DNA of 64,000 bases from Winogradskyella schleiferi (lineage in GTDB: Bacteria; Bacteroidota; Bacteroidia; Flavobacteriales; Flavobacteriaceae). The stretch lies in NCBI RefSeq assembly GCF_013394655.1, contig NZ_CP053351.1, forward strand, positions 3,006,501 through 3,070,500, read 5' to 3'. Shown piece after piece: positions 1 to 64,000 of this stretch (position 1 is its first letter; each line of letters begins with the position of its first letter). The position numbers and the translations under genes were made by a program. The notes below the pieces were generated by a model that ran no database searches, was not told the DNA's origin, and saw only the letters and a list, made by a program, of their open reading frames with translations.

Positions 1-2
1 CT

Positions 3-533
3 TGTGATATTACAATTATAGAGATGGCGAATTATAATCACGAGTCTTTTTATAGCTTACCCATTAGACCTTCTCCAAACCTTCCGAATGACCAATCGAT
101 AATACTTTATCCAAGTTTAGGCTTATTTGAAGGCACCAATATCAATGCTGGTAGAGGTACTGAATTTCAGTTTCAGCGTTATGGTGCTCCGTTTTTAGAT
201 AAGAATTATTATGCGTTTAGTTATACGCCTGTTGCCAATTTCGGGTCTAAATATCCCAAACATGAAAATGAACTTTGCTATGGCGCTGATTTATCTAATG
301 TGAAGGCAGAAAGACATTTCACCTTGAAATATATTATGGATGCTTACAACCACGCTACTGATAAAACTAAAGTATTCAACACGTCCAACTTCACAACCCA
401 TGCAGGAACGGCTGCTTTGCAGAAACAGATTGAAGCTGGATTATCCGAAACCGAAATTAAAGCGACTTGGCAAGCTGATTTAGAAGCTTATAAAAGCATG
501 CGAAGTAAGTATTTGATATACCAAACTAATTAA
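3..533 (+). CDS. DUF1343 family protein (NamZ-like exo-muramidase), 3' part only
   Basis: The reading frame is already open at the window edge (reads CDITIIE before the first Met at base 24), so the 5' part of the gene lies outside; about 177 residues are visible of a family usually near 400. The segment carries the conserved C-terminal half of DUF1343: a YPSLGLFEG stretch, the NAGRGTEFQFQRYGAP motif and a later KYPKHENELCYG region. Members of this family (YbbC/NamZ) cleave N-acetylmuramic acid from peptidoglycan fragments, in the periplasm or outside the cell. The stop overlaps the stop of the convergent gene by 4 bp. Family assignment is firm; the exact enzyme activity is inferred. Confidence 0.85.
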   Translation, partial: CDITIIEMANYNHESFYSLPIRPSPNLPNDQSIILYPSLGLFEGTNINAGRGTEFQFQRYGAPFLDKNYYAFSYTPVANFGSKYPKHENELCYGADLSNVKAERHFTLKYIMDAYNHATDKTKVFNTSNFTTHAGTAALQKQIEAGLSETEIKATWQADLEAYKSMRSKYLIYQTN

Positions 534-958
534 TTAGCAGTAAACACAACCTTGGTAGGTTCTACGGCACTAATAGCTTCCGGCTCTTTTTTAGGAATGT
601 CCCTTAAAATTTTTATAACAAATACAATTTTCATTGGCGATTGTCTCGCCACAATTACATGTTTTCCTTTAGATAATGTATTCAACGGCAACTTATATGC
701 GGTTGAATCAATTTCAAAATCAAGCTCTCGTGTGTAGTTTTTGTTTATGGTGTAGAGTGAATTAATAATTTTATCACTTTTAAGAATCAGCGTGTCTTTT
801 GTGGTATTTAATTGATGAATCAAACCTTTGGCTTGGACGTTTCTGTTTTTTTCGAGTTTAGCAAAAGGTTGTTCTTGCGCTTGAAGCGTAAAACCTAATA
901 AAAAAAGGAGAATTATGACGAGACAGATACGGATTAAATTTTTCAAAACAGTAAACAC
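530..958 (-). CDS. small secreted or membrane-anchored hypothetical protein
   Basis: The 142-residue product starts with a charged tip and one long hydrophobic stretch (about residues 8-26) ending in LQAQ, which reads as a signal peptide. The mature part is a lysine-rich, beta-looking domain with a conserved-looking ARQSPMKIVFVIKI segment and a Pro/Glu-rich C-terminus. I do not recognise a family. It converges on the DUF1343 gene with a 4-bp overlap and has no partner gene on its own strand close by. It is likely periplasmic; the function is unknown. Confidence 0.6.
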   Translation of the reverse strand: MFTVLKNLIRICLVIILLFLLGFTLQAQEQPFAKLEKNRNVQAKGLIHQLNTTKDTLILKSDKIINSLYTINKNYTRELDFEIDSTAYKLPLNTLSKGKHVIVARQSPMKIVFVIKILRDIPKKEPEAISAVEPTKVVFTAN

Positions 959-1109
959 TTTAAGTTACACAAGGCGTGATTTAAAGCAACAAAATTTAAT
1001 TAATCCCAAATAAACATAAGTGGTTTGAACGAAATAATTGACAAATCATCCACAAACTACATAAATATTAGAACAAACGCTTGTTTTGTTAATAAGTCTG
1101 TTAAAAACT

Positions 1110-2006
1110 TTATTGTTTTAGAATTTCAACGAGCTTATCCGGATAATCCGTAATAATACCATCAACATTCCATGCTATCATTTGCTTCATGTCCTTTTCA
1201 TCGTTAATGGTCCAAGGAATAATCTGATAACCTTTCGACTGATAGTCCTTAACCGATTCTGACGTTAACAATTTAAAATAAGGACTTATAATCTCTGGCT
1301 GATAGGACAGTTCATCAAGTTTTTGTTCAATCGTTTCATTGTCTTCCACTAGCAAAGCCACTTTCATCTTTGGCGATTGCTTATTAATTTCTTCAAGAAT
1401 GGCCAAATCAAAAGATTGAAGATTTACACGATTAAGCATACCATTCTTTTTAATTTCATCCAATACCAAGGCTACATAAGCTTTGGGTTCTGGCGTAAAA
1501 ATGCGATAATAGTTAGGTTCAGATTTAATTTCAATATTAAATTTAACATCTGAATGCTTCACTTTTACCAAATCAAAAACTTCAGATAATAACGGTTTAT
1601 AAGTTTTTAATTTTTCCTGATTAGGATAGGTTGGATGAAATTTTGAACCACAGTCAAACTGCTTAATTTCATCATAATCCATTTGGTACAAATTGTAATG
1701 TGCTTCTAATGAATCTGGAATACTTTCGCCCTTTAAATCATAGCAAATTAAAGGGTTCATAAAGGGTTCATGAGAAATCACCACCTTTTTATCTTTTGAA
1801 ATCACGATATCCAACTCGAGTGTCTTCACCCCTAAATCGATGGCTTTTTCAAAAGCTGGCAAAGAATTTTCTGGAAACAAACCTCTGCATCCTCTATGAC
1901 CTTGAATATCGATGCGTTCTTGTTCTGGATTGCAGCTCATACCTAAAAGAGTTAAAAATGCAACTGCACTAATTGTCAAGATCTGCCGAAAGCGTTGATT
2001 TTTCAT
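1110..2006 (-). CDS. glycerophosphodiester phosphodiesterase lipoprotein (GDPD family)
   Basis: The 298-residue protein has a lipoprotein signal with lipobox LGMSC (Cys25), then the GDPD TIM barrel. Key residues are visible: HRG with catalytic His37, PEN at 45-47, the metal ligands in ELD (Glu64, Asp66) and SHEP with the second catalytic His79. The C-terminus has the usual IIPWTINDE and DGIITDYP motifs. Family members hydrolyse glycerophosphodiesters to an alcohol and glycerol-3-phosphate; as a lipoprotein it should act in the periplasm or at the outer membrane. Its first 38 bp lie inside the end of the upstream desaturase gene, so the two are probably translated from one message and may both concern lipid turnover. 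Confidence 0.92.
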   Translation of the reverse strand: MKNQRFRQILTISAVAFLTLLGMSCNPEQERIDIQGHRGCRGLFPENSLPAFEKAIDLGVKTLELDIVISKDKKVVISHEPFMNPLICYDLKGESIPDSLEAHYNLYQMDYDEIKQFDCGSKFHPTYPNQEKLKTYKPLLSEVFDLVKVKHSDVKFNIEIKSEPNYYRIFTPEPKAYVALVLDEIKKNGMLNRVNLQSFDLAILEEINKQSPKMKVALLVEDNETIEQKLDELSYQPEIISPYFKLLTSESVKDYQSKGYQIIPWTINDEKDMKQMIAWNVDGIITDYPDKLVEILKQ

Positions 2007-2811
2007 ATTTCTGAAACGGTTGTTTTAGCAAATCCTTGATATTGCTGTTTTTTATTTCATCGGGAAACACATCGACGCCATATTTTAATTTTTCACGATC
2101 CAGATACCTATAGGTCCCAAACATACGATCCCAAATACTCAAAATATTTCCATAATTAGAATCGGTATAAGGCAATCTAAAATGATGGTGCGTCTTGTGC
2201 ATATCTGGCGACACAATGAGGTAACTCAATGCTTTGTCCAAACCTTTTGGCATTTTTATATTCGCATGTGTAAACTGGGTAAATATGAGTGACATGGCCT
2301 GATAAATCATAATCAAAGCAATTGGAGTCCCAACCACAAAAACACCAAGTAGTGTAAACGAAAATCGAATTAAACTTTCTATGGGATGATGCCTGTTGGC
2401 CGTGGTCGTATCAACGTTATGATCGGTATGGTGAACCAAATGCACCATCCATAACGGTTTTACTTTGTGTTCCACATAATGCGCTAAGTAAGCACCAAAA
2501 AAATCGAGCAATACTACACCTAACAAGGCGTAAAGCCAAAGTGGCATTTGAGGCAACCAATTGATAATTCCGAAATCATTAGCTTTTACCCAATCTGCAG
2601 CGCCTAAAAGTAAAAACGCCAAAGCGAAATTGATAGCAACAGTAGTTAATGTAAAAAAGAGATTTGGGATGGCATGTTGCCATTTTTTGTATGTAAACTT
2701 AAATAACGGTAAACCACCTTCCAACACCCAAAAAAACGTGAGTCCACCAACCAAAATAAGACTTCGGTGTGACGAAGGAATGGTTTCAAAATAGGTAATG
2801 ATGGTTTCCAA
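1969..2811 (-). CDS. sterol desaturase / fatty acid hydroxylase family protein
   Basis: This is a 280-residue integral membrane protein with several hydrophobic spans (about 15-35, 50-70, 92-110, 150-180). It carries the complete eight-histidine di-iron signature: HYVEH (111-115), HLVHH (124-128), then HH at 141-142 and HKTHHH (205-210). Such enzymes hydroxylate or desaturate lipid substrates using oxygen; the substrate cannot be told from sequence. It starts 5 bp after the end of the upstream secreted protein gene and its 3' end overlaps the GDPD gene by 38 bp, suggesting a three-gene unit. Confidence 0.9.
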   Translation of the reverse strand: METIITYFETIPSSHRSLILVGGLTFFWVLEGGLPLFKFTYKKWQHAIPNLFFTLTTVAINFALAFLLLGAADWVKANDFGIINWLPQMPLWLYALLGVVLLDFFGAYLAHYVEHKVKPLWMVHLVHHTDHNVDTTTANRHHPIESLIRFSFTLLGVFVVGTPIALIMIYQAMSLIFTQFTHANIKMPKGLDKALSYLIVSPDMHKTHHHFRLPYTDSNYGNILSIWDRMFGTYRYLDREKLKYGVDVFPDEIKNSNIKDLLKQPFQKYEKSTLSADLDN

Positions 2812-2816
2812 TGCGT

Positions 2817-3716
2817 TTAAGAGTTAAGATTTATAAGCATTTGCGCTTTCTTCAAATTTACTGAAGAAAGTTTAGATTTCCATGGTGCAGCATCGTTTTC
2901 ATCATTTAAAATCTGATAAGCCGTATAATATAGAAATGCCGCAAAAGTCTGATTATTGGGTTCAACATTTTTGGCGTCCATTCGTCTGAGTTGCCGAAGT
3001 ACTTTTTTGGGACGCTGTGTAATTAAGTATTCTTGAATTTTTAAAAGCTCTACGCGTTGAGTTAATGCAAGCTGATCTTCTTCTGGGTTTGCTTCTATGA
3101 ATCTGGCAGCTTCATCTAAATAGATATTTGATAAGTCAATAATTTCTTTTCTGATGTCTTCTTTTAAATACATTGAAAAATCCAGATATTTTGAAGCTAA
3201 ATAGTAGGCGGAATAAAAATCTTTCTTTATTTGGTAGCCCTTTAATTCATGCTCTATAAACTCTGTATTTAAGGCATAATCCCGAATTAAAGTACTAATA
3301 TTTTGGTAACTATTAAGATGACTGGAAACATTTAAAATATTACCATGAATATCCATTATTTTTATGGAATCGTCATTAAATTTATCGATATATTTTTGGG
3401 ATCTTCTGCCCTTGATTTCGGGATACCAATCGGCATAACGATTCTCATTTACTATGACAGGTACAAAATGTTTCCAAATTAATGGGCTAACAGTTTCGTC
3501 TTCAAACATATTTTGAATAAACGCTGTTCTCCCATCATCCAATTCTACCAAAACGTGATATGGATAGGTTGTCGCTTCCTCCCAAACCATCAAAACCATT
3601 TTATTCTGCACCTTGGCTAAGCTTTGCGCAATCTCCAAATTGGTCATCCATGGTTGCGCATGGGACATATTTATGGTAAAAAGAATAAAAAAAGCTTTTA
3701 TTAAATAGTTTTTCAT
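2817..3716 (-). CDS. secreted protein of unknown function, possibly thioredoxin-like fold
   Basis: The 299-residue protein has a signal peptide (residues 1-20, cleavage after SHA). The first half has an alternating strand/helix pattern (NKMVLMVWEE, then VPVIVNENRY, then IKIMDIHGNIL) reminiscent of a thioredoxin-like fold, but there is no CxxC pair, so redox activity is unlikely. The second half is helical. It lies first in a minus-strand run with the desaturase and GDPD lipoprotein. Family membership is a guess from pattern only. Confidence 0.6.
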   Translation of the reverse strand: MKNYLIKAFFILFTINMSHAQPWMTNLEIAQSLAKVQNKMVLMVWEEATTYPYHVLVELDDGRTAFIQNMFEDETVSPLIWKHFVPVIVNENRYADWYPEIKGRRSQKYIDKFNDDSIKIMDIHGNILNVSSHLNSYQNISTLIRDYALNTEFIEHELKGYQIKKDFYSAYYLASKYLDFSMYLKEDIRKEIIDLSNIYLDEAARFIEANPEEDQLALTQRVELLKIQEYLITQRPKKVLRQLRRMDAKNVEPNNQTFAAFLYYTAYQILNDENDAAPWKSKLSSVNLKKAQMLINLNS

Positions 3717-3769
3717 ACTTATTTTTTTTAATCATTTTAATATCAAAAATTATTCCGAAAAGACAATTC

Positions 3770-4264
3770 TTACAATTCTATTCTCTTTTTCATTTCTTCA
3801 ACAATATTATATGCTGCTGGACAAATAGCAACATTCTTCATTGTTAAGCTGGCTATCTGCTGAAATTTTTTTCGATCCGTATGCGGAAATTCCCGACAGG
3901 CCTTTGGTCTTACCTCATAAATAGAACAATAATTATCAGCGCCTAAGAACGTACAAGGAACAGATTGCAATACATAATCATTTTCTTCATCTAAACGCAA
4001 ATAGGTTTCAATGAATTGCTGTGCTTTCATTTTAAACGCTTTAGCAATACGCTGAATATCCTTATCTGTAAATAATGGCCCTGTGGTTTTGCAACAATTG
4101 GCACACTCTAAACAATCGGTACGTTCAAATTCTTCCTCGTGCAATTCCTGCATCAGATAATCCAATTGCTTTGGCGGTTTCTTTTTTAGCTTCGTAAAAA
4201 AAGTTTTATTCTCCTTATGCTTATCTTTGGCAAGCTTTGGAAGGTTATTGATTTGGTCTTGCAT
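3770..4264 (-). CDS. YkgJ-type cysteine cluster protein (UPF0153)
   Basis: The 164-residue product is cytoplasmic by sequence and has the family's CxxCxxCC cluster (Cys51, 54, 57, 58) followed by further cysteines at 104, 113 and 123 in CTFLGADNYCSIYEVRPKAC. This spacing defines the putative zinc or iron-sulfur binding UPF0153 family; a role linked to the flagellar or Fe-S world has been proposed for distant relatives, but none is established here. The N-terminus (1-35) is lysine-rich and extended. The gene stands alone on the minus strand, 53 bp downstream of the secreted protein gene start. Confidence 0.85.
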   Translation of the reverse strand: MQDQINNLPKLAKDKHKENKTFFTKLKKKPPKQLDYLMQELHEEEFERTDCLECANCCKTTGPLFTDKDIQRIAKAFKMKAQQFIETYLRLDEENDYVLQSVPCTFLGADNYCSIYEVRPKACREFPHTDRKKFQQIASLTMKNVAICPAAYNIVEEMKKRIEL

Positions 4265-4555
4265 ATCGCAAATTTAAGTAAAGTTCTCGATACAATTTTG
4301 AGAAAATTAGAAATCAACAGATTGAACGGATTAAAACCAAATACGTTATTTTTTGCCACCAATTCACTAATAAATGAACTATACTCATAAAAAAATTTGT
4401 GACGAAGTATCTTATAGCAATTACAAGAATAAAAATCTAAAGACTTTTTTTAGCCATATAATACAAGAAGATAAAATACGTGTATTTATGGCTTCATATT
4501 TTTAACCCCTTTGACTATCAAAATCACTCTAACTGAATTTCAATACTAATTACAT

Positions 4556-5251
4556 ATGAAAGACCTCTTCGGAAAAGCATTATTAGATTATCACAACGGA
4601 AATTATACTGAAGACCTTATAACTTCTACCAATATTTCAGAAGAAGATATATTACCGCTTCCCTATTTATTTAGAACCTATTCTGAAATGCCAAAACTGG
4701 AACAGAAAGCACTGCAACTCTCCCAAGGAAACGTTTTAGATGTAGGTTGTGGCGGAGGAAGTCATTCGTTGTGGTTACAAGAAAAAGGTTTAACCGTAAA
4801 AGCCATTGATACTTCTGAAGGCGCGATTGAAGTGGCAGAAAAGCGTGGTATTTTAAATGCTGAATTAAAACCACTTCTGGAGGAAACCGAAACTTTTGAT
4901 ACCATTTTATTGTTAATGAATGGTACTGGAATTTTTGAAGAATTATCCCAAGTTTCTAACTATTTGAAGCATTTGAAATCGCTATTAAGTCCTAAAGGTC
5001 AAATCTTAATTGATTCTTCTGACATCTCTTATATGTATGAAGATGAGGATGGCGGCATGTGGTTAGACCTCAACCAAGGTTATCCTGGTGAATTGGATTA
5101 TTTTCTGTCTTACAGAGGCGAAAACGAAGCGCCAATGAAATGGTTGTATCTCGATTTTGAAACTTTGAAAACGGCGTGTTTAACTGTTGGGCTGAAATGC
5201 GATAAGGTTATGGATGGCTTGCATTTTGATTATTTGGCGCGGATATATTGA
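4556..5251 (+). CDS. class I SAM-dependent methyltransferase
   Basis: The 231-residue soluble protein has Rossmann-fold methyltransferase motif I (VLDVGCGGGSHS, residues 60-71), an acidic residue after the second strand (AIDTSEG) and post-motif strands ILLLMNGTG and GQILIDSSD. The substrate is not evident. It stands alone on the plus strand; the 291-bp upstream gap shows nothing recognisable apart from AT-rich sequence that probably holds the promoter. Downstream lies an inverted-repeat intergenic element. Confidence 0.9.
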   Translation: MKDLFGKALLDYHNGNYTEDLITSTNISEEDILPLPYLFRTYSEMPKLEQKALQLSQGNVLDVGCGGGSHSLWLQEKGLTVKAIDTSEGAIEVAEKRGILNAELKPLLEETETFDTILLLMNGTGIFEELSQVSNYLKHLKSLLSPKGQILIDSSDISYMYEDEDGGMWLDLNQGYPGELDYFLSYRGENEAPMKWLYLDFETLKTACLTVGLKCDKVMDGLHFDYLARIY

Positions 5252-5257
5252 GTTACT

Positions 5258-5383
5258 ACACAGAGTTACTCGGAGATTCGCAGAGATACACGGAGCCTTT
5301 GGTGGTTCTTAATAAAACATTGTATAAAATTTAAACTGATTTCTCCGTGATTCTCTGTGCTTTCCCTCTGAGCATCTCAGTGT
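5258..5383. repeat. intergenic inverted-repeat element (ACAGAG..CACGGAG type)
   Basis: The left arm (5258-5295) and right arm (5343-5383) are imperfect inverted copies rich in CAGAG/CGGAG words; both ends of each arm match (ACAC.GAG and CACGGAG). The 47 bp between them is AT-rich. It lies between convergent genes. Its composition resembles the CGCAGAGACGCAAAG element near 38.5 kb. It may form a hairpin or act as a terminator; this is inference. Confidence 0.6.
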
Positions 5384-5417
5384 AAAAACCATATTAAGTT
5401 CGAATAAATCTTCGATA

Positions 5418-7034
5418 CTATTGCACTTCCCCTCCAACAACAGTTCTCAAAACCTTAATATTAGGAATCTCATTAGCATCAACCGTCATAATATCTTTAT
5501 CCAAAATGATAAAATCGGCAAATTTTCCAACTTCAATGCTTCCTTTTTCATCTTCTTCAAAATTTGAATAGGCTGCCCAAATGGTCATACCTTTTAAAGC
5601 TTCTTCCCTAGATAATGCATTTTCCATCTGAAAACCACCTTCAGGATATTGTTCTAAATCCTGACGTGCAACAGCAGCATAAAACGTTAAAAACGGACTC
5701 ACGCGCTCCACAGGAAAATCGGTTCCCAATGCTACTTTTCCGTAGGCTTCCAGTAATTGCTTATAGGCATAGGCGCCTTTTATACGTTCTGCTCCCACGC
5801 GGTCTTCGGCCCAATACATATCGCTTGTAGCATGTGTTGGTTGAATGGAGGGCATTACATTTTTATACAACTCAAAATCCTCTGGCGATACAATCTGTGC
5901 GTGTTCTACACGCCAACGTCTGTCTTTTTTTCCTTTAAGGACTTTGTTGTAGATATCCAATACGGCGTGATTAGCCGAATCTCCTATGGCATGCGTATTC
6001 ATTTGAAATTCTGAATTTGCAATGCGCTCTGCTGATTTTTTAAGGGCTTCCAAATCGGTAACCAGCAATCCTAAATGACCCGGTTTATCAGAATAAGGCG
6101 CTCTAAGCATGGCGCCTCTTGATCCTAAAGCTCCATCTGCATAAAATTTGAACGAACGCACATTGAGTCGGTCAGTTTTAGTAATGCCTTTTTCTAAAAA
6201 GTAATCCAGATTGTCTTTAGTATGCGAAACCATCGCATAGATACGCATTTTTAATTTGCCTGATTCTTGAAGGTTTTCTATAGTTTCAATGGCTTCTCTG
6301 CTTAATCCTGCATCATCGACCGTTGTTAACCCTAAATCGAAGCAAATTTTCTGGGCCTCAAGCAATGCTTCCGCTTGGTCCATTTTTGTTGGTTTTGGCC
6401 AATGCTCCATGACTAGACTCTCCGCATTATCAATCAATATACCTGTCAGTTTTCCATTTTCAACAACGACTTCTCCTCCATCTATTGTACTGTTTATTGT
6501 TACGTTTCCTAAATCCAAGGCGGCTTGATTGGCCAAAATAGCATGTCCATCTATGCGCATTAAAGCTATTGGTGTTTTAGGATACAATTTATCCAATAAT
6601 GCTTTGTTCGGAAATTGTTTGTCTTCCCAATCATTTTGGTCCCAACCTCTACCTAAAATATATTGGTTGTTATTTTCATTTTGAAAATCCAATACGCGTT
6701 TCATTAGCTCTTCAAAACTTTTTGTTCCAACTAAATCGACAGCTTGCTGATTAAATCCTAATCCTAAAAAATGACAATGGGCATCAATAAAACCTGGTAA
6801 CAGTGTTTTTCCGTTGGCGTTGATGGTATCAATAGCTTTATAATTGTCATCGATTTCAGACGTTGTACCAACAGCAATTATTTTTCCGTCTTTTACTGCG
6901 AATGCTTCTGCTTTATTGAAATTATTATCTACGGTGTATATGTTGGCGTTTGTGACTATTAAATCTGCTTCTTGCTTATCTTTCTGACAAGCAAAAATTG
7001 TCAGTAACAATAGGATTGAGAGTAGTTTTTTCAT
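5418..7034 (-). CDS. amidohydrolase family lipoprotein (YtcJ-like)
   Basis: The 538-residue metal-dependent hydrolase has a lipoprotein signal (IFAC, Cys16), the amidohydrolase HxH motif in PGFIDAHCHF (His86, His88), a carboxylate-rich core, AHQ-type motifs such as WRVEHAQIV and a late GTDFPVE segment that supplies the metal-binding Asp. This order fits the YtcJ branch, which contains exo-enzymes acting on N-acyl or amide substrates; the real substrate is unknown. I chose the start at 7034, not an upstream in-frame ATG at 7058, because it places a proper lipoprotein signal at the N-terminus. The protein is probably anchored on the outer or inner membrane. Confidence 0.9.
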   Translation of the reverse strand: MKKLLSILLLLTIFACQKDKQEADLIVTNANIYTVDNNFNKAEAFAVKDGKIIAVGTTSEIDDNYKAIDTINANGKTLLPGFIDAHCHFLGLGFNQQAVDLVGTKSFEELMKRVLDFQNENNNQYILGRGWDQNDWEDKQFPNKALLDKLYPKTPIALMRIDGHAILANQAALDLGNVTINSTIDGGEVVVENGKLTGILIDNAESLVMEHWPKPTKMDQAEALLEAQKICFDLGLTTVDDAGLSREAIETIENLQESGKLKMRIYAMVSHTKDNLDYFLEKGITKTDRLNVRSFKFYADGALGSRGAMLRAPYSDKPGHLGLLVTDLEALKKSAERIANSEFQMNTHAIGDSANHAVLDIYNKVLKGKKDRRWRVEHAQIVSPEDFELYKNVMPSIQPTHATSDMYWAEDRVGAERIKGAYAYKQLLEAYGKVALGTDFPVERVSPFLTFYAAVARQDLEQYPEGGFQMENALSREEALKGMTIWAAYSNFEEDEKGSIEVGKFADFIILDKDIMTVDANEIPNIKVLRTVVGGEVQ

Positions 7035-7073
7035 TTTGGTTGGTGGTTTAGTGGACATTCAAATTTTTGTTAG

Positions 7074-7129
7074 GACTTCGATGCTTCGACTGCGCTCGGC
7101 AAAGGCAAGCTCAATCTGACAGCAAGTTG
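7074..7129. repeat. dispersed repeat of the CTTCGACTGCGCTC type
   Basis: The segment reads ACTTCGATGCTTCGACTGCG and then ends in a TCAATCTGACAGC stretch; its complement has the TTGAGC..GAGCGCAGTCGAAG arrangement seen again at 9844-9900 and, read in frame, in the glycosylase gene near 24.2 kb. It sits in the gap between the amidohydrolase start and the PIN toxin stop. Confidence 0.55.
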
Positions 7130-7213
7130 TAAAAATAAGAAAAGCGCTCTGAATTTGGAGTGTTATGTCTAAGTAGTCTGAATATTTGGCTTATTAAATA
7201 AAAAATTATAGTT

Positions 7214-7633
7214 TTATTTCCCTACCAAACTCTTCAAATATTCATCAGCAGTCATGACTGGAAGCAAGGATTTTTTAAAGTCTTTACCGTTTCTCGTTAT
7301 AATCATCTCGCAGTCCGATTCTGTTGCGCTAAAATATTGTAAAGCATCTTCGAAATCTTTTATGGCTGAGTTGAGTCCCTTTTCAATGGTCTGCTCGTCA
7401 AGCGAACATATTTCAGCTATAATTTTGAACTTACGTAATTTTTCTCTGGCGATTTTAGAATTCTCGAATTTCGACAAAAAATAATTTACTGTAGCAAATG
7501 AAATCGGAGAAACGACCATAACTAATTTCCTTTTTTCGGCTAAGGTTGCAATTTTGGCGATAGGCTCATAAAAAGGATCTCTTTCCCCTAATAAATCCAA
7601 CATGATATTAGTGTCAATAAAAATCCGCTTCAT
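7214..7633 (-). CDS. PIN-domain toxin (VapC-like ribonuclease)
   Basis: The 139-residue protein begins with the PIN signature IFIDTNIMLDLL (Asp7, Asn9, Asp13) and has the second acidic patch DFEDALQY (Asp93, Asp96) and a late TRNGKDF segment after an acidic SDCEMIITRN stretch. PIN toxins cleave RNA, often tRNA or rRNA. The expected glutamate around residue 45 is replaced by a Ser-rich SPISFATVN stretch, as in the PIN_3-like subgroup. It overlaps the upstream antitoxin gene by 4 bp (ATGA), a classic toxin-antitoxin arrangement. Confidence 0.85.
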   Translation of the reverse strand: MKRIFIDTNIMLDLLGERDPFYEPIAKIATLAEKRKLVMVVSPISFATVNYFLSKFENSKIAREKLRKFKIIAEICSLDEQTIEKGLNSAIKDFEDALQYFSATESDCEMIITRNGKDFKKSLLPVMTADEYLKSLVGK

Positions 7634-7875
7634 TTGTATTTCTCGGTTAAATAATCGGAATACTCGTTTTTATAATCAAGGTCTGCAGGAATTTTAGTCC
7701 CTGTAGAAATACTTCTTACAAATGGCGAAATTTCGAATTCTGATGTGATTTCAGAGGTTAAGGATTGTAAATAGGCTTCTACAATTCGAGATAGACTCAT
7801 TTTTCTATTGGAGGCATATGCTTTTGCCTTCTCAATAATTTCTTGATTGAGTTTTAATGTCAACTTTGTATCCAT
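7630..7875 (-). CDS. DUF6364-type ribbon-helix-helix antitoxin
   Basis: The 81-residue protein starts with KLTLKLNQEIIEKAKAYA, the N-terminal strand and first helix of a ribbon-helix-helix fold, followed by RKMSLSRIVEAYLQSL, the second helix. The acidic/aromatic C-terminal tail (about 50-81) probably wraps the toxin. It precedes the PIN toxin with a 4-bp overlap and should autoregulate the operon. A TATA-rich stretch with an imperfect inverted GTACAAAT..ATACGTACAA repeat (7890-7926) just upstream is a plausible operator. Confidence 0.8.
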   Translation of the reverse strand: MDTKLTLKLNQEIIEKAKAYASNRKMSLSRIVEAYLQSLTSEITSEFEISPFVRSISTGTKIPADLDYKNEYSDYLTEKYK

Positions 7876-7940
7876 AGTAATTTAATTGTTATACGTACAA
7901 ATATAATAAACATATGCGTACAAATTAGCAATTAACGATA

Positions 7941-7965
7941 AAAGCGCTCCAAATGGGAACGCTTT
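7941..7965 (-). terminator. probable terminator of the TPR/barrel operon
   Basis: AAAGCGCTCC and GGGAACGCTTT form an imperfect GC-containing hairpin with an AAAT loop. On the minus strand it is followed by a short T-rich stretch. It lies about 140 bp after the stop of the outer-membrane barrel gene and before the antitoxin gene promoter. Confidence 0.5.
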
Positions 7966-8107
7966 AATTTCATTTACTCAAAATTGAATTTAGACTTTAT
8001 CTTTTTCAGCTGAATAATTTGGGTCACTATCTTCGCAATGCTGAATATTATAGAAATCCTGAGATAATTTTAGGATGTCATCATGAGATTCCCACTTTCG
8101 TGGGAAT

Positions 8108-9826
8108 TTAGAAATCAAACTGATAAGTCGCCCCTGCCAGAAACTGAATGCCTTGAACCGGGAAATTTAACCAACGCTGATAATCTTGATTAAAAATATT
8201 ATTCGCCTTGGCAAACACAGACAATTGATCGTTTATCTTGTAGCCAACATGTGCATTTAAATCGAAATAACTTTCTAAACTCACCCTTGTTACAATTGGC
8301 TGAGCAAAAAGCGAATTCACAATTCTTTCATCTTCACGTTCGCCAACAAAATAGGCACTTGCGCCTGCAAACCATTGTTCTGAAATTTGATAATCCAAAA
8401 ATAATGAGGCTTCCAAATCTGGTAAATTCCATGCTTGTGCTTCGTTTTTCATGTCGTAAGCAAAATATTCGCCCTTAATTCCTAAAGTGAAATTTCTGTT
8501 GAAATCCACATTCAATTCTCCAGCAATGGAAAACGTTGTTACATTATCGTAAATAACACCAAATGAATTTCCGTAGTGGTAATCTTCTGATGCTGTTGCC
8601 AATGCTTCATTAGCCTTGAATAAGGCTTTCCCTTTTTCAGAAGCATAATTTCCTCTCACATTATAGCTGATATTATTGGATAGCTTTCCTTTGACGCCAA
8701 CAAACGTTTTAAACTGCTGGTCTGTTGGGCTTACAAAAAGTGTTGGCGACACAAATGGATTAAAGTTAGCAAAATCGTAATATGAATTTTGAATGACCTT
8801 ACCTGTTAAACCTCCATAAGCGATTAAAAGCTCATCAACTAAACGGTAGGATCCTTCAATATTTGGATGAATATAAAATTTACTTTTACTGAATTCCGTA
8901 TCATTCAAATAGGTTAATCTTATACCTAGATTAATAGTTAAATCATCTTGATTATACTGGTAAGAAGGTGCTAAACCAATCATAAAATTACCGTAATCTA
9001 TGGATTGTGGCCCATTAAAACTAGAATCGAAACTTCCACCTAAATAATCCATAAATAATTCGGCATCGATATCTGCATCTTGTATGGCGACTTCAAAATT
9101 AGAACTGGCCATAAAACGGTTTTCTCCAGAACTTCTATCGTCTCCAAAACGTCGAAAGCGTAGGCTTGCATCTTTTACAATGGCATCTTCTAAATTAATT
9201 TTACCACCTAAATTAAAACTTGTGTAATTATGTTTTGGGTCAATAGCATCGGCTTCTGCTTGTCCAAAATAATCTTGAGGTAAACCGTACCAATTATACG
9301 TTTGTAAATTGAATCCACCATCAACTTTCCAAGCAAAATCCCTTTGGTTTTTGGTGTAATGCGCGTTGAGTTTTGTTTTAGAAAAAGCATCATCCAACAA
9401 TAAATTATCAATACCACCACGTGAGGAATGATGACTAAAATAACCGCCTACATTTTCGTCCCTACTTAACTCATGGTTCAGATAAACTTCACCTAAAAGA
9501 GTTGTATAATTACCCACGCCAAGTGAGGCATAATTATCGTATAACTTTACGGCTTTAGCCTTATCTACCGTTGCCGCTTTTCCTTTTGCCGGTGTAAATG
9601 TGGATGCCACAGGGATTGAGAAAATATTGTATTTAATTTCTTTTTTCTCAACTGTGGTCGAGTCTGCCAAAGTTGGATTATCCTTAATTTTAAAGGCATC
9701 GGAAATTGTTGGCGTGTATGGTTTTATAACGTTGACAGTTTGGTCCGCTATGGTGTCTTTTTCTTGGGCATAACTAAAAGCAAAACCCAAAGTGAAGATT
9801 GATAATATTATATATTTAACTTTCAT
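8108..9826 (-). CDS. outer-membrane beta-barrel protein (TonB-receptor-like barrel without clear plug)
   Basis: The 572-residue protein has a signal peptide (1-20, ends SYAQ) and, after a short Thr/Lys-rich linker, a long series of amphipathic strands with alternating aromatics. The C-terminus (FNQDYQRWLNFPVQG ... FLAGATYQFDF) matches the last strands of TonB-dependent receptor barrels and ends in Phe, as outer-membrane proteins do. A full plug domain is absent, so it is about half the usual receptor length. It follows the large TPR gene on the same strand after 78 bp, suggesting a co-expressed outer-membrane pair. Transport substrate unknown. Confidence 0.8.
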   Translation of the reverse strand: MKVKYIILSIFTLGFAFSYAQEKDTIADQTVNVIKPYTPTISDAFKIKDNPTLADSTTVEKKEIKYNIFSIPVASTFTPAKGKAATVDKAKAVKLYDNYASLGVGNYTTLLGEVYLNHELSRDENVGGYFSHHSSRGGIDNLLLDDAFSKTKLNAHYTKNQRDFAWKVDGGFNLQTYNWYGLPQDYFGQAEADAIDPKHNYTSFNLGGKINLEDAIVKDASLRFRRFGDDRSSGENRFMASSNFEVAIQDADIDAELFMDYLGGSFDSSFNGPQSIDYGNFMIGLAPSYQYNQDDLTINLGIRLTYLNDTEFSKSKFYIHPNIEGSYRLVDELLIAYGGLTGKVIQNSYYDFANFNPFVSPTLFVSPTDQQFKTFVGVKGKLSNNISYNVRGNYASEKGKALFKANEALATASEDYHYGNSFGVIYDNVTTFSIAGELNVDFNRNFTLGIKGEYFAYDMKNEAQAWNLPDLEASLFLDYQISEQWFAGASAYFVGEREDERIVNSLFAQPIVTRVSLESYFDLNAHVGYKINDQLSVFAKANNIFNQDYQRWLNFPVQGIQFLAGATYQFDF

Positions 9827-9843
9827 GTGTTATAGTTTGATTG

Positions 9844-9900
9844 CACTTCGACTTAGAGCTACCTGCTTTCACTTCAACTACGTTCAGTGACCAGACAGGT
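9844..9900. repeat. dispersed repeat between TPR and barrel genes
   Basis: It contains CACTTCGACTTAGAGC and CACTTCAACTACGTTCAGTG in tandem, flanked by TACCTG and CAGGTA as a short inverted repeat. It resembles the segment at 7074-7129. It occupies nearly the whole 78-bp space between two genes that look co-transcribed, so it would be part of their message. Confidence 0.55.
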
Positions 9901-9904
9901 ATTT

Positions 9905-12900
9905 TTAGTCCTCAGTTTCGATTGATGAATTTGTTTTCGCTTCTTCGGCTTTTATTTTGTTCAGTTCTGTTTTGGCTTCTTGTACAACAGCGTCAAACTC
10001 TGGGAAATTGCTGATTACACTTTCTAAAATATAAGTGGCTTGAAACGCATCTCCCAAAGCATAAAAATTCTTCGCCATAACCACCAAACCTTTAGCACTG
10101 AACAATTTATAACTGCCATAATCCTTGGCTAATTTTTGAATAGTTGTATTTGATGCTTCGTAGTCTCCTGCTTTATTTTTAAAATAGCCATTGTAGTATA
10201 AAGCTTCTGCAGCAACGCTTCCTGTGGCTAGTTTTTCAACTTCGGCATAAGCGGTTTTCGCTTTGGTTTCATTTCCTGTTTTAATGGCTGAACGTGCAAT
10301 GATTAATTTGGCGTCGCTCTTCACTTTGTTATCCAGTTTTGAATTGCCCAATACTTTTTCAGCATAACTTTCTGCTTTGGAATAATCTTCGGTTTGGTAA
10401 TAGGCATTCATTAAATTGGATTGCGCATAAATCACATTCTGAGGATAATCGGCTTCGAGCTCCAAGCGTTTTAAAACAGGAATGGCTTTTTCCCAATCCG
10501 ATTTTTTCAAATAAATCTCACAAAGTTTAACGGTTGCTTGTTCGGTATATTCCGATTTTGAGGCATCGACAACAGCTTTGTAATGTGGTTGTGCATTATC
10601 CAACAACCCTTTCTTATAATATAATTCCGCTAAATAAAAATGCGCTTTTTGATTGTGAAGCCCTTTTGGGAATTCATTCAAATACTTGTTAAACTGACGA
10701 ATAGCCTTATCGGTTTCGTTATCTAAATATGGTTTTTCTGCGGCTAAATAAGTAGCATTGTCTAAATCTACATCTGTAACCTCAACATAATCCAAAGTTC
10801 TTACCCAATTAGCGTATTCATCCACACGACCTAAATCGATATAAATTAAACGAACCGTTGAAACTGCTTGAACCGCTTCGCCAGAGCCTGGAAAATCAGT
10901 TGCTACTTTTTTGAACTTGCTCAAAGCACGCTCATTATCGTTTCCATTGTAATACACCAGACCTTGTCTCAATAAAGCTTTTGAGGTAAATGCACTTGTT
11001 CTATATTCCGAATTTAAACGGTCATACATTTGCATGGCTTTGTCCGAGTCGCCCGATTTTACATAAGAATTTGCCAATTCGTACATGGCATCGTCTCGTA
11101 AAGCTGATTTTGGATAGTCGTTGATAAAGGATTTCAATTCTGAAATTTTATTAGACCCTTTTCCTAAGTAGCCTTGACTCATTGCTTTTTGAAAAGCCGC
11201 ATAATCGGTTTCAATCTCATTAATTTGAATGGCTTTGTTATACGCGTCTATAGCATCATTATAGTTACTCGACACAAAATAACCATCTGCTAATCTTAAA
11301 TAAGCATCGTTTTGGCGCAGTTTATCATTTGATTTATTTTGAATGAATTTTTCAAAATAATTAGTGGCATTGGTATAATCTTTCAACTTAAAATAGGTGT
11401 AAGCCAAATTGTAATTCAGATTTTCAATTTCTGGTAAGCTTGACGCTTCGTCCATGCCTGAAAATTGTTTAAACCCAATCAGTGCCTCATTATAATTGGT
11501 TAAATTATAGTCCGTTTCCGCTTTCCAAAATGTTGCTTTCGCTACAAATTTTGGGTCTCTTGGTTCTTTTAATGAGCCGTTAAATAAATCCAAGGCTTCG
11601 TTGTACTTGTTTTCGTTATACAATTCCACAGCTCTAAAAAAGGCAACTTTTTGGTAAGCCGCTTTATGTTCAAAACTATTTTTGCCTTTTAATAATTCTA
11701 AGGCTTCCTTATAGTTTTTAGACGTAATGTAAGAATCTATTAATAAGGTTTCCACTTCACCTTTAAAACCAGAATCCGGATATTGGTTTAAATAACTCGT
11801 TAAAACCTGTGGAACGGATTGGTATGGATTCCCGATTTCGTAACTGATTTTTGCATAATTTAACCAAGCATCTTCCTGGATTTTTAAATCGAAATCCATT
11901 TGCGATGCATTTCTAAACGCATTTAAAGCTTCCTGCTTTTTGTCTAAATTGATGTAGCTTTCCCCTAAATGGTAATAGGCATTTTGGGCTACTGAATTTT
12001 TTCCATCTATAATTTTATTGAATTCAGATATGGCACTTTCAAAATCATTTTGTTTGTAATAGGCATAACCCAATTGGTAATAATCGGTATTGTTCCATTT
12101 TCGATTTTTACCTTGGTAGGCCTTTAAATAAGGAATCGCTTCGGCATATTTTTCAAGATTGAAATAACTTTCACCTATAATCTTTGACAATTCAGACTCT
12201 TCAACACCTCTGACATTTGGTAATTGCTCTTCTGCCAGTTCAATAGCTTTTTCAAACTTTCCTAATTTGAAATTTAGGTCGGCTTGGTAATAAGATAATT
12301 TCTCTTTGTACTTTTCGTTATCGCTAACTTGGTCAAAATACGCGTTCGCTTTATCGTAATCATCGCCTTGATAAGCTAAAAAACCTATGTAATATTTGGC
12401 CTGTGAGCCGTATTCTTTTGAATTTATAACACGATTTAAATATTTAGTGGCTTTCTTTTCGTCTTTAGTAGAATACAACGCATAGCCATAATTAAAGTTG
12501 AAACGTTCTTTTTCGGAACGCGCTATGCTCCTTTCATCTACTCTTTCGTACCATTTGCGTGCATAGGCATATTTTCCATTTTCGAAATAGTAATTGGCTA
12601 CATCTAAAAAAGCCGTGTTTCGCTTGGTACTCGTTGGGTAGTCTTCTACAAATTCCGTTACTAAATCGTCTGCATTATTTTGATTTAATCGCACCGCACA
12701 ATTGGCGATGTAGTAGGCGCAATCAGATTTAATGGTAACGTCATTGGTCTCGTCCTTAATGTCGTCGAACAAAGACTGGGCTGCTTTGTACTGTTTATTA
12801 TTATATAAAGTTAGTGCCTTTTGGTAGTCTTGTAAATCGCTAGTGTAGACGGCAGATTTTTGCGCCATTCCCAGCGCAGAAACGACTAGAAAAACGATGA

Positions 12901-12925
12901 TTAACTGTTTTTTGAGTAACATCAT
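9905..12925 (-). CDS. large tetratricopeptide-repeat protein, secreted
   Basis: The 1006-residue protein has a signal peptide (about 1-21, ends GMAQ) and then TPR-like helical hairpins nearly throughout, with repeated words such as KAYFDQVS, AYYHLGESYINL, ALELLKGK and AYYNGYFKNKAGDYEAS. It ends in a charged helix (ELNKIKAEEAKT). Long periplasmic TPR solenoids act as protein-binding scaffolds, for example in envelope assembly. It is transcribed ahead of the barrel gene. A pairing of TPR scaffold and barrel suggests an outer-membrane assembly or export function, which is inference. Confidence 0.85.
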   Translation of the reverse strand: MMLLKKQLIIVFLVVSALGMAQKSAVYTSDLQDYQKALTLYNNKQYKAAQSLFDDIKDETNDVTIKSDCAYYIANCAVRLNQNNADDLVTEFVEDYPTSTKRNTAFLDVANYYFENGKYAYARKWYERVDERSIARSEKERFNFNYGYALYSTKDEKKATKYLNRVINSKEYGSQAKYYIGFLAYQGDDYDKANAYFDQVSDNEKYKEKLSYYQADLNFKLGKFEKAIELAEEQLPNVRGVEESELSKIIGESYFNLEKYAEAIPYLKAYQGKNRKWNNTDYYQLGYAYYKQNDFESAISEFNKIIDGKNSVAQNAYYHLGESYINLDKKQEALNAFRNASQMDFDLKIQEDAWLNYAKISYEIGNPYQSVPQVLTSYLNQYPDSGFKGEVETLLIDSYITSKNYKEALELLKGKNSFEHKAAYQKVAFFRAVELYNENKYNEALDLFNGSLKEPRDPKFVAKATFWKAETDYNLTNYNEALIGFKQFSGMDEASSLPEIENLNYNLAYTYFKLKDYTNATNYFEKFIQNKSNDKLRQNDAYLRLADGYFVSSNYNDAIDAYNKAIQINEIETDYAAFQKAMSQGYLGKGSNKISELKSFINDYPKSALRDDAMYELANSYVKSGDSDKAMQMYDRLNSEYRTSAFTSKALLRQGLVYYNGNDNERALSKFKKVATDFPGSGEAVQAVSTVRLIYIDLGRVDEYANWVRTLDYVEVTDVDLDNATYLAAEKPYLDNETDKAIRQFNKYLNEFPKGLHNQKAHFYLAELYYKKGLLDNAQPHYKAVVDASKSEYTEQATVKLCEIYLKKSDWEKAIPVLKRLELEADYPQNVIYAQSNLMNAYYQTEDYSKAESYAEKVLGNSKLDNKVKSDAKLIIARSAIKTGNETKAKTAYAEVEKLATGSVAAEALYYNGYFKNKAGDYEASNTTIQKLAKDYGSYKLFSAKGLVVMAKNFYALGDAFQATYILESVISNFPEFDAVVQEAKTELNKIKAEEAKTNSSIETED

Positions 12926-12959
12926 TGTTATAAATTTAATTGATGAAATTATTTCGGTG

Positions 12960-12967
12960 CAAATATA
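12960..12967 (-). promoter_or_regulatory. candidate -7 box for the TPR gene
   Basis: On the minus strand TATATTTG matches the Bacteroidota -7 consensus TAnnTTTG, 35 nt before the TPR start codon. No clear -33 TTTG at the expected spacing was seen. Confidence 0.35.
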
Positions 12968-13295
12968 ATTATATCCAAAATCTATAACGTTAGAAATTGG
13001 TTATAATTATACACGAAGTTATTAAAAGGAGTTGGTAGTGTTCAGTCCTCAGTCTTCAGTAAAAAGTATAAAATGGAAAGTTTCATTTATCTTATTTGCA
13101 TTTATCCTTTGTGCACCTTTGTGACTTCTTTGTGTGGCTTTGAGTTATAGTATTTAGATAGCCTAGATATTTTAGTATTTGGTATTCAGCGTTCAGTAGT
13201 TTTAGTCTTAACGGAAAACATTATTAATTTTTCACTTTTAATTCTTAATTTTTCATTTAAGTCCTATTTTTACATTGAATAACAAAGCATAGATT
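12968..13295. repeat. intergenic region with heptamer and CTTTGTG repeats, upstream of trpA
   Basis: This 328-bp gap between the divergent TPR gene and trpA holds three kinds of low-complexity sequence: three heptamers TTCAGTC, CTCAGTC, TTCAGTA (13041-13061); a CCTTTGTGCACCTTTGTG and CTTTGTGTGGCTTTGAG stretch (13106-13146); and two more heptamers TTCAGCG, TTCAGTA (13185-13198). The AT-rich end (13210-13290) presumably holds the trpA promoter. No gene is visible. Confidence 0.6.
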
Positions 13296-14066
13296 TTGAA
13301 CAGAATAAATCAAAAATTACAAGAGGATAAAAAATTGTTGTCCATTTATTTTACGGCAGGTTATCCCAATATCAATGACACAACCACCATAATTAAAGGT
13401 CTTGAAAAAAATGGTGTGGACATGATTGAAATCGGGTTACCTTTTAGCGATCCTTTGGCTGATGGGCCAACCATTCAAGAAAGCTCTACACAAGCTTTAA
13501 AAAACGGCATGACAAGCGACTTGTTGTTTGAACAACTCAAAGACATTCGGGAATCGGTTTCTATTCCATTAATTATTATGGGTTATTTTAATCCGATGTT
13601 ACAATATGGTGTTGAAGCCTTTTGTAAAAAATGCGAAGAGGTAGGTATTGATGGATTGATCATTCCTGATTTGCCAGTGGATGTTTATAATGATGACTAT
13701 AAGGCAATTTTTGAAAAGCACGGCTTAATCAATGTATTTTTGATTACACCACAAACCTCAGATGAGCGTATTGGATACATCGATTCGGTATCCAATGGAT
13801 TTATCTATATGGTAAGCTCGGCAAGTGTCACGGGAGGTAGTTCTGGTTTTGGTGACGAGCAAACCAACTATTTTAAACGTATTAATGCTATGAATTTAAA
13901 AAATCCCCAAATTGTAGGTTTTGGAATTTCAGATCATGAAACGTTCTCTCAAGCCACGCAATATGGAAAAGGCGCCATAATAGGTAGTGCTTTTATAAAG
14001 CATTTGACAGAAAATGGAATAGGTGATTTAGGTGGCTTTGTGTCTGCAATCCGAAAGAATCCTTAA
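13296..14066 (+). CDS. trpA: tryptophan synthase alpha subunit
   Basis: The 256-residue TIM-barrel enzyme cleaves indole-3-glycerol phosphate to indole and glyceraldehyde-3-phosphate in tryptophan synthesis. Catalytic residues are in place: Glu45 in MIEIGLPFSDP and Asp56 in LADGPTIQ; the phosphate-binding GFGISDHE and GSAF motifs follow. The start is TTG (13296), supported by MNRINQKLQEDKKLLSIYFTAG matching the family's N-terminus. It is not flanked by other trp genes: upstream is a repeat-filled gap and a divergent gene, downstream are unrelated small genes. The partner trpB must be encoded elsewhere. Confidence 0.97.
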   Translation: MNRINQKLQEDKKLLSIYFTAGYPNINDTTTIIKGLEKNGVDMIEIGLPFSDPLADGPTIQESSTQALKNGMTSDLLFEQLKDIRESVSIPLIIMGYFNPMLQYGVEAFCKKCEEVGIDGLIIPDLPVDVYNDDYKAIFEKHGLINVFLITPQTSDERIGYIDSVSNGFIYMVSSASVTGGSSGFGDEQTNYFKRINAMNLKNPQIVGFGISDHETFSQATQYGKGAIIGSAFIKHLTENGIGDLGGFVSAIRKNP

Positions 14067-14163
14067 AACTTTTAACCTTTAGCCTTCTAATTTTATGATA
14101 GTTTTAATACAGTTTTATAAGATTTTTCTTATATTACTAATGAACGTAAAAAAATAAGAAATC

Positions 14164-14310
14164 ATGGGAATAATAAAAGATAAGAAAAAATTTAAAACAA
14201 AAACTCAAAATCAAACTGACCTTACCAATCCAACTGGGAATGTCAATCAAAAAAACAATGAATTCGACATTGATAAAAAAACGATTAAAAGTCAACAAAC
14301 AAAAAAGTAG
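14164..14310 (+). CDS. small basic hypothetical protein (48 aa)
   Basis: This short frame begins MGIIKDKKKFKTKTQNQTD and ends KSQQTKK; it is Lys/Gln/Asn-rich with no hydrophobic segment, so cytoplasmic if real. Support comes from a strong Rho-independent terminator starting 22 bp after its stop codon and an AT-rich gap of 97 bp before its start. I do not recognise a family, and a non-coding transcript ending at the same terminator is the alternative. Confidence 0.5.
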   Translation: MGIIKDKKKFKTKTQNQTDLTNPTGNVNQKNNEFDIDKKTIKSQQTKK

Positions 14311-14331
14311 TTGCATAAAAGAGAATTTAAG

Positions 14332-14365
14332 AAAGTCTATTCATATATTTGGATAGACTTTTTTT
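14332..14365 (+). terminator. Rho-independent terminator
   Basis: AAAGTCTAT (14332-14340) pairs perfectly with ATAGACTTT (14353-14361), the stem extends by C-G inside, and a run of seven T follows (14359-14365). It ends the transcript of the 48-residue frame and lies just before the next start codon at 14371. Confidence 0.85.
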
Positions 14366-14370
14366 ATGCC

Positions 14371-14607
14371 ATGAAATTACTCAACGATTGGAAACTCATC
14401 ATCCTACTTTGCCTGACTTTAGGCTTAGCACCATTTTTTCCCGAACCACATATTTTAGGCAAAGTAAGATGGATTGTAGGTGGCGCAATTGGTATGACTA
14501 TTAAGGATTGGTTTGATGTGGTTTTTCATGGATTTCCATTTACTTTATTGATTCGATTAGTGCTTTTAAAACTTAAAAAACAAGATTCTGAATCGATCCC
14601 AGAATAA
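14371..14607 (+). CDS. small inner-membrane protein (78 aa) of unknown function
   Basis: The 78-residue product begins MKLLNDWKLIILLCLTLGLAPF and has two hydrophobic segments (about 7-24 and 35-66), with a KVRWIVGGAIGM turn between them and a Lys-rich tail. Similar short proteins are common in flavobacteria and are often named RND transporter, without evidence. I chose the ATG at 14371 over an in-frame TTG at 14311 because the longer version would read through a perfect transcription terminator. It ends 9 bp before trmL. Confidence 0.7.
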   Translation: MKLLNDWKLIILLCLTLGLAPFFPEPHILGKVRWIVGGAIGMTIKDWFDVVFHGFPFTLLIRLVLLKLKKQDSESIPE

Positions 14608-14616
14608 CTAATACTT

Positions 14617-15069
14617 ATGCCATTAAACATCGTACTTATAGAACCCGAAATCCCAAACAACACTGGTAACATTGGTCGTCTGGCATTGGCCACGGGTTCA
14701 AAATTACATTTAGTAAAACCTTTTGGTTTCGAAATTGACGATAAACGTCTTAAACGCGCCGGACTCGATTATTGGCAACATTTGGAGGTTATCTATTATG
14801 ATACTATTGATGATTTCTTCTTAAAAAACGATGATGCACAAATGGTATTTTTATCTAGCCACGGCACTAAAAGTCATTGGGATATAGACTTTAAAAATGA
14901 CATGTTTTTGGTTTTTGGAAAAGAATCTGTTGGTTTACCAAAACCGTTAATTGAGACCTATGCATCTCAACTATTTAAAATCCCACTTTATAGTAAAGCG
15001 ATAAGAAGCTTAAATTTAGCCAATGCAGTAGGCATTATTGTTTATGAAGGCCTGCGACAAATTAAATAA
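14617..15069 (+). CDS. trmL: tRNA (cytidine/uridine-34 2'-O)-methyltransferase
   Basis: The 150-residue SPOUT methyltransferase has the TrmL N-terminus LIEPEIPNNTGNIGRLALATG and the knot motifs LVFGKESVGLPK and YSKAIRSLNLANAVGI. TrmL methylates the wobble ribose of tRNA-Leu isoacceptors using SAM. Length and motifs match the family over the whole protein. It follows the small membrane protein gene after 9 bp and may share its transcript. Confidence 0.95.
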   Translation: MPLNIVLIEPEIPNNTGNIGRLALATGSKLHLVKPFGFEIDDKRLKRAGLDYWQHLEVIYYDTIDDFFLKNDDAQMVFLSSHGTKSHWDIDFKNDMFLVFGKESVGLPKPLIETYASQLFKIPLYSKAIRSLNLANAVGIIVYEGLRQIK

Positions 15070-15145
15070 GTTTGGGAGGATGAGACAACCTAATCCTTTT
15101 TCACCTATATTAGTCTCAAATTTATAACACCTAAATCACAATACA

Positions 15146-15529
15146 ATGATTACCAAAACATTAAAAACAGGAATTGTATTAGTTGCAATAGCCTCATTTT
15201 CCTTTATTGGTGCTCAACAAAAGCAAGAAATAAAGCAGCAAATAAAAAATGATAAAATTGAATTAAAAAAAGATAGATCGGAAAGAATGTTTAAGCACCT
15301 CGATATCAATGCTGATAATATGATCACTTTGGAGGAGTTTAAGGAAAAACGTATGAAAGATCCTTCCAAGACGGAAAAAATTGAAAAACAATTCGCAGAC
15401 ATTGATACGGATAAAAATGAAACCATAGGCAGGGAAGAATTTAAAATTTATTTTGAATCTAATCTTAGACCCACTAGGATGGAAAAAATAAAAGCAAAAA
15501 ACAAGAAAAACGCTGTAGAGAAAGGATAG
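15146..15529 (+). CDS. secreted EF-hand protein
   Basis: The 127-residue protein has a signal peptide (about 1-23, ends IGAQ) and two EF-hand calcium-binding loops: Asp53-Glu64 (DINADNMITLEE) and Asp87-Glu98 (DTDKNETIGREE). The rest is Lys/Glu-rich helix. It probably binds calcium in the periplasm; partner unknown. A perfect terminator follows 27 bp after its stop. Confidence 0.85.
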   Translation: MITKTLKTGIVLVAIASFSFIGAQQKQEIKQQIKNDKIELKKDRSERMFKHLDINADNMITLEEFKEKRMKDPSKTEKIEKQFADIDTDKNETIGREEFKIYFESNLRPTRMEKIKAKNKKNAVEKG

Positions 15530-15556
15530 GTATTCTTTTTTCTAAAATACTGTATA

Positions 15557-15587
15557 AAATCCTCTAAATGTTTAGAGGATTTTTTTA
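15557..15587 (+). terminator. Rho-independent terminator after the EF-hand gene
   Basis: AAATCCTCTAAA (15557-15568) and TTTAGAGGATTT (15571-15582) are exact inverted repeats with a tiny loop, followed by T residues to 15587. It clearly ends the EF-hand transcript. Confidence 0.9.
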
Positions 15588-16002
15588 TTTAAAAACCTTC
15601 ATTATAGTTCTAAAATATAGGCACAATAACCTGTCATTCATCAATAGATTTTGTAACTTTTACTCCAGAAAGGACTATTGTATTGGATTTAACCATAGGA
15701 GGGATTAAGGATTTTATTGGCATGAGCATTGTCTCCGAATGTTATACAGAAACTAAACATGCTAGTATAATGGTAAAGACACTGTTCTCCGACATTATTT
15801 AGATTAGACAATGGCAACAACTTATATCAATTATAAGGTTCAATCCCAATATTTTTAAAAATTAATTAAATTTAGAACAGTATAACTAATGATATGAAAG
15901 ATGAGATTCGAAATAAAAAATGTTTGCAACTATAATACCTGAATTCGATACTAATGTAAATGAGTTTGAACCAGAAGAAGATTAAATAAATACTTTTAAA
16001 TT
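15588..16002 (+). other. gene-poor stretch with probable decayed reading frames
   Basis: No intact gene is seen in these 415 bp. One frame stays open without a start codon up to a stop at 15800-15802 and reads like protein (VLDLTIGGIKDFIGMS, then ECYTETKHASIMVKTLF), and a 21-residue frame at 15920-15985 reads MFATIIPEFDTNVNEFEPEE. These could be remnants of decayed genes; the last part should hold the promoter of the following membrane-protein gene. Confidence 0.35.
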
Positions 16003-16422
16003 ATGACTATAAATAAAAAAACTATTAGCCAAGGATTTATTCTTGCAGCTATCATGAATTTGTCAGTTTTAGTGTTTTCAAAACTATTTACCAATCCTAC
16101 AATTCCAGAATTTGATCCAGATGTAATGTCCACATTTGGTTTGGTAATGATTGTACTTTGGGGATTGGCCTATGCTGCCGTTGCAAAAAGCTATTATAAA
16201 GTAAAGTGGTTGGTAAGGGTGTTTGCTATTGAAAAATTAGTTTATGTTGTGGTCTGGATACAATGGCTTTTGAACAATAACCTTTCAGATGTTTTTGAGA
16301 AGGATATATTAGCAGGACTTTTCTATTCGGTATACGGCGTCAATGATCTACTTTTTTGTATATTTTTTACCTATGTATTTTTGACCCTTAAAAACTCAAA
16401 TGAAAATGCAGTAAAGGTTTAG
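16003..16422 (+). CDS. four-helix membrane protein of unknown function
   Basis: The 139-residue product has four hydrophobic segments (about 10-26, 43-61, 68-87 and 103-128) and short polar loops, with a charged Lys-rich N-terminus. I do not recognise a family. It is monocistronic on the plus strand and converges on the VF530 gene. Confidence 0.7.
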   Translation: MTINKKTISQGFILAAIMNLSVLVFSKLFTNPTIPEFDPDVMSTFGLVMIVLWGLAYAAVAKSYYKVKWLVRVFAIEKLVYVVVWIQWLLNNNLSDVFEKDILAGLFYSVYGVNDLLFCIFFTYVFLTLKNSNENAVKV

Positions 16423-16454
16423 GTCTGTTGAAACACTACAAAAATTGAAACCTG

Positions 16455-16679
16455 TTAGGATCGTTTTTTCAACATTTCCAAATACATCGCTTCCACCTTA
16501 GTTCTTGCCCATGGCGTCCGTCGTAAAAACTTTAAACTCGATTTTACTGAAGGATCGTGCGTAAAGCAACGAATGTTAATTTGATAACCCATATACTCCC
16601 AACCGTAATGCGCTTGCAGTTCTGTAACAATCTGTTCTAGCTTTACGCCGTGCAATGGATTATTGGCTTGTGTTGACAC
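16455..16679 (-). CDS. VF530 family small protein (DUF2132)
   Basis: The 74-residue protein carries the full family pattern: NPLHGVKLEQIVTELQAHYG, then INIRCFTHDPSVKSSLKFL and RRTPWARTKVEAMYL. VF530 proteins adopt a small helical DNA-binding-like fold; the role is unproven. It starts 2 bp after the stop of the 71-residue gene and forms a run with it and the helicase gene. Confidence 0.88.
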   Translation of the reverse strand: MSTQANNPLHGVKLEQIVTELQAHYGWEYMGYQINIRCFTHDPSVKSSLKFLRRTPWARTKVEAMYLEMLKKRS

Positions 16680-16680
16680 T

Positions 16681-16896
16681 TTATAGACTTTTTACTAATT
16701 CCTTAATCTTTACCGCTTTTTCAAAATGATCTAACTCGTGTGTTTTTATCCACCAAGTTGCGGCTTCCATTAACAATTCAGGATTGTCATTCTGATTCTT
16801 AAAAAACGCATAAAAAGAGATTCCAACATTAGTTCCTTTTTGTGCAATTTTCCTATCGCAAACCTCTATGATTTTGGCTTTTAAAATCGGAGACAT
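16681..16896 (-). CDS. small conserved-looking protein (71 aa), possibly DUF6500
   Basis: The sequence reads MSPILKAKIIEVCDRKIAQK, then NVGISFYAFF, then LLMEAATWWIKTHELDHFEK: a compact helical protein with no signal or membrane segment. It resembles what I recall of DUF6500, but I am not certain. It sits 2 bp after the helicase stop and 1 bp before the VF530 gene, so all three are probably one operon. Confidence 0.65.
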   Translation of the reverse strand: MSPILKAKIIEVCDRKIAQKGTNVGISFYAFFKNQNDNPELLMEAATWWIKTHELDHFEKAVKIKELVKSL

Positions 16897-16898
16897 TT

Positions 16899-18185
16899 TT
16901 AACGGCTATTGGTATTGCGATTTCGACTTCTACTTCGGTTTGAATTTTTACTATTTTTAGAGGAATTCCGAGAACTGTTTCTAGAATTAGAATTCCGACC
17001 ACGACCTTGGTTTCTATTCTGACCTGGCTTAATTGGTTCCGTTGACGCATTAGGATCAGGTTCAAAACCTTCAACAATTTCGACTTCAATGGATTCCCCA
17101 ATCAACTTTTCTATGCCTTTTAAATACGTAGTTTCATCTGCACTTACCAATGATATGGCTTGTCCTTCTGCTCCTGCTCTACCGGTTCTGCCAATTCTAT
17201 GCACGTAATCTTCGGAGATGTTTGGCAATTCAAAATTAATAACATGAGGCAACAATGGAATATCCAAGCCTCTTGCTGCAATATCTGTAGCTACCAAAAC
17301 TCTTACGGAACCATTCTTAAAGCCCGCTAAAGCTTTAGTACGCGCACCTTGGCTTTTATTTCCATGAATAGCAGCAGCTGTAATACCAGCACTAATCATC
17401 TTTTTACAAAGTTTGTTGGCACCGTGTTTTGTTCTTGTAAAGACTAAGACTTGTTTCCAGTTACCTTCAGAAATTAACTTTATGATTAAGTTCGTTTTTT
17501 TCCCTTTGGCAACTCTGTAAACCTTTTGTTCTATAACTTCGACCGCTGTATTTTCTGGCGTGGCTTCAACCTGCACAGGATGATTAAGGATTGAATACGC
17601 CAACTTCTTTATATCCTTAGAAAATGTAGCTGAGAACATTAGGTTTTGTCTTTTGTTAGGTATCAATTTCATAATACGTTCAATATCACGCAAAAAACCC
17701 ATGTCCAACATACGATCGGCTTCGTCTAAAACAAATATTTCAACCTTTTTTAAAGATAACAAACCTTGATTTTCCAAATCAATTAAACGTCCTGGAGTGG
17801 CTACCAAAACATCTACACCTTGATTTAATTTATTCACTTGTGGATTCTGGTTGACGCCACCAAAAATCACAGCACTTCTAATATTTAAAAACTCGCTGTA
17901 TTCTTTAACATTAGCATGGACCTGTGCGGCCAACTCACGTGTTGGCGTTAAAATCAAAGCTCTTATTGGTCGGTGTCTTTGCTCTGGTCCTTTAGATAAA
18001 AGATGAAGCATTGGCAAAGTGAAACCAGCTGTTTTTCCTGTTCCGGTTTGTGCTGATGCTAAAACATCTTTTCCTTCTAAAACAGGAGGAATAGCTTTGG
18101 CTTGTATAGGCGATGGTGTTTCGTATCCTTTTTTACTAATTGCTTTAAGTAATGGCTCAGATAAGCCCAATGATTTGAATGACAT
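16899..18185 (-). CDS. DEAD-box RNA helicase (RhlE-like)
   Basis: The 428-residue ATP-dependent RNA helicase has all motifs in order: Q motif SPIQAKAIP (25-33), Walker A AQTGTGKT (45-52), PTRELA (81-86), DEAD (154-157), SAT (about 184-186), and [10 protein letters not shown] near residue 331. The C-terminal tail (about 385-428) is disordered Arg/Asn/Ser, typical of RNA-binding extensions of the RhlE group. It probably works in ribosome assembly or RNA decay and cold adaptation. Two small genes follow it at once. Confidence 0.95.
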
Positions 18186-18291
18186 ATATAAAGTTTATGA
18201 AGCAAACTCTATTTTTTATTTTTAGGTCACTCCTTTAATTCGGCGCGAAGGTACAGTTAATTATCCCGTTGGTATCTTAAATAGGACTTTA

Positions 18292-19095
18292 TTATTTTGA
18301 AGTGCTCAAAGACTGCTTTAATTTCAGGAATGGATTGGTTGCCCGATTTTTATAGCCATGAATCCCAGTACTAATCAATAAAATAGCGGCACCTATAAAA
18401 GCAGCATATAAAATTATCGCGTTAGTGCCCTTATTCGCTATACCAATTGCTATCAATGCCCAAGCACCTACAGCGGCAAACTCGCGCATATTACGTTTCC
18501 AAAGCACGTATTGGTTGATTATTAAGGCTGCCACAATCATAATAATTGTCCAAACGGATTCTGAAAGCCCAAAACCATCCCAACCCAGTTTAACCAAATA
18601 ACTCGAAATATTTACTATACTCGCCACAGTTACCCAGCCGGAATAAATCACAAATGGCCACCAAAGGCATAAAATAGTTGGAAATGGTTCATCGTCTAAT
18701 TCCATGCGATTATTGATTACAATTTTAACCAAGGCCATCAAAAGCAAAAATATTAACACACAAGATAAACCCGTATACTCATAAACCCAAGCAAACACCC
18801 AAATGGAATTGAACACGCAAGACAGCACAAACCACCAACCTGTTTTTAGAACAAAATCATCATTTGCCACACTTACAAAAAGGCTTCTGCCTTGGTAAAC
18901 GACAAAGCCAAACAGCAGCAAATAAATAATGCCCCAAATTGAAAAGGCATAACCTGCAGGCGTAAACAACGAATTGTAACTATCAGATATTTCCCCAATA
19001 GTAGTGTTATTTAAGGCACCTGTAACGGAAACGTAATTAATGATTATAACGATGATGAAAGCAATAGCATTGGCTATTTGTAGTGTTTTTTTCAT
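18292..19095 (-). CDS. TspO/MBR-related tryptophan-rich membrane protein
   Basis: The 267-residue protein has about eight hydrophobic segments and the TspO-type landmark FTPAGYAFSIWGIIYLLL (about 45-62) and many Trp residues, including CLWWPFVIYSGWV. It is longer than classical TspO (about 160), so it is a related branch. TspO proteins bind porphyrins or similar ligands. It is monocistronic and divergent from the GNAT gene. Confidence 0.8.
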   Translation of the reverse strand: MKKTLQIANAIAFIIVIIINYVSVTGALNNTTIGEISDSYNSLFTPAGYAFSIWGIIYLLLFGFVVYQGRSLFVSVANDDFVLKTGWWFVLSCVFNSIWVFAWVYEYTGLSCVLIFLLLMALVKIVINNRMELDDEPFPTILCLWWPFVIYSGWVTVASIVNISSYLVKLGWDGFGLSESVWTIIMIVAALIINQYVLWKRNMREFAAVGAWALIAIGIANKGTNAIILYAAFIGAAILLISTGIHGYKNRATNPFLKLKQSLSTSK

Positions 19096-19242
19096 GTTTA
19101 ACTATTTTTATACAAGTTAAAGGTTTTAAATATTGAATGCAATATTTTTAAGGTTTTACGCTATAAAGAAATTCAATTAACTTTGTTTGACGTTATGATG
19201 CTACCAAAACACCACTAAAGACCATAGCCAAACTTAAAGACC

Positions 19243-19779
19243 ATGAACTTTACACCTTTTCCTGAATTAGTATCAAACCGTCTTTTTCTTAGAAACATAT
19301 TTCCTTCCGACCATGCAGAGCTTCTTTATCTACGTTCAGACAAGACACTTAATAAATATATTGAAAGACCTGAGCACAGACAAACAAAAACAACGGCCGA
19401 CGCTATAAAATTTATAAAAGAACTTAACGAAAATATCCAAAATAACACCTCAATTGCTTGGGGAATAACCTTAAAAAACAAACCACAAATCATTGGTACT
19501 ATTTGTTTATGGAATTTCTCAAAAAATAAAGCCTTTGCTGAAGTTGGTTTTGACTTGCATTCTGAATTTCAAGGAAAAGGCATTATGACTGAAGCTTTAA
19601 AGTTAATTTTAGATTTTGGGTTTAATACGCTAAAACTACATAAAATAGAAGCTTTTACACATCGCGAAAATAAAAGTTCTAAAAAGCTATTACTCAAAAA
19701 TGGGTTTGATTTGATTACAGATAGAAAAGATATGGATAATGTGTGTAATGTTATCTTTGAGATTAAAAATTTAGTATAG
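19243..19779 (+). CDS. GNAT family N-acetyltransferase (RimJ/RimL-like)
   Basis: The 178-residue protein has the usual RimJ-like layout: SNRLFLRNIFPSDH at the start, a central IIGTICLWNF strand and FAEVGFDLHSEFQGKGIM, the acetyl-CoA-binding Q/G-x-G region (about 105-120), then HKIEAFTHRENKSSKKLL. Such enzymes acetylate the N-terminus of ribosomal proteins or small molecules; the substrate is unknown. Confidence 0.9.
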   Translation: MNFTPFPELVSNRLFLRNIFPSDHAELLYLRSDKTLNKYIERPEHRQTKTTADAIKFIKELNENIQNNTSIAWGITLKNKPQIIGTICLWNFSKNKAFAEVGFDLHSEFQGKGIMTEALKLILDFGFNTLKLHKIEAFTHRENKSSKKLLLKNGFDLITDRKDMDNVCNVIFEIKNLV

Positions 19780-20014
19780 ATTCATCAAACCTTAAGCAAT
19801 TGATTGCGGCTTATCTTTCTAAAATGTTTCAGCTAACTTCGTTTACTTGTGTTGAACATGTTTTATCAATAACATCCAAACACATTTAAATGATAAAAAT
19901 CCACTATTACATCCTAATTATAATATTGTTATTTTTACAGGATAACAGTAACAAAAACTTGCTATATCCTGAATTATTTACGGGATATGAGTAATAAAAG
20001 TTACTATATCACGA
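19780..20014. other. intergenic, no gene seen
   Basis: These bases between the GNAT gene and the serine hydrolase terminator are AT-rich and hold the partial repeated words GATAACAGTAAC and GCTATATCCTG..GGGATATGAG. A decayed repeat is possible; nothing coding is recognisable. Confidence 0.4.
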
Positions 20015-20028
20015 GTTGTAGCACATTA
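20002..20028. repeat. copy 1 of an inverted short repeat flanking the hydrolase/LytTR group
   Basis: CTATATCACGAGTTGTAGCA is matched in opposite orientation at 23061-23090 (complement reads TATATACGGATGTTGTAGCA). The exact shared core is GTTGTAGCAC. It is 3 kb from its mate, and the serine hydrolase and two-component genes lie in between. Confidence 0.5.
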
Positions 20029-20036
20029 CGCGCAAA

Positions 20037-20071
20037 AACAGTGAATGCCTCTAGATTAGTCATTCACTGTT
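20037..20071 (-). terminator. terminator of the serine hydrolase gene
   Basis: AACAGTGAATG (20037-20047) and CATTCACTGTT (20061-20071) are exact inverted repeats with a 13-base loop; on the minus strand a TTTTT run follows. It lies 19 bp after the hydrolase stop. Confidence 0.85.
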
Positions 20072-20089
20072 AAAATAAAAGAAATACAA

Positions 20090-21178
20090 TTAGTTACTTT
20101 CATGCCATTGAGCCCAATCTTTCATACTTCCAAATAAGACATTCCTTCCATTAGAGCCATTGGTAAGTATAATAATACCAGATTTTGATTTAAAATCGAG
20201 CATGAAACCAGAATGCCAACCTTCGTTAGAACCTCCATGACCGTTCAATGTGAAATCTCCAAAACGATTCATCTCCATATAACCCATACCGTAATTTCCA
20301 TTTGATATTTCAGTTGGTGCAGTTAAAAGTGAAATACTTTTTTTAGATAATACAGGGTTTCTTGAAAATGATGCTTTTGCAAATAGAATTAGATCATCTA
20401 TGGTTGTATGTAAACCCGCTGCTGCTTGCGCATTAAAAAGGCGCAACGGAATTTCCTTTGCTTCTTCATCATACGCTTTAGAAGAGTTTTTTAATATCTT
20501 TTTATTGATATCGAAACTTGTATGTTTCATTTTTAAAGGCTTAAATATGTTTTTTTGCATATAATCTGCAAACGATTTACCAGTCACCTCTTCAATAACT
20601 AGTTGCAAAATAGAATAGCCTCCACCAGAATACTGCCATTTACTTTCCGGCTCCATAATAAGCTTTACGGCTTCATCTGGATTGGAAGTTCCCGATAGTG
20701 ATTGCCTAATGGATGTTAATTCATTTTTAGATTCATACCCATTATAACCATGCACAGATAAACCAGCTGTATGCTGTAATAAATTTCTAATGGTTACTTT
20801 ATTAGCATCAAACTCACTAGCTGGCAATTTCCACCCAGAAATATAATTGGAAGCAGGAGCGTCTAATCGAAGACTTCCTTCTTCTACTAATTTCATAATT
20901 CCCCAAGCGGTAAACATTTTTGATATAGATCCAATATTAAAGCCTGTTGCACTGCTAACAGCTTCTCCGCTTTTTATATCAGAAAATCCATATCCTTTTT
21001 TAATAATTACTTGATCATTTTTAATAACTGCGATTGCCATACCAGGCACGTTATGCTCTTTTAAAGCAATAGCTGTAGATTCATCTAAGGTTTTTTGTAG
21101 CTCCTTTTCTGCTGTCATTTGTGCATTAACGAATAAAGTAGAAAATGCCATTGTAATAAATGTAATTAAAGTTTTCAT
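20090..21178 (-). CDS. secreted serine hydrolase, beta-lactamase/class C family
   Basis: The 362-residue protein has a signal peptide (1-20, ends VNAQ) and the penicillin-recognising motifs in order: SISK (Ser84 nucleophile, Lys87), YSG with Tyr183, and HGG (314-316) in LNGHGGSNEGW. These enzymes include D-Ala carboxypeptidases, esterases and D-amino-acid peptidases; substrate unknown. It is transcribed away from a LytS-like kinase gene 228 bp off, and the shared region may be a control point for both. Confidence 0.9.
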   Translation of the reverse strand: MKTLITFITMAFSTLFVNAQMTAEKELQKTLDESTAIALKEHNVPGMAIAVIKNDQVIIKKGYGFSDIKSGEAVSSATGFNIGSISKMFTAWGIMKLVEEGSLRLDAPASNYISGWKLPASEFDANKVTIRNLLQHTAGLSVHGYNGYESKNELTSIRQSLSGTSNPDEAVKLIMEPESKWQYSGGGYSILQLVIEEVTGKSFADYMQKNIFKPLKMKHTSFDINKKILKNSSKAYDEEAKEIPLRLFNAQAAAGLHTTIDDLILFAKASFSRNPVLSKKSISLLTAPTEISNGNYGMGYMEMNRFGDFTLNGHGGSNEGWHSGFMLDFKSKSGIIILTNGSNGRNVLFGSMKDWAQWHESN

Positions 21179-21202
21179 ATGTTTTATGTTTTAAATTTGA
21201 TG

Positions 21203-21210
21203 CAAACCTA
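21203..21210 (-). promoter_or_regulatory. candidate -7 box for the serine hydrolase gene
   Basis: TAGGTTTG on the minus strand matches TAnnTTTG, 25 nt before the start codon, the same distance seen for other candidate promoters in this window. Confidence 0.4.
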
Positions 21211-21406
21211 GAACTGAATATTTGTGATTTAGAACTATTTTGATGAAGTACAAGTACTAAATGTTATACGTCTCTTTCTGATATTTAAAGTACCTTTATC
21301 ATCTAACATGATCCGTTTGCAATATGAAAAGAGCCGTTCATAAAATAAAAGCTGTACCCTTGAATTCGCAACATAGATTTGTGTCAAAATCATAAATAAA
21401 TATATC

Positions 21407-22357
21407 ATGACACACAAAAAACTATTTAAAACATCGGCAATTGTATCAGGGATCATCCTTGTATTGATGCTGATCTTAAGAAACGCGCAAAGCGAAATTT
21501 TTACAGTACTTTCAGGATCATTAGGCTTAGTGATCTTTTATACACTTTTATATTACCTTTTTCAAACTGAAAAAATAAAATTTGGAGCGACTAATCCAAC
21601 CCTAAAATATCTTTTCTTCGGAATTAGCATTCCCTTATTAGTTTACGGCGTACAAGTAACTACAGGAACGGATGGGTTTTTTAAAAACATCATTAAAATT
21701 GCCTTATTTATTGAAATGGCGTATTTAATTTTCTATTGGGTTTATAAATATCGAAGAGGTATTCAGCAATTAAAAAGTGATAAACTAGAAGCAGAATTAA
21801 TGCTCTTAAAAAATCAAATAAATCCTCATTTTTTCTTTAACACCTTAAATAATTTATATTCCCTAATAAAGAAAGATGCAGATGCAGCACAAGACTACGT
21901 TTTAAAGCTATCTGATTTAATGCGATTTACTATTTACGATAGTGGTAAAGAAAGCGTAATGTTAAAAGATGAAGTTAGTTATTTAATTAACTTTATTGAC
22001 TTACAAACGGCCAGATACCATAAAGATATTGATGTTAATTTTGAAAAAACGATTAAGAATTCAGATGCTAGTATAGCGCCTTTACTGTTTATCATCTTAT
22101 TAGAAAACGCCTTTAAGCATGGTGTTGAAAGGGCAACTGAAAATGCATTTGTTCATGTAAAACTTATAGAAGATGATAGTAAAGTAAGTTTTGCAGTCAA
22201 GAATAATTATGATGTTGAAGACACTTCAGAAAATGAAGGCATTGGACTCAAAAACTTAAAAGATCGCTTAAATTTATTATATCCAGACACTCATAAATTG
22301 CATAATAGTATTGAAGAAAACATCTATTCAACAACATTAGAAATATATAAGAAATGA
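21407..22357 (+). CDS. LytS/YehU-type sensor histidine kinase
   Basis: The 316-residue membrane kinase has four hydrophobic segments in its first 112 residues, then a short coiled coil and the His_kinase domain with phosphoacceptor His141 in NQINPHFFFNTLNNLYSL. The ATPase part shows LLENAFKHG (N box) and NEGIGLKNLKDRL. No separate sensory domain is present, so the membrane part must sense. Its stop overlaps the start of the LytTR regulator by 4 bp, which makes the pair certain. Confidence 0.93.
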   Translation: MTHKKLFKTSAIVSGIILVLMLILRNAQSEIFTVLSGSLGLVIFYTLLYYLFQTEKIKFGATNPTLKYLFFGISIPLLVYGVQVTTGTDGFFKNIIKIALFIEMAYLIFYWVYKYRRGIQQLKSDKLEAELMLLKNQINPHFFFNTLNNLYSLIKKDADAAQDYVLKLSDLMRFTIYDSGKESVMLKDEVSYLINFIDLQTARYHKDIDVNFEKTIKNSDASIAPLLFIILLENAFKHGVERATENAFVHVKLIEDDSKVSFAVKNNYDVEDTSENEGIGLKNLKDRLNLLYPDTHKLHNSIEENIYSTTLEIYKK

Positions 22358-23052
22358 TAAAATATATAATTGTAGACGATGAGACAGCCTCGCATGATAA
22401 TATTAAAGATTATGCGAGTAATCTGTCGTATTTATCCTTTCAAAAAAGTTGTTATAATGCTTTTGAAGCTCTTGAGTATTTAAATAAACATTCTATTGAC
22501 CTTATCTTTTTAGATATTAATATGCCTAAACTTTCTGGTTTAGAGTTTTTAAAAACACTTTCTAATCAGCCAAAGATAATCATTACCACAGCCTATGAAG
22601 AATTTGCTTTAGAAGGTTATGAGTTGAATATTGAAGATTATTTATTAAAGCCATTTAATTTTAGTCGTTTTGTAAAATCTGTTAGTAAAGTTTCTGATGC
22701 ATTGGCTAATAAATCCATATCAATACAAAATTCTGAAAATAATGAAGACGCTAAAATTTTTATAAAAGAAGATAAAAAATACTATCAGATTAAGCTTAAT
22801 GACATTCTATTTATAGAAGCCTATGGAAATTATGTGAAAATTAATATGGTTGACAGAATAATCGTTTCACATCAAACCTTAACATCCTTTACTCATAATT
22901 TGCCTGTAAATCAATTTATAAGAGTACATAAATCGTTTATAATTTCAATAGATAAAATTGAACTCATAGAAGGCAATAGAATCGATATTCAGAATCATAA
23001 GATTCCAATAGGCAAAATGTATAAGCTTAATGTAAATCGATTAATAAAATAA
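22354..23052 (+). CDS. LytTR-type response regulator
   Basis: The 232-residue regulator has an N-terminal receiver (Asp54 phosphoacceptor in IFLDINMPKLSG, Thr in ITTAYEE, Lys in YLLKPF) and a C-terminal LytTR DNA-binding domain (about 130-232) with YGNYVKIN and FIRVHKSFIISID. It is translationally coupled to the kinase by a 4-bp overlap. LytTR regulators usually bind paired direct repeats; the 228-bp region before the divergent serine hydrolase is a natural target, not shown. Confidence 0.94.
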   Translation: MIKYIIVDDETASHDNIKDYASNLSYLSFQKSCYNAFEALEYLNKHSIDLIFLDINMPKLSGLEFLKTLSNQPKIIITTAYEEFALEGYELNIEDYLLKPFNFSRFVKSVSKVSDALANKSISIQNSENNEDAKIFIKEDKKYYQIKLNDILFIEAYGNYVKINMVDRIIVSHQTLTSFTHNLPVNQFIRVHKSFIISIDKIELIEGNRIDIQNHKIPIGKMYKLNVNRLIK

Positions 23053-23060
23053 AATTTTTC

Positions 23061-23090
23061 AAAAACGTGCTACAACATCCGTATATAACA
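23061..23090. repeat. copy 2 of an inverted short repeat after the LytTR gene
   Basis: The sequence AAAAACGTGCTACAACATCC then GTATATAAC is the reverse complement partner of the word at 20002-20028. The exact shared core is GTGCTACAAC. It begins 9 bp after the regulator stop. Confidence 0.5.
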
Positions 23091-23241
23091 AATAAAAATA
23101 AGTGTCCTTTACATATTGCTACCTAGATTTTTTTATTCCCTAAGTTTATTAATTACCTTTTTAAGTTAATGCGAATGCTTATATAAAATATTACTGAAGT
23201 TCTGTTTTAAATATTTTACTTAGCAAGTGTTCGCTTTTTTA

Positions 23242-23865
23242 TTATTTCGAAACCAAATAAATCAAGTTACCAATACCAACCACACCAGTAAGACAACCAA
23301 TAATAAAATCCATTTTAGTGGCGATATACGTTAATTTATGTTCAATTTTACTTGCTACAGTCGCATAAACTGAATATAAGAAAAAGGAGCCCAAGGTAGA
23401 ACCCACTGAAAAGTATAAACTATTTTTAAAAGAGTATTCAAAATACTCCAACCCTATTAAAAACGAAATTGTGGTAAAGTAAAACGGAATGGCGATCATA
23501 TTTAGCGACGACATGACGATACCATGCACATAGGCTTTTGATTTGTCAATTTCAACTTTCTTTTCCTGTTTGTTGGACTTAAAGTGTAATCTAAAAAAAT
23601 TGAAGGAGAGCAGAATCAATATCCCAGTACCCACTTTTTGAATCAGTGTGATGTATTCTGAATTTTCCATTAAAATACTGGAAAAATAAGCACCAATATT
23701 CGCTTGAAAGAATAACACGGTAGCATAACCACCAATGAGAAAGTAAGCCGATTTTCTGCCACTTTTTAAACTGAATTTGACAACAGTCATATTTAAAAAA
23801 CTAGGTGTGATACTGCCCAAAGAAGCAACTACAAACCCTAAGAGCAAACAGGTAATTAATGTCAT
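23242..23865 (-). CDS. LysE family translocator
   Basis: The 207-residue membrane protein has six hydrophobic segments and the family's early GxxxPG-like region (FVVASLGSITPSFLNMTVV) plus a late GCLTGVVGIGNLIYLV segment. LysE/RhtB exporters move amino acids or similar small molecules out of the cell. The usual P-G motif is weak (SITPSF), so the substrate may be unusual. It stands alone. Confidence 0.8.
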   Translation of the reverse strand: MTLITCLLLGFVVASLGSITPSFLNMTVVKFSLKSGRKSAYFLIGGYATVLFFQANIGAYFSSILMENSEYITLIQKVGTGILILLSFNFFRLHFKSNKQEKKVEIDKSKAYVHGIVMSSLNMIAIPFYFTTISFLIGLEYFEYSFKNSLYFSVGSTLGSFFLYSVYATVASKIEHKLTYIATKMDFIIGCLTGVVGIGNLIYLVSK

Positions 23866-23999
23866 ATAATATATCTAAACACAAATAAACAGTTTAAGGC
23901 ATCAATAGTTTACTGCATTTACAATTTAATTTGGCTCGAATGGATTAGAAAATTTTCGCAAGTATTAACTTAAAAGATTTGAGAGATGAGAGGGAAATT

Positions 24000-24055
24000 G
24001 ACGGAAGACGGATGACCGAAGACCGAAGACCGAAGACTGAGGACTGAGGACTGAG
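24000..24055. repeat. heptamer array (eight units)
   Basis: Eight 7-bp units run back to back: GACGGAA, GACGGAT, three GACCGAA and three GACTGAG. The units grade from one variant to the next, as a slipping tandem array would. It lies 13 bp after the glycosylase gene's stop. Confidence 0.85.
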
Positions 24056-24068
24056 TTAAAGAAATTGA

Positions 24069-24752
24069 CTAAAAAAATTCAGAATACTGCATCACCCTAA
24101 AATCAAAGGTGTTGAAATTGGGGTTTTTGGCCTGGAGTTGTTTGTATAAGGGCAATCTGCTAATTGAAATATTTGCTGCTCCTGAACCTGAGGTTAGAGA
24201 AACGGTTTTAATGGTTCTAACTTTTTTAGATGTTTCGCGCTGCTCAGAATGACATAAGGAGAATTTATGAATTCGTGGCACTTCATTGTTCACCAGTTCT
24301 AGTTTTAGATTGTAGTCTTTGAGATGTCTTCTAAAAAAGTATTCTGGGCCGTTTTTGCTATTGCCACCAGTAAATAAAATCGTTTCTATATGGGGAAATT
24401 GTTTTAAATAACCGACTACATCCCGTAGTTTTATATTTTGCATGCCTAAATCTGACGCATCAATTTTTTCGCGTTCTGCACTTTCTACGATGTCGCATAT
24501 GCCTATTTTGTTTTCTATTAAAAACGTTTTACGTTGGTCTATGGCCTTTTGGGAATTATCGAATCGTAAATTGAGATTATGGATTTTATCTATAAACAAC
24601 CACAGCGAATTATAATAGCTACCATAGCAAAAATCGACATCTTTTTCTAGTAGTTCTCCTGTAGAAAATCTTGGTGGTGGCAAGGTACCGACAATCAGTT
24701 TCTTAGTATCTTTCTGGATGAAGGGTTGGTATGGGTGTTGGTGTAAAAACAT
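24069..24752 (-). CDS. uracil-DNA glycosylase superfamily protein with in-frame repeat insertion
   Basis: The 227-residue protein resembles a small-molecule/DNA-glycosylase-like family: motif GTLPPPRF (22-29), YGSYYNSLW (43-51), ILFTGGNSKNG and VSLTSGSGAAN (184-194), and a C-terminal FNTFDFRVMQYSEFF. The segment LCHSEQRETSKKV (166-178) looks foreign: it is the translation of a dispersed intergenic repeat (see the repeat entry) between strands that are adjacent in relatives as I recall them. The stop-start overlap with the upstream TPR gene (TAATG) indicates coupling. If the insertion disturbs the active site is unknown. Confidence 0.8.
   Translation of the reverse strand: MFLHQHPYQPFIQKDTKKLIVGTLPPPRFSTGELLEKDVDFCYGSYYNSLWLFIDKIHNLNLRFDNSQKAIDQRKTFLIENKIGICDIVESAEREKIDASDLGMQNIKLRDVVGYLKQFPHIETILFTGGNSKNGPEYFFRRHLKDYNLKLELVNNEVPRIHKFSLCHSEQRETSKKVRTIKTVSLTSGSGAANISISRLPLYKQLQAKNPNFNTFDFRVMQYSEFF
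24222..24257 (-). repeat. dispersed repeat (ATTCTGAGC..GCGAA type) inside a reading frame
   Basis: On the minus strand the DNA reads CATTCTGAGCAGCGCGAAAC and then ATCT, the pattern of a common flavobacterial intergenic repeat; its translation gives the CHSEQRE word well known from such repeats. Here it is in frame in the glycosylase gene. Confidence 0.65.
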
Positions 24753-25474
24753 TACAAGGTTTTTAGCAAACGCTCAACCTCAACAATAGTATTTCTGTAA
24801 ATACCTCTATTTGGTTTAGTCATGTTTTGGGATTCTGTATGAATTTTCTCCAGCAACGCCTTCCCTTCTTCTACACGACTATTTTCTAGATAAAATTTTG
24901 CCAATTCTAAACGTTCATTATAATTGGAATACGGTCTGTCAACTTGCTTTAATTGCACTTCTGCCTGTTCTGTTTTTCCCAATTCTTTTAAAGCCATACC
25001 GTAAAAAAATTGTTGTTCAGAACCTTTAAATTCAGTTTTGTCTTGTATGGCTTCAGCATGCTCAACCACTCTAACATAATCTTTTTGTTGAAAGTAGCAC
25101 ACCATCAATTGTTGCCGAGCATATAAATCATCTTGCACTGTATCTTCTAGCGTCTTCTTATAATTTACTATGGCATTTGGTATATCTCTGTTCTGCATAT
25201 AAGCCTCAGCCAATTCAATTCTATTGGTATACGTATCCGAAAACTCAATCTTCTTTTCTAAATCTTTTATTTTCTTGGTAGGATTGATAATTGATGTAAT
25301 TTCATTCTGAACCTTATCAGCATCATTTTTATTATACACTTGGGTAATAATATAAATTAAAGAACCGATAACAGGAATAAAAAATATAAGAAAATACCAA
25401 TAATAAGGTTTATGGTTTTTATACGCATGATAAATACAAAACGCTTGAAGGGCAACAATTAAATAGTAATACAT
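24752..25474 (-). CDS. membrane-anchored TPR protein
   Basis: The 240-residue protein starts with two hydrophobic segments (about 1-15 and 24-44) like a PLDc_N-type anchor, then a short Lys-rich linker and about four TPR-like helical hairpins (IELAEAYMQNRDIPNAIVNY, then QQLMVCYFQQKDYVRVVEHA, and others). It should be a scaffold facing the cytoplasm or periplasm. It is translationally coupled to the downstream glycosylase-like gene. Confidence 0.75.
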   Translation of the reverse strand: MYYYLIVALQAFCIYHAYKNHKPYYWYFLIFFIPVIGSLIYIITQVYNKNDADKVQNEITSIINPTKKIKDLEKKIEFSDTYTNRIELAEAYMQNRDIPNAIVNYKKTLEDTVQDDLYARQQLMVCYFQQKDYVRVVEHAEAIQDKTEFKGSEQQFFYGMALKELGKTEQAEVQLKQVDRPYSNYNERLELAKFYLENSRVEEGKALLEKIHTESQNMTKPNRGIYRNTIVEVERLLKTL

Positions 25475-25555
25475 GAAAGATGGTTAGAATTTTAAATATA
25501 CTAACTTTTTAAGACTCTGGAATTAAGAATTAGCAGAAACAACAAACTAAAGACT

Positions 25556-25578
25556 TTTCAGGTTTTAAAAACCTGAAA
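25556..25578. repeat. perfect palindromic repeat TTTCAGGTTT..AAACCTGAAA
   Basis: A 10-bp perfect stem with a 3-base loop lies 11 bp downstream of the yaaA stop. Neither strand has a proper T-run after it, so it is better described as a palindromic intergenic repeat than a normal terminator. Confidence 0.7.
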
Positions 25579-25588
25579 GGCCTGAACA

Positions 25589-26347
25589 TTATCTCGTAAA
25601 CACTAATTCATTCTCAGACGATAATTGTTCGCTAAATCCATAGTCCTCGTAATTGAACCCTTTGATATCGTCAATGGTTTTGGCATTGGTGTCAATGATA
25701 TATCTCGTCATTAAGCCTCTCGCAACTTTTGCAAAAATGGCTATGATTTTATATTTACCGTTCTTAAATTCTTTAAAAGCCACGTTGACCACAGGTACTT
25801 TTAAAGCTTTTGTATCGATAACCTTAAAATATTCGTTACTCGCCAAATTTAGGAACAGTTCATCATCTTCAAGTTCCTCGTTTAAAGCCTTTGTCACTTT
25901 CTTTTTCCAGAAGTCATATAAATTCTTGTTTTTTCCGACAGCCATTTTTGTACCCATTTCCAGTCGGTAAGGTTGAATGAGATCCAAAGGTTTTAAAATG
26001 CCATATAATCCTGAAAGAATTCGGACGGTATCCTCAACTTTATCTAGTTTTTTGGTATCTATGGTATATGCATCCAAACCTCTGTAAACATCGCCATTAA
26101 AAGCGTAAATAGCCTGTCTTGAATTTTCTTTGGTAAATGGTAATTCCCATTCTTGATTGCGCTCGTAGTTTAATTCCGCCAAATTATCTGAAATGCTCAT
26201 AAGCTTAGATAAACTCTTGGTGGATTTCTTTTTCAATACTTTATTTAAGCGTTCTGCTTCGGCTAGAAAGGAAGCTTCAGTAGCTTTAGTTGTTGGTAGA
26301 TTAGATTCGTAATCCAATGATTTTGCTGGCGACAGTACGAGTTTCAT
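25589..26347 (-). CDS. yaaA: YaaA family peroxide-stress protein
   Basis: The 252-residue cytoplasmic protein begins [18 protein letters not shown], the family's characteristic start, and has [13 protein letters not shown] and [19 protein letters not shown]. YaaA lowers free iron and protects DNA during hydrogen peroxide stress in E. coli. I chose the internal ATG at 26347 because the family N-terminus begins there; an upstream in-frame ATG would add 17 unrelated residues. Confidence 0.93.
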
Positions 26348-26453
26348 AGAGAGGTTTTTTCTTTTTTCAAAGTTACAATTACCTATGATAGAATTCAACC
26401 TTTGTATTTTATAATTTCTATAGTAGAATATATAGAACTTATGAAGCCAATAA

Positions 26454-27839
26454 TTAAACCATTGATTGTTCTTGTAGCACTTTCCAAGTAAAATTCAGAT
26501 ACAAATCACTTCTAGCCTCTAGTGGGTTTCTATTGTCATCTCTAACTATTACCATCTTTTTGTCCAGGATTTCTAGATTCCGCTCTGTATGCCTCACAAG
26601 TTTATTATGTTGTGTATGCTCAAAATACTTATGCTCTTTATGGACTATATTAGAATAGCTATACCTATAAAACTTCGTGCCAATTGCTTTTTGCAGGAAA
26701 TAAAAAAAGACATCATCTTGGCCATAGGCACCAGAAAAATCTTCGTCCACTCCTTTGGTTCGCAAAAACACCTCTTTATTCATAAAAAACACGTTGAAAT
26801 GAGGATCAACTTTTTTCATACCAGCATAGGTTTCAAATTTGAAGATTGAGTTTCTAGGAGGATAAAAATAAAGTAAACTCTCCAATAGATTTTCAGGAAA
26901 AAAGATGTCCAAATCCGTAACGAGAATATTTTCGGATTTGGCATATTGCACGCCTAAATTTCTTGCTCCAGGTTGATTCCACTTAATATTTTCGTTAATT
27001 CTGACCAAGGTATAATTTAAATTCACATCATCTGCAATAGTGATTGGCGCTTTAGAGCCATCATCTACAAAAACGAAATGAATTTGTTTTAATATAGTGT
27101 TATCATAACTACTGTAAATATCTATCAATTCCTTAATGGGATCATAAGTATTATCCTCTAAATAGAACTGCACGATATAAGTTATTCTAATATGGGCATG
27201 TTCTGAGTATTCCTTAAAATTGGATATGTAAGATTTATGCTTGATAGGATCAGTGTATAAATCAATATTCCAAGAGGCTATGTTGGCATTATGATATCCA
27301 AATTGCGAATCCCAAATGCCACTTTCGATACTAAATTGATGCGCTACTTCTGAAGTGGCAAATTTCATACCCTTATGTTCTAAATAGGTTTTATAGGTTC
27401 GGCAGATATGGTAATCCTCGGGATGGAAGATTTGAATTTGTGAATCTTCAGCAATAATTTTTAAAAGTTTTTTTGAGCGTAGGCTAAAACCACCGTTTCC
27501 CATTCCCCATTTTGTCGGAGCGCCTATATAATCAAAATCCAAAAAATCAGAATGCCATTGTCCAGGGTTTAAGACAAAACCGTCATACTGAATGACTAAA
27601 ACATAATCGGTATCAACATAAGCATTGAGTTGCCTAATCATAAATTCGCTGTAAGCTTCAATACTTGCAATTTTCGGTATTTTTACAATGCGGTTATCAT
27701 CAGATTCTAAATGGGTTAATAATTTAACGTCTTTAAAATTGAGATACTTTTGGGATACATCTGCAGCATAAATCAATCGGTCAATATCAATGCAGTCAAC
27801 ACCTAAGAGCGTTACATTATCAAGATTTAGAGTCTCCAT
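26454..27839 (-). CDS. DUF5672 + GT-A glycosyltransferase fusion
   Basis: The 461-residue cytoplasmic protein has two parts. Residues 1-200 match the DUF5672 pattern ([33 protein letters not shown]). Residues 215-455 are a GT2-like GT-A domain with VFVDDGS (about 256-262), [13 protein letters not shown] (290-302) and the metal-binding LVTDLDIFF (DLD at 309-311), and a [12 protein letters not shown] acceptor-site region. Both halves look like sugar-transfer domains. The gene starts 1 bp after the end of the GT9 gene, so the two are one operon. Acceptor unknown. Confidence 0.85.
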
Positions 27840-27840
27840 C

Positions 27841-29010
27841 CTATTTGTTCAATGACCTTAGATTAGGAATTACCTCAAATAAATCCAGTTCAAGCATGGC
27901 TTGAAAAATGTCTCTAAACTGCTTAGGTATTTTGTCTATAATAATTTCAGTTTTAGATAAACTGTTCTTCATAAATTCAAAGCTTTCTTTATCATTAATA
28001 TCAATTAAATACTCATTTTCCTTACTCTGAAAAATGATGCTATTATCTTCGAATGAAGCCGTAAATTCTGGATTAATAAGGTAAGTGCTTGTTTGCTCTA
28101 CGCCCATTCTTTTGAAAAGTCGCAGTAATAGAAACAACATCTTTTTTGGAGACACTTTATTTAAACAAACCCGATCTTCACAAGCGAGAATCACGTTATA
28201 ATTACATCTTTGCCCGCAATTACCTCGCTTTCCCCAAATCAATTCAACTGTTTCGGAAAATGCGCCCCAAGAACCAGGTCCTGTTGGCCCATAAATCGTC
28301 AAAATCGGAATATTAAACGCAGCTGCCAAATGTGTGATTCCAGCATCATTACCAATGTGAAAAAATGCGCCTGAAATTTCTTTGGCAACCTCATCGATAC
28401 CTCCTGTTACCAAATCATAATTTAAATTTGCATTAGAAAAATAGGCTTCAGGATTTGGGTCATTCGGTCCTATTATAATCTTGGCTTTTAGTTGTGGAAA
28501 ATAATCATGAATTAACTCCATTAGTTTAGCATAATAATCAATCGGCCAAGCCTTAAGTAAAAATCCAGCTCCTGGATGCACGGTGTAATACAGTTCGCCA
28601 GAAGTCGTTTTAGGAAAGTAAGGATACTTTTCTTTGGTTTTTATTAGCTCTGGAAACTTGGCTACAATACCATCTTTGTAGTGTTCAATAGAATGTTGCT
28701 TAACCTTTTTATGCGTGTGATAGGTTATTTGAGGTTTTTTCTCTAAGTCATTATGAAATTTAGGATAATTACCAAGTTCTATAACTTCATCAAAATCAGA
28801 TTCATCAATTTCATTTTCATCTAATACTGAAATTCCTGGCAAATTGGCCTTAAATAACTTTACGAATCGAGGTTGGGTCGCATATGTAACATTGCTAAAT
28901 TTTTGTTTCAGCATGTAAAGTGAAGGGATTGTAAAAAAAATATCTCCCATACCTCCATAACTTTTATAAACGAGAATGGAAGTCTGCTGCGTTAAGGTAT
29001 TCTGGGACAT
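27841..29010 (-). CDS. GT9-family (heptosyltransferase-like) glycosyltransferase
   Basis: The 389-residue protein has the GT-B layout: an N-terminal half with GGMGDIFFTIPSLYML, a linker motif VHPGAGFLLKAWP (144-156) and the nucleotide-sugar-binding half with FHIGNDAGITHLAAAF (217-232) and YGPTGPGSWGAF. A Cys-rich stretch (CGQRC, CEDRVCLNK) follows, as in ADP-heptose transferases. The C-terminal 100 residues are an extra charged extension. It is 1 bp from the DUF5672 fusion and 89 bp downstream of the DDGYY peptide gene, on the same strand. Confidence 0.9.
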   Translation of the reverse strand: MSQNTLTQQTSILVYKSYGGMGDIFFTIPSLYMLKQKFSNVTYATQPRFVKLFKANLPGISVLDENEIDESDFDEVIELGNYPKFHNDLEKKPQITYHTHKKVKQHSIEHYKDGIVAKFPELIKTKEKYPYFPKTTSGELYYTVHPGAGFLLKAWPIDYYAKLMELIHDYFPQLKAKIIIGPNDPNPEAYFSNANLNYDLVTGGIDEVAKEISGAFFHIGNDAGITHLAAAFNIPILTIYGPTGPGSWGAFSETVELIWGKRGNCGQRCNYNVILACEDRVCLNKVSPKKMLFLLLRLFKRMGVEQTSTYLINPEFTASFEDNSIIFQSKENEYLIDINDKESFEFMKNSLSKTEIIIDKIPKQFRDIFQAMLELDLFEVIPNLRSLNK

Positions 29011-29099
29011 AAATTGTATAAATATAAAAACTTCCTTTAGCGTAATTTAGCACATAAGGAAGTTTACTGAAATTATGTTATTAACTTAAATAAAACGTT

Positions 29100-29303
29100 T
29101 TAATAACCGTCGTCATAGTAACCGTCATCGTAATAGCCGTCGTCATAGTAACCATCGTCATAATAACCATCGTCATAGTAGCCATCATCAAACATTCCAT
29201 CGTCGCTATCATCGGAAGTACTACAGGATACTCCTACAATACTAGCTATAGAAGTTATGAGTAGCGTTTGTCCTGTTTTTTTAATAAAGTCTCTTCTTTT
29301 CAT
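29100..29303 (-). CDS. Tat-signal lipopeptide with DDGYY repeats
   Basis: The 67-residue product has a twin-arginine motif (KRRDFIKK, 2-9), a hydrophobic stretch and a lipobox GVSC (Cys27), so it should be exported folded or with cofactor and then lipidated. After STSDDSDDGMF come five DDGYY units and a sixth DDGY cut by the stop codon. The units differ by silent changes (GAC/GAT, GGC/GGT, TAC/TAT) but not in protein sequence, which argues for selection on the peptide. Tyr-rich acidic repeats could bind metal or be modified. It precedes the glycosyltransferases. No family recognised. Confidence 0.75.
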   Translation of the reverse strand: MKRRDFIKKTGQTLLITSIASIVGVSCSTSDDSDDGMFDDGYYDDGYYDDGYYDDGYYDDGYYDDGY

Positions 29304-29326
29304 ACTAATTCTGATATATTCTCTTA

Positions 29327-29334
29327 CAAAAATA
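29327..29334 (-). promoter_or_regulatory. candidate -7 box for the DDGYY lipopeptide gene
   Basis: TATTTTTG on the minus strand fits TAnnTTTG, 24 nt before the ATG, so the peptide can start its own transcript, possibly reading on into the two glycosyltransferase genes. Confidence 0.4.
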
Positions 29335-29363
29335 ACAATTTAATTCAATTATCATATTTTATT

Positions 29364-30401
29364 TTAAACGTCTGTATGCTTAGCATAATGCCGCCATTTC
29401 TCTAAACATTGTTGAATATCTTCAGGAATTTCAGATTCAAATTTCATGAATTCACCTGTGGTAGGATGCACAAATCCGAGTGTTCTGGCATGTAAGGCTT
29501 GTCTCGGCAAAATCTTGAAACAGTTATCTACAAACTGTTTGTATTTGGTAAAGGTGGTTCCTTTCAAGATACGTTCGCCTCCATAACGTTCATCATTAAA
29601 TAAGGTATGTCCTATATGTTTCATGTGGACACGAATTTGGTGCGTGCGACCAGTTTCGAGTTTACAGCTCACTAAAGTGACGTAACCCAAACGCTCCAGA
29701 ACTTTGTAATGGGTCACGGCTGGTTTACCTTTTTCGTCTTCGTCTTCCAAATAAACGGTGTTCTGTAACCTGTTTTTTGGATGACGGCCAATATTGCCTT
29801 CAATAGTCCCTTCTTCAGCTTCTATGTTTCCCCAAACCAACGCCACATATTCGCGTTCGCTCGTTTTTTTGGCAAACTGATTCGAAAGATGCGCCATGGC
29901 TTGTTCGGTTTTGGCAATCACCAATAATCCGCTGGTATCTTTATCGATTCTATGCACCAAACCAGGTCGTTCACTTGAGTTATTAGGAAGATTTTCGAAA
30001 TGAAATATTAAAGCATTTATTAAAGTCCCGGAATAATTCCCATGTCCTGGATGTACCACCATTCCAGCGGGTTTGTTAACCACCAATAAATCATCATCCT
30101 CGTAAACCACATCTATAGGAATATCTTCTGCAATTAATAGATTTTCGTGTGGTGGATGCTCAAACTTAACGGTAATGTAGTCGTTTGGTTTTACTTTATA
30201 ATTCGATTTTACAGGAACATCATTTACAAAAATACTACCATCTTTTGCCGCAGCCTGAATTTTATTCCGCGTGGCATTTTCAATGAAATTCATTAAGTAT
30301 TTATCGATACGAAGTGGTTGTTGACCCTTTACGACCCTAAACGCGTGATGCTCGTATAATTCGTTGTCGTCGTCTTCGGAAATATCTGGAATATTTGGCA
30401 T
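29364..30401 (-). CDS. rluD: 23S rRNA pseudouridine synthase
   Basis: The 345-residue protein has an N-terminal S4 RNA-binding domain (about 28-85) and the RluA-type catalytic core with HRIDKDTSGLLV; Asp153 is the nucleophile. The C-terminus has HTLFNDERYGG and ARTLGFVHPTTGE. RluD makes three pseudouridines in helix 69 of 23S rRNA; RluA-family paralogues differ mainly in target, so the symbol is likely but not certain. It starts 9 bp after the PASTA gene's stop. Confidence 0.9.
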   Translation of the reverse strand: MPNIPDISEDDDNELYEHHAFRVVKGQQPLRIDKYLMNFIENATRNKIQAAAKDGSIFVNDVPVKSNYKVKPNDYITVKFEHPPHENLLIAEDIPIDVVYEDDDLLVVNKPAGMVVHPGHGNYSGTLINALIFHFENLPNNSSERPGLVHRIDKDTSGLLVIAKTEQAMAHLSNQFAKKTSEREYVALVWGNIEAEEGTIEGNIGRHPKNRLQNTVYLEDEDEKGKPAVTHYKVLERLGYVTLVSCKLETGRTHQIRVHMKHIGHTLFNDERYGGERILKGTTFTKYKQFVDNCFKILPRQALHARTLGFVHPTTGEFMKFESEIPEDIQQCLEKWRHYAKHTDV

Positions 30402-30410
30402 GGTTGTTAA

Positions 30411-30965
30411 TTAAAGTTTACCATTTCCAACAACCAAGTCTATCTTCGATGTCAATGGCAATAATGCGCCTGGTTCTAAGGGTTTGCCTTTATGGGACAT
30501 GGACATTACGCCTTCTCCAATGGCATCCTTATAAGTGATTTCTCCTATTTCAAACTCTAAAGCTTCCAATTGTGGTTTTGCCTGTCTAAATGTTCGTTTT
30601 AAGATATTTGGCACTTCAACTTTACGATAACCAGAAGGGTTTAAGATTAAATAAATTTTTCTATTTTCCTTAACCTGAGAACCTGCTTTAGGATTTTGTT
30701 CTATTACAGAAAATTTTGGGTATTTGGGATTATAATTTGCAGAATCTTGGATTTCCATAGCCAAATCGTTGTCCTTCAATTCTATTCCAACCGTTTCCAA
30801 TGATTTTCCCTTTAAGTCTGGCACAATAACAAATTCGCCATGATTGGTAGAAATATTCAACCATTTTAAAATAATAAAACACAACACCACAACAGCAACA
30901 ATGGCCAATGCTATTTGTTTAAAAAAAACTTTACTGGTAAGAAACTTAACAAAACTCATAAGCAA
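30411..30965 (-). CDS. PASTA-domain membrane protein
   Basis: The 184-residue protein has one membrane span (about 15-33) and two PASTA domains (about 47-115 and 118-184; FVIVPDLKGKSLETVG and VEVPNILKRTFRQAK). PASTA domains bind peptidoglycan stem peptides. Without a kinase domain this is probably an envelope accessory protein. It is co-transcribed with rluD and divergent from ddl, whose product makes a peptidoglycan precursor. An in-frame start two codons later is possible. Confidence 0.9.
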   Translation of the reverse strand: MLMSFVKFLTSKVFFKQIALAIVAVVVLCFIILKWLNISTNHGEFVIVPDLKGKSLETVGIELKDNDLAMEIQDSANYNPKYPKFSVIEQNPKAGSQVKENRKIYLILNPSGYRKVEVPNILKRTFRQAKPQLEALEFEIGEITYKDAIGEGVMSMSHKGKPLEPGALLPLTSKIDLVVGNGKL

Positions 30966-31150
30966 ATAATTGTTGGCAAAACTAAGAAATTATAGTGGTA
31001 TTATAACGTTGTACTCACAAAATACGTATGTTTTATAAATTTAGATTATGAAACATCTAATTCAAATTACAAATGCAACCAATCAAAATAAATTATACTT
31101 TTACGGTACGACTATTTTTAATTTAAAAGACACCCATATTCGTGGGCACT

Positions 31151-32149
31151 ATGATGAAAAAAAATATTGCAATAATAATGGGTGGCTATTCTAGCGAATA
31201 TAAGATTTCCCTAAAGAGTGGCAACGTAGTTTTTGATGCGCTAGATAAGGATAAATACAATGCATATCGTATTCATATTTTTAAGGACAAATGGGTTTTT
31301 GTCAATGATTTAGACGAAGAATTTGACGTTGATAAAAATGATTTTTCGGTTTTGGTAAATGAAACCAAAATAGCGTTCGATTGTGTCTTTAATGCCATTC
31401 ATGGCTCGCCTGGTGAAGATGGTTTTATGCAAGGTTATTTTGAATTATTAGGCATCCCGCAAACCAGTTGCTCAATGTACCAAGCGGCATTGACGTTTAA
31501 TAAGCGTGATTTGCTGGCGACTTTAAAACCCTATGGCATTAAAACGGCTGAAAGCTACCCGCTTAACCTTGGCGATTCCGTTGATGAAGATGCGATTATC
31601 GCTAAAGTGGGCTTACCTTGTTTTGTAAAGGCCAACAAAGCTGGAAGTAGTTTTGGAATTTCCAAGGTGTATAAAAAAGAAGCGCTTCAGGCTGCGATTG
31701 ACAATTCATTTAAAGAAGATAACGAAATCATCATCGAACAATTTTTAGATGGTGTTGAAGTGTCGGTTGGTGTTATTTCCTATAAAGGCGAAACACTTGT
31801 TTTACCCATTACCGAAATCGTTTCTGAAAACGATTTTTTTGATTATCAAGCTAAATATGAAGGCAAATCACAAGAGATTACACCTGCAAGAATTTCTGAA
31901 GATTATGCGACTAAAGTGACATCCGAAGCGAAAAAAATTTATGAAATTCTAAAAATGAAAGGCTTTTCCAGAAGTGAATTTATCTTTAAAAATGATGAAC
32001 CTTATTTGCTTGAAGTGAACACTGTTCCTGGTTTAACTAAAGAAAGCATTTTACCTCAACAAGCCGCAAAAGCTGGTATTAGCTTGAAGGATTTGTTTGG
32101 AAGTGCGATAGAAGCCTCCCTTAAACCCTCCAAAGAAGGGAAACCGTAA
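31151..32149 (+). CDS. ddl: D-alanine--D-alanine ligase
   Basis: The ATP-grasp enzyme makes D-Ala-D-Ala for peptidoglycan. Landmarks: GGYSSEYKISLKSG at the start, the HGSPGEDGFMQGYFE motif, FVKANKAGSSFGISK ATP-binding strand, IIEQFLDGVEVSVGV and LEVNTVPGLTKES. Two adjacent ATGs (31151, 31154) fit; an upstream GTG is less likely. The last residues, LKPSKEGKP, are unlike the family and are read from a hairpin-forming repeat; see the repeat entry. Cytoplasmic, monocistronic, divergent from the PASTA gene. Confidence 0.95.
   Translation: MMKKNIAIIMGGYSSEYKISLKSGNVVFDALDKDKYNAYRIHIFKDKWVFVNDLDEEFDVDKNDFSVLVNETKIAFDCVFNAIHGSPGEDGFMQGYFELLGIPQTSCSMYQAALTFNKRDLLATLKPYGIKTAESYPLNLGDSVDEDAIIAKVGLPCFVKANKAGSSFGISKVYKKEALQAAIDNSFKEDNEIIIEQFLDGVEVSVGVISYKGETLVLPITEIVSENDFFDYQAKYEGKSQEITPARISEDYATKVTSEAKKIYEILKMKGFSRSEFIFKNDEPYLLEVNTVPGLTKESILPQQAAKAGISLKDLFGSAIEASLKPSKEGKP
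32117..32141. repeat. hairpin repeat forming the 3' end of ddl
   Basis: TCCCTT (32117-32122) and AAGGGA (32136-32141) bracket an AAACCCTCCAAAG loop. Such CCCT..CCAAAG..AGGG words are frequent between flavobacterial genes; a related hairpin lies at 44863-44891. Here it is translated as the last residues of Ddl. Confidence 0.5.
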
Positions 32150-32286
32150 CTATTGATGATTTTTGATTTACGATTTTTGAATTCTCACAAAGTCGTAAAA
32201 AGTCAAGTTGCTATAAAAATTGAATAAGGTTAACTATCCAATTCTGAACCATGAATCCTGAAACTTAAATTCAATTGATTAATCTG

Positions 32287-32294
32287 TATCTTTG
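32287..32294 (+). promoter_or_regulatory. candidate -7 box for coaD
   Basis: TATCTTTG matches TAnnTTTG exactly, 56 nt before the coaD ATG. Confidence 0.4.
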
Positions 32295-32350
32295 TTAAAG
32301 AATTTGATAAACTAGATTCTCATTTTTATGGGATCGACAAAAAATTGTGG

Positions 32351-32809
32351 ATGAAACGAGCATTATTCCCAGGATCTTTTGATCCTATTACAAATGGACA
32401 TTACGATATTATAAAGCGTGGCATTAAATTGTTTGATGAAGTAGTCGTTGCCATTGGTATTAATGCCGAAAAAAAATACATGTTTCCTTTAGATGAACGA
32501 AAAGCTTTTATTAAGAAATCGTTTGAAAATGAGCCTAAAGTAAAAGTCGTCACCTATGAAGGGTTGACCATCGATTTTTGTGACAAAATTGATGCACAAT
32601 TTATTCTTAGAGGACTAAGAAATCCTGCTGATTTTGAATTTGAAAAAGCGATTGCCCATACCAATAGAAAGTTGTCTAAAATTGAAACCGTATTCTTATT
32701 GACAGCTGCCAAAACCTCTTTTATTTCGTCTTCAATTGTTAGAGATGTAATTAGAAATCATGGCGATTATACGCAACTCGTTCCTGATAGCGTTAGGATT
32801 GATAAATAA
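32351..32809 (+). CDS. coaD: phosphopantetheine adenylyltransferase
   Basis: The 152-residue enzyme joins ATP and 4'-phosphopantetheine to dephospho-CoA. The nucleotidylyl-transferase motifs are clear: ALFPGSFDPITNGHYDII near the start (HxGH-type TNGH) and SFISSSIVRDVIRNHGD near the end. The ATG at 32351 is preferred over an upstream TTG because it starts directly at the conserved block. Confidence 0.96.
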   Translation: MKRALFPGSFDPITNGHYDIIKRGIKLFDEVVVAIGINAEKKYMFPLDERKAFIKKSFENEPKVKVVTYEGLTIDFCDKIDAQFILRGLRNPADFEFEKAIAHTNRKLSKIETVFLLTAAKTSFISSSIVRDVIRNHGDYTQLVPDSVRIDK

Positions 32810-32865
32810 ATTCTTATATAAATCATTGAAGCAAATAGAACATTTCAAAGCAAAAAAACAGGCAG

Positions 32866-33519
32866 TTAAATAATATTATTGCGTCGCGCTTTTTGAACGG
32901 CTTCCAACTTATTATGCACCTGAAGTTTGCGATACATGTTTTCTATATGTTTTCTTATGGTTCCCGTTGAAAGAATGAGGTTTTCTGCAATGGCATTATA
33001 ACTTAAACCTTTACTCAACTGTTCCAAGACATCGATTTCGCGTTCGGTAAGTTTTATTTGCTCTTTTTCTTCTTTATTTTCAACAAATGGATTTCGTAAT
33101 AACTTTAAAGTTTTTAAAGCAATTGAAGGATTCATGGCTGCACCACCATTTAAGGTGTCCAAAATACCGGAATGTAAATCACCTGCATTGATTTCCTTTA
33201 ATAAATAGCCATCGGCTCCTGCTTTAATGGCATTAAAAATGTTTTCGTCGTTATCAAATACGGTGAGCATTATAATTTTTATTTGTGGATATTTTTGCTT
33301 CACTTTTTCTGTAGCTTCAATACCATTTAAGGTTGGCATTTCAATATCCATCAAAATTAAATCCACATTATTGTTTTCATCGAGTTTTTCCAACAGGTCC
33401 AAACCATTCGAAGCATTAAACTTCACTTCTAAATCCTCAAAAAAAGACAACTTCTCCTCTACCGTTTTTATGAGGAAGTTATTATCATCTACTATGGCAA
33501 TTTTTGTTTTCATATTCAT
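32866..33519 (-). CDS. NarL/FixJ-type response regulator
   Basis: The 217-residue regulator has a receiver domain (Asp58 phosphoacceptor in LILMDIEMPTLNG, Lys in GYLLKEINAG) and a LuxR-type helix-turn-helix (about 150-215; LTEREIDVLEQLSKGLSYNA, then STGTIRKHIENMYRKL). It follows its kinase gene after 38 bp. The pair is a typical flavobacterial TPR-kinase/NarL system; targets unknown. Confidence 0.95.
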   Translation of the reverse strand: MNMKTKIAIVDDNNFLIKTVEEKLSFFEDLEVKFNASNGLDLLEKLDENNNVDLILMDIEMPTLNGIEATEKVKQKYPQIKIIMLTVFDNDENIFNAIKAGADGYLLKEINAGDLHSGILDTLNGGAAMNPSIALKTLKLLRNPFVENKEEKEQIKLTEREIDVLEQLSKGLSYNAIAENLILSTGTIRKHIENMYRKLQVHNKLEAVQKARRNNII

Positions 33520-33557
33520 TTCCCATTTAAAAGTGTTCCATTGAATTTAATCTTAGT

Positions 33558-35495
33558 TTATAAATTGAGGGAAATTGTTGTGCCCCTGTTTTTACCCGAT
33601 CTTACAATTAAGTTGCCATTCATTTCCATGGCTCTTTTTTTCATGTTTTGGATGCCATTGCCTAATGCCACTTTAGTTTCATCAAACCCTTTTCCATCGT
33701 CTGTAATCTCAATTTGCATTTGTTTATTAACTTTACTAATAACGATATTTATATCAGAAGCTTCTGCATATTTGAGTGTATTGTTAATGGCTTCTTGAAT
33801 GATTCTATAAATATTCATGCCTTCTATGGAGGTAAATGTTTTATTAATTCCATCTTCAACCTTGAAATTGAAGGTAATATTATGAGACGCTAAATCGGCT
33901 TTATCGATGAAGTTTGAAATTCTGATTTGTAAATCTTCAAATGTAATTTCACTTTTATTCATGGCCCAAATCGTATCTCTGAGCTCATAAATGGTGCTTG
34001 ATGCAAAATTGCTAATGGTACTGAGTTTTGTATTTAATTTTTCATCTTTAATCTCAAAAGCATATTTTAAATTATCAATAGATGAAATTATAAATGTGAG
34101 TTGAGCTCCAATATTATCATGTAAATCCCTACTTATTCTTAATCGCTGTTCCTGTAGTTTGTTTTGGGTTTCAATTCTGATTAATGCATCTTTAAGTTCA
34201 TTTTCCTTTTGTAACTGTTTGTTTTTTAATTCTTGCTGCTTATAGATGAGGTAACCAATGACACTTAAAATAACGGCCAAACCAATTAGTCCGAATATCT
34301 GATAATTCCGTTCTTGAATGATTAGATCACTTTCAGCAATTTTGGCGCGTTGCAAAAGAATCTCGGTTTCTTTTTTTTCGGTTTCGTATTTAATCTCTAA
34401 ATCCGCAATTTTTTCCGCATTTGTTTCTGAAAAAATAGAATCTTTTAAGTTTGTAAATTTGGATCTATGCGCTCTTGCCATTTCAAAATCATCTAACATA
34501 TAGTGGCTTTCTGCACTTGTTAGATAAAGGTCTGCAGCAACCAATTCGGTTTCGGGATATTTTTCAACCAGCGAAAACCCTTTATTTAAATACATTTTTG
34601 CCAATTTTGGTTGATTGGTTTCATTGTATAGGGTCGCTATATTATTGTAAGTGGATAAAAGGCTTTTTTCATCTGCATTATAGCCTTCGGCTCTTTCCAA
34701 CGCTTTTAAATAGGTTTGTAAGGCTAATTCTAGCTCATTTTTTTCAGAGTAGGCATTTGCTAAATTATCCAAAAGCCGATAATACTCCATTAAATTTTCT
34801 TTTCGTTTGGCCAATGCTATACCTTTTTTGTAGGTAGAAATGGCTTCGTCAATTCTTCCTAAGTCCTTTAGGTTGATGCCAATATTATTTAATGAGGCGA
34901 TTTGCTCATTTTCCATATTATATTTTTCCCGAACGACTAATGCTTTTTTGTGATAGTCCAAAGCCTTTTCGTTCAGGTTCATTTCTTGGTATATGAGCCC
35001 TATATTATTTAAGGATGATGCCGAAGCCCTTTCACTCTCTAAGTCTTCATTGATTTTGAGGGCTTGAAAAAAATAATCCAAAGCGATATTGTAGTTTCCC
35101 CTGTTCCAATTGAACATTCCAAGATTATTGATGCACATGGTTTCAATTTTTTTAAATCCATGCTTCCGACTCATCTTCAGTGCCTTTTCAAAATAATATC
35201 GCGCAGAATCACTTTTCCCCATTACATCCATGTAAATACCATGTGTATTGGTAAGTTCGGTCATTCCAAATTGGAATTTCGCAGTTTCTGCCAAATCCTT
35301 GCCTTCCTTAATAACGGCAACAGCTTTTTTTGTATCTCTAAAAATATAACTAAAGGCAATTTTGTTGTACAGTTTTATTTTTGCGGAATCGTTTTTAGTG
35401 TTCTTGGCAACGGTTAAAAGACTATCTAAGTTTTGGGAAAACCCTAATAATGAAAAAAGACAAATTAAGACACTGAGGATTAGTTTTGCATTCAT
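33558..35495 (-). CDS. TPR-containing HisKA_3 sensor histidine kinase
   Basis: The 645-residue protein has a signal peptide (MNAKLILSVLICLFSLLGFS), a periplasmic block of about eight TPR hairpins (50-370; repeated ALDYFFQALKINEDL-like words), a coiled coil and one membrane span (about 390-415), then a HisKA_3 core with phosphoacceptor His459 in RDLHDNIGAQLT and a HATPase with NNTLKYAEAS and DDGKGFDE. I chose the start at 35495 because a clean signal peptide begins there; a longer frame would add 38 residues. It precedes its NarL regulator. Confidence 0.92.
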   Translation of the reverse strand: MNAKLILSVLICLFSLLGFSQNLDSLLTVAKNTKNDSAKIKLYNKIAFSYIFRDTKKAVAVIKEGKDLAETAKFQFGMTELTNTHGIYMDVMGKSDSARYYFEKALKMSRKHGFKKIETMCINNLGMFNWNRGNYNIALDYFFQALKINEDLESERASASSLNNIGLIYQEMNLNEKALDYHKKALVVREKYNMENEQIASLNNIGINLKDLGRIDEAISTYKKGIALAKRKENLMEYYRLLDNLANAYSEKNELELALQTYLKALERAEGYNADEKSLLSTYNNIATLYNETNQPKLAKMYLNKGFSLVEKYPETELVAADLYLTSAESHYMLDDFEMARAHRSKFTNLKDSIFSETNAEKIADLEIKYETEKKETEILLQRAKIAESDLIIQERNYQIFGLIGLAVILSVIGYLIYKQQELKNKQLQKENELKDALIRIETQNKLQEQRLRISRDLHDNIGAQLTFIISSIDNLKYAFEIKDEKLNTKLSTISNFASSTIYELRDTIWAMNKSEITFEDLQIRISNFIDKADLASHNITFNFKVEDGINKTFTSIEGMNIYRIIQEAINNTLKYAEASDINIVISKVNKQMQIEITDDGKGFDETKVALGNGIQNMKKRAMEMNGNLIVRSGKNRGTTISLNL

Positions 35496-35705
35496 ATTGA
35501 AACATAAAAAAAACATCAAGTACATTCTGTGTTTTAAAACAGAAAAAATATCTGATGCTTTTCTTGAAATATTGATTAATAGCATTTTAATATAAAAAGA
35601 TATTTTCATCCTGCGATGTTTTTTCGATAAATTGAAGTTTTAAAAGATTAAGCGCAACTATCAATAACTGCGCTTGATTAAAAAAACGAATCTTAACAAT
35701 GAGAT

Positions 35706-36716
35706 TTATCGCCTCGACTTATCTAAGGCTATGAATTTTTTCATCCCTGTAATTAAATCATCATACATTCTTGAAGTTACTGTATCCAATCCTTCTAAAT
35801 ACCACTCCTCAAAATTCCCACTTTTTTTATCCAATTCCGCAATTTCAAATGGTTCTACTTCAAAGTAAACTGAACTGAAGCTTAAGCCGTCACGATATTT
35901 ATTCATCATCCCTGCTCCTATTACCCCTTTAAATTCTTTGCCTGTATCATCATCAATTGGTCCAACTAATGCTGTTTCTATACCGTGGAGCACCAAACTT
36001 CTACCTCGTTTCTCTAAACTCACATTAATGGTGATTACTAGTACGGCATCCAATTCTAGATCTTGCGCTATTAATCCTACTGAAGCAGGTGCTTTAAAGT
36101 CTGACGAAACTAATTTCGCGCTTAAAGGATAAAATTCATATCCCGTAGCAGACAACGAACCTTGAACTTCTAAATCTTTCTTAGTGAAAAATTTATTCAA
36201 TTTTTGTAAGGACTTAGAGAGACCGCTTAATTCAACTTTATTTACACCTTCTTTATAAATATTTGTTTTTTCTTCATTAGTTAAGTAGTCTTTTGGTTCT
36301 AATAAAGAAATGTTTTCTTCCTTAAATTTAGTTTTTAAAATAGGCAACATATTATCAAGAAACTTGTCTGCAACAATATTACTTCCTGAAGCTGTTAAAT
36401 AGTTTTTTGAAAACAAGGTGGTATTTCCTATTTTACTTGATGTAGTTATAGATTTATCCCAAATCTGCATCGTCAAGACCCCAATTTTTTTCGGGTTAGG
36501 TAAATTATCTTCAGATAATAAATCTGTATTTAATAACCCTTTTAGCTGGTCAATCCAGGTACTATTGTTTTTATAGCTTTTAACTAACTTATCCCATTTT
36601 CTGTCTTTCAATTCTGCTAAATCTTGCATAGATTTTTGTGCGTTGATCGGGCTTGACATTCCTAAAAAAAATATAGCTAAAGCTGTAAAAAGTAGTTTTT
36701 TATATAATGATTTCAT
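35706..36716 (-). CDS. secreted hypothetical protein (336 aa)
   Basis: There is a signal peptide (1-26, ends INAQ) and a mature domain of mixed helix and strand with an internal VGLIAQDLELDAVLVITINVS core and a later GIETALVGPIDDDTGK. I do not recognise a family. The strong hydrophobic core and normal codon use indicate a real periplasmic protein. It is monocistronic, upstream of the TPR kinase gene. Confidence 0.7.
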   Translation of the reverse strand: MKSLYKKLLFTALAIFFLGMSSPINAQKSMQDLAELKDRKWDKLVKSYKNNSTWIDQLKGLLNTDLLSEDNLPNPKKIGVLTMQIWDKSITTSSKIGNTTLFSKNYLTASGSNIVADKFLDNMLPILKTKFKEENISLLEPKDYLTNEEKTNIYKEGVNKVELSGLSKSLQKLNKFFTKKDLEVQGSLSATGYEFYPLSAKLVSSDFKAPASVGLIAQDLELDAVLVITINVSLEKRGRSLVLHGIETALVGPIDDDTGKEFKGVIGAGMMNKYRDGLSFSSVYFEVEPFEIAELDKKSGNFEEWYLEGLDTVTSRMYDDLITGMKKFIALDKSRR

Positions 36717-36871
36717 AAGAATTGTATTTTAATATTGAATTTTTTCGCCCAAAATGATAGTCATAATAAAGTTGTTAAAAATTTTGAGCCAAAAGAAAAG
36801 CTGCATTCTTAACGAATGCAAGCTTCGCTAATTTTTAAATTTGAGTTTTCTGACCTTTCTTCTAAACTTTC

Positions 36872-37411
36872 TTAGTTAGTAACTTGCTTCTGTAAATCAA
36901 ACGATCCATCAGTAATTGTTTTCAAGGACTGATCTCCATTGACATTTTTACAGGTAAATTCAAAAGTCCCTTTGATATTGGTATCTGTTTCCTCTGAAAT
37001 ACTTATAGAGCCAACGGATAAATTCTCATAAGGTGCTTGCCATATTTCTGTGGTGGAATTTTGTGGATTACTTAAATTGACATCGGTTTCCGTATAGGAT
37101 GCCACATTAACTCCTGTGCTTATTGAACCATCAAAATCATAAGTACCAACGCCACTATAACCGAAAATAGTAAACGAAAAAGCATTGCCATCGCTATTAG
37201 TGGCTATGATTATAAGATTTTGTCCATTATTAGCTAAAGTTGCAGAAGACGAAATCTCCATTGATTGATAATTTGCGCCATCTACGTTAGCAACTAAAGT
37301 TCCTGAAGGTGCACTGCCTACACCTCCTCCGTCGTCATCTGAAGAACATGATGTGAATGTTACTAATGAAACTGTCATTACAAATAACATGATTTGGTTG
37401 AATTTTCTCAT
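36872..37411 (-). CDS. lipoprotein, DUF6252-like
   Basis: The 179-residue protein has a lipoprotein signal with FTSC (Cys22), then a Ser/Asp/Gly linker (SSDDDGGG) and a beta-rich domain beginning TLVANVDGANYQS and ending GTFEFTCKNVNG. This layout matches small DUF6252-type surface lipoproteins of flavobacteria; function unknown. The SDDDGGG linker resembles the lipoprotein export signal for surface display in this phylum. Confidence 0.75.
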   Translation of the reverse strand: MRKFNQIMLFVMTVSLVTFTSCSSDDDGGGVGSAPSGTLVANVDGANYQSMEISSSATLANNGQNLIIIATNSDGNAFSFTIFGYSGVGTYDFDGSISTGVNVASYTETDVNLSNPQNSTTEIWQAPYENLSVGSISISEETDTNIKGTFEFTCKNVNGDQSLKTITDGSFDLQKQVTN

Positions 37412-37518
37412 TTTTTAATAATTTAAAGATTAATAATGAGACAAATTTGCACAATAAGTTAAAGCCAAAACATACGATGAATTGCGTATATTTTTATAAC
37501 TATTTGATTTTGTTTATT

Positions 37519-38484
37519 TTAAAACGAAATGTGAGGATGTTTTATACGTAAATCATCAATTTCTGACTGTAGTTTAGTCAGAAAATCTTGATGTGCTTGC
37601 GAAGTTGGATTAAAAGGTCGGTGCGCTTTTCTTGCTTGAATTGAAGCCACTTTCCCTGAAGTCTTTATAGCCTCTTCACTGATCCAAACACCTTTAAATT
37701 TTTCCCAGATATAATCTATCGCAACGTCGTTTGGATGCAACATATCAGCATTATAAAATCGATAATCTCTTAATTCGTCCATCATAATCTCATAAGACGG
37801 AAAATAGTAAGATTGACGATTCACAATTGAAGATTTTTGATTTAGCAACTCATGCACAGCAGCAATTAAATGCGCTTTACTTAATGTATTTTCTACATAG
37901 CCATCCTTAATGTGTCTTACTGGCGACACCGTAAAAATAAAATTCACATTGGGATTAATATCTCGCACTAACGTGATAATTGCTTCTAACGATTCTGTAA
38001 TTTCTTCAATCGAAAGCAACTCTTTTAAAAACTGTTTTTGTGGTAATTTATGACAATTGGCAATAATTCTATCAGTTGCTACATGTCTGTAAACCCAACT
38101 TGTTCCTAGAGTTACTATGACATGACTTGCATTAATGAGTTGATTGTAAGTCACATCAATTTGAGAATTAAGCGTTTCTAATAAATCTTTTTTGGAAGCT
38201 TTATTTAATTTAGAATGCACATCTAAACAGCTCCATTGTTCATTCTGAAAGTGTAAATCGTCTTCAGAATAATAGTCTTTATTTATGGAACGAGTAATTA
38301 GTTGTTCAATTGCTAAAGGATGAAATAATATTCCGAAAGGATTGAGTTTAGTTTGAAACTTGAAATAGTTGAACTTCTCTCCAATATTTTCTGAAAAGCA
38401 TGAGCCTAGTAGTACAATCTTAGAGTTGTAATCTATTTGATTGTGCCGTTGTGGCTTGAATGGTATTTTTGTTTGTAAATTCAT
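37519..38484 (-). CDS. GSCFA domain protein
   Basis: The 321-residue protein has the name-giving motif GSCFSENIG (27-35) and later NCHKLPQKQF and a catalytic-like DMLHPND. The fold is SGNH-hydrolase-like, so an esterase or acyltransferase role on glycans is likely; the substrate is unknown. No signal peptide is evident. It is monocistronic; a repeat element begins 4 bp before its start codon. Confidence 0.92.
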   Translation of the reverse strand: MNLQTKIPFKPQRHNQIDYNSKIVLLGSCFSENIGEKFNYFKFQTKLNPFGILFHPLAIEQLITRSINKDYYSEDDLHFQNEQWSCLDVHSKLNKASKKDLLETLNSQIDVTYNQLINASHVIVTLGTSWVYRHVATDRIIANCHKLPQKQFLKELLSIEEITESLEAIITLVRDINPNVNFIFTVSPVRHIKDGYVENTLSKAHLIAAVHELLNQKSSIVNRQSYYFPSYEIMMDELRDYRFYNADMLHPNDVAIDYIWEKFKGVWISEEAIKTSGKVASIQARKAHRPFNPTSQAHQDFLTKLQSEIDDLRIKHPHISF

Positions 38485-38487
38485 TTT

Positions 38488-38829
38488 CTCGCAAAGGCGC
38501 AGAGACGCAAAGGCTTACTCTTGTAAAATAAAAAATGGTTTCTTATTTATTAAAAAAATGGCCTACTATTATTGATGCTTTTTTCGTTCTGTCTTAATGG
38601 GTTTAAGAGATTTTCATTTGAAAGTTAATAATAATTATTCATTTCCTTTATATGAATCTTTTTTCTCGCCATACCCAAAGTATTCGGCAGCAGAGACGCA
38701 AAGGCTTACTCAGACTCAAAAAACCCAAAATATCTTAAACTTGACTTCTTTCAATTCTAAAAATATCTTTTTCCCCACGATTCCGCAACAGTACACACAT
38801 AACGCTTTGCGACTTCGCGCCTTTGCGAG
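38488..38829. repeat. MITE-like element with CGCAAAGG inverted terminal repeats
   Basis: The ends are 25-bp imperfect inverted repeats: CTCGCAAAGGCGC..CGCAAAG at 38488-38512 and its complement at 38805-38829 (about 21 of 25 match). Inside, a 20-bp sequence at 38501-38520 is repeated exactly at 38692-38711. No intact gene lies inside (a frame from 38597 is repeat-derived). It fills the gap between GSCFA and alaS and looks like a non-autonomous mobile element or recombination product. Confidence 0.65.
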
Positions 38830-38837
38830 CCTTATTT

Positions 38838-41453
38838 TTAACTTAAATAATCCTTACTAGCCGCCAAAGCAGCTTCAATTCCAGAAGGATTCTTACCTCC
38901 AGCTGTGGCAAAGAAAGGCTGTCCACCACCACCACCTTGGATATGTTTACCTAGCTCTCTAACAATTGTTCCAGCGTTTAGACCTTTACTGGCCACTAAT
39001 TCTTTAGAAATATAACATGACAATATTGCTTTACCGTCATTCTCTGCTCCAAATAACAAGAAAAGATTATCAAACTGACTTCCCATTTCAAAACAGACAT
39101 CTTTTATTCCATTGGCATCCAAATCGAGCTTCTTAGCTAAAAACTGAATACCATTTATTTCGGTTAACTCATTCTTTAGTTCGCCTTTTATATTTTTCGC
39201 CTTATCTTTTAATAAACCTTCTATTTGTTTTTTCAGGTCACTGTTTTCCTCTTGAAGTTGCTCTAAAGCTTTAACGGGTTCTTTAGCATTGTTCAACAAG
39301 CCCTTCATTTCGAGATAAGCCGAATTGTTTTCAGAGAAATAATCTCGTACAGCTCTGTTTGTAATCGCTTCGATTCGTCTTATACCTGCTGCAACAGCAC
39401 CTTCAGAGACAATCTTAAAATGCCAAATATCAGAAGTGTTCTTTACATGAATTCCGCCACACAACTCTATAGACTTTCCAAAACGAATCGTTCGTACAGT
39501 ATCTCCATATTTTTCCCCAAATAATGCCATCGCGCCTTCTTCCATGGCCTTTTCCATTGGAATATTGCGTTGTTCTTCCAATGGTAATTTCCATTCAATT
39601 CGGGCATTGACAAAATCTTCAATTTCTTGTAACTGTTCTGGTGTGACTTTAGAAAAATGTGAAAAATCAAATCGAAGTGATTTTGGTTTTACCAAGGAGC
39701 CTTTCTGCTCCACATGGTCTCCTAAAACAGTTCTCAAGGCTTGGTGTAATAAATGGGTCGCTGTATGATTGCTAGACGATAAGGCTCTATGCTCACTACT
39801 TACAACAGCTTTAAAACTTTCATTGAGATGCTTAGGTAAGTTTTTACACAGATGGATAATCACATTATTTTCCTTCTTGGTATCTAAAATATAAACCACA
39901 TCACCATGAGCATCTTGTAGAAATCCCTTATCTCCAATTTGTCCACCACCTTCAGGATAAAATGGTGTTAAATTGAACACCAATTGGTACATTTCTCCGT
40001 CTTTTTTAGAAGTCACTTTTCTATATCTCGTAATTTTCACGTTGGCTTCTAAAGTATCGTAACCAATAAATTCTTCAACATCATCTTCGATTAAAATAGT
40101 CCAATCTTCGGTTGAAGTTTCACTTGCCGATCGCGATCTGTCTTTTTGTTTTTGTAATTCCTTATTAAATCCTTTTTCATCTAACTTTAAATTCTTTTCA
40201 GATAAAATTAAAGCTGTCAAATCAATAGGAAAACCATAAGTATCATACAACTCAAAAGCCTTTTCGCCAAAAACGGTATCTCCTTTTGTGTCTTCAACAA
40301 TACGGTTCAGTAATACCAAACCTTGATCCAAAGTTCTTAAAAATGAGGCTTCTTCTTCTTTAATGACGTTTTCAATCAATGCTTTTTGAGCTCTCAATTC
40401 AGGAAATGCCTCGCCTATTTTTTTACTCAATACATCCACTAATCGATATATAAATGGTTCTTTTTTATCTAAAAACGTAAACCCATAACGGACTGCTCTA
40501 CGCAAAATTCTACGAATCACATAACCTGCACCTGTATTGCTTGGCAATTGCCCATCTGCAATAGAAAAAGCAACAGCTCGCACATGATCTGAAATCACAC
40601 GGATGGCGATATCAATTTCGTCATTGATTCCATATTTTTTATCCGTAATCGTCTCAATTTCACGAATAATCGGAGTAAAAACATCGGTATCATAATTACT
40701 TTGAACACCTTGCAAAACCATACACAAACGTTCAAATCCCATTCCTGTATCGATATGCTTATTTGGCAATGGCTCTAACGATTTATTCGCTTTACGATTG
40801 TATTGCATAAAGACCAAATTCCATACTTCAACCACATGTGGATGATCCCTATTAATTAAAGTCTTGCCATCAACCGTTGCTTTTTCTTCAACCGAACGAA
40901 TATCGACATGGATTTCGCTACAAGGGCCACAAGGACCTTGATCGCCCATTTCCCAGAAATTGTCTTTTTTATTACCTTTTAAAATACGATCTTCAGAAAT
41001 ATACTGCTTCCAAATATCATAAGCTTCGGTATCCATTTCAAGCTTATCGTCATCATCACTACCTTCAAAAACAGTGACATAAAGGATATCCTTGTCTATA
41101 CCATAAACTTCAGTCAGTAATTCCCATGCCCAAGCAATGGCTTCCTTCTTAAAATAATCGCCAAAACTCCAGTTGCCCAACATTTCGAAAAGGGTATGGT
41201 GATAAGTATCGTATCCTACTTCCTCTAAATCATTGTGCTTTCCAGAAACCCGTAAACATTTCTGCGAATCTGCAATTCTATTCTTTTTTGGTTCTGCATT
41301 TCCTAAAAAATACTCTTTAAAAGGTGCCATTCCAGAATTAACAAACATTAAGGTTGGGTCATCCTTCAATACCATTGGAGCAGAAGGCACAATAAGATGT
41401 TGTTTTCCTTCAAAGAAGTTTAAAAATTTAGAACGGATGTCTTGAGACTTCAT
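38838..41453 (-). CDS. alaS: alanyl-tRNA synthetase
   Basis: The 871-residue enzyme charges tRNA-Ala. It has the class II core at the N-terminus ([17 protein letters not shown] and [16 protein letters not shown]), the editing-domain zinc site HTATH and CGGIH, and the C-terminal [19 protein letters not shown]1 domain. Length and order are normal. Cytoplasmic; its end lies 8 bp from the MITE-like element. Confidence 0.98.
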
Positions 41454-41590
41454 ATATTGAAATTAGAGCTTGTTATTAATTAATTGCCAAAAATGCAAAA
41501 CAATTTTTTATCTTTACTCACCAATCCCTCAATTTAGATTTTGGTGTTCGTGAACCTCCAAATTAACTACATTAAAATATAATGTGATAT

Positions 41591-41598
41591 TATTTTTG
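41591..41598 (+). promoter_or_regulatory. candidate -7 box for the M23 operon
   Basis: TATTTTTG matches TAnnTTTG, 76 nt before the M23 ATG and following the divergent alaS gene. Confidence 0.35.
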
Positions 41599-41674
41599 TA
41601 GGTTTGGACGTTAAGCTAATAAAAGTCGCTTGCTTTGTGCGCTTATTAGCTGCAAAAATAGTATAAATTCAAAC

Positions 41675-42646
41675 ATGGCTAAAGTAAAATATTATTATGA
41701 TTCCGAAACGCTTTCTTACCGTAAGATACAGCGTAAAAAAAGAACAACTTTTAAGTATGTAACAGTCTTTTTAACGGCTGCAGCTCTTTTTGGATTTCTG
41801 TCGTTTTTCATTGCCAGTCAATATATAGAGTCGCCAAAAGAACGTCAGATGGCACGAGAATTGCAAAATATGGAGTTGCAATACGAGCTGATCAATAAAC
41901 GTATGGACGATGCCATTGCTGCTCTGGAAAATGTTGAAGAACGAGACAATGCCATTTACAGACTTTATTTTGAAGCCAATCCTATTCCAACAGAGCAACG
42001 ACGCGCAGGGTTTGGCGGTGTTAACCGTTATAAAAAATATGAAGGGTTTGATAACTCTCAACTTATTACCGAAAGCAACAAGCGCTTGGATATTTTGGAA
42101 AAAGCAATAGTCGTACAATCCAAATCTTTGGATGAAATTGCCAAACTTGCTGAAGACAAAGAGAAATTTTTAGAAGCCATCCCAGCGATTCAACCCATAA
42201 GCAATGTGAATATGACACGAATGGCATCGGGTTATGGTTATCGAACCGATCCGTTTACAAAGGTTAGGAAATTTCATTTTGGTATGGATTTTACGGCGCC
42301 TCGCGGCACACCAATTTATGCTTCTGGAGATGGCGTTATTAAACGAGCCGATAATAGGTCTACTGGATATGGAAATCATATTCGTATAGATCATGGCTAT
42401 GGCTATATTTCCTTGTATGCGCATTTATATAAGTACAATGTGAAAGTAAATCAGCGTGTAAAGCGTGGTGATTTAATTGGTTATGTTGGTAGTACAGGTC
42501 GTTCAGAAGCACCTCATTTACATTACGAAGTTTTTAAAGACGGAGAACGTATAAACCCAATTAATTTTTACTACGGTAATTTATCCGCCGAAGAATACGA
42601 TATATTGCTGAAAAAAGCGTCATTAGAAAACCAATCCCTAGATTAA
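41675..42646 (+). CDS. M23 family metallopeptidase (membrane-bound)
   Basis: The 323-residue protein has one membrane span (about 24-46), a coiled-coil region (60-150) and a C-terminal M23/LytM domain. Zinc ligands are visible in FHFGMDFTAPRG (His and Asp) and in HLHYEVFKDG. It cleaves or regulates cleavage of peptidoglycan crosslinks. I start at 41675; a longer frame begins 45 bp upstream but lacks any better support. The MerR gene follows after 1 bp. Confidence 0.92.
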   Translation: MAKVKYYYDSETLSYRKIQRKKRTTFKYVTVFLTAAALFGFLSFFIASQYIESPKERQMARELQNMELQYELINKRMDDAIAALENVEERDNAIYRLYFEANPIPTEQRRAGFGGVNRYKKYEGFDNSQLITESNKRLDILEKAIVVQSKSLDEIAKLAEDKEKFLEAIPAIQPISNVNMTRMASGYGYRTDPFTKVRKFHFGMDFTAPRGTPIYASGDGVIKRADNRSTGYGNHIRIDHGYGYISLYAHLYKYNVKVNQRVKRGDLIGYVGSTGRSEAPHLHYEVFKDGERINPINFYYGNLSAEEYDILLKKASLENQSLD

Positions 42647-42647
42647 G

Positions 42648-42977
42648 ATGCACATAGAACTACCGGAAAAACGATATTATGGTATTGGTGAAGTCGCTAA
42701 AGCCTTTAAAGTTAATGCATCCTTAATTCGATTTTGGGAAAAAGAATTCGATGTTTTAAAGCCAAAGAAAAACGCAAAAGGCAACCGAAAATTCACACCA
42801 GAAGATATTAAGAATCTCAAATTCATATACCATTTGGTAAAAGAACGAGGGTTTACGCTTGAAGGCGCCAAAACACATCTTAAGGAAGAAAAGAAACAGG
42901 CTTTGGATAAATTTGAAATCATCGAAAAACTCGAAAGCATAAAAGCTCAACTAACAAAAATCAAAACACAACTTTAA
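42648..42977 (+). CDS. MerR family transcriptional regulator
   Basis: The 109-residue protein has the MerR winged-helix start (YYGIGEVAKAFKVNASLIRF and WEKEFDVLKPKKNAKGNR) and a short coiled coil, without an effector domain. Small MerR proteins of this kind are co-transcribed with envelope genes; here it follows the M23 peptidase by 1 bp. Targets unknown. Confidence 0.92.
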   Translation: MHIELPEKRYYGIGEVAKAFKVNASLIRFWEKEFDVLKPKKNAKGNRKFTPEDIKNLKFIYHLVKERGFTLEGAKTHLKEEKKQALDKFEIIEKLESIKAQLTKIKTQL

Positions 42978-42989
42978 AACTAAACTATC

Positions 42990-43589
42990 ATGAAAAAATG
43001 GCTAATTCCCGTAATTGTAATTGCAATAATTGCTTTTGGTATCTATAACTGGGCTGTAGGATTTAACAATACTGCGGTTGAATATGAAGCTAACGCAAAA
43101 ACCGCTTGGTCTAATGTTGAAAGCTCCTATCAAAGGCGAAATGATTTAATTGGTAACTTAGTTAAAACGGTTCAAGGAGCAGCAGATTTTGAAAGAAACA
43201 CTTTAAGGGAAGTTATAGAAGCTAGAGCCAAAGCAACATCTACGACTATTGATGCCAGTAATTTAACAGCAGAAAATATGGCGCAATTTCAACAAGCCCA
43301 AAGCGGATTAAGTGGCGCATTATCCAAGCTTTTGGTATCTGTTGAACGCTATCCGGAATTAAAAGCTAATCAGAATTTTTTAGAACTTCAGAGTCAATTG
43401 GAAGGTACCGAAAACCGCATTAATGTGGCTAGGGATCGTTATAATGAAAAAGTAAACACCTACGATATATATACGTCCAAGTTCCCAGGCTCCTTACTTG
43501 CTGGCTGGTTTGGTTTTGAAGAAATGCCAAGGTACAAAGCAGATCCTGGAAGTGAAAATGCGCCAGATGTTGATTTCGACTTTAACTAA
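42990..43589 (+). CDS. LemA family protein
   Basis: The 199-residue protein has one N-terminal membrane span (3-22) and the LemA helical domain: NNTAVEYEANAKTAWSNVES, then YQRRNDLIGNLVKTVQG and YNEKVNTYDIYTSKFPGSLL. LemA proteins are membrane-anchored helical bundles found with TPM proteins in many bacteria; role unclear, perhaps envelope integrity. The two TPM genes follow at 9 and 0 bp. Confidence 0.95.
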   Translation: MKKWLIPVIVIAIIAFGIYNWAVGFNNTAVEYEANAKTAWSNVESSYQRRNDLIGNLVKTVQGAADFERNTLREVIEARAKATSTTIDASNLTAENMAQFQQAQSGLSGALSKLLVSVERYPELKANQNFLELQSQLEGTENRINVARDRYNEKVNTYDIYTSKFPGSLLAGWFGFEEMPRYKADPGSENAPDVDFDFN

Positions 43590-43598
43590 AACCAAATT

Positions 43599-44036
43599 AT
43601 GCCAAATATTGAGAATTTTCTAACTTCAAAAGAGGAAGCGGAAATTGTTGAAGCGATTAGAATTGCTGAATGTGATACTTCGGGCGAAATTCGTGTACAT
43701 ATAGAACAGAAATGTGACATTGACGTTTACGAACATGCACTCGATGTTTTTCATATTTTAAAAATGGATAACACCTTGCAAAGAAATGGTGTTTTAATCT
43801 ATGTCGCTGTGGACAATAAATCCTTTGTGATTTTTGGCGATCAAGGCATTAACAATATTGTAGGTGCTGACTTCTGGAATTCCACGCGTGATAAAATTTC
43901 CGAACAATTCAAAGCTGGTAATTTTAAACAAGGTTTAATTGATGGCATCGAAGAAGCAGGGAAAGTTTTGTCCCAACACTTCCCTTGGCATCATCATGAT
44001 AAAGATGAACTAGATAATACAATCTCAAAAGGATAA
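43599..44036 (+). CDS. TPM domain protein (soluble)
   Basis: The 145-residue protein has the TPM_phosphatase fold pattern: FLTSKEEAEIVEAIRIAE, then GEIRVHIE, then NGVLIYVAVDNKSFVIFGDQG. No signal peptide, so it is probably cytoplasmic and works with LemA. Its stop overlaps the next start by one base (TAATG), so translation is coupled. Confidence 0.9.
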   Translation: MPNIENFLTSKEEAEIVEAIRIAECDTSGEIRVHIEQKCDIDVYEHALDVFHILKMDNTLQRNGVLIYVAVDNKSFVIFGDQGINNIVGADFWNSTRDKISEQFKAGNFKQGLIDGIEEAGKVLSQHFPWHHHDKDELDNTISKG

Positions 44037-44854
44037 TGCTCCAAACGAAAAACATAGTGTTTCGATTTTTATTATTTCTATTATTAGCATGTCCACTTGT
44101 TGGATGGGCACAATTTGATATTCCGGCAAAACCAGAATTTCAAACCAGCGTTTATGATGGTATCGACTTACTTACTGAAGCTCAAAAAAACAGTTTAGAA
44201 CAGAAACTTATCCGTTATTCCGATTCTACCTCAACTCAAATAGTGTTGGCCACTATAAGTTCTACCAAAGGCGAATACATTAATTATTTGGGTGCACAAT
44301 GGGCTGAAAAATGGGGCATTGGCCAAGCAGACAAAGACAATGGTATTTTTATTTTATTGGCGCGAGACGACCGTAAAATTGGTATTAGCACAGGTAAAGG
44401 CATTGAACATTTGCTTACCGACGCCTTAAGTAAGCGCATCATCAACAATGATATCATTCCCTACTTTAAACAAAACGATTATTATGGAGGACTTAATCGT
44501 GCAACAGACGCCATTTTTGAGGTCTTAAACGGCGAATACCAAGGCACACGACAAACCGAAAGTGAGTTTCCTTTTGAAGTTCTTTTCTTCCTTTTTATCA
44601 TTTTCGTCATTTTTATCATAGCGATTTCTAAAAGTCGTGGTGGCAGAGGTGGTGGCAATCGAGGAAACCGATCGGACAGTAGAAGTATTCTCGAAGCTAT
44701 TATTTTAAGCAATATGGGACGCGGAAGTTATTCTAGAGGATCTTCTTCAGGTGGTTTTGGAGGCTTTGGAGGCGGTTCTACTGGTGGAGGTGGTTTCGGC
44801 GGAGGCTTCGGTGGCGGAAGCTTTGGAGGCGGAGGTGCTTCTGGAGGATGGTAA
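44036..44854 (+). CDS. TPM domain protein, secreted, with glycine-rich tail (YgcG-like)
   Basis: The 272-residue protein has a signal peptide (1-26, ends GWAQ), a TPM domain (30-160; VYDGIDLLTEAQKNSLEQKL and LLARDDRKIGISTGKG), a membrane span (about 175-193) and a Gly/Ser-rich tail with FGGG/FGGGS units ending GGGASGGW. The same architecture occurs in other LemA operons. The Gly tail may insert in or bind the envelope. Coupled to the previous TPM gene. Confidence 0.92.
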   Translation: MLQTKNIVFRFLLFLLLACPLVGWAQFDIPAKPEFQTSVYDGIDLLTEAQKNSLEQKLIRYSDSTSTQIVLATISSTKGEYINYLGAQWAEKWGIGQADKDNGIFILLARDDRKIGISTGKGIEHLLTDALSKRIINNDIIPYFKQNDYYGGLNRATDAIFEVLNGEYQGTRQTESEFPFEVLFFLFIIFVIFIIAISKSRGGRGGGNRGNRSDSRSILEAIILSNMGRGSYSRGSSSGGFGGFGGGSTGGGGFGGGFGGGSFGGGGASGGW

Positions 44855-44862
44855 TCCTCTTT

Positions 44863-44891
44863 GTCCTGCGGACATTTCCCCAAAGGGGAAA
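44863..44891. repeat. double hairpin repeat (GTCC..GGAC and TTTCCCC..GGGGAAA)
   Basis: GTCCTGCGGAC (44863-44873) is directly followed by TTTCCCCAAAGGGGAAA (44875-44891), a perfect 7-bp stem. It starts 9 bp after the TPM stop. It is a well-known kind of flavobacterial intergenic repeat and may also end transcription. Confidence 0.65.
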
Positions 44892-44956
44892 AACTTTAGT
44901 TTTCAGTCGCAGTATTCAGTATAAAGTGTAAAGTGTAATATTCAATTTTTCGGAAT

Positions 44957-45021
44957 TCTGAACTCTGAACTCTGAACTCTGAACTCTGAACTCTGAACTC
45001 TGAACTCTGAACTCTGAACTC
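44957..45021. repeat. heptamer array TCTGAAC, 9 units, interrupted by an IS
   Basis: Nine exact TCTGAAC units run from 44957, followed by TC, and the next bases belong to the IS end. After the IS (46343 on) the DNA reads CTCTGAACTTA, so the array continued there before the insertion. Confidence 0.9.
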
Positions 45022-45068
45022 TGTATGTCCCTAGTATAGGTTGACCACTTTAAACAAAGTGTAAACTT

Positions 45069-45467
45069 ATGAAAGCAAACATTAAACTATTAAAAAAGAA
45101 ACGAATTTATTCTGAAGAATTTAAACGACAAATCGTAAAAGATTTTGAATCTGGTCAATTTAGCGTGCCTCAATTGGAAAAATTACACAACATAAGCAAT
45201 ACATCAATTTACAGTTGGATCCATAAATTTTCTACCTTTAACGAAAAAGGTTCAAGAGTTGTAGAGATGAAAAACAGTAGTGCCCAAAAGATGAAAGAAC
45301 AACAAGCCCGAATAAAAGAGCTTGAAGCCATAGTTGGGCGTAAACAGATAAAGATAGATTATTTGGAGAAGCTAATTGATATTGCAGAAGACGATTTAAG
45401 TATAGATATCAAAAAAAATTCCAACACTCCGCAATCAACTGGTTCAGAACACATAAAGAAACACTAA
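45069..45467 (+). CDS. IS3-family transposase OrfA
   Basis: The 132-residue DNA-binding subunit has a helix-turn-helix (EEFKRQIVKDFESGQ, NISNTSIYSWIHKF) and a leucine-zipper-like coiled coil (about 75-115). It binds the inverted repeats. A run of eight A (45411-45418) lies close to its end and the OrfB frame is open from there, so a -1 frameshift could make an OrfAB fusion. Confidence 0.93.
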   Translation: MKANIKLLKKKRIYSEEFKRQIVKDFESGQFSVPQLEKLHNISNTSIYSWIHKFSTFNEKGSRVVEMKNSSAQKMKEQQARIKELEAIVGRKQIKIDYLEKLIDIAEDDLSIDIKKNSNTPQSTGSEHIKKH

Positions 45468-45475
45468 GTTTTAGT

Positions 45476-46312
45476 ATGAACCAGCTTTATAAAACCATAG
45501 GCATCAGTAAACAAGCCGTTAACCAGTATGCAAAGCGGCAAGCGGTTTTCGATAGTCGAGTGTCTCAATTAATATTAGAGGCAGATGATCTTCGGGAGGA
45601 TCATCCTGGTTGTGGAGTAGAAAAGATGTACAATATATTAGATCCGGATTTTATAGGTCGAGACCGTTTTATAGAAACCATGATGGGTCTTGGTTACAGA
45701 ATTAAAAAGAAAAGGAATTATAAACGCACAACAATAGCAGGTAAAAAGTTTTATCCCAACCTAATAAAAGGTCTAAGGGTAAACGCACCAAACGTGGTAT
45801 GGCAATCGGACATAACCTATCTGCCGCTCAACGGAAAACACTATTACGCTGTGTTTATAATAGATGTTTATACAAAAAAGATTGTTGGGTTTATCGTATC
45901 TGATAACATGAGAGCGCAAGCGAATGTAGAAGCACTTAAAATGGCAATCAAGGAAAATAATGCACCCGAGATCCATAACTCGGACAGGGGAAGCCAATAC
46001 ACTTACAGTAAATACATAGACTTACTGGTAAGCAATGGCACTAAGATAAGTATGTCTTTAAGTGGACTGGACAATGCATATGCAGAACGAATCAATAGAA
46101 CTATAAAAGAAGAATATTTAGATTATTGGAAACCAGAAACCTTCTTTCAATTAAAAAAATGTGTAGCAAAAGCAGTTAAGAATTATAATGAAAAAAGAAC
46201 ACATAAAAGTTTACCAAAAATGAGCCCAGACAATTTTGAGAAATATTGGTCAACCTTAAAACCAAAAAATAGACCCATAATGACTATTTTTAACAATGAA
46301 GTAAATAACTAA
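45476..46312 (+). CDS. IS3-family transposase OrfB (DDE integrase)
   Basis: The 278-residue catalytic subunit has the rve core with the DDE triad: Asp112 in WQSDITYL, Asp170 in HNSDRGSQY and Glu204 in NAYAERINRTIKEEYL, with spacing near 34 as expected. It starts 8 bp after OrfA, in the -1 frame; the frame is open upstream through the poly-A run. Made by reinitiation or by frameshift from OrfA. Confidence 0.93.
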   Translation: MNQLYKTIGISKQAVNQYAKRQAVFDSRVSQLILEADDLREDHPGCGVEKMYNILDPDFIGRDRFIETMMGLGYRIKKKRNYKRTTIAGKKFYPNLIKGLRVNAPNVVWQSDITYLPLNGKHYYAVFIIDVYTKKIVGFIVSDNMRAQANVEALKMAIKENNAPEIHNSDRGSQYTYSKYIDLLVSNGTKISMSLSGLDNAYAERINRTIKEEYLDYWKPETFFQLKKCVAKAVKNYNEKRTHKSLPKMSPDNFEKYWSTLKPKNRPIMTIFNNEVNN

Positions 46313-46359
46313 AAAACGGTCAACTCTATTCAGGGAAGTACACTCTGAACTTAAAATAG

Positions 46360-47664
46360 CTATTTTTTCCGCATATAAACACTTACTGGAACGCCTGAAA
46401 AATCAAATTGATCCCGTAATTTATTCTCTAAAAAACGTTTGTATGGTTCTTTTACATATTGCGGTAGATTACAGAAAAATGCAAATTGCGGTTGAGGCGT
46501 TGGCAGTTGCATGATGTATTTAATTTTTACAAACTTCCCTTTATATGCTGGAGGCGGTTGATGCTCTATTATAGGCAACAAGGTTTCATTGAGCACACTT
46601 GTTTTGATTCGTTTGGTTCTGTTATTGTAAACCTCGACCGCTGTTTCAATAGCCTTAAAAATACGTTGCTTATTTAAAACCGAAATAAAAACGATAGGCA
46701 CATCCGTAAATGGCGCAATTTCCTGTCTTATATGTTGTTCAAATTCTTTGGCTGTTTTTGTTTCTTTTTCAACTAAATCCCACTTATTAACCAAAATCAC
46801 AATCCCTTTTCGATTGCGTTCTGCCAACCAAAAAATATTCTGCACTTGGCCATCAAAACCACGTGTAGCATCTAAAACTAGCATACAAACATCACAATGT
46901 TCTATAGCTCTAACGCTTCGCATTACCGAATAAAATTCCAGATCTTCCTTTACCTTAGATTTACGACGAATACCAGCAGTATCCACCAAATTGAATTCAA
47001 ATCCAAAACGGTTATATTTAGTGTCAATAGAATCTCTTGTTGTACCAGCAATATCAGTTACAATGTAGCGCTCCTCTCCTATTAATGCATTGATGAATGA
47101 CGATTTTCCAGCGTTTGGTCTTCCAACTACGGCGAATCGAGGCAATTCATCTTCTTCGATTTCCTCTTTTTCAGGCAAAGCTTCCACCACCGCATCCAGT
47201 AAATCTCCCGTGCCACTGCCATTGATACTTGCAATAGCAAAATAGTCTCCTAAACCAAGTGAATAAAACTCAACTGCATCTTCTAAGCGTTTATTATTAT
47301 CAACCTTATTAACAACTAAAAAAACCGGCTTTTTTACTTTTCGCAATAATTGGGCAACATCCTCGTCCATACCAGTCACGCCAGATTCAACATCTACCAT
47401 AAAAATTATAGCATCGGCTTCATCGATGGCCAATTCTACTTGTTTGTCTATTTCAGCTTCAAAAACATCATCGCTACCAACCACATAACCACCTGTGTCT
47501 ATCAAAGAAAATTCTTTACCATTCCAATCCGTTTTGCCATAATGACGATCGCGTGTAACACCACTGACAGCATCAACGATTGCTTCACGTCTTTTAATAA
47601 GACGGTTAAAAAATGTCGATTTCCCTACATTTGGACGACCTACTACAGCGACTATATTGCTCAT
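46360..47664 (-). CDS. der: GTPase Der (EngA)
   Basis: The 434-residue protein has two consecutive GTPase domains (G1 GRPNVGKST at 7-15 and GRPNAGKSS at about 182-190; NKVD and NKWD motifs) and a C-terminal KH-like domain. It is essential for 50S ribosome assembly. I start at 47664 because the first GTPase begins there. The IS element ends 17 bp from its stop codon. Confidence 0.97.
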
Positions 47665-47685
47665 TGATTTTAATTTTAATGAGGA

Positions 47686-47693
47686 CAAAGATA
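47686..47693 (-). promoter_or_regulatory. candidate -7 box for der
   Basis: TATCTTTG on the minus strand fits TAnnTTTG, 22 nt before the der ATG. Confidence 0.45.
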
Positions 47694-47707
47694 CTATATA
47701 CTTATTG

Positions 47708-47753
47708 AACTCATCTCGACTTTTTCTTTTAAACCGAAAAGTAAAGATGAGTT
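47708..47753. other. long hairpin just upstream of the der promoter
   Basis: AACTCATCT (47708-47716) pairs exactly with AGATGAGTT (47745-47753), with ACTTTT..AAAAGT pairing inside. It lies about 15 bp upstream of the der -7 box, so on DNA it could be an operator. No gene nearby would use it as a terminator. Confidence 0.5.
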
Positions 47754-48093
47754 CTCAAGTTTTGTTTCACTATTAATCACTTTTCACATAACACGTGGAA
47801 AACAATGAAATTATAAAAACACTCACAAAACATCAGAAAAAAAACAGAAAAAAAATTGTTAACATCCTGTTGATAACAAGTATTGGATTCAGGTATAAAG
47901 CCCATATTTTTAGTAATTTTATTGCGTGCATAGAATTAAGATTTTATGTATAGTTTGTCGTGAACATTAACGAACACATTATCCCAAGGAACAGCCCCTT
48001 TCTTGGAAGCTTTTTATGGGTCTTGACAAAATATATGGTATTTGAATACTTGCATCAAATACCAACTATCATAATTAAATATTTTAAAAAAGA
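47754..48093. other. intergenic, no gene seen
   Basis: This 340-bp AT-rich stretch lies between the divergent der and LysM genes. It holds A-rich tracts around 47830-47860 and otherwise nothing I can identify; the LysM promoter should lie here. Confidence 0.4.
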
Positions 48094-50193
48094 ATGGGGA
48101 AATTTTTTACGCTAATTATAGTTTTGATTATAAGCTCTCAACTTGTAATAGCCCAAGAGAACTATTTTGACCATACCATCCAAAAAGGTGAAAATGTTTA
48201 TATGATATCAAGACGGTATAACGTAAGTCCGAATGCCATTTTCGAACTTAATCCAGGTTCTAGAGACATTATTTATGCCGGAAGAACTTTGCGAATTCCC
48301 ACTGCAAATCCACCTACCGGAAATACCGTAATTAACGATAATCAAGTTCGTAATTACGAAGTAAAACGTGGCGAGACAAAATCAGGACTTTCTAGACGTT
48401 TTGGCGTTAGTATTACCATGCTAGAACAACAGAATCCGCATATAATAAGAATGCTACAAGCGGGTCATATAATTAATTTAGATAAAACCATAAAAGAAGA
48501 AACTCGCGTAGCTAAGCAAGGTGAACACATTGTAATAAAAGGCGAAACACTTTGGGGAATTGCTAGAGAAAATGGCATTAGCGTTGCTCAACTTGAAGCC
48601 GCAAACGCAGGTCGTTTATCAGAATTTTTACAAATTGGACAAACTTTAACTATTCCGGATAATGACTATGAAGTTGTAAATGATGGCGAGTATTTGGTAA
48701 AACGTGGTGATACCAAGTTTAGATTGGCACAGCGCTTTAACATGACCATTGCTCAACTTGAAGAAAAAAACCCTCATATCAAAGAATTGTTGATGGCTGG
48801 CCATGTACTTGATGTTGACAATTCAGCAGGAAATTCCATTGCGAATACGGAGGAAGAAACGTCTAATTCGGATAATTCTGAACGTATTATATCTGAAGGT
48901 GATTATAAAGATTACGTCATCCAACCGAAGGAAACACTTTATGGCTTGGCAAGAAAAGCTGGCATGACGATTGAAGCATTTACAACTTTAAATCCAAAAT
49001 TATTGGTTACTGTAAATACTGGAGATATAATAAAGATGCCCAAAAATGTAACCCAAACTGTTGAAAACACAAACGTTACTGCTAACAACACCCAAAAAAC
49101 CATAACAACAACTAATAGCAATAGAAATGAAGCGCTATACGATAATTTAGATACAGAAACGGCCAATGGTATTTACTTTTATACGCCATTTTCCAGTGAA
49201 GAATTGAGTTCTCCCGAAGAGAGAGATAGAATGGTAAATGTGAATACGGACTTTCAAAAATATATTGATTTTTTCCAAGGTGCTCAAATTGCTATTGATT
49301 CTGCTAAAGCTTTAGACTTAAATTTTGATGTGACTTTAATCAAAAAGAACATTGCCAGAACCCAATTGGAAATTGAAAGTCCAACTAAGAAAAACGCAAT
49401 TCTTGTTCCTTTTTTGGATAATGCCTCTCATTACCCAAAATTTCAATCAAATGAAGTCATTTCCGTAATAGGTATTGAATCTAATATCAGCTCTAAAGAC
49501 AGCCTAAAAGTATACAAATCTGTTCCTTCTGAGAATTTTCAAAAAACAAAAACATTGAACTATTTGGCAAAACAAAATGCGAATGTAATTGTGGTCAGTG
49601 ATCTTGATGAAGCGAGAAATAAGAATTTAATCCTGAACACTATTCCGAAAGCTCAATTTTTAAAAGTTGATAAGGCAGGTTTTTTTGATGCAGATGATTT
49701 AGACAAAGCATTAAGTAAAGACCAATTAAATTATATCGTCTTGGATAGTGATAAAACAATTATCCTTCTCAATTCTACGACTGCTTTAATGGGTAAATTA
49801 TCAGATCATAATATTCAGTTGGTAATGCTGAAATCGTCTTTATTACCTAATCAAAGTGAGGTTTCAGATATGAGGTATCGTGTTTTAAAACTCATATTCC
49901 CAGCCATTACGGATCCGAGAAACAGAAAAGGAGTTAACGATTTTATTGCTAATTACGAAACTATATTTGGGACGAAACCATCAAGATTTGCAGAATTGGG
50001 ATTTGATGTAACCTTCGACACCTTGCTGAGGTTGTCTCAAAACTCATCGTTTGAAAACACCGTAAACACGGTTGTTTCAGAACATCCACACCTAAAATTT
50101 GATTATCAAAAAATAAATGATACTAGTTATTCTAATTCAGGCATTCATTTAATGCAATATAATTCAAATGAAGGCATGATAGAACTTGAATAA
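48094..50193 (+). CDS. LysM protein with receptor-like C-terminal domain
   Basis: The 699-residue protein has a signal peptide (1-20, ends VIAQ) and five LysM peptidoglycan-binding modules (about 26-70, 85-130, 148-190, 205-250 and 270-312). After a Thr/Asn linker (320-345) comes a 340-residue domain resembling a periplasmic binding protein-like fold (ILVPFLDNASHYPKFQSN, then ISVIGIESNISS). LysM plus binding-protein-like halves occur in flavobacterial envelope proteins of unknown function. Monocistronic, upstream of the adhesin by 192 bp. Confidence 0.85.
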   Translation: MGKFFTLIIVLIISSQLVIAQENYFDHTIQKGENVYMISRRYNVSPNAIFELNPGSRDIIYAGRTLRIPTANPPTGNTVINDNQVRNYEVKRGETKSGLSRRFGVSITMLEQQNPHIIRMLQAGHIINLDKTIKEETRVAKQGEHIVIKGETLWGIARENGISVAQLEAANAGRLSEFLQIGQTLTIPDNDYEVVNDGEYLVKRGDTKFRLAQRFNMTIAQLEEKNPHIKELLMAGHVLDVDNSAGNSIANTEEETSNSDNSERIISEGDYKDYVIQPKETLYGLARKAGMTIEAFTTLNPKLLVTVNTGDIIKMPKNVTQTVENTNVTANNTQKTITTTNSNRNEALYDNLDTETANGIYFYTPFSSEELSSPEERDRMVNVNTDFQKYIDFFQGAQIAIDSAKALDLNFDVTLIKKNIARTQLEIESPTKKNAILVPFLDNASHYPKFQSNEVISVIGIESNISSKDSLKVYKSVPSENFQKTKTLNYLAKQNANVIVVSDLDEARNKNLILNTIPKAQFLKVDKAGFFDADDLDKALSKDQLNYIVLDSDKTIILLNSTTALMGKLSDHNIQLVMLKSSLLPNQSEVSDMRYRVLKLIFPAITDPRNRKGVNDFIANYETIFGTKPSRFAELGFDVTFDTLLRLSQNSSFENTVNTVVSEHPHLKFDYQKINDTSYSNSGIHLMQYNSNEGMIELE

Positions 50194-50385
50194 TGCGTCT
50201 AAAAGACGAATAAAATAAATGTATAAAACTGTTATATTTTAATTTTGCTATGTAAATGCTATTTACATATATTTGTTTCCCCCTTAATCTGACAAATTAG
50301 CAAGACAACGGTTTTATTTTGAACTTGCTGTTCTTAATCCATGGCATCGATTTCAACTAAAAGTAATTATTATTAAATTTTTTTA

Positions 50386-53300
50386 ATGAAAGCCAAACAG
50401 CACCGTTTTAAATGTTACCCCATACTTGTAACATTTATTCTTATATTAATTACCTGCGGTTCAACTTCAACCTATGCACAATGCCCAACCGTAACTAATA
50501 ACTCGCAAACGTTTTGCGATATACAGTCTATTTTAGTAGGGGATTTACAAGCCACTGATAATGGTGGAGGTATTGTTTGGTATGAAACAGCTACGTCAAC
50601 TACACCTTTACCAAATTCTGCCAGTCTTATAAGTGGTGAGGATTACTATGCCGACGATAATACTGGGACATGTGGTCCACGAGCGCGAGTAGACATTACT
50701 ATTTACGGCCCACCAGTTGGAAGTCCCTTTCAAGGCGTTTGTTTAGATGATCCTACACTAGCAACTGTTGCGAGTTTAGAAGCCATAGGAAACGATGTGC
50801 AATGGTACCTATCACCTTCAGGAGGCACGCCATTAAATGATACTGACATATTAATGGATGACACATTATACTATGCAGATCAAGCCAGTCTAGATGGAAG
50901 TTGTAGAACATCGAGGTTAACTGTATTGGTAAATGTTGGCGCAACGCCTATGCCTATAGGAGATATGATTCAAAACTTTTGTAGCGCACCAGGATCCGTA
51001 CCAACCGTTGGAGATTTAGTAGCTAGTGGCAATAACAATTGGTATATCTCATTATTCTCTGCATTTCCTTTACCAGCAAATACGCCATTAATTAATGGGC
51101 AAACGTATTATGGGACCACTTTAGATCCTCCGTGTGAAAGTACAGCCCGACTTATGGTTGTGGTAATTTTGGATATAGGTCCCAATGCAGGCGAAGATGG
51201 GATATTAGATATTTGTGATAATAATTTGGGTACAACTTTTGACCTTTTCACTTCTCTTGGTGGTACACCTGATGCTGGAGGTTCATGGTCACCATCATTA
51301 AATAGCGGAACTGGTGTTTATGATCCAAATATTGATCCTACTGGAGATTACACCTATACTGTAGTTTCAGGAAATAGTTGTCCCGATGAGTCTGCAAAGG
51401 TTACTGTTTCCATAATTCCAGAACCAAATGCAGGAACAAACGGCACATCGAATCTATGTAACAACAATGGACCTGTCGATTTATTTTTAAGTTTAGGTGG
51501 TACTCCTGAAATAGGTGGAGTCTGGTCGCCAGCTCTCGCAAGTGGCACAGGAATATTTGATCCAGCTTTAGACGCAGATGGTATTTATACCTACACCGTA
51601 ACTGGAACCGCACCTTGCCCTGATGCTTCGGCAACAGTTGATGTTTCCGTTACAACGTTTAATGATGCTGGTGAAGACGGAACTATAGATATTTGCGATA
51701 ATAACGGAACCATAGATTTATTTGACAGCCTTGGCGGCACACCAGATACTGGTGGCATTTGGTCGCCATCATTAAATAGCGGAACGGGAATTTTTGATCC
51801 ATTAGTTGATTCTGCAGGCAATTATACCTATTCCTTTACAGGAAATGCGCCTTGTCCGGATGAATCTGCAACGGTTGCAGTAACCGTTGTACCATTACCA
51901 ATTGCTGGCTCTGATGGTTCACTTACCATTTGTAGTAATGATTTTGCATTAGTCGATTTATTTGATAGCCTCGGTGGTACACCAGAAGTTGGTGGAACTT
52001 GGACTCCTGCACTTAATAGTGGAACAGGAATTTTTAATCCTTCAATTGATACCGCTGGAATTTATACGTACACAATATCAGGAACACCGCCATGTTCTGA
52101 TGTTTCGGCAGAAGTAAATGTTGTAGTAATAGAAGCACCAGATGCAGGAATTGATGCTGTGGTCGATATATGTGATAACGAAGGAACAATTAATTTGTTC
52201 GATGCGCTTGAAGGCACACCTGAAGTCGGGGGAACTTGGACGCCTGCTCTTGCGAGTGGCACCAATATATTTGACCCTTTAGTTGATGCTGATGGCACTT
52301 ATACCTATACGGTTACAGGAACTAGTCCTTGTGCTGATGCAACGGCAACCGTAACAATTTCAATAATACCTTTTCAAAATGCCGGATCGGACGGTTCGCT
52401 AACCGTTTGTAGCAATGATGGCGCAATTGATCTTTTCGATAGTCTTGGTGGTACACCTGAAACAGGAGGAACTTGGACACCATCGCTAACAAGTGGTACA
52501 GGACTATTTGATCCTTCTATTGATACGGCTGGAACATACACTTATACAACCTCAGGAACTGGACCTTGTAGTGATGACACAGCCATCGTTGAAGTCTCCA
52601 TAGAAATTGCTCCGAATGCAGGTATGGATGGCGTAGAAAATATTTGTAGTAATAACGGAACATTCGATTTGTTTGATAGTCTTAGTGGCACACCTGATGT
52701 TGGTGGTACCTGGACACCTGCATTAACTAGTGGTACAGGAATATTTGACCCTTTGGTTGATGCTGATGGCACCTATACCTACACGGTTACAGGTACATCT
52801 CCTTGTGCTGATGATACAGCTACGGTTAACATAACAGTTTCACCTTTCCAAGAAGCCGGAATTGATGGTTCAGTTACTGTTTGTACTGATGATGGTACGA
52901 TTGATCTTTTTGATAGTCTTGGAGGTACTCCTGAAACTGGAGGAATTTGGACACCTACATTAACAAGTGGAACAGGAATTTTTGATCCTTTAGTTGATAC
53001 AGCTGGCACTTATACCTATACAATTTCTGGAACAGGAACCTGTATCGATGATTCAGCAACAGTTATAGTTTCTATAGAAACAGCTCCTGATGCTGGTTTA
53101 GATGGCATGCTAACGTTATGTAGCTTGAACAGTTCTGCAGATTTATTTAATAGTCTTGGTGGTATGCCTGAAACAGGAGGAACATGGTCACCTGCTCTTA
53201 CGAGTGGAACAGGAGTTTTTGATGCCAGCTTAGATCCTGAAGGCGTTTATACCTACACAATTAACTCGGCTTTATGTGGAAACAGTTCAGCAACGGTCAC

Positions 53301-56300
53301 GGTTTCAGTTATCGATGCTAACGAAGCTGGTAACAATGCGGTTGTAGAACTATGTTCTAATGATACAGCAATAGATTTATTCAACAGTTTAGGAGGAACT
53401 CCAGACGTTGGAGGAACTTGGGCGCCTGCACTAACAAGTGGCACAGGTGTTTTTGATCCAGCAACGGACGCTGCTGGAATTTATACCTATACCGTTTCTA
53501 ATAGTACCACTTTATGTCCTGATGATTCTGCTACAGTTATTGTAACTATTTTACTAGAACCTGACGCGGGAAACGACGGTACACTAAACCTATGTGGTTC
53601 AACGAATACAGTAGATTTATTTAATAGTCTTGCAGGAACACCCGAAACTGGTGGAACTTGGACCCCTACACTTACGAGTGGAACGGGAGATTTTAACCCA
53701 AATACAGATCCAGAAGGTATTTATACGTATACAGTAACCAATTCTTGTGGAACAAGTTCTGCTACTGTAACGGTTTCTTTATCTGATACAAATGATGCAG
53801 GAACTGACGGTATGCTCGATCTTTGTGCTACGGATGCAACTGTGGATTTATTCGAAAGTCTAGGTGGAACGCCAAATCTTGGCGGAACTTGGACACCTGC
53901 ACTGACAAGTGGAACTGGTATTTTTGATCCTATGGTTGATGCGGCTGGAATTTATAATTATACCGTTTCAAACGCTTCAACACCTTGTCCTGATGCATCT
54001 GCAACAGTTACGGTCTCAATTTTAGCAGGACCTGATGCAGGAAACGACGGCACACTAAATCTATGTGATTCAACAAATACAGTTAACTTATTCAATAGTC
54101 TTTCTGGTACACCTGAAACAGGTGGAACTTGGACTCCTACACTTACGAGTGGAACGGGAGTTTTTGACCCAAATACAGATCCAGAAGGTATTTATACGTA
54201 TACAGTAACCAATTCTTGTGGAACAAGTTCTGCTACTGTAACGGTTTCTTTATCTGATACAAATGATGCTGGAACTGACGGTACGCTCGACCTTTGTGCT
54301 ACGGATACAACTGTGGATTTATTCGACAGTTTAGGTGGAACGCCAAACGTTGGCGGAACATGGACACCTACACTGACAAGTGGCACTGGTATATTTGATC
54401 CTTCGGTTGACGCTAATGGTATTTATACTTATACCATTTCAAACGCTTCAACGCCTTGTCCTGATGCAATTGCAACAGTCACGGTCTCAATTTTAACTGG
54501 ACCAGACGCAGGAAACGACGGCACACTAAACTTATGTGATTCAACAAGTACAGTAGATTTATTTAATAGTCTTTCAGGAACACCTGAATCAGGCGGAACT
54601 TGGACACCTGCACTTATTAGTGGAACTGGAGTTTTCGATCCAACTACAGACCCAGAAGGGGTTTATACTTATACCTTAACCAATTCCTGTGGAACGAGTT
54701 CTGCAACAGTGACCGTCTCTTTATCGGATACAAATGATGCAGGAACCGATGGTACACTCAACCTTTGTACTACTGATGCAACACTCGACTTATTCAATAG
54801 TTTAGGTGGAACACCAGATGTTAGTGGAACTTGGACACCTGCACTTGCAAGTGGAACTGGTATTTTCGATCCTATGGTTGATGCTTCTGGAATCTATACG
54901 TATACAGTTTCAAGTGGAGCAACTGTTTGTCCTGATGCCACTGCAACAGTGACAGTTGCCGTCTCAGAAGTTCCGAATGCTGGCAATGACGGCGTACTGA
55001 ATTTATGTGGTAGTACAACAACTGTAAATTTATTTGATAGTCTTTCTGGATCACCTGATATTGGTGGAATATGGTCTCCTACGCTTACAAGTGGAACAGG
55101 GGTTTTTGATCCAAATACGGATCCTGAAGGTATTTACACTTATACATTAAACAATATATGCGGCAATAGCTCTGCAATCGTGACGGTTTCGTTATCTGAT
55201 ACAAATGATGCAGGAACCGATGGTTCAATTGAATTTTGTAGTACGGATGCCTCTGTGGATTTATTCAACAGTTTAGGAGGTACACCAGATGTTGGTGGAA
55301 CTTGGACACCTACACTCACCAGCGGAACAGGCGTTTTTGATCCAGCCGTTGATGCAGCCGGAATTTACAATTATACTTTAAGTAATTCTTGTGGTACTAC
55401 TGCTGCCCAAGTCACGGTTTCTATTTCAACAGCAAATGAAGCAGGAACTGATGGCGCAATAGAACTTTGTGCTACTGATGCCTCTGTAGATTTATTTGAT
55501 AGTTTAGGCGGAACACCTGATATTGGTGGAATTTGGACTCCTGAATTAGCAAGTACAACAGGAATTTTTGATCCTGCTATTGATGCAGCAGGAACGTATA
55601 CCTATACAGTTTCCAATGCTGGTACAACTTGCCCAGATGCCACTGCAGAAGTTGTGGTATCATTAGCCCAATCGCCTGATGCTGGTATTGATGGCGCATT
55701 GGACATCTGTTCAAGCGATTCAATAGTAGACTTAATAGATAGTTTAGGAGGAACACCGCAAACTGATGGAACATGGACGCCAACTTTAACAAGTGGTACA
55801 GGACTATTTGATCCTACAATTGATGCTGCTGGCGATTATATCTATACTATAAATAATTCATGTGGTACTAGTTCTGCAATGGTAAGCGTTACGATTTCTG
55901 TAGCCAATGATGCTGGTACTGATGGGTCAATTGAATTTTGTAGTAACGACGCTGCAACCGACTTATTCGACAGTTTAGGCGGAACACCAGAAACCAATGG
56001 AATTTGGTCTCCTGCATTAACCAGTGGAACTGGAGTTTTTGATCCTCTCGTTGATCCTGCCGGAACTTACACGTATACGGTTTCAGATGACACATCTTCT
56101 TGTCCTGATGTTACAGCTTTAGTCGAAGTTACGATTATTGCACCACCAATCGCTGGTATTGATGGTACTTTAAATATATGTATTGATGACACAGATCCTG
56201 TAGATTTAATTGACAGCCTTGGAGGTTTTCCAGACATAACCGGAACATGGACACCTGCATTAGCAAGCGGAACAGGTGTGTTTGACCCTACAGTTGATAG

Positions 56301-57228
56301 TGCAGGTGATTATACGTATACCGTAACGTCAACAGAATGTAACCTTACAGATGAAGCCATTATAACTGTTAACTTCATAGATTTACCTGATGTTACAGGC
56401 CTTACACTTACGGACGATAATATTTGCATAGGCGGAGACGCAATTATTAATATTACAGGAGCAAACCAATTGTTGGATGACGATTATACCATCGTGTATG
56501 AACTTAGTGATGCTAATTCATCTACAAATACAGTTTTAATTACTGTTGTAGGTGGAAATTCTTCATTTGTGGTACCTCAAAATTTATTACCGAATATAGG
56601 CACCACAAGAGTTACATTATTGGAAATTTTCTTTACAGGGCTAGCATGTGCTGGTGATACACAAAATGTTGTTCCGATTAAAATTTTGGTAGAAGATCCT
56701 CCAACACCTCAAATCATCAATAATGGTGCAGAGTTTTGTATTGAGGACAATGCTACTATAGATGATTTAACCAATAACATTGTAGATCTAGATGCTATTG
56801 TTTGGTACGACCAACCGCAAGGTGGTATTGCCTATAATGGTTCAGAAATTCTTCAACACAACGAAGTTTATTATGCATCAATCCTTACTGAAAATGGTTG
56901 TGAAAGCACAACAAGACTTGAAGTGACCATAAATCTTATTGAATGTATTGGTAGCCTTTTAATACCTGATGGTTTTTCTCCAAATAACGATGGTGTCAAT
57001 GATACTTTTGATATATTATTTTTAGAAGATCTTTATCCTAACTTTAAAGTAAGCGTTTATAATAGATATGGCAACATCCTTTACGAAGGGGTTAAAGATT
57101 CTCCTCAGTGGGATGGAACTTGGAAAAACAACACCACTGTTCTACCTGTTGGCGTCTATTTTTATATCATAGAATTTAATGATGGAGAAACTGAACCTGT
57201 ACAAGGCAGAGTTTATCTAAGTAGATAA
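50386..57228 (+). CDS. giant T9SS type B surface adhesin with 22 repeats
   Basis: The 2280-residue protein has a signal peptide (about 1-31, ends STYAQ), three Ig-like modules (32-265), a block of 22 repeats of 77-80 residues (about 267-2003), a further Ig-like module (about 2115-2185) and a gliding-motility/T9SS type B C-terminal domain (DGFSPNNDGVNDTF ... PVGVYFYIIEF). Each repeat has two cysteines and the words LGGTPE.GG.W.P.L.SGTG and YTYTV. Type B substrates are exported with PorP/SprF-like partners, encoded next. It should be displayed on the surface, as SprB-type adhesins are. Confidence 0.93.
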   Translation: MKAKQHRFKCYPILVTFILILITCGSTSTYAQCPTVTNNSQTFCDIQSILVGDLQATDNGGGIVWYETATSTTPLPNSASLISGEDYYADDNTGTCGPRARVDITIYGPPVGSPFQGVCLDDPTLATVASLEAIGNDVQWYLSPSGGTPLNDTDILMDDTLYYADQASLDGSCRTSRLTVLVNVGATPMPIGDMIQNFCSAPGSVPTVGDLVASGNNNWYISLFSAFPLPANTPLINGQTYYGTTLDPPCESTARLMVVVILDIGPNAGEDGILDICDNNLGTTFDLFTSLGGTPDAGGSWSPSLNSGTGVYDPNIDPTGDYTYTVVSGNSCPDESAKVTVSIIPEPNAGTNGTSNLCNNNGPVDLFLSLGGTPEIGGVWSPALASGTGIFDPALDADGIYTYTVTGTAPCPDASATVDVSVTTFNDAGEDGTIDICDNNGTIDLFDSLGGTPDTGGIWSPSLNSGTGIFDPLVDSAGNYTYSFTGNAPCPDESATVAVTVVPLPIAGSDGSLTICSNDFALVDLFDSLGGTPEVGGTWTPALNSGTGIFNPSIDTAGIYTYTISGTPPCSDVSAEVNVVVIEAPDAGIDAVVDICDNEGTINLFDALEGTPEVGGTWTPALASGTNIFDPLVDADGTYTYTVTGTSPCADATATVTISIIPFQNAGSDGSLTVCSNDGAIDLFDSLGGTPETGGTWTPSLTSGTGLFDPSIDTAGTYTYTTSGTGPCSDDTAIVEVSIEIAPNAGMDGVENICSNNGTFDLFDSLSGTPDVGGTWTPALTSGTGIFDPLVDADGTYTYTVTGTSPCADDTATVNITVSPFQEAGIDGSVTVCTDDGTIDLFDSLGGTPETGGIWTPTLTSGTGIFDPLVDTAGTYTYTISGTGTCIDDSATVIVSIETAPDAGLDGMLTLCSLNSSADLFNSLGGMPETGGTWSPALTSGTGVFDASLDPEGVYTYTINSALCGNSSATVTVSVIDANEAGNNAVVELCSNDTAIDLFNSLGGTPDVGGTWAPALTSGTGVFDPATDAAGIYTYTVSNSTTLCPDDSATVIVTILLEPDAGNDGTLNLCGSTNTVDLFNSLAGTPETGGTWTPTLTSGTGDFNPNTDPEGIYTYTVTNSCGTSSATVTVSLSDTNDAGTDGMLDLCATDATVDLFESLGGTPNLGGTWTPALTSGTGIFDPMVDAAGIYNYTVSNASTPCPDASATVTVSILAGPDAGNDGTLNLCDSTNTVNLFNSLSGTPETGGTWTPTLTSGTGVFDPNTDPEGIYTYTVTNSCGTSSATVTVSLSDTNDAGTDGTLDLCATDTTVDLFDSLGGTPNVGGTWTPTLTSGTGIFDPSVDANGIYTYTISNASTPCPDAIATVTVSILTGPDAGNDGTLNLCDSTSTVDLFNSLSGTPESGGTWTPALISGTGVFDPTTDPEGVYTYTLTNSCGTSSATVTVSLSDTNDAGTDGTLNLCTTDATLDLFNSLGGTPDVSGTWTPALASGTGIFDPMVDASGIYTYTVSSGATVCPDATATVTVAVSEVPNAGNDGVLNLCGSTTTVNLFDSLSGSPDIGGIWSPTLTSGTGVFDPNTDPEGIYTYTLNNICGNSSAIVTVSLSDTNDAGTDGSIEFCSTDASVDLFNSLGGTPDVGGTWTPTLTSGTGVFDPAVDAAGIYNYTLSNSCGTTAAQVTVSISTANEAGTDGAIELCATDASVDLFDSLGGTPDIGGIWTPELASTTGIFDPAIDAAGTYTYTVSNAGTTCPDATAEVVVSLAQSPDAGIDGALDICSSDSIVDLIDSLGGTPQTDGTWTPTLTSGTGLFDPTIDAAGDYIYTINNSCGTSSAMVSVTISVANDAGTDGSIEFCSNDAATDLFDSLGGTPETNGIWSPALTSGTGVFDPLVDPAGTYTYTVSDDTSSCPDVTALVEVTIIAPPIAGIDGTLNICIDDTDPVDLIDSLGGFPDITGTWTPALASGTGVFDPTVDSAGDYTYTVTSTECNLTDEAIITVNFIDLPDVTGLTLTDDNICIGGDAIINITGANQLLDDDYTIVYELSDANSSTNTVLITVVGGNSSFVVPQNLLPNIGTTRVTLLEIFFTGLACAGDTQNVVPIKILVEDPPTPQIINNGAEFCIEDNATIDDLTNNIVDLDAIVWYDQPQGGIAYNGSEILQHNEVYYASILTENGCESTTRLEVTINLIECIGSLLIPDGFSPNNDGVNDTFDILFLEDLYPNFKVSVYNRYGNILYEGVKDSPQWDGTWKNNTTVLPVGVYFYIIEFNDGETEPVQGRVYLSR
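51184..56395 (+). repeat. 22 tandem coding repeats, with a 471-bp two-unit period in the middle
   Basis: Units are about 231-240 bp. From 53563 to 54975 the pattern is pairs: units alternate between a LNLC..STNTVDLFNSL type and a LDLCATD..VDLF type, at an exact 471-bp period repeated three times (starts 53563, 54034, 54505, next 54976). Bases 53696-53798 are identical to 54167-54269. That is recent two-unit amplification. Confidence 0.9.
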
Positions 57229-57243
57229 ATACGACCTATTAAA

Positions 57244-58182
57244 ATGATTAATAAAATAACAACATATTACATTACTATATTGATTCTCTTGTTTGGATTA
57301 ATATCGCATGCTCAGCAAGATCCGCAATACACCCAATATATGTATAATATGAGTGTCATAAATCCTGCTTATGCTACTGACGACAATACCATGATGAATC
57401 TTGGTTTGCTTTATCGTACACAATGGGCACGATCTATTGGAGGACCGACGACAGCTTCCTATTTTTTGCACTCTACCATTACAAACCGTATGGAAGGCGG
57501 AATATCTATAGTCCATGACGAAATTGGCGATATTGTTAAACAAACGAGCGCTTATGCAGATATTGCATATGTGCTTCCCATTGGTACTGAAACTAAATTA
57601 TCTTTTGGAGTAAAAGCTGGTGCCACAATTTTTGACACTAACTTTGATGGATTTGTATATTCTGATCCAGAACCAGATCAAGCTTTTGCAGAAAATATTA
57701 GCCGAACCTTTCCAAATATTGGCGCTGGATTATTTCTTTTCTCGGAGCATTATTACATTGGTTTTTCTGCACCAAATTTATTGGAAACAAAACATCTTGA
57801 AGAAGATAGTGGCATCGTAACCCAAGGTTCTGAAAACATTCACTTTTTCTTTACGGGTGGTTATGTTTTTGATTTGAGTGATAAATTTAAACTTAAACCT
57901 TCCATTATGACGAAATACGTTAATGGCGCCCCTTTATCGTTGGATTTAAATGCTAATATTAGATATGATAATGCTGTAGAGTTTGGTTTAGGTTATCGTT
58001 TTGATGATTCTTATACTGGTATGGTTAATTTTTCGATGACCGATGCGATTCGTATTGGTTATGCTTACGACCATACCATATCTAATTTAGGTCGATTTAA
58101 TTCTGGATCACACGAAATAATGCTATTATTTAATATTGGAAGTTCCAGAAAAGGCTTCGACAAGTCGCCAAGATTTTTCTAA
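57244..58182 (+). CDS. PorP/SprF family outer-membrane protein
   Basis: The 312-residue barrel protein has a signal peptide (1-23, ends SHAQ) and the family start QQDPQYTQYMYNMSVINPAYA. PorP/SprF proteins take part in type IX secretion and surface anchoring of type B substrates such as SprB. It follows the adhesin after 15 bp and precedes the OmpA gene by 10 bp, so the three form an operon. Confidence 0.95.
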   Translation: MINKITTYYITILILLFGLISHAQQDPQYTQYMYNMSVINPAYATDDNTMMNLGLLYRTQWARSIGGPTTASYFLHSTITNRMEGGISIVHDEIGDIVKQTSAYADIAYVLPIGTETKLSFGVKAGATIFDTNFDGFVYSDPEPDQAFAENISRTFPNIGAGLFLFSEHYYIGFSAPNLLETKHLEEDSGIVTQGSENIHFFFTGGYVFDLSDKFKLKPSIMTKYVNGAPLSLDLNANIRYDNAVEFGLGYRFDDSYTGMVNFSMTDAIRIGYAYDHTISNLGRFNSGSHEIMLLFNIGSSRKGFDKSPRFF

Positions 58183-58192
58183 TTGAAGACAA

Positions 58193-60076
58193 ATGAAAAC
58201 GTTTAAACTATATTTCTTATTTGCCATTTTAACATGGGGAAGCTTATGTTTTTCCCAATCCAATAAAGCAGATGATCTGTATGAAAACAGAGCCTATGTC
58301 GAAGCTGCTGAGATTTATTCGCAACTTCCAAAAACGGCTGCTAATTTAGAGAAGTTAGGCGACTGCTATTATTACAATTCTGAATTTGAAAGTGCTTACA
58401 GAGCATACAAACAGGTGTATGATTTAAAAGGGGACTTTGAAGAATTAACTGAGGATTTTTATTTTAAATATTTTGATGTCTTGAAAGGCACTAAAAATTA
58501 TAAGGAAGCAGATGAAATTTCAACACTGCACTTAAATAATCCTATAAATACAGACAACTTTAAATCCTTATTAAATCGGATTATCCCATACAAATATGAA
58601 CTGGAAAGTTTAACAGGTGATGTTGGTGGTTCTAATTTTGGAGTTGGTATTTATGGCGATAAAATTGTTTTTGCTTCTACTAAAAACTTAAAAAACCCAA
58701 ACTACCAATGGAATGGGAAGCCTTATTTAGATTTATATGAAGCTACAGTTTCAACAGGAGAAACTATGGCTTTGGATAGTATAGAACCTTTCAACAAGAA
58801 AATAAACACGTCTCAACAACACGAAAGTAATGCTGTATTTACAAAAGATGGCAAAACCATGTATTTTTCCAGAAACCTCAAAAAACGTATTGATTTGGAT
58901 TCTACAAAAATTGCAGTTGTCAGTATTTTTAAAGCCGAATTGGTTGATGATGAATGGACGAACGTAGAAGCTGTACCTTTTTCTAGTGACACCTACTCTA
59001 CTATGCATCCTGCATTAAATAACGATGAAACCAAACTGTATTTTTCTAGTGATATGCCAAATTCCTTAGGATCTTTCGATATTTTTTATGTAGATATTTT
59101 CGATGGAAACATTTATGGACAACCCATTAATCTAGGTGCAAATATAAATACAGTTCGACGAGAGCAATTTCCATTTGTAGCTAAAGACAGCACACTGTAT
59201 TATGCCTCCAATGGTAAACCTGGTTTTGGTGGTTTAGATTTGTTTTCAAGTAGTGTGAACAACGATAAGTATTTAGACGCTTTAAATATGGGAGAATCCA
59301 TTAATAGTGAAAAGGATGATTTTGCGTTTGTGGTTATTGACTCTTTAAACACAGGCTATTTGTCTTCTAATCGTTCTGGAGTTGATAATATCTATACCTT
59401 CAAACGTATTGAAAATGAAAGAAGCTATTATATAGAAGGGTTGGTTACAGATAAAGTTACTGGCGAAATCTTACCTAATACCACAGTTACATTATTTGAT
59501 GACGATGGCAATGTAGTGGCAGAGCAACTTGTGGGAGAAGATGGTAAATACAAGTTAAGCACTCAACCTAACCAAAAGTATTCAGTTGAAGGTTTTCAGC
59601 CTAAATATATTCCTCAAGTTGAGTTTTTTGACACTAATGACAAAGGCAACATCGAATTTAACATTGAATTGGAAATTGAATCCTATAAAGATGCCGAAGA
59701 AATAGTCACTGAGGATACAGAAGGCAACACCTATATTGAATTAGAAAATATTTATTTCGACTTCGCCAAATGGGATATTAAAGAACAAGCAGCTAAAACC
59801 TTAGATGTATTAGTGGCTTTACTTAAAAAATATCCTAGAATGGAAATACAACTTGGCGCACATACAGATTCTAGAGCCAGTTATGAATTTAACATGGATC
59901 TTTCTGAAAAACGGGCACGTGCGACACTAGAATATATGGTACAAAACGGTATTTCTAGAGCACGATTAACATCTAAAGGTTTTGGAGAAACTAAACCGTT
60001 GGTGCCTTGTGGTGATAACTGTACTGAAACAGAGTTTTCAATTAACAGACGATGTGAATTTATAATTTTACGTTAA
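58193..60076 (+). CDS. OmpA-family protein with TPR, WD40-like and regulatory domains
   Basis: The 627-residue protein has a signal peptide (1-20), a TPR-like helical part (25-110), a beta-propeller-like PD40 region (about 140-400; NAVFTKDGKTMYFSRN and LYFSSDMPNSLGSFDIFYVD), a carboxypeptidase-regulatory-like Ig domain (about 420-500) and a C-terminal OmpA domain (510-627; LGAHTDSRASYEFNMDLSEK and RVSKGFGE-type motif) that binds peptidoglycan. Such proteins tether T9SS-linked outer-membrane partners to the wall. Third gene of the adhesin operon. Confidence 0.92.
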   Translation: MKTFKLYFLFAILTWGSLCFSQSNKADDLYENRAYVEAAEIYSQLPKTAANLEKLGDCYYYNSEFESAYRAYKQVYDLKGDFEELTEDFYFKYFDVLKGTKNYKEADEISTLHLNNPINTDNFKSLLNRIIPYKYELESLTGDVGGSNFGVGIYGDKIVFASTKNLKNPNYQWNGKPYLDLYEATVSTGETMALDSIEPFNKKINTSQQHESNAVFTKDGKTMYFSRNLKKRIDLDSTKIAVVSIFKAELVDDEWTNVEAVPFSSDTYSTMHPALNNDETKLYFSSDMPNSLGSFDIFYVDIFDGNIYGQPINLGANINTVRREQFPFVAKDSTLYYASNGKPGFGGLDLFSSSVNNDKYLDALNMGESINSEKDDFAFVVIDSLNTGYLSSNRSGVDNIYTFKRIENERSYYIEGLVTDKVTGEILPNTTVTLFDDDGNVVAEQLVGEDGKYKLSTQPNQKYSVEGFQPKYIPQVEFFDTNDKGNIEFNIELEIESYKDAEEIVTEDTEGNTYIELENIYFDFAKWDIKEQAAKTLDVLVALLKKYPRMEIQLGAHTDSRASYEFNMDLSEKRARATLEYMVQNGISRARLTSKGFGETKPLVPCGDNCTETEFSINRRCEFIILR

Positions 60077-60100
60077 CCCATTTTGTAATTGCAAAATAGT

Positions 60101-60601
60101 ATGTCACTTCCCAATGAAATCGTTTTAAGACCTCGCTTTAAATTTGAAGTGCCTACTCATAACGAAACACTTTTGGAAAGCTTTGAAGAAAGGAAATCTC
60201 ATCAAACGGAATTTATCGTTTCTAGAATTGACGATCACGTTTTTATTAAATTCCCTAAAAAAGATCAGCACTTTTGGTCGCCACAGCTACATTTGGAAAT
60301 CAACGAAGAAGGCAGTGACAAATCCATAGTTCATGGTTTATTTGGGCCTAAACCAACTGTTTGGACGCTGTTTATGTTTTTACATTTTATAGTTGCAGGC
60401 CTATTTTTTGGCTTCGGAATTTGGGCTTATACCAATGCAACTTTAAATGATTCTTATGCCATACAATTGTCCCTTACCCTTTTTATGGTTGTAATCTGGT
60501 TTGTATTGTACTTTGCCGGAAGAATTGGACGCTCTAAAGGAAAACCAGAAATGTATAAGCTGCATGGCTTTATGGAAGAAACACTTAGAACTTATCGTTG
60601 A
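60101..60601 (+). CDS. two-span membrane protein of unknown function
   Basis: The 166-residue product has a soluble N-terminal part (1-90, beta-rich, with a conserved-looking KFPKKDQHFWSPQLHLEI) and two hydrophobic segments (about 95-118 and 128-146), then a basic tail. I start at ATG 60101; an upstream TTG would add four residues. It is often seen beside era in flavobacteria, but its job is unknown. Its 3' end overlaps the era stop by 10 bp (convergent). Confidence 0.75.
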   Translation: MSLPNEIVLRPRFKFEVPTHNETLLESFEERKSHQTEFIVSRIDDHVFIKFPKKDQHFWSPQLHLEINEEGSDKSIVHGLFGPKPTVWTLFMFLHFIVAGLFFGFGIWAYTNATLNDSYAIQLSLTLFMVVIWFVLYFAGRIGRSKGKPEMYKLHGFMEETLRTYR

Positions 60602-61473
60602 TTATACCCAAAACGCTTCAACTGATTCTGATTGCTCCTCCAGTTTTTATTCACTTTCACATACAGTTCCAGATGCACTTGCTTTCCGAAGAACTTTTCC
60701 AAATCTTTTCGTGCTTCTACGCCGACACGTTTTAAGGCAAATCCTTTATGACCAATGATAATTCCTTTTTGGGTTTCACGTTCAACCATAATTACGGACC
60801 GCATTCTAATGATGTTTTCTTCTTCAAAAAATTCTTCCGTATCTACCTCAACGGCATATGGAATCTCTTTTTTGTAGTGCATCAAGATTTTTTCCCTAAT
60901 GGCTTCGTTTACAAAAAAACGTTCTGGTTTATCCGTTAATTGATCTTTTGGGTAAAATGCTGGAGACTCTGGTAATAATTCTATGATTCTATTAAATACA
61001 TTCTGAATATTAAAGCCTTCAGTTGCAGAAATAGGAAAGAATTCCGCATTTGGAACTTTGGTTTGCCATAATTCTGATTGTTCCTCTAACTGTTCTTGAT
61101 TGGATTTGTCAATCTTATTCAACAACAACAACACAGGAATCTTTGAATTGGTAATCTTATTGAAAAACGCTTCGTCTTTTAATTCCTTCTCTCCTATCTC
61201 AACCATGTAAATCAAAACATCGGCATCGTCAAAAGCGGACTTTACAAAATCCATCATAGATTCTTGTAATTCATAAGCTGGTTTAATGATGCCTGGCGTA
61301 TCACTTAATATCATCTGGAAATCCTCCCCATTCACAATCCCTAAAATTCGGTGTCTAGTCGTTTGTGCTTTGGATGTAATTATCGATAATTTTTCACCAA
61401 TAAACGCATTCATCAACGTGGATTTACCTACGTTAGGATTACCAATAATATTTACAAAACCTGCTTTGTGCAT
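60592..61473 (-). CDS. era: GTPase Era
   Basis: The 293-residue protein has the Era GTPase domain (GNPNVGKST at 10-18, DTPG, NKID) and a C-terminal KH domain (VIMVERETQKGIIIGHKG). It binds the 3' end of 16S rRNA during 30S assembly. The start at 61473 begins directly with the GTPase; a longer frame adds six residues. Convergent with the upstream membrane protein. Confidence 0.97.
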   Translation of the reverse strand: MHKAGFVNIIGNPNVGKSTLMNAFIGEKLSIITSKAQTTRHRILGIVNGEDFQMILSDTPGIIKPAYELQESMMDFVKSAFDDADVLIYMVEIGEKELKDEAFFNKITNSKIPVLLLLNKIDKSNQEQLEEQSELWQTKVPNAEFFPISATEGFNIQNVFNRIIELLPESPAFYPKDQLTDKPERFFVNEAIREKILMHYKKEIPYAVEVDTEEFFEEENIIRMRSVIMVERETQKGIIIGHKGFALKRVGVEARKDLEKFFGKQVHLELYVKVNKNWRSNQNQLKRFGYNQR

Positions 61474-61581
61474 CTTTAAATTTTTATACAAAGTTACAAT
61501 CTTTAATGTATTATCTCATAAAAGAAAAAAAATACACGTTTAGACATGATAAAAATCACAATTAAATTGTGGCTGATTTTT

Positions 61582-61589
61582 TAATTTTG
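61582..61589 (+). promoter_or_regulatory. candidate -7 box for fhs
   Basis: TAATTTTG matches TAnnTTTG, 26 nt before the fhs ATG. Confidence 0.45.
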
Positions 61590-61615
61590 ATAACTGACTA
61601 AACACTAATCTTATT

Positions 61616-63283
61616 ATGACAGATCTTCAGATAGCCAAAAAAGTTAATTTAAAGCCCATAACAGAAATAGCTGAAAAATTAGGAATAGATCCAGACCTTA
61701 TTGAAATGTATGGGAAGAACAAAGCTAAGATTCCACTTTCATTAATAAATAATGCAAAAGCGAAAGCGAGCCATCTGGTTTTGGTGTCTGCTATTTCACC
61801 AACACCTGCTGGAGAAGGAAAAACGACAATATCCATTGGTTTATCTGAAGCGTTAAATAGATTAAAGAAGAAAACCACAGTTGTGCTGAGGGAACCTTCA
61901 TTAGGCCCTGTATTTGGGATTAAAGGAGGCGCAACGGGAGGTGGTTATGCGCAGGTTTTACCCTTGGAAGACATTAACTTACATTTTACGGGTGATTTTT
62001 CGGCAATTGAAAAAGCCAATAATTTACTGTCAGCCATAATTGACAATAACATTCAAAGTAAAACTAATTCATTAGGTATAGATCCAAGAACCATTACATG
62101 GAAACGCGTATTTGATGTTAACGATAGAGCATTAAGAAACATAGTGATTGGTTTGGGAGGTACAACTTCTGGCATTCCAAGAGAGACCGGTTTTGATATT
62201 ACTGCAGCTTCTGAGATTATGGCTATTCTTTGTATTGCCAAAGATTTAAATGATTTAAAAAAACGTCTTGGAAACATTTTTATCGGTTATACGTTTTCTA
62301 ACCAACCTGTTTATGCCAAAGACCTAAAAGTTGCCGGTGCCATGGCTAGTTTATTACAGCATGCCATTAAACCCAATTTAGTTCAGACCATAGAAGGAAA
62401 TCCCGCCATTATACATGGTGGTCCTTTTGCAAATATTGCACAGGGCACAAATTCCGTTATTGCCACATTAATGGGAATGACCTTTTCTGATTACACCATT
62501 ACAGAAGCAGGCTTTGGGTGTGATCTAGGTGCTGAAAAATTCTTTGATATTAAATGTCAAAGTGCAAATATTTCACCTAAAGCCGTTGTATTAACCACAA
62601 CAATTAGAGCTTTGAAATACCATGGTGGCGCAGATTTAAAATCATTAAAAACACCAAATGTCGAAGCTTTAGAAAATGGCTTACCTAATCTTGAAAAACA
62701 TATAGAAAACATCTTGCAATTTGGTGTAACTCCTGTAATTGCCATAAACCGATTTGAAACGGACACTACAGAAGAAATTGAATCCATTAAAGATTTTGCA
62801 AAAGCTAAAAATATTCGTGTTGCCGTTGCAGACGTCTGGGCCAAAGGCGGAGAAGGCGCCATTGAATTAGCACAACATGTTATTGAGATTGTTGAAACCT
62901 CTAAATCTAAATTTAAACCTTTATACCAATGGGATAATGACGTTGAGTCTAAAATCGAAACCATTGCTCAAAAGATCTATGGCGCTGACCATGTAGAATA
63001 TACGTCTAATGCTAAACGCCAACTGAAACGTATTAAAAAACTCGGTTTGGACAACTTAGCGATATGTGTTGCAAAAACCGAAAAGTCCCTATCTGACGAT
63101 CCTAAATTATTAGGTCGTCCAAAAGGTTTTAATATAACGGTAAGGGAAATTGAAATCGCTTCTGGCGCAGGTTTTTTAATACCAATCACAGGTGATATTA
63201 TGCGAATGCCAGGTTTGCCAGCGCATCCTGCATCTGAAGGTATAGACATTAGCGATAGTGGTGAAATCAGTGGTTTATTTTAA
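61616..63283 (+). CDS. fhs: formate--tetrahydrofolate ligase
   Basis: The 555-residue enzyme makes 10-formyl-tetrahydrofolate from formate and ATP for one-carbon metabolism. The P-loop is TPAGEGKT (64-71); the folate/formate region EPSLGPVFGIKGGATGGGYA follows, and the C-terminus has the MRMPGLPAHPASEGIDI signature. Normal length. Monocistronic, facing the formyltransferase gene downstream, which would use the same cofactor. Confidence 0.97.
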   Translation: MTDLQIAKKVNLKPITEIAEKLGIDPDLIEMYGKNKAKIPLSLINNAKAKASHLVLVSAISPTPAGEGKTTISIGLSEALNRLKKKTTVVLREPSLGPVFGIKGGATGGGYAQVLPLEDINLHFTGDFSAIEKANNLLSAIIDNNIQSKTNSLGIDPRTITWKRVFDVNDRALRNIVIGLGGTTSGIPRETGFDITAASEIMAILCIAKDLNDLKKRLGNIFIGYTFSNQPVYAKDLKVAGAMASLLQHAIKPNLVQTIEGNPAIIHGGPFANIAQGTNSVIATLMGMTFSDYTITEAGFGCDLGAEKFFDIKCQSANISPKAVVLTTTIRALKYHGGADLKSLKTPNVEALENGLPNLEKHIENILQFGVTPVIAINRFETDTTEEIESIKDFAKAKNIRVAVADVWAKGGEGAIELAQHVIEIVETSKSKFKPLYQWDNDVESKIETIAQKIYGADHVEYTSNAKRQLKRIKKLGLDNLAICVAKTEKSLSDDPKLLGRPKGFNITVREIEIASGAGFLIPITGDIMRMPGLPAHPASEGIDISDSGEISGLF

Positions 63284-63445
63284 AATAAGATTACGAAAAG
63301 TCGAACTCAACAAAACATATATTATTTTAATGTGAACACAAAAAAGCTTATAGTTCCTATAAAAATTGCTTTTATAATGTAATTTCAGCTGAACATTTTT
63401 GCCTACAACTAAAAAGGAACCCGACTTGTTTTTTAGCTTATAAAG
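63284..63445. other. intergenic, no gene seen
   Basis: AT-rich stretch after fhs. A TTTAGCTT..AAGCTAAA hairpin (63432-63450) at its end overlaps the stop of the small minus-strand frame. Nothing else recognised. Confidence 0.4.
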
Positions 63446-63574
63446 CTAAATATATTTATGTTTTTCATCAGAATTATATAGGAAATCGAAAATTAACCGT
63501 CTAAGTGCCATTAATGCATCAGTATTATTATTTATCTCATCCAAAACCGCGGTATCAACATGTTCAGATTTCAT
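63446..63574 (-). CDS. small hypothetical protein (42 aa), coupled to the frame before it
   Basis: The frame reads MKSEHVDTAVLDEINNNTDA, then LMALRRLIFDFLYNSDEKHK, a plausible small helical protein. Its ATG overlaps the stop of the preceding frame by 4 bp (ATGA). It may be real or the 3' part of one frameshifted gene. No family recognised. Confidence 0.35.
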   Translation of the reverse strand: MKSEHVDTAVLDEINNNTDALMALRRLIFDFLYNSDEKHKYI

Positions 63575-63708
63575 GACTTCAATTTTGAAGTGTCTATTGG
63601 AATTTTTGATTTTCTTTGATTTTCTTTATACTCGTGAAACTTTTCAATGATGTCTTTTACCCTTACAATTTGTTTTAGAATTTTAATAGCTCCAAACTTG
63701 TAAGCCAA
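63571..63708 (-). CDS. small hypothetical protein or gene fragment (about 45 aa)
   Basis: The frame is open from before a TTG at 63708 and reads LAYKFGAIKILKQIVRVKDI, then IEKFHEYKENQRKSKIP: one hydrophobic part then a Lys-rich coil. It begins just after the formyltransferase stop; the open frame extends into that gene. A 10-bp tandem word (GATTTTCTTT twice) inside could be a slippage site. Gene status is uncertain. Confidence 0.3.
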   Translation of the reverse strand: MAYKFGAIKILKQIVRVKDIIEKFHEYKENQRKSKIPIDTSKLKS

Positions 63709-63733
63709 TATTGTTGCTATAATTGATATAGAA

Positions 63734-64000
63734 TTACTTGATTCCCCTAGACCATCTGTTATATAGATAGAACCAAAACGTCGGATGATAGAATAATTTG
63801 TTATTTACTGCTTCCTTAGCGTGCGCTGTGGATGTTAAAGAATCGGACTCAATATCCCTAATCGCTTTTTTTAGAAGTGGTAGTGCTTTTGCCAATTGTA
63901 GATACGTATAACTCATAAAATTATCTTGGGGAGTAATGCTTTCCGTTATGGTTTCTTGGTACAGTATATTTCCTGTATCAATGCCTGCATCAACCAAATG
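63734..64000 (-). CDS. formyltransferase family protein, 3' part only
   Basis: The frame is open at the window's right edge and reads HLVDAGIDTGNILYQETI, the conserved loop of the Formyl_trans_N domain (HLVxxGxDxGxIL), with a conserved Asp/Gly loop. Only about 88 C-terminal residues are visible. Family members use 10-formyl-tetrahydrofolate to formylate amino sugars, purine intermediates or Met-tRNA; the FHP-type C-terminus (LFYHPTFWFYLYNRW) suggests a sugar or lipid-linked substrate. Target unknown. Confidence 0.75.
   Translation of the reverse strand, partial: HLVDAGIDTGNILYQETITESITPQDNFMSYTYLQLAKALPLLKKAIRDIESDSLTSTAHAKEAVNNKLFYHPTFWFYLYNRWSRGIK

Follow-up and report, generated by a model that had tools for sequence, protein, structure and literature searches.

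A 67-residue peptide with a twin-arginine (Tat) motif, a lipobox, and DDGYY repeats lies directly ahead of two glycosyltransferase genes in Winogradskyella schleiferi, raising the question of what so short a Tat lipoprotein has to do with enzymes that transfer sugars. We examined the 64,000-nucleotide stretch of DNA that contains the locus (the window; contig NZ_CP053351.1) together with related genomes. The reading we favor, with a probability of about 0.6, is that the locus is a minimal RiPP-like glycosylation cassette. The original prediction was right in its coordinates, strand, and gene products, from the repeat peptide to the GT9 gene and the DUF5672 plus glycosyltransferase fusion. The features, in window positions and with the basis of each, are:

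29100..29303, minus strand: repeat lipopeptide, putative precursor and acceptor, 67 aa (sequence and relatives)
29226..29303, minus strand: Tat signal region, residues 1-26, proposed RRE-binding leader (residue conservation in 31 peptides)
29190..29225, minus strand: lipobox Cys27 and the acidic stretch after it (likeness to the Bacteroidetes lipoprotein export signal, from the available part of PMC5080379)
29103..29189, minus strand: DDGYY array, five units plus DDGY, proposed modified core (repeat counts, selection)
27841..29010, minus strand: GT9 glycosyltransferase with C-terminal RRE-like domain, 389 aa (Pfam, alignment, fold prediction)
27844..28101, minus strand: RRE-like domain, GT9 residues 304-389 (predicted fold)
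26454..27839, minus strand: DUF5672 plus GT2 partner glycosyltransferase, 461 aa (Pfam)
29327..29334, minus strand: promoter-like TAnnTTTG, 31 bp before the peptide ATG (sequence pattern)

The gap between peptide and GT9 was 89 bp, and that between GT9 and the DUF5672-GT2 reading frame was 1 bp. Upstream of the cassette in the window were RluD and a PASTA protein; downstream was YaaA. The peptide had also been credited with a candidate promoter of its own, a claim that held for part of the set: TAnnTTTG recurred at -31/-32 in three relatives (L071, L043, and L044), but across 31 peptides it was found upstream of 7, against 3.3 expected. A promoter is thus plausible for the window's clade, and the signal is not a general one.

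Among 397 genomes of the window's family, 27 carried both peptide and GT9, one carried GT9 only, none carried the peptide only, and 369 carried neither (Fisher p = 5e-41, kinship ignored), so the pairing is not due to chance. The GT9 count of 28 genomes is based on best matches of E <= 3e-84 in each. The peptide model matched 30 genomes at E 0.001, of which three weak matches (E 7.6e-4 to 5.1e-5) were dropped: G083, a lipoprotein whose Tyr repeats are of another kind and which lacks a Tat motif; G076, a Tat protein that has no array; and G299, a lipoprotein likewise lacking a Tat motif. The sole GT9 without a peptide (genome G231, locus L093) runs off the end of its contig. Two patterns had been named in advance as speaking against a link, repeat peptides found mostly without the glycosyltransferases and glycosyltransferases conserved in place without the peptide; neither was seen, which supports the link, with 0 of 27 peptide genomes lacking GT9 and 1 of 28 GT9 genomes, the one at the contig end, lacking the peptide. 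The peptide was located upstream on the same strand in the window and in 29 of 30 fetched loci, the miss being L093. In the window and the 28 loci that have a full GT9, the glycosyltransferase reading frame (the frame, not the start codon) opened at distances ranging from 19 bp ahead of the nearest peptide stop to 174 bp past it; in the exception, L098, the peptide adjoins only the C-terminal part of a GT9. Peptide and GT9 are therefore adjacent, and are present or absent together. Among 149 relatives, the three genomes with the peptide were the same three with a strong GT9 match, and ten further genomes matched GT9 at E 4e-5 to 7e-4, which we took as ordinary GT9. At the level of the order, the peptide was found only in the window's own genome among 196; at the level of the phylum, the glycosyltransferase alignment gave 18 other matches among 345 genomes, all partial and at E 9e-21 or weaker. 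Proteins from Rasiella rasia and Psychroserpens mesophilus were among the peptide matches, and the named relatives of the GT9 pointed to the Flavobacteriaceae.

Flanking proteins, up to eight per locus, were clustered, and gene names were assigned by eye. The groups comprised one with rluD and yaaA (the window and 7 other loci), a group of 7 loci in which a membrane-peptidase-like gene was common and most also had CBS, Rpe-like, and YqeY-like proteins, a looser nitroreductase-like group (10 loci), a pair (2 loci), and four others. Some overlapped: one gene is common to the pair and the looser group, L096 and L097 have one in common, and in L072 window-type genes lie no more than 16 kb away. 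Because of these overlaps, the eight groups were counted as at least five independent neighbourhood kinds. The eight neighbourhood labels required 8 changes on a GT9 tree with 30 rows, in which 12 of the 27 inner branches were open. Within the window's genus, RluD was present in 67 of 68 genomes, and 30 loci were fetched (the window's own and 29 congeners). The rluD-yaaA site was empty in 29 of 29 congeners, the distance from RluD to the start of YaaA being 38-820 bp and the interval containing no match to GT9 or DUF5672-GT2. No peptide and no strong GT9 were found in the other genomes of the genus, from which the two glycosyltransferase genes and the peptide are missing together, and for P0003 the matches in other relatives were not strong (best E 1e-5). 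The variety of neighbourhoods and the empty site led us to reject shared synteny as the explanation for the linkage. In the rluD-yaaA gaps of L151 and L152, partly shared non-coding sequence was noted by eye, including a GCTTTCGCAG-like motif close to where yaaA starts.

The window peptide starts MKRRDFIKK...SC; MKRRDFIKKTGQTLLITSIASIVGVSC is followed by STSDDSDDGMF, the five DDGYY units, and the final DDGY. About 272-277 repeat units were counted in the 31 peptides. Positions 2-5 of the unit were D, G, Y, and Y with nearly no exceptions, and position 1 was variable (D 194, G 49, N 14, E 7). Between adjacent units, pN/pS was 0.008 at D, 0.03 at G, 0.008 and 0.007 at the two Y, and 0.18 at position 1, values somewhat lowered in pN because the repeat register demanded 2 of 4 matches per unit. 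Synonymous differences between units were close to or exceeded site counts, so the arrays are old and have been maintained by selection; purifying selection on the D-G-Y-Y positions rules out a chance repeat. Ser and Thr were absent from the array in 28 of 31 peptides, which would leave Tyr as the sole hydroxyl acceptor there, with Asp esters also possible. Such conserved repeats might instead form a metal-binding or adhesive surface polymer that accompanies GT9 only by hitchhiking or because both belong to one regulon; repeats rich in Asp and Tyr could indeed bind cations or stick, and array length varies widely (3-18 units). We consider this very unlikely, since the pair stays together in at least five neighbourhood kinds and comes and goes as a unit. 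A different Tyr-rich repeat (YLVDGYLEDGYW...) was seen in a lipoprotein without a Tat motif at L126 (genome G083), with no GT9-like motif within that 3-kb locus.

Both marks of a Tat lipoprotein, the RR-x-F-[IL] motif and the lipobox Cys, were found in 31 of 31 peptides. Two acidic residues came soon after the Cys in 29 of 31, by a permissive pattern and as a pattern only. The stretch is like the lipoprotein export signals SDDDD and SDDFE given in the available part of PMC5080379, and suggests a surface location for the lipopeptide. Conservation in the signal region went further than these two marks: like R3, R4, and F6, G11 was invariant in 31 of 31, position 12 was Q or K in all 31, L15 was kept in 30, S21 in 29, and S18 and I22 in 28 each. 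Fixed residues beyond the Tat motif and lipobox would be expected of a docking site, and not of a signal that is merely hydrophobic.

The enzyme beside the peptide matched Pfam Glyco_transf_9 (PF01075) at E 2.1e-17 (63.7 bits against a gathering threshold of 22), as did 30 of 30 aligned GT9 members at E <= 0.001. Its C-lobe matches the nearest solved structures and aligns with WaaC, keeping the GD, K-W-P, and D-G-x-x-H motifs; in the N-lobe only about 32 residues aligned, at 4 bits. Pfam family and C-lobe motifs are thus shared with the LPS heptosyltransferases WaaC and WaaF, from which the cassette GT9 differs in its extra C-terminal domain, its peptide neighbour, and its poorly aligned N-lobe. 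Four cysteines after the C-lobe (C265, C269, C277, and C282) were invariant in 30 of 30 aligned proteins, and are possibly a metal site like the iron finger of TibC. GT9 enzymes are known for the use of ADP-heptose. None of the 28 carriers matched the HldE nucleotidyltransferase model TIGR02199 (controls: 11 of 14 matched, 3 of 14 over cut-off), and none exceeded the cut-off of 209 of the GmhA model TIGR00441, to which 14 of 28 had weak matches of 20-24 bits (controls: 9 of 14 genomes matched, 2 of 14 over cut-off); both are strict models that a diverged heptose pathway would escape. With no pathway match over cut-off in 28 carriers, ADP-heptose was rejected as the likely donor. The kept motifs and the unmatched heptose models together make an active GT9 with another donor likely.

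The last 86 residues of the GT9 were predicted to have the PqqD/RRE fold, beta-strands followed by helices, and the enzyme is thus predicted to end in a RiPP recognition element (RRE), the domain in which a leader is bound between alpha3 and beta3. The idea of an RRE, which forms no part of the original prediction, had been raised ahead of the structure model. The top fold match was the RRE of PbtF, with a best Z of 8.2, close to what common folds reach, for a model built on 3 sequences (pLDDT 79). By sequence, no PqqD/RRE match to the domain was found in Pfam (5 pieces), NCBIfam (28 members), or a PDB profile search. According to the available part of the RRE-Finder report (PMC7470986), RREs of other classes are mostly unrepresented in the PqqD Pfam model, and RRE-glycosyltransferase fusions are mentioned there as absent from known classes. 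A case of separation was found in genome G355 (L098:6849-7332), where a 59-aa peptide, a separate RRE-like ORF of 79 aa, and a GT2 occur without a catalytic GT9; the same genome has a full GT4-GT9 locus elsewhere (L086). The separate ORF has one database relative, from Hanstruepera ponticola, was found in one genome among the five of its genus, and may be what is left of a GT9 that was deleted.

The domain might also be a structural winged-helix or dimerisation module, the glycosyltransferases reading the repeats directly as TibC does with its autotransporter. Among 50 fold rows, 22 were not RiPP-type (18 of them ribosomal-oxygenase entries), and the four invariant cysteines recall the Cys4 iron finger described in the available part of PMC4358343; yet the other 28 rows were RiPP-type or related enzymes, with PbtF at their head, L098 keeps the domain with peptide and GT2 though the catalytic part of GT9 is gone, and the signal region has its invariant G11 and near-invariant L15, S18, S21, and I22. 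A purely structural role is, in our judgment, improbable.

The partner in the window matched DUF5672 (E 1.3e-17) and Glycos_transf_2 (E 1.3e-7) in Pfam, and a sequence comparison with solved structures gave nothing convincing for it (one row, E 0.89). A link of the peptide with both glycosyltransferases had been proposed; GT9 was constant, and DUF5672-GT2 was one of several partners. It was a separate gene in the window, L071, L072, L043, and L044. Most other loci encoded a protein of about 690 aa with a GT4-like N-terminal half and a GT9 C-terminal half, the GT4-like half having a Pfam Glycos_transf_1 match in 5 of 30 and being assigned by alignment in the remaining ones. P0062 had Glyco_transf_25 in place of the GT4-like half; the partial N-terminus of L093 was GT25-like by eye, with no Pfam match there. 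In L096 and L097, the fusion (shortened in L096) was accompanied by a convergent GT2 of about 248 aa. GT9 is thus the constant part, and the partner transferases are exchangeable. The highest 19-residue hydropathy in the two window glycosyltransferases was 1.25 and 1.11, indicating no membrane-type segment; the peptide's own weak signal reached 1.27. Enzymes of this kind could act on a carrier, and GT9 and GT2 enzymes usually build on lipid carriers, as they would if they made a separate surface glycan (an LPS or capsule side chain) that an unglycosylated peptide only displayed or anchored. We find this unlikely: no carrier, flippase, or polymerase gene was recognised in 19 flanking sequences read by eye, the RRE-like domain points to a peptide substrate, and what is conserved in the mature peptide is the DGYY array. 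The original prediction had stated that no polysaccharide genes flank the pair; our check of that statement covered eight window proteins.

For the glycosylation cassette, we infer the order of events, Tyr acceptor, sugar, and surface location as follows. In the cytoplasm, the RRE would grip the peptide's conserved signal region, which would serve as the leader; a signal peptide in the role of a RiPP leader would be unusual. GT9 and its partner (DUF5672-GT2 here, GT4-like or GT25-like elsewhere) would add sugars along the xDGYY repeats, most likely to tyrosine and from a donor other than ADP-heptose. Tat would then export the modified chain, the lipobox Cys would be lipidated, and the acidic stretch after it would direct the product, now a glycolipopeptide, to the cell surface. 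That these cassettes form a new RiPP-like class, in which the export signal is the leader and an RRE-GT9 with exchangeable partners makes a Tat-delivered, lipid-anchored, Tyr-glycosylated DGYY glycopolymer, is a tentative proposal to which we give somewhat less than even odds.

RRE-dependent RiPP systems (PqqD, lasso peptide B1, cyanobactin heterocyclases) likewise have a short precursor gene adjoining an enzyme with a fused RRE-like domain or a separate RRE-like ORF of <100 aa (one locus here), and a conserved leader-like N-terminus with a repetitive core. Unlike them, the cassette has a Tat lipoprotein signal as its leader and a product predicted to remain anchored on the cell, and we saw neither a protease nor an exporter gene in it. 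The nearest working analogue is TibC, which we take to be a GT9 enzyme. In the available part of its description, TibC hyperglycosylates its autotransporter and has a Cys4 iron finger (PMC4358343). TibC/Aah and the cassette would share a GT9-like enzyme that hyperglycosylates a repetitive surface protein, and a Cys4 motif; the TibC/Aah systems differ in having Ser acceptors, an ADP-heptose donor, and an autotransporter substrate, and the window GT9 scored 13.1 bits on the BAHT autotransporter heptosyltransferase model TIGR04414, below its cut-off of 200. S-layer proteins with sugars O-linked to Tyr are described, in the available part of PMC2943079, from Gram-positive bacteria with transfer of a finished glycan proposed. 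Surface proteins with Tyr O-linked sugars, the latter proposed here, would be common to both. To our knowledge, such S-layers have no such repeats, no RRE, and no Tat lipopeptide. We recognised no account of this system in the open-access literature on DDGYY, DUF5672, Tyr glycosylation, and Tat glycoproteins. If the proposal is true, it unites RiPP leader recognition, cytosolic O-glycosylation, and Tat export, so far separate fields; modification before export would explain the use of Tat by a short peptide; and Tyr O-glycosylation in Gram-negative bacteria would gain a genetic handle, in a compact cassette of two or three genes that combines interchangeable sugar-adding modules with a simple repeated acceptor and could be rebuilt in a laboratory host.

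Nine long peptides run on past the array into a C-terminal domain of about 105 aa, which had no Pfam match at E 1 in the five of nine tested. The array in these peptides looks as if it were a stalk for the domain, and under the proposed mechanism the long forms would be a glycosylated stalk carrying it. At L080:5033-6060, two DGYY peptides occur in tandem, a short one of 95 aa and one of 236 aa that has a C-terminal domain.
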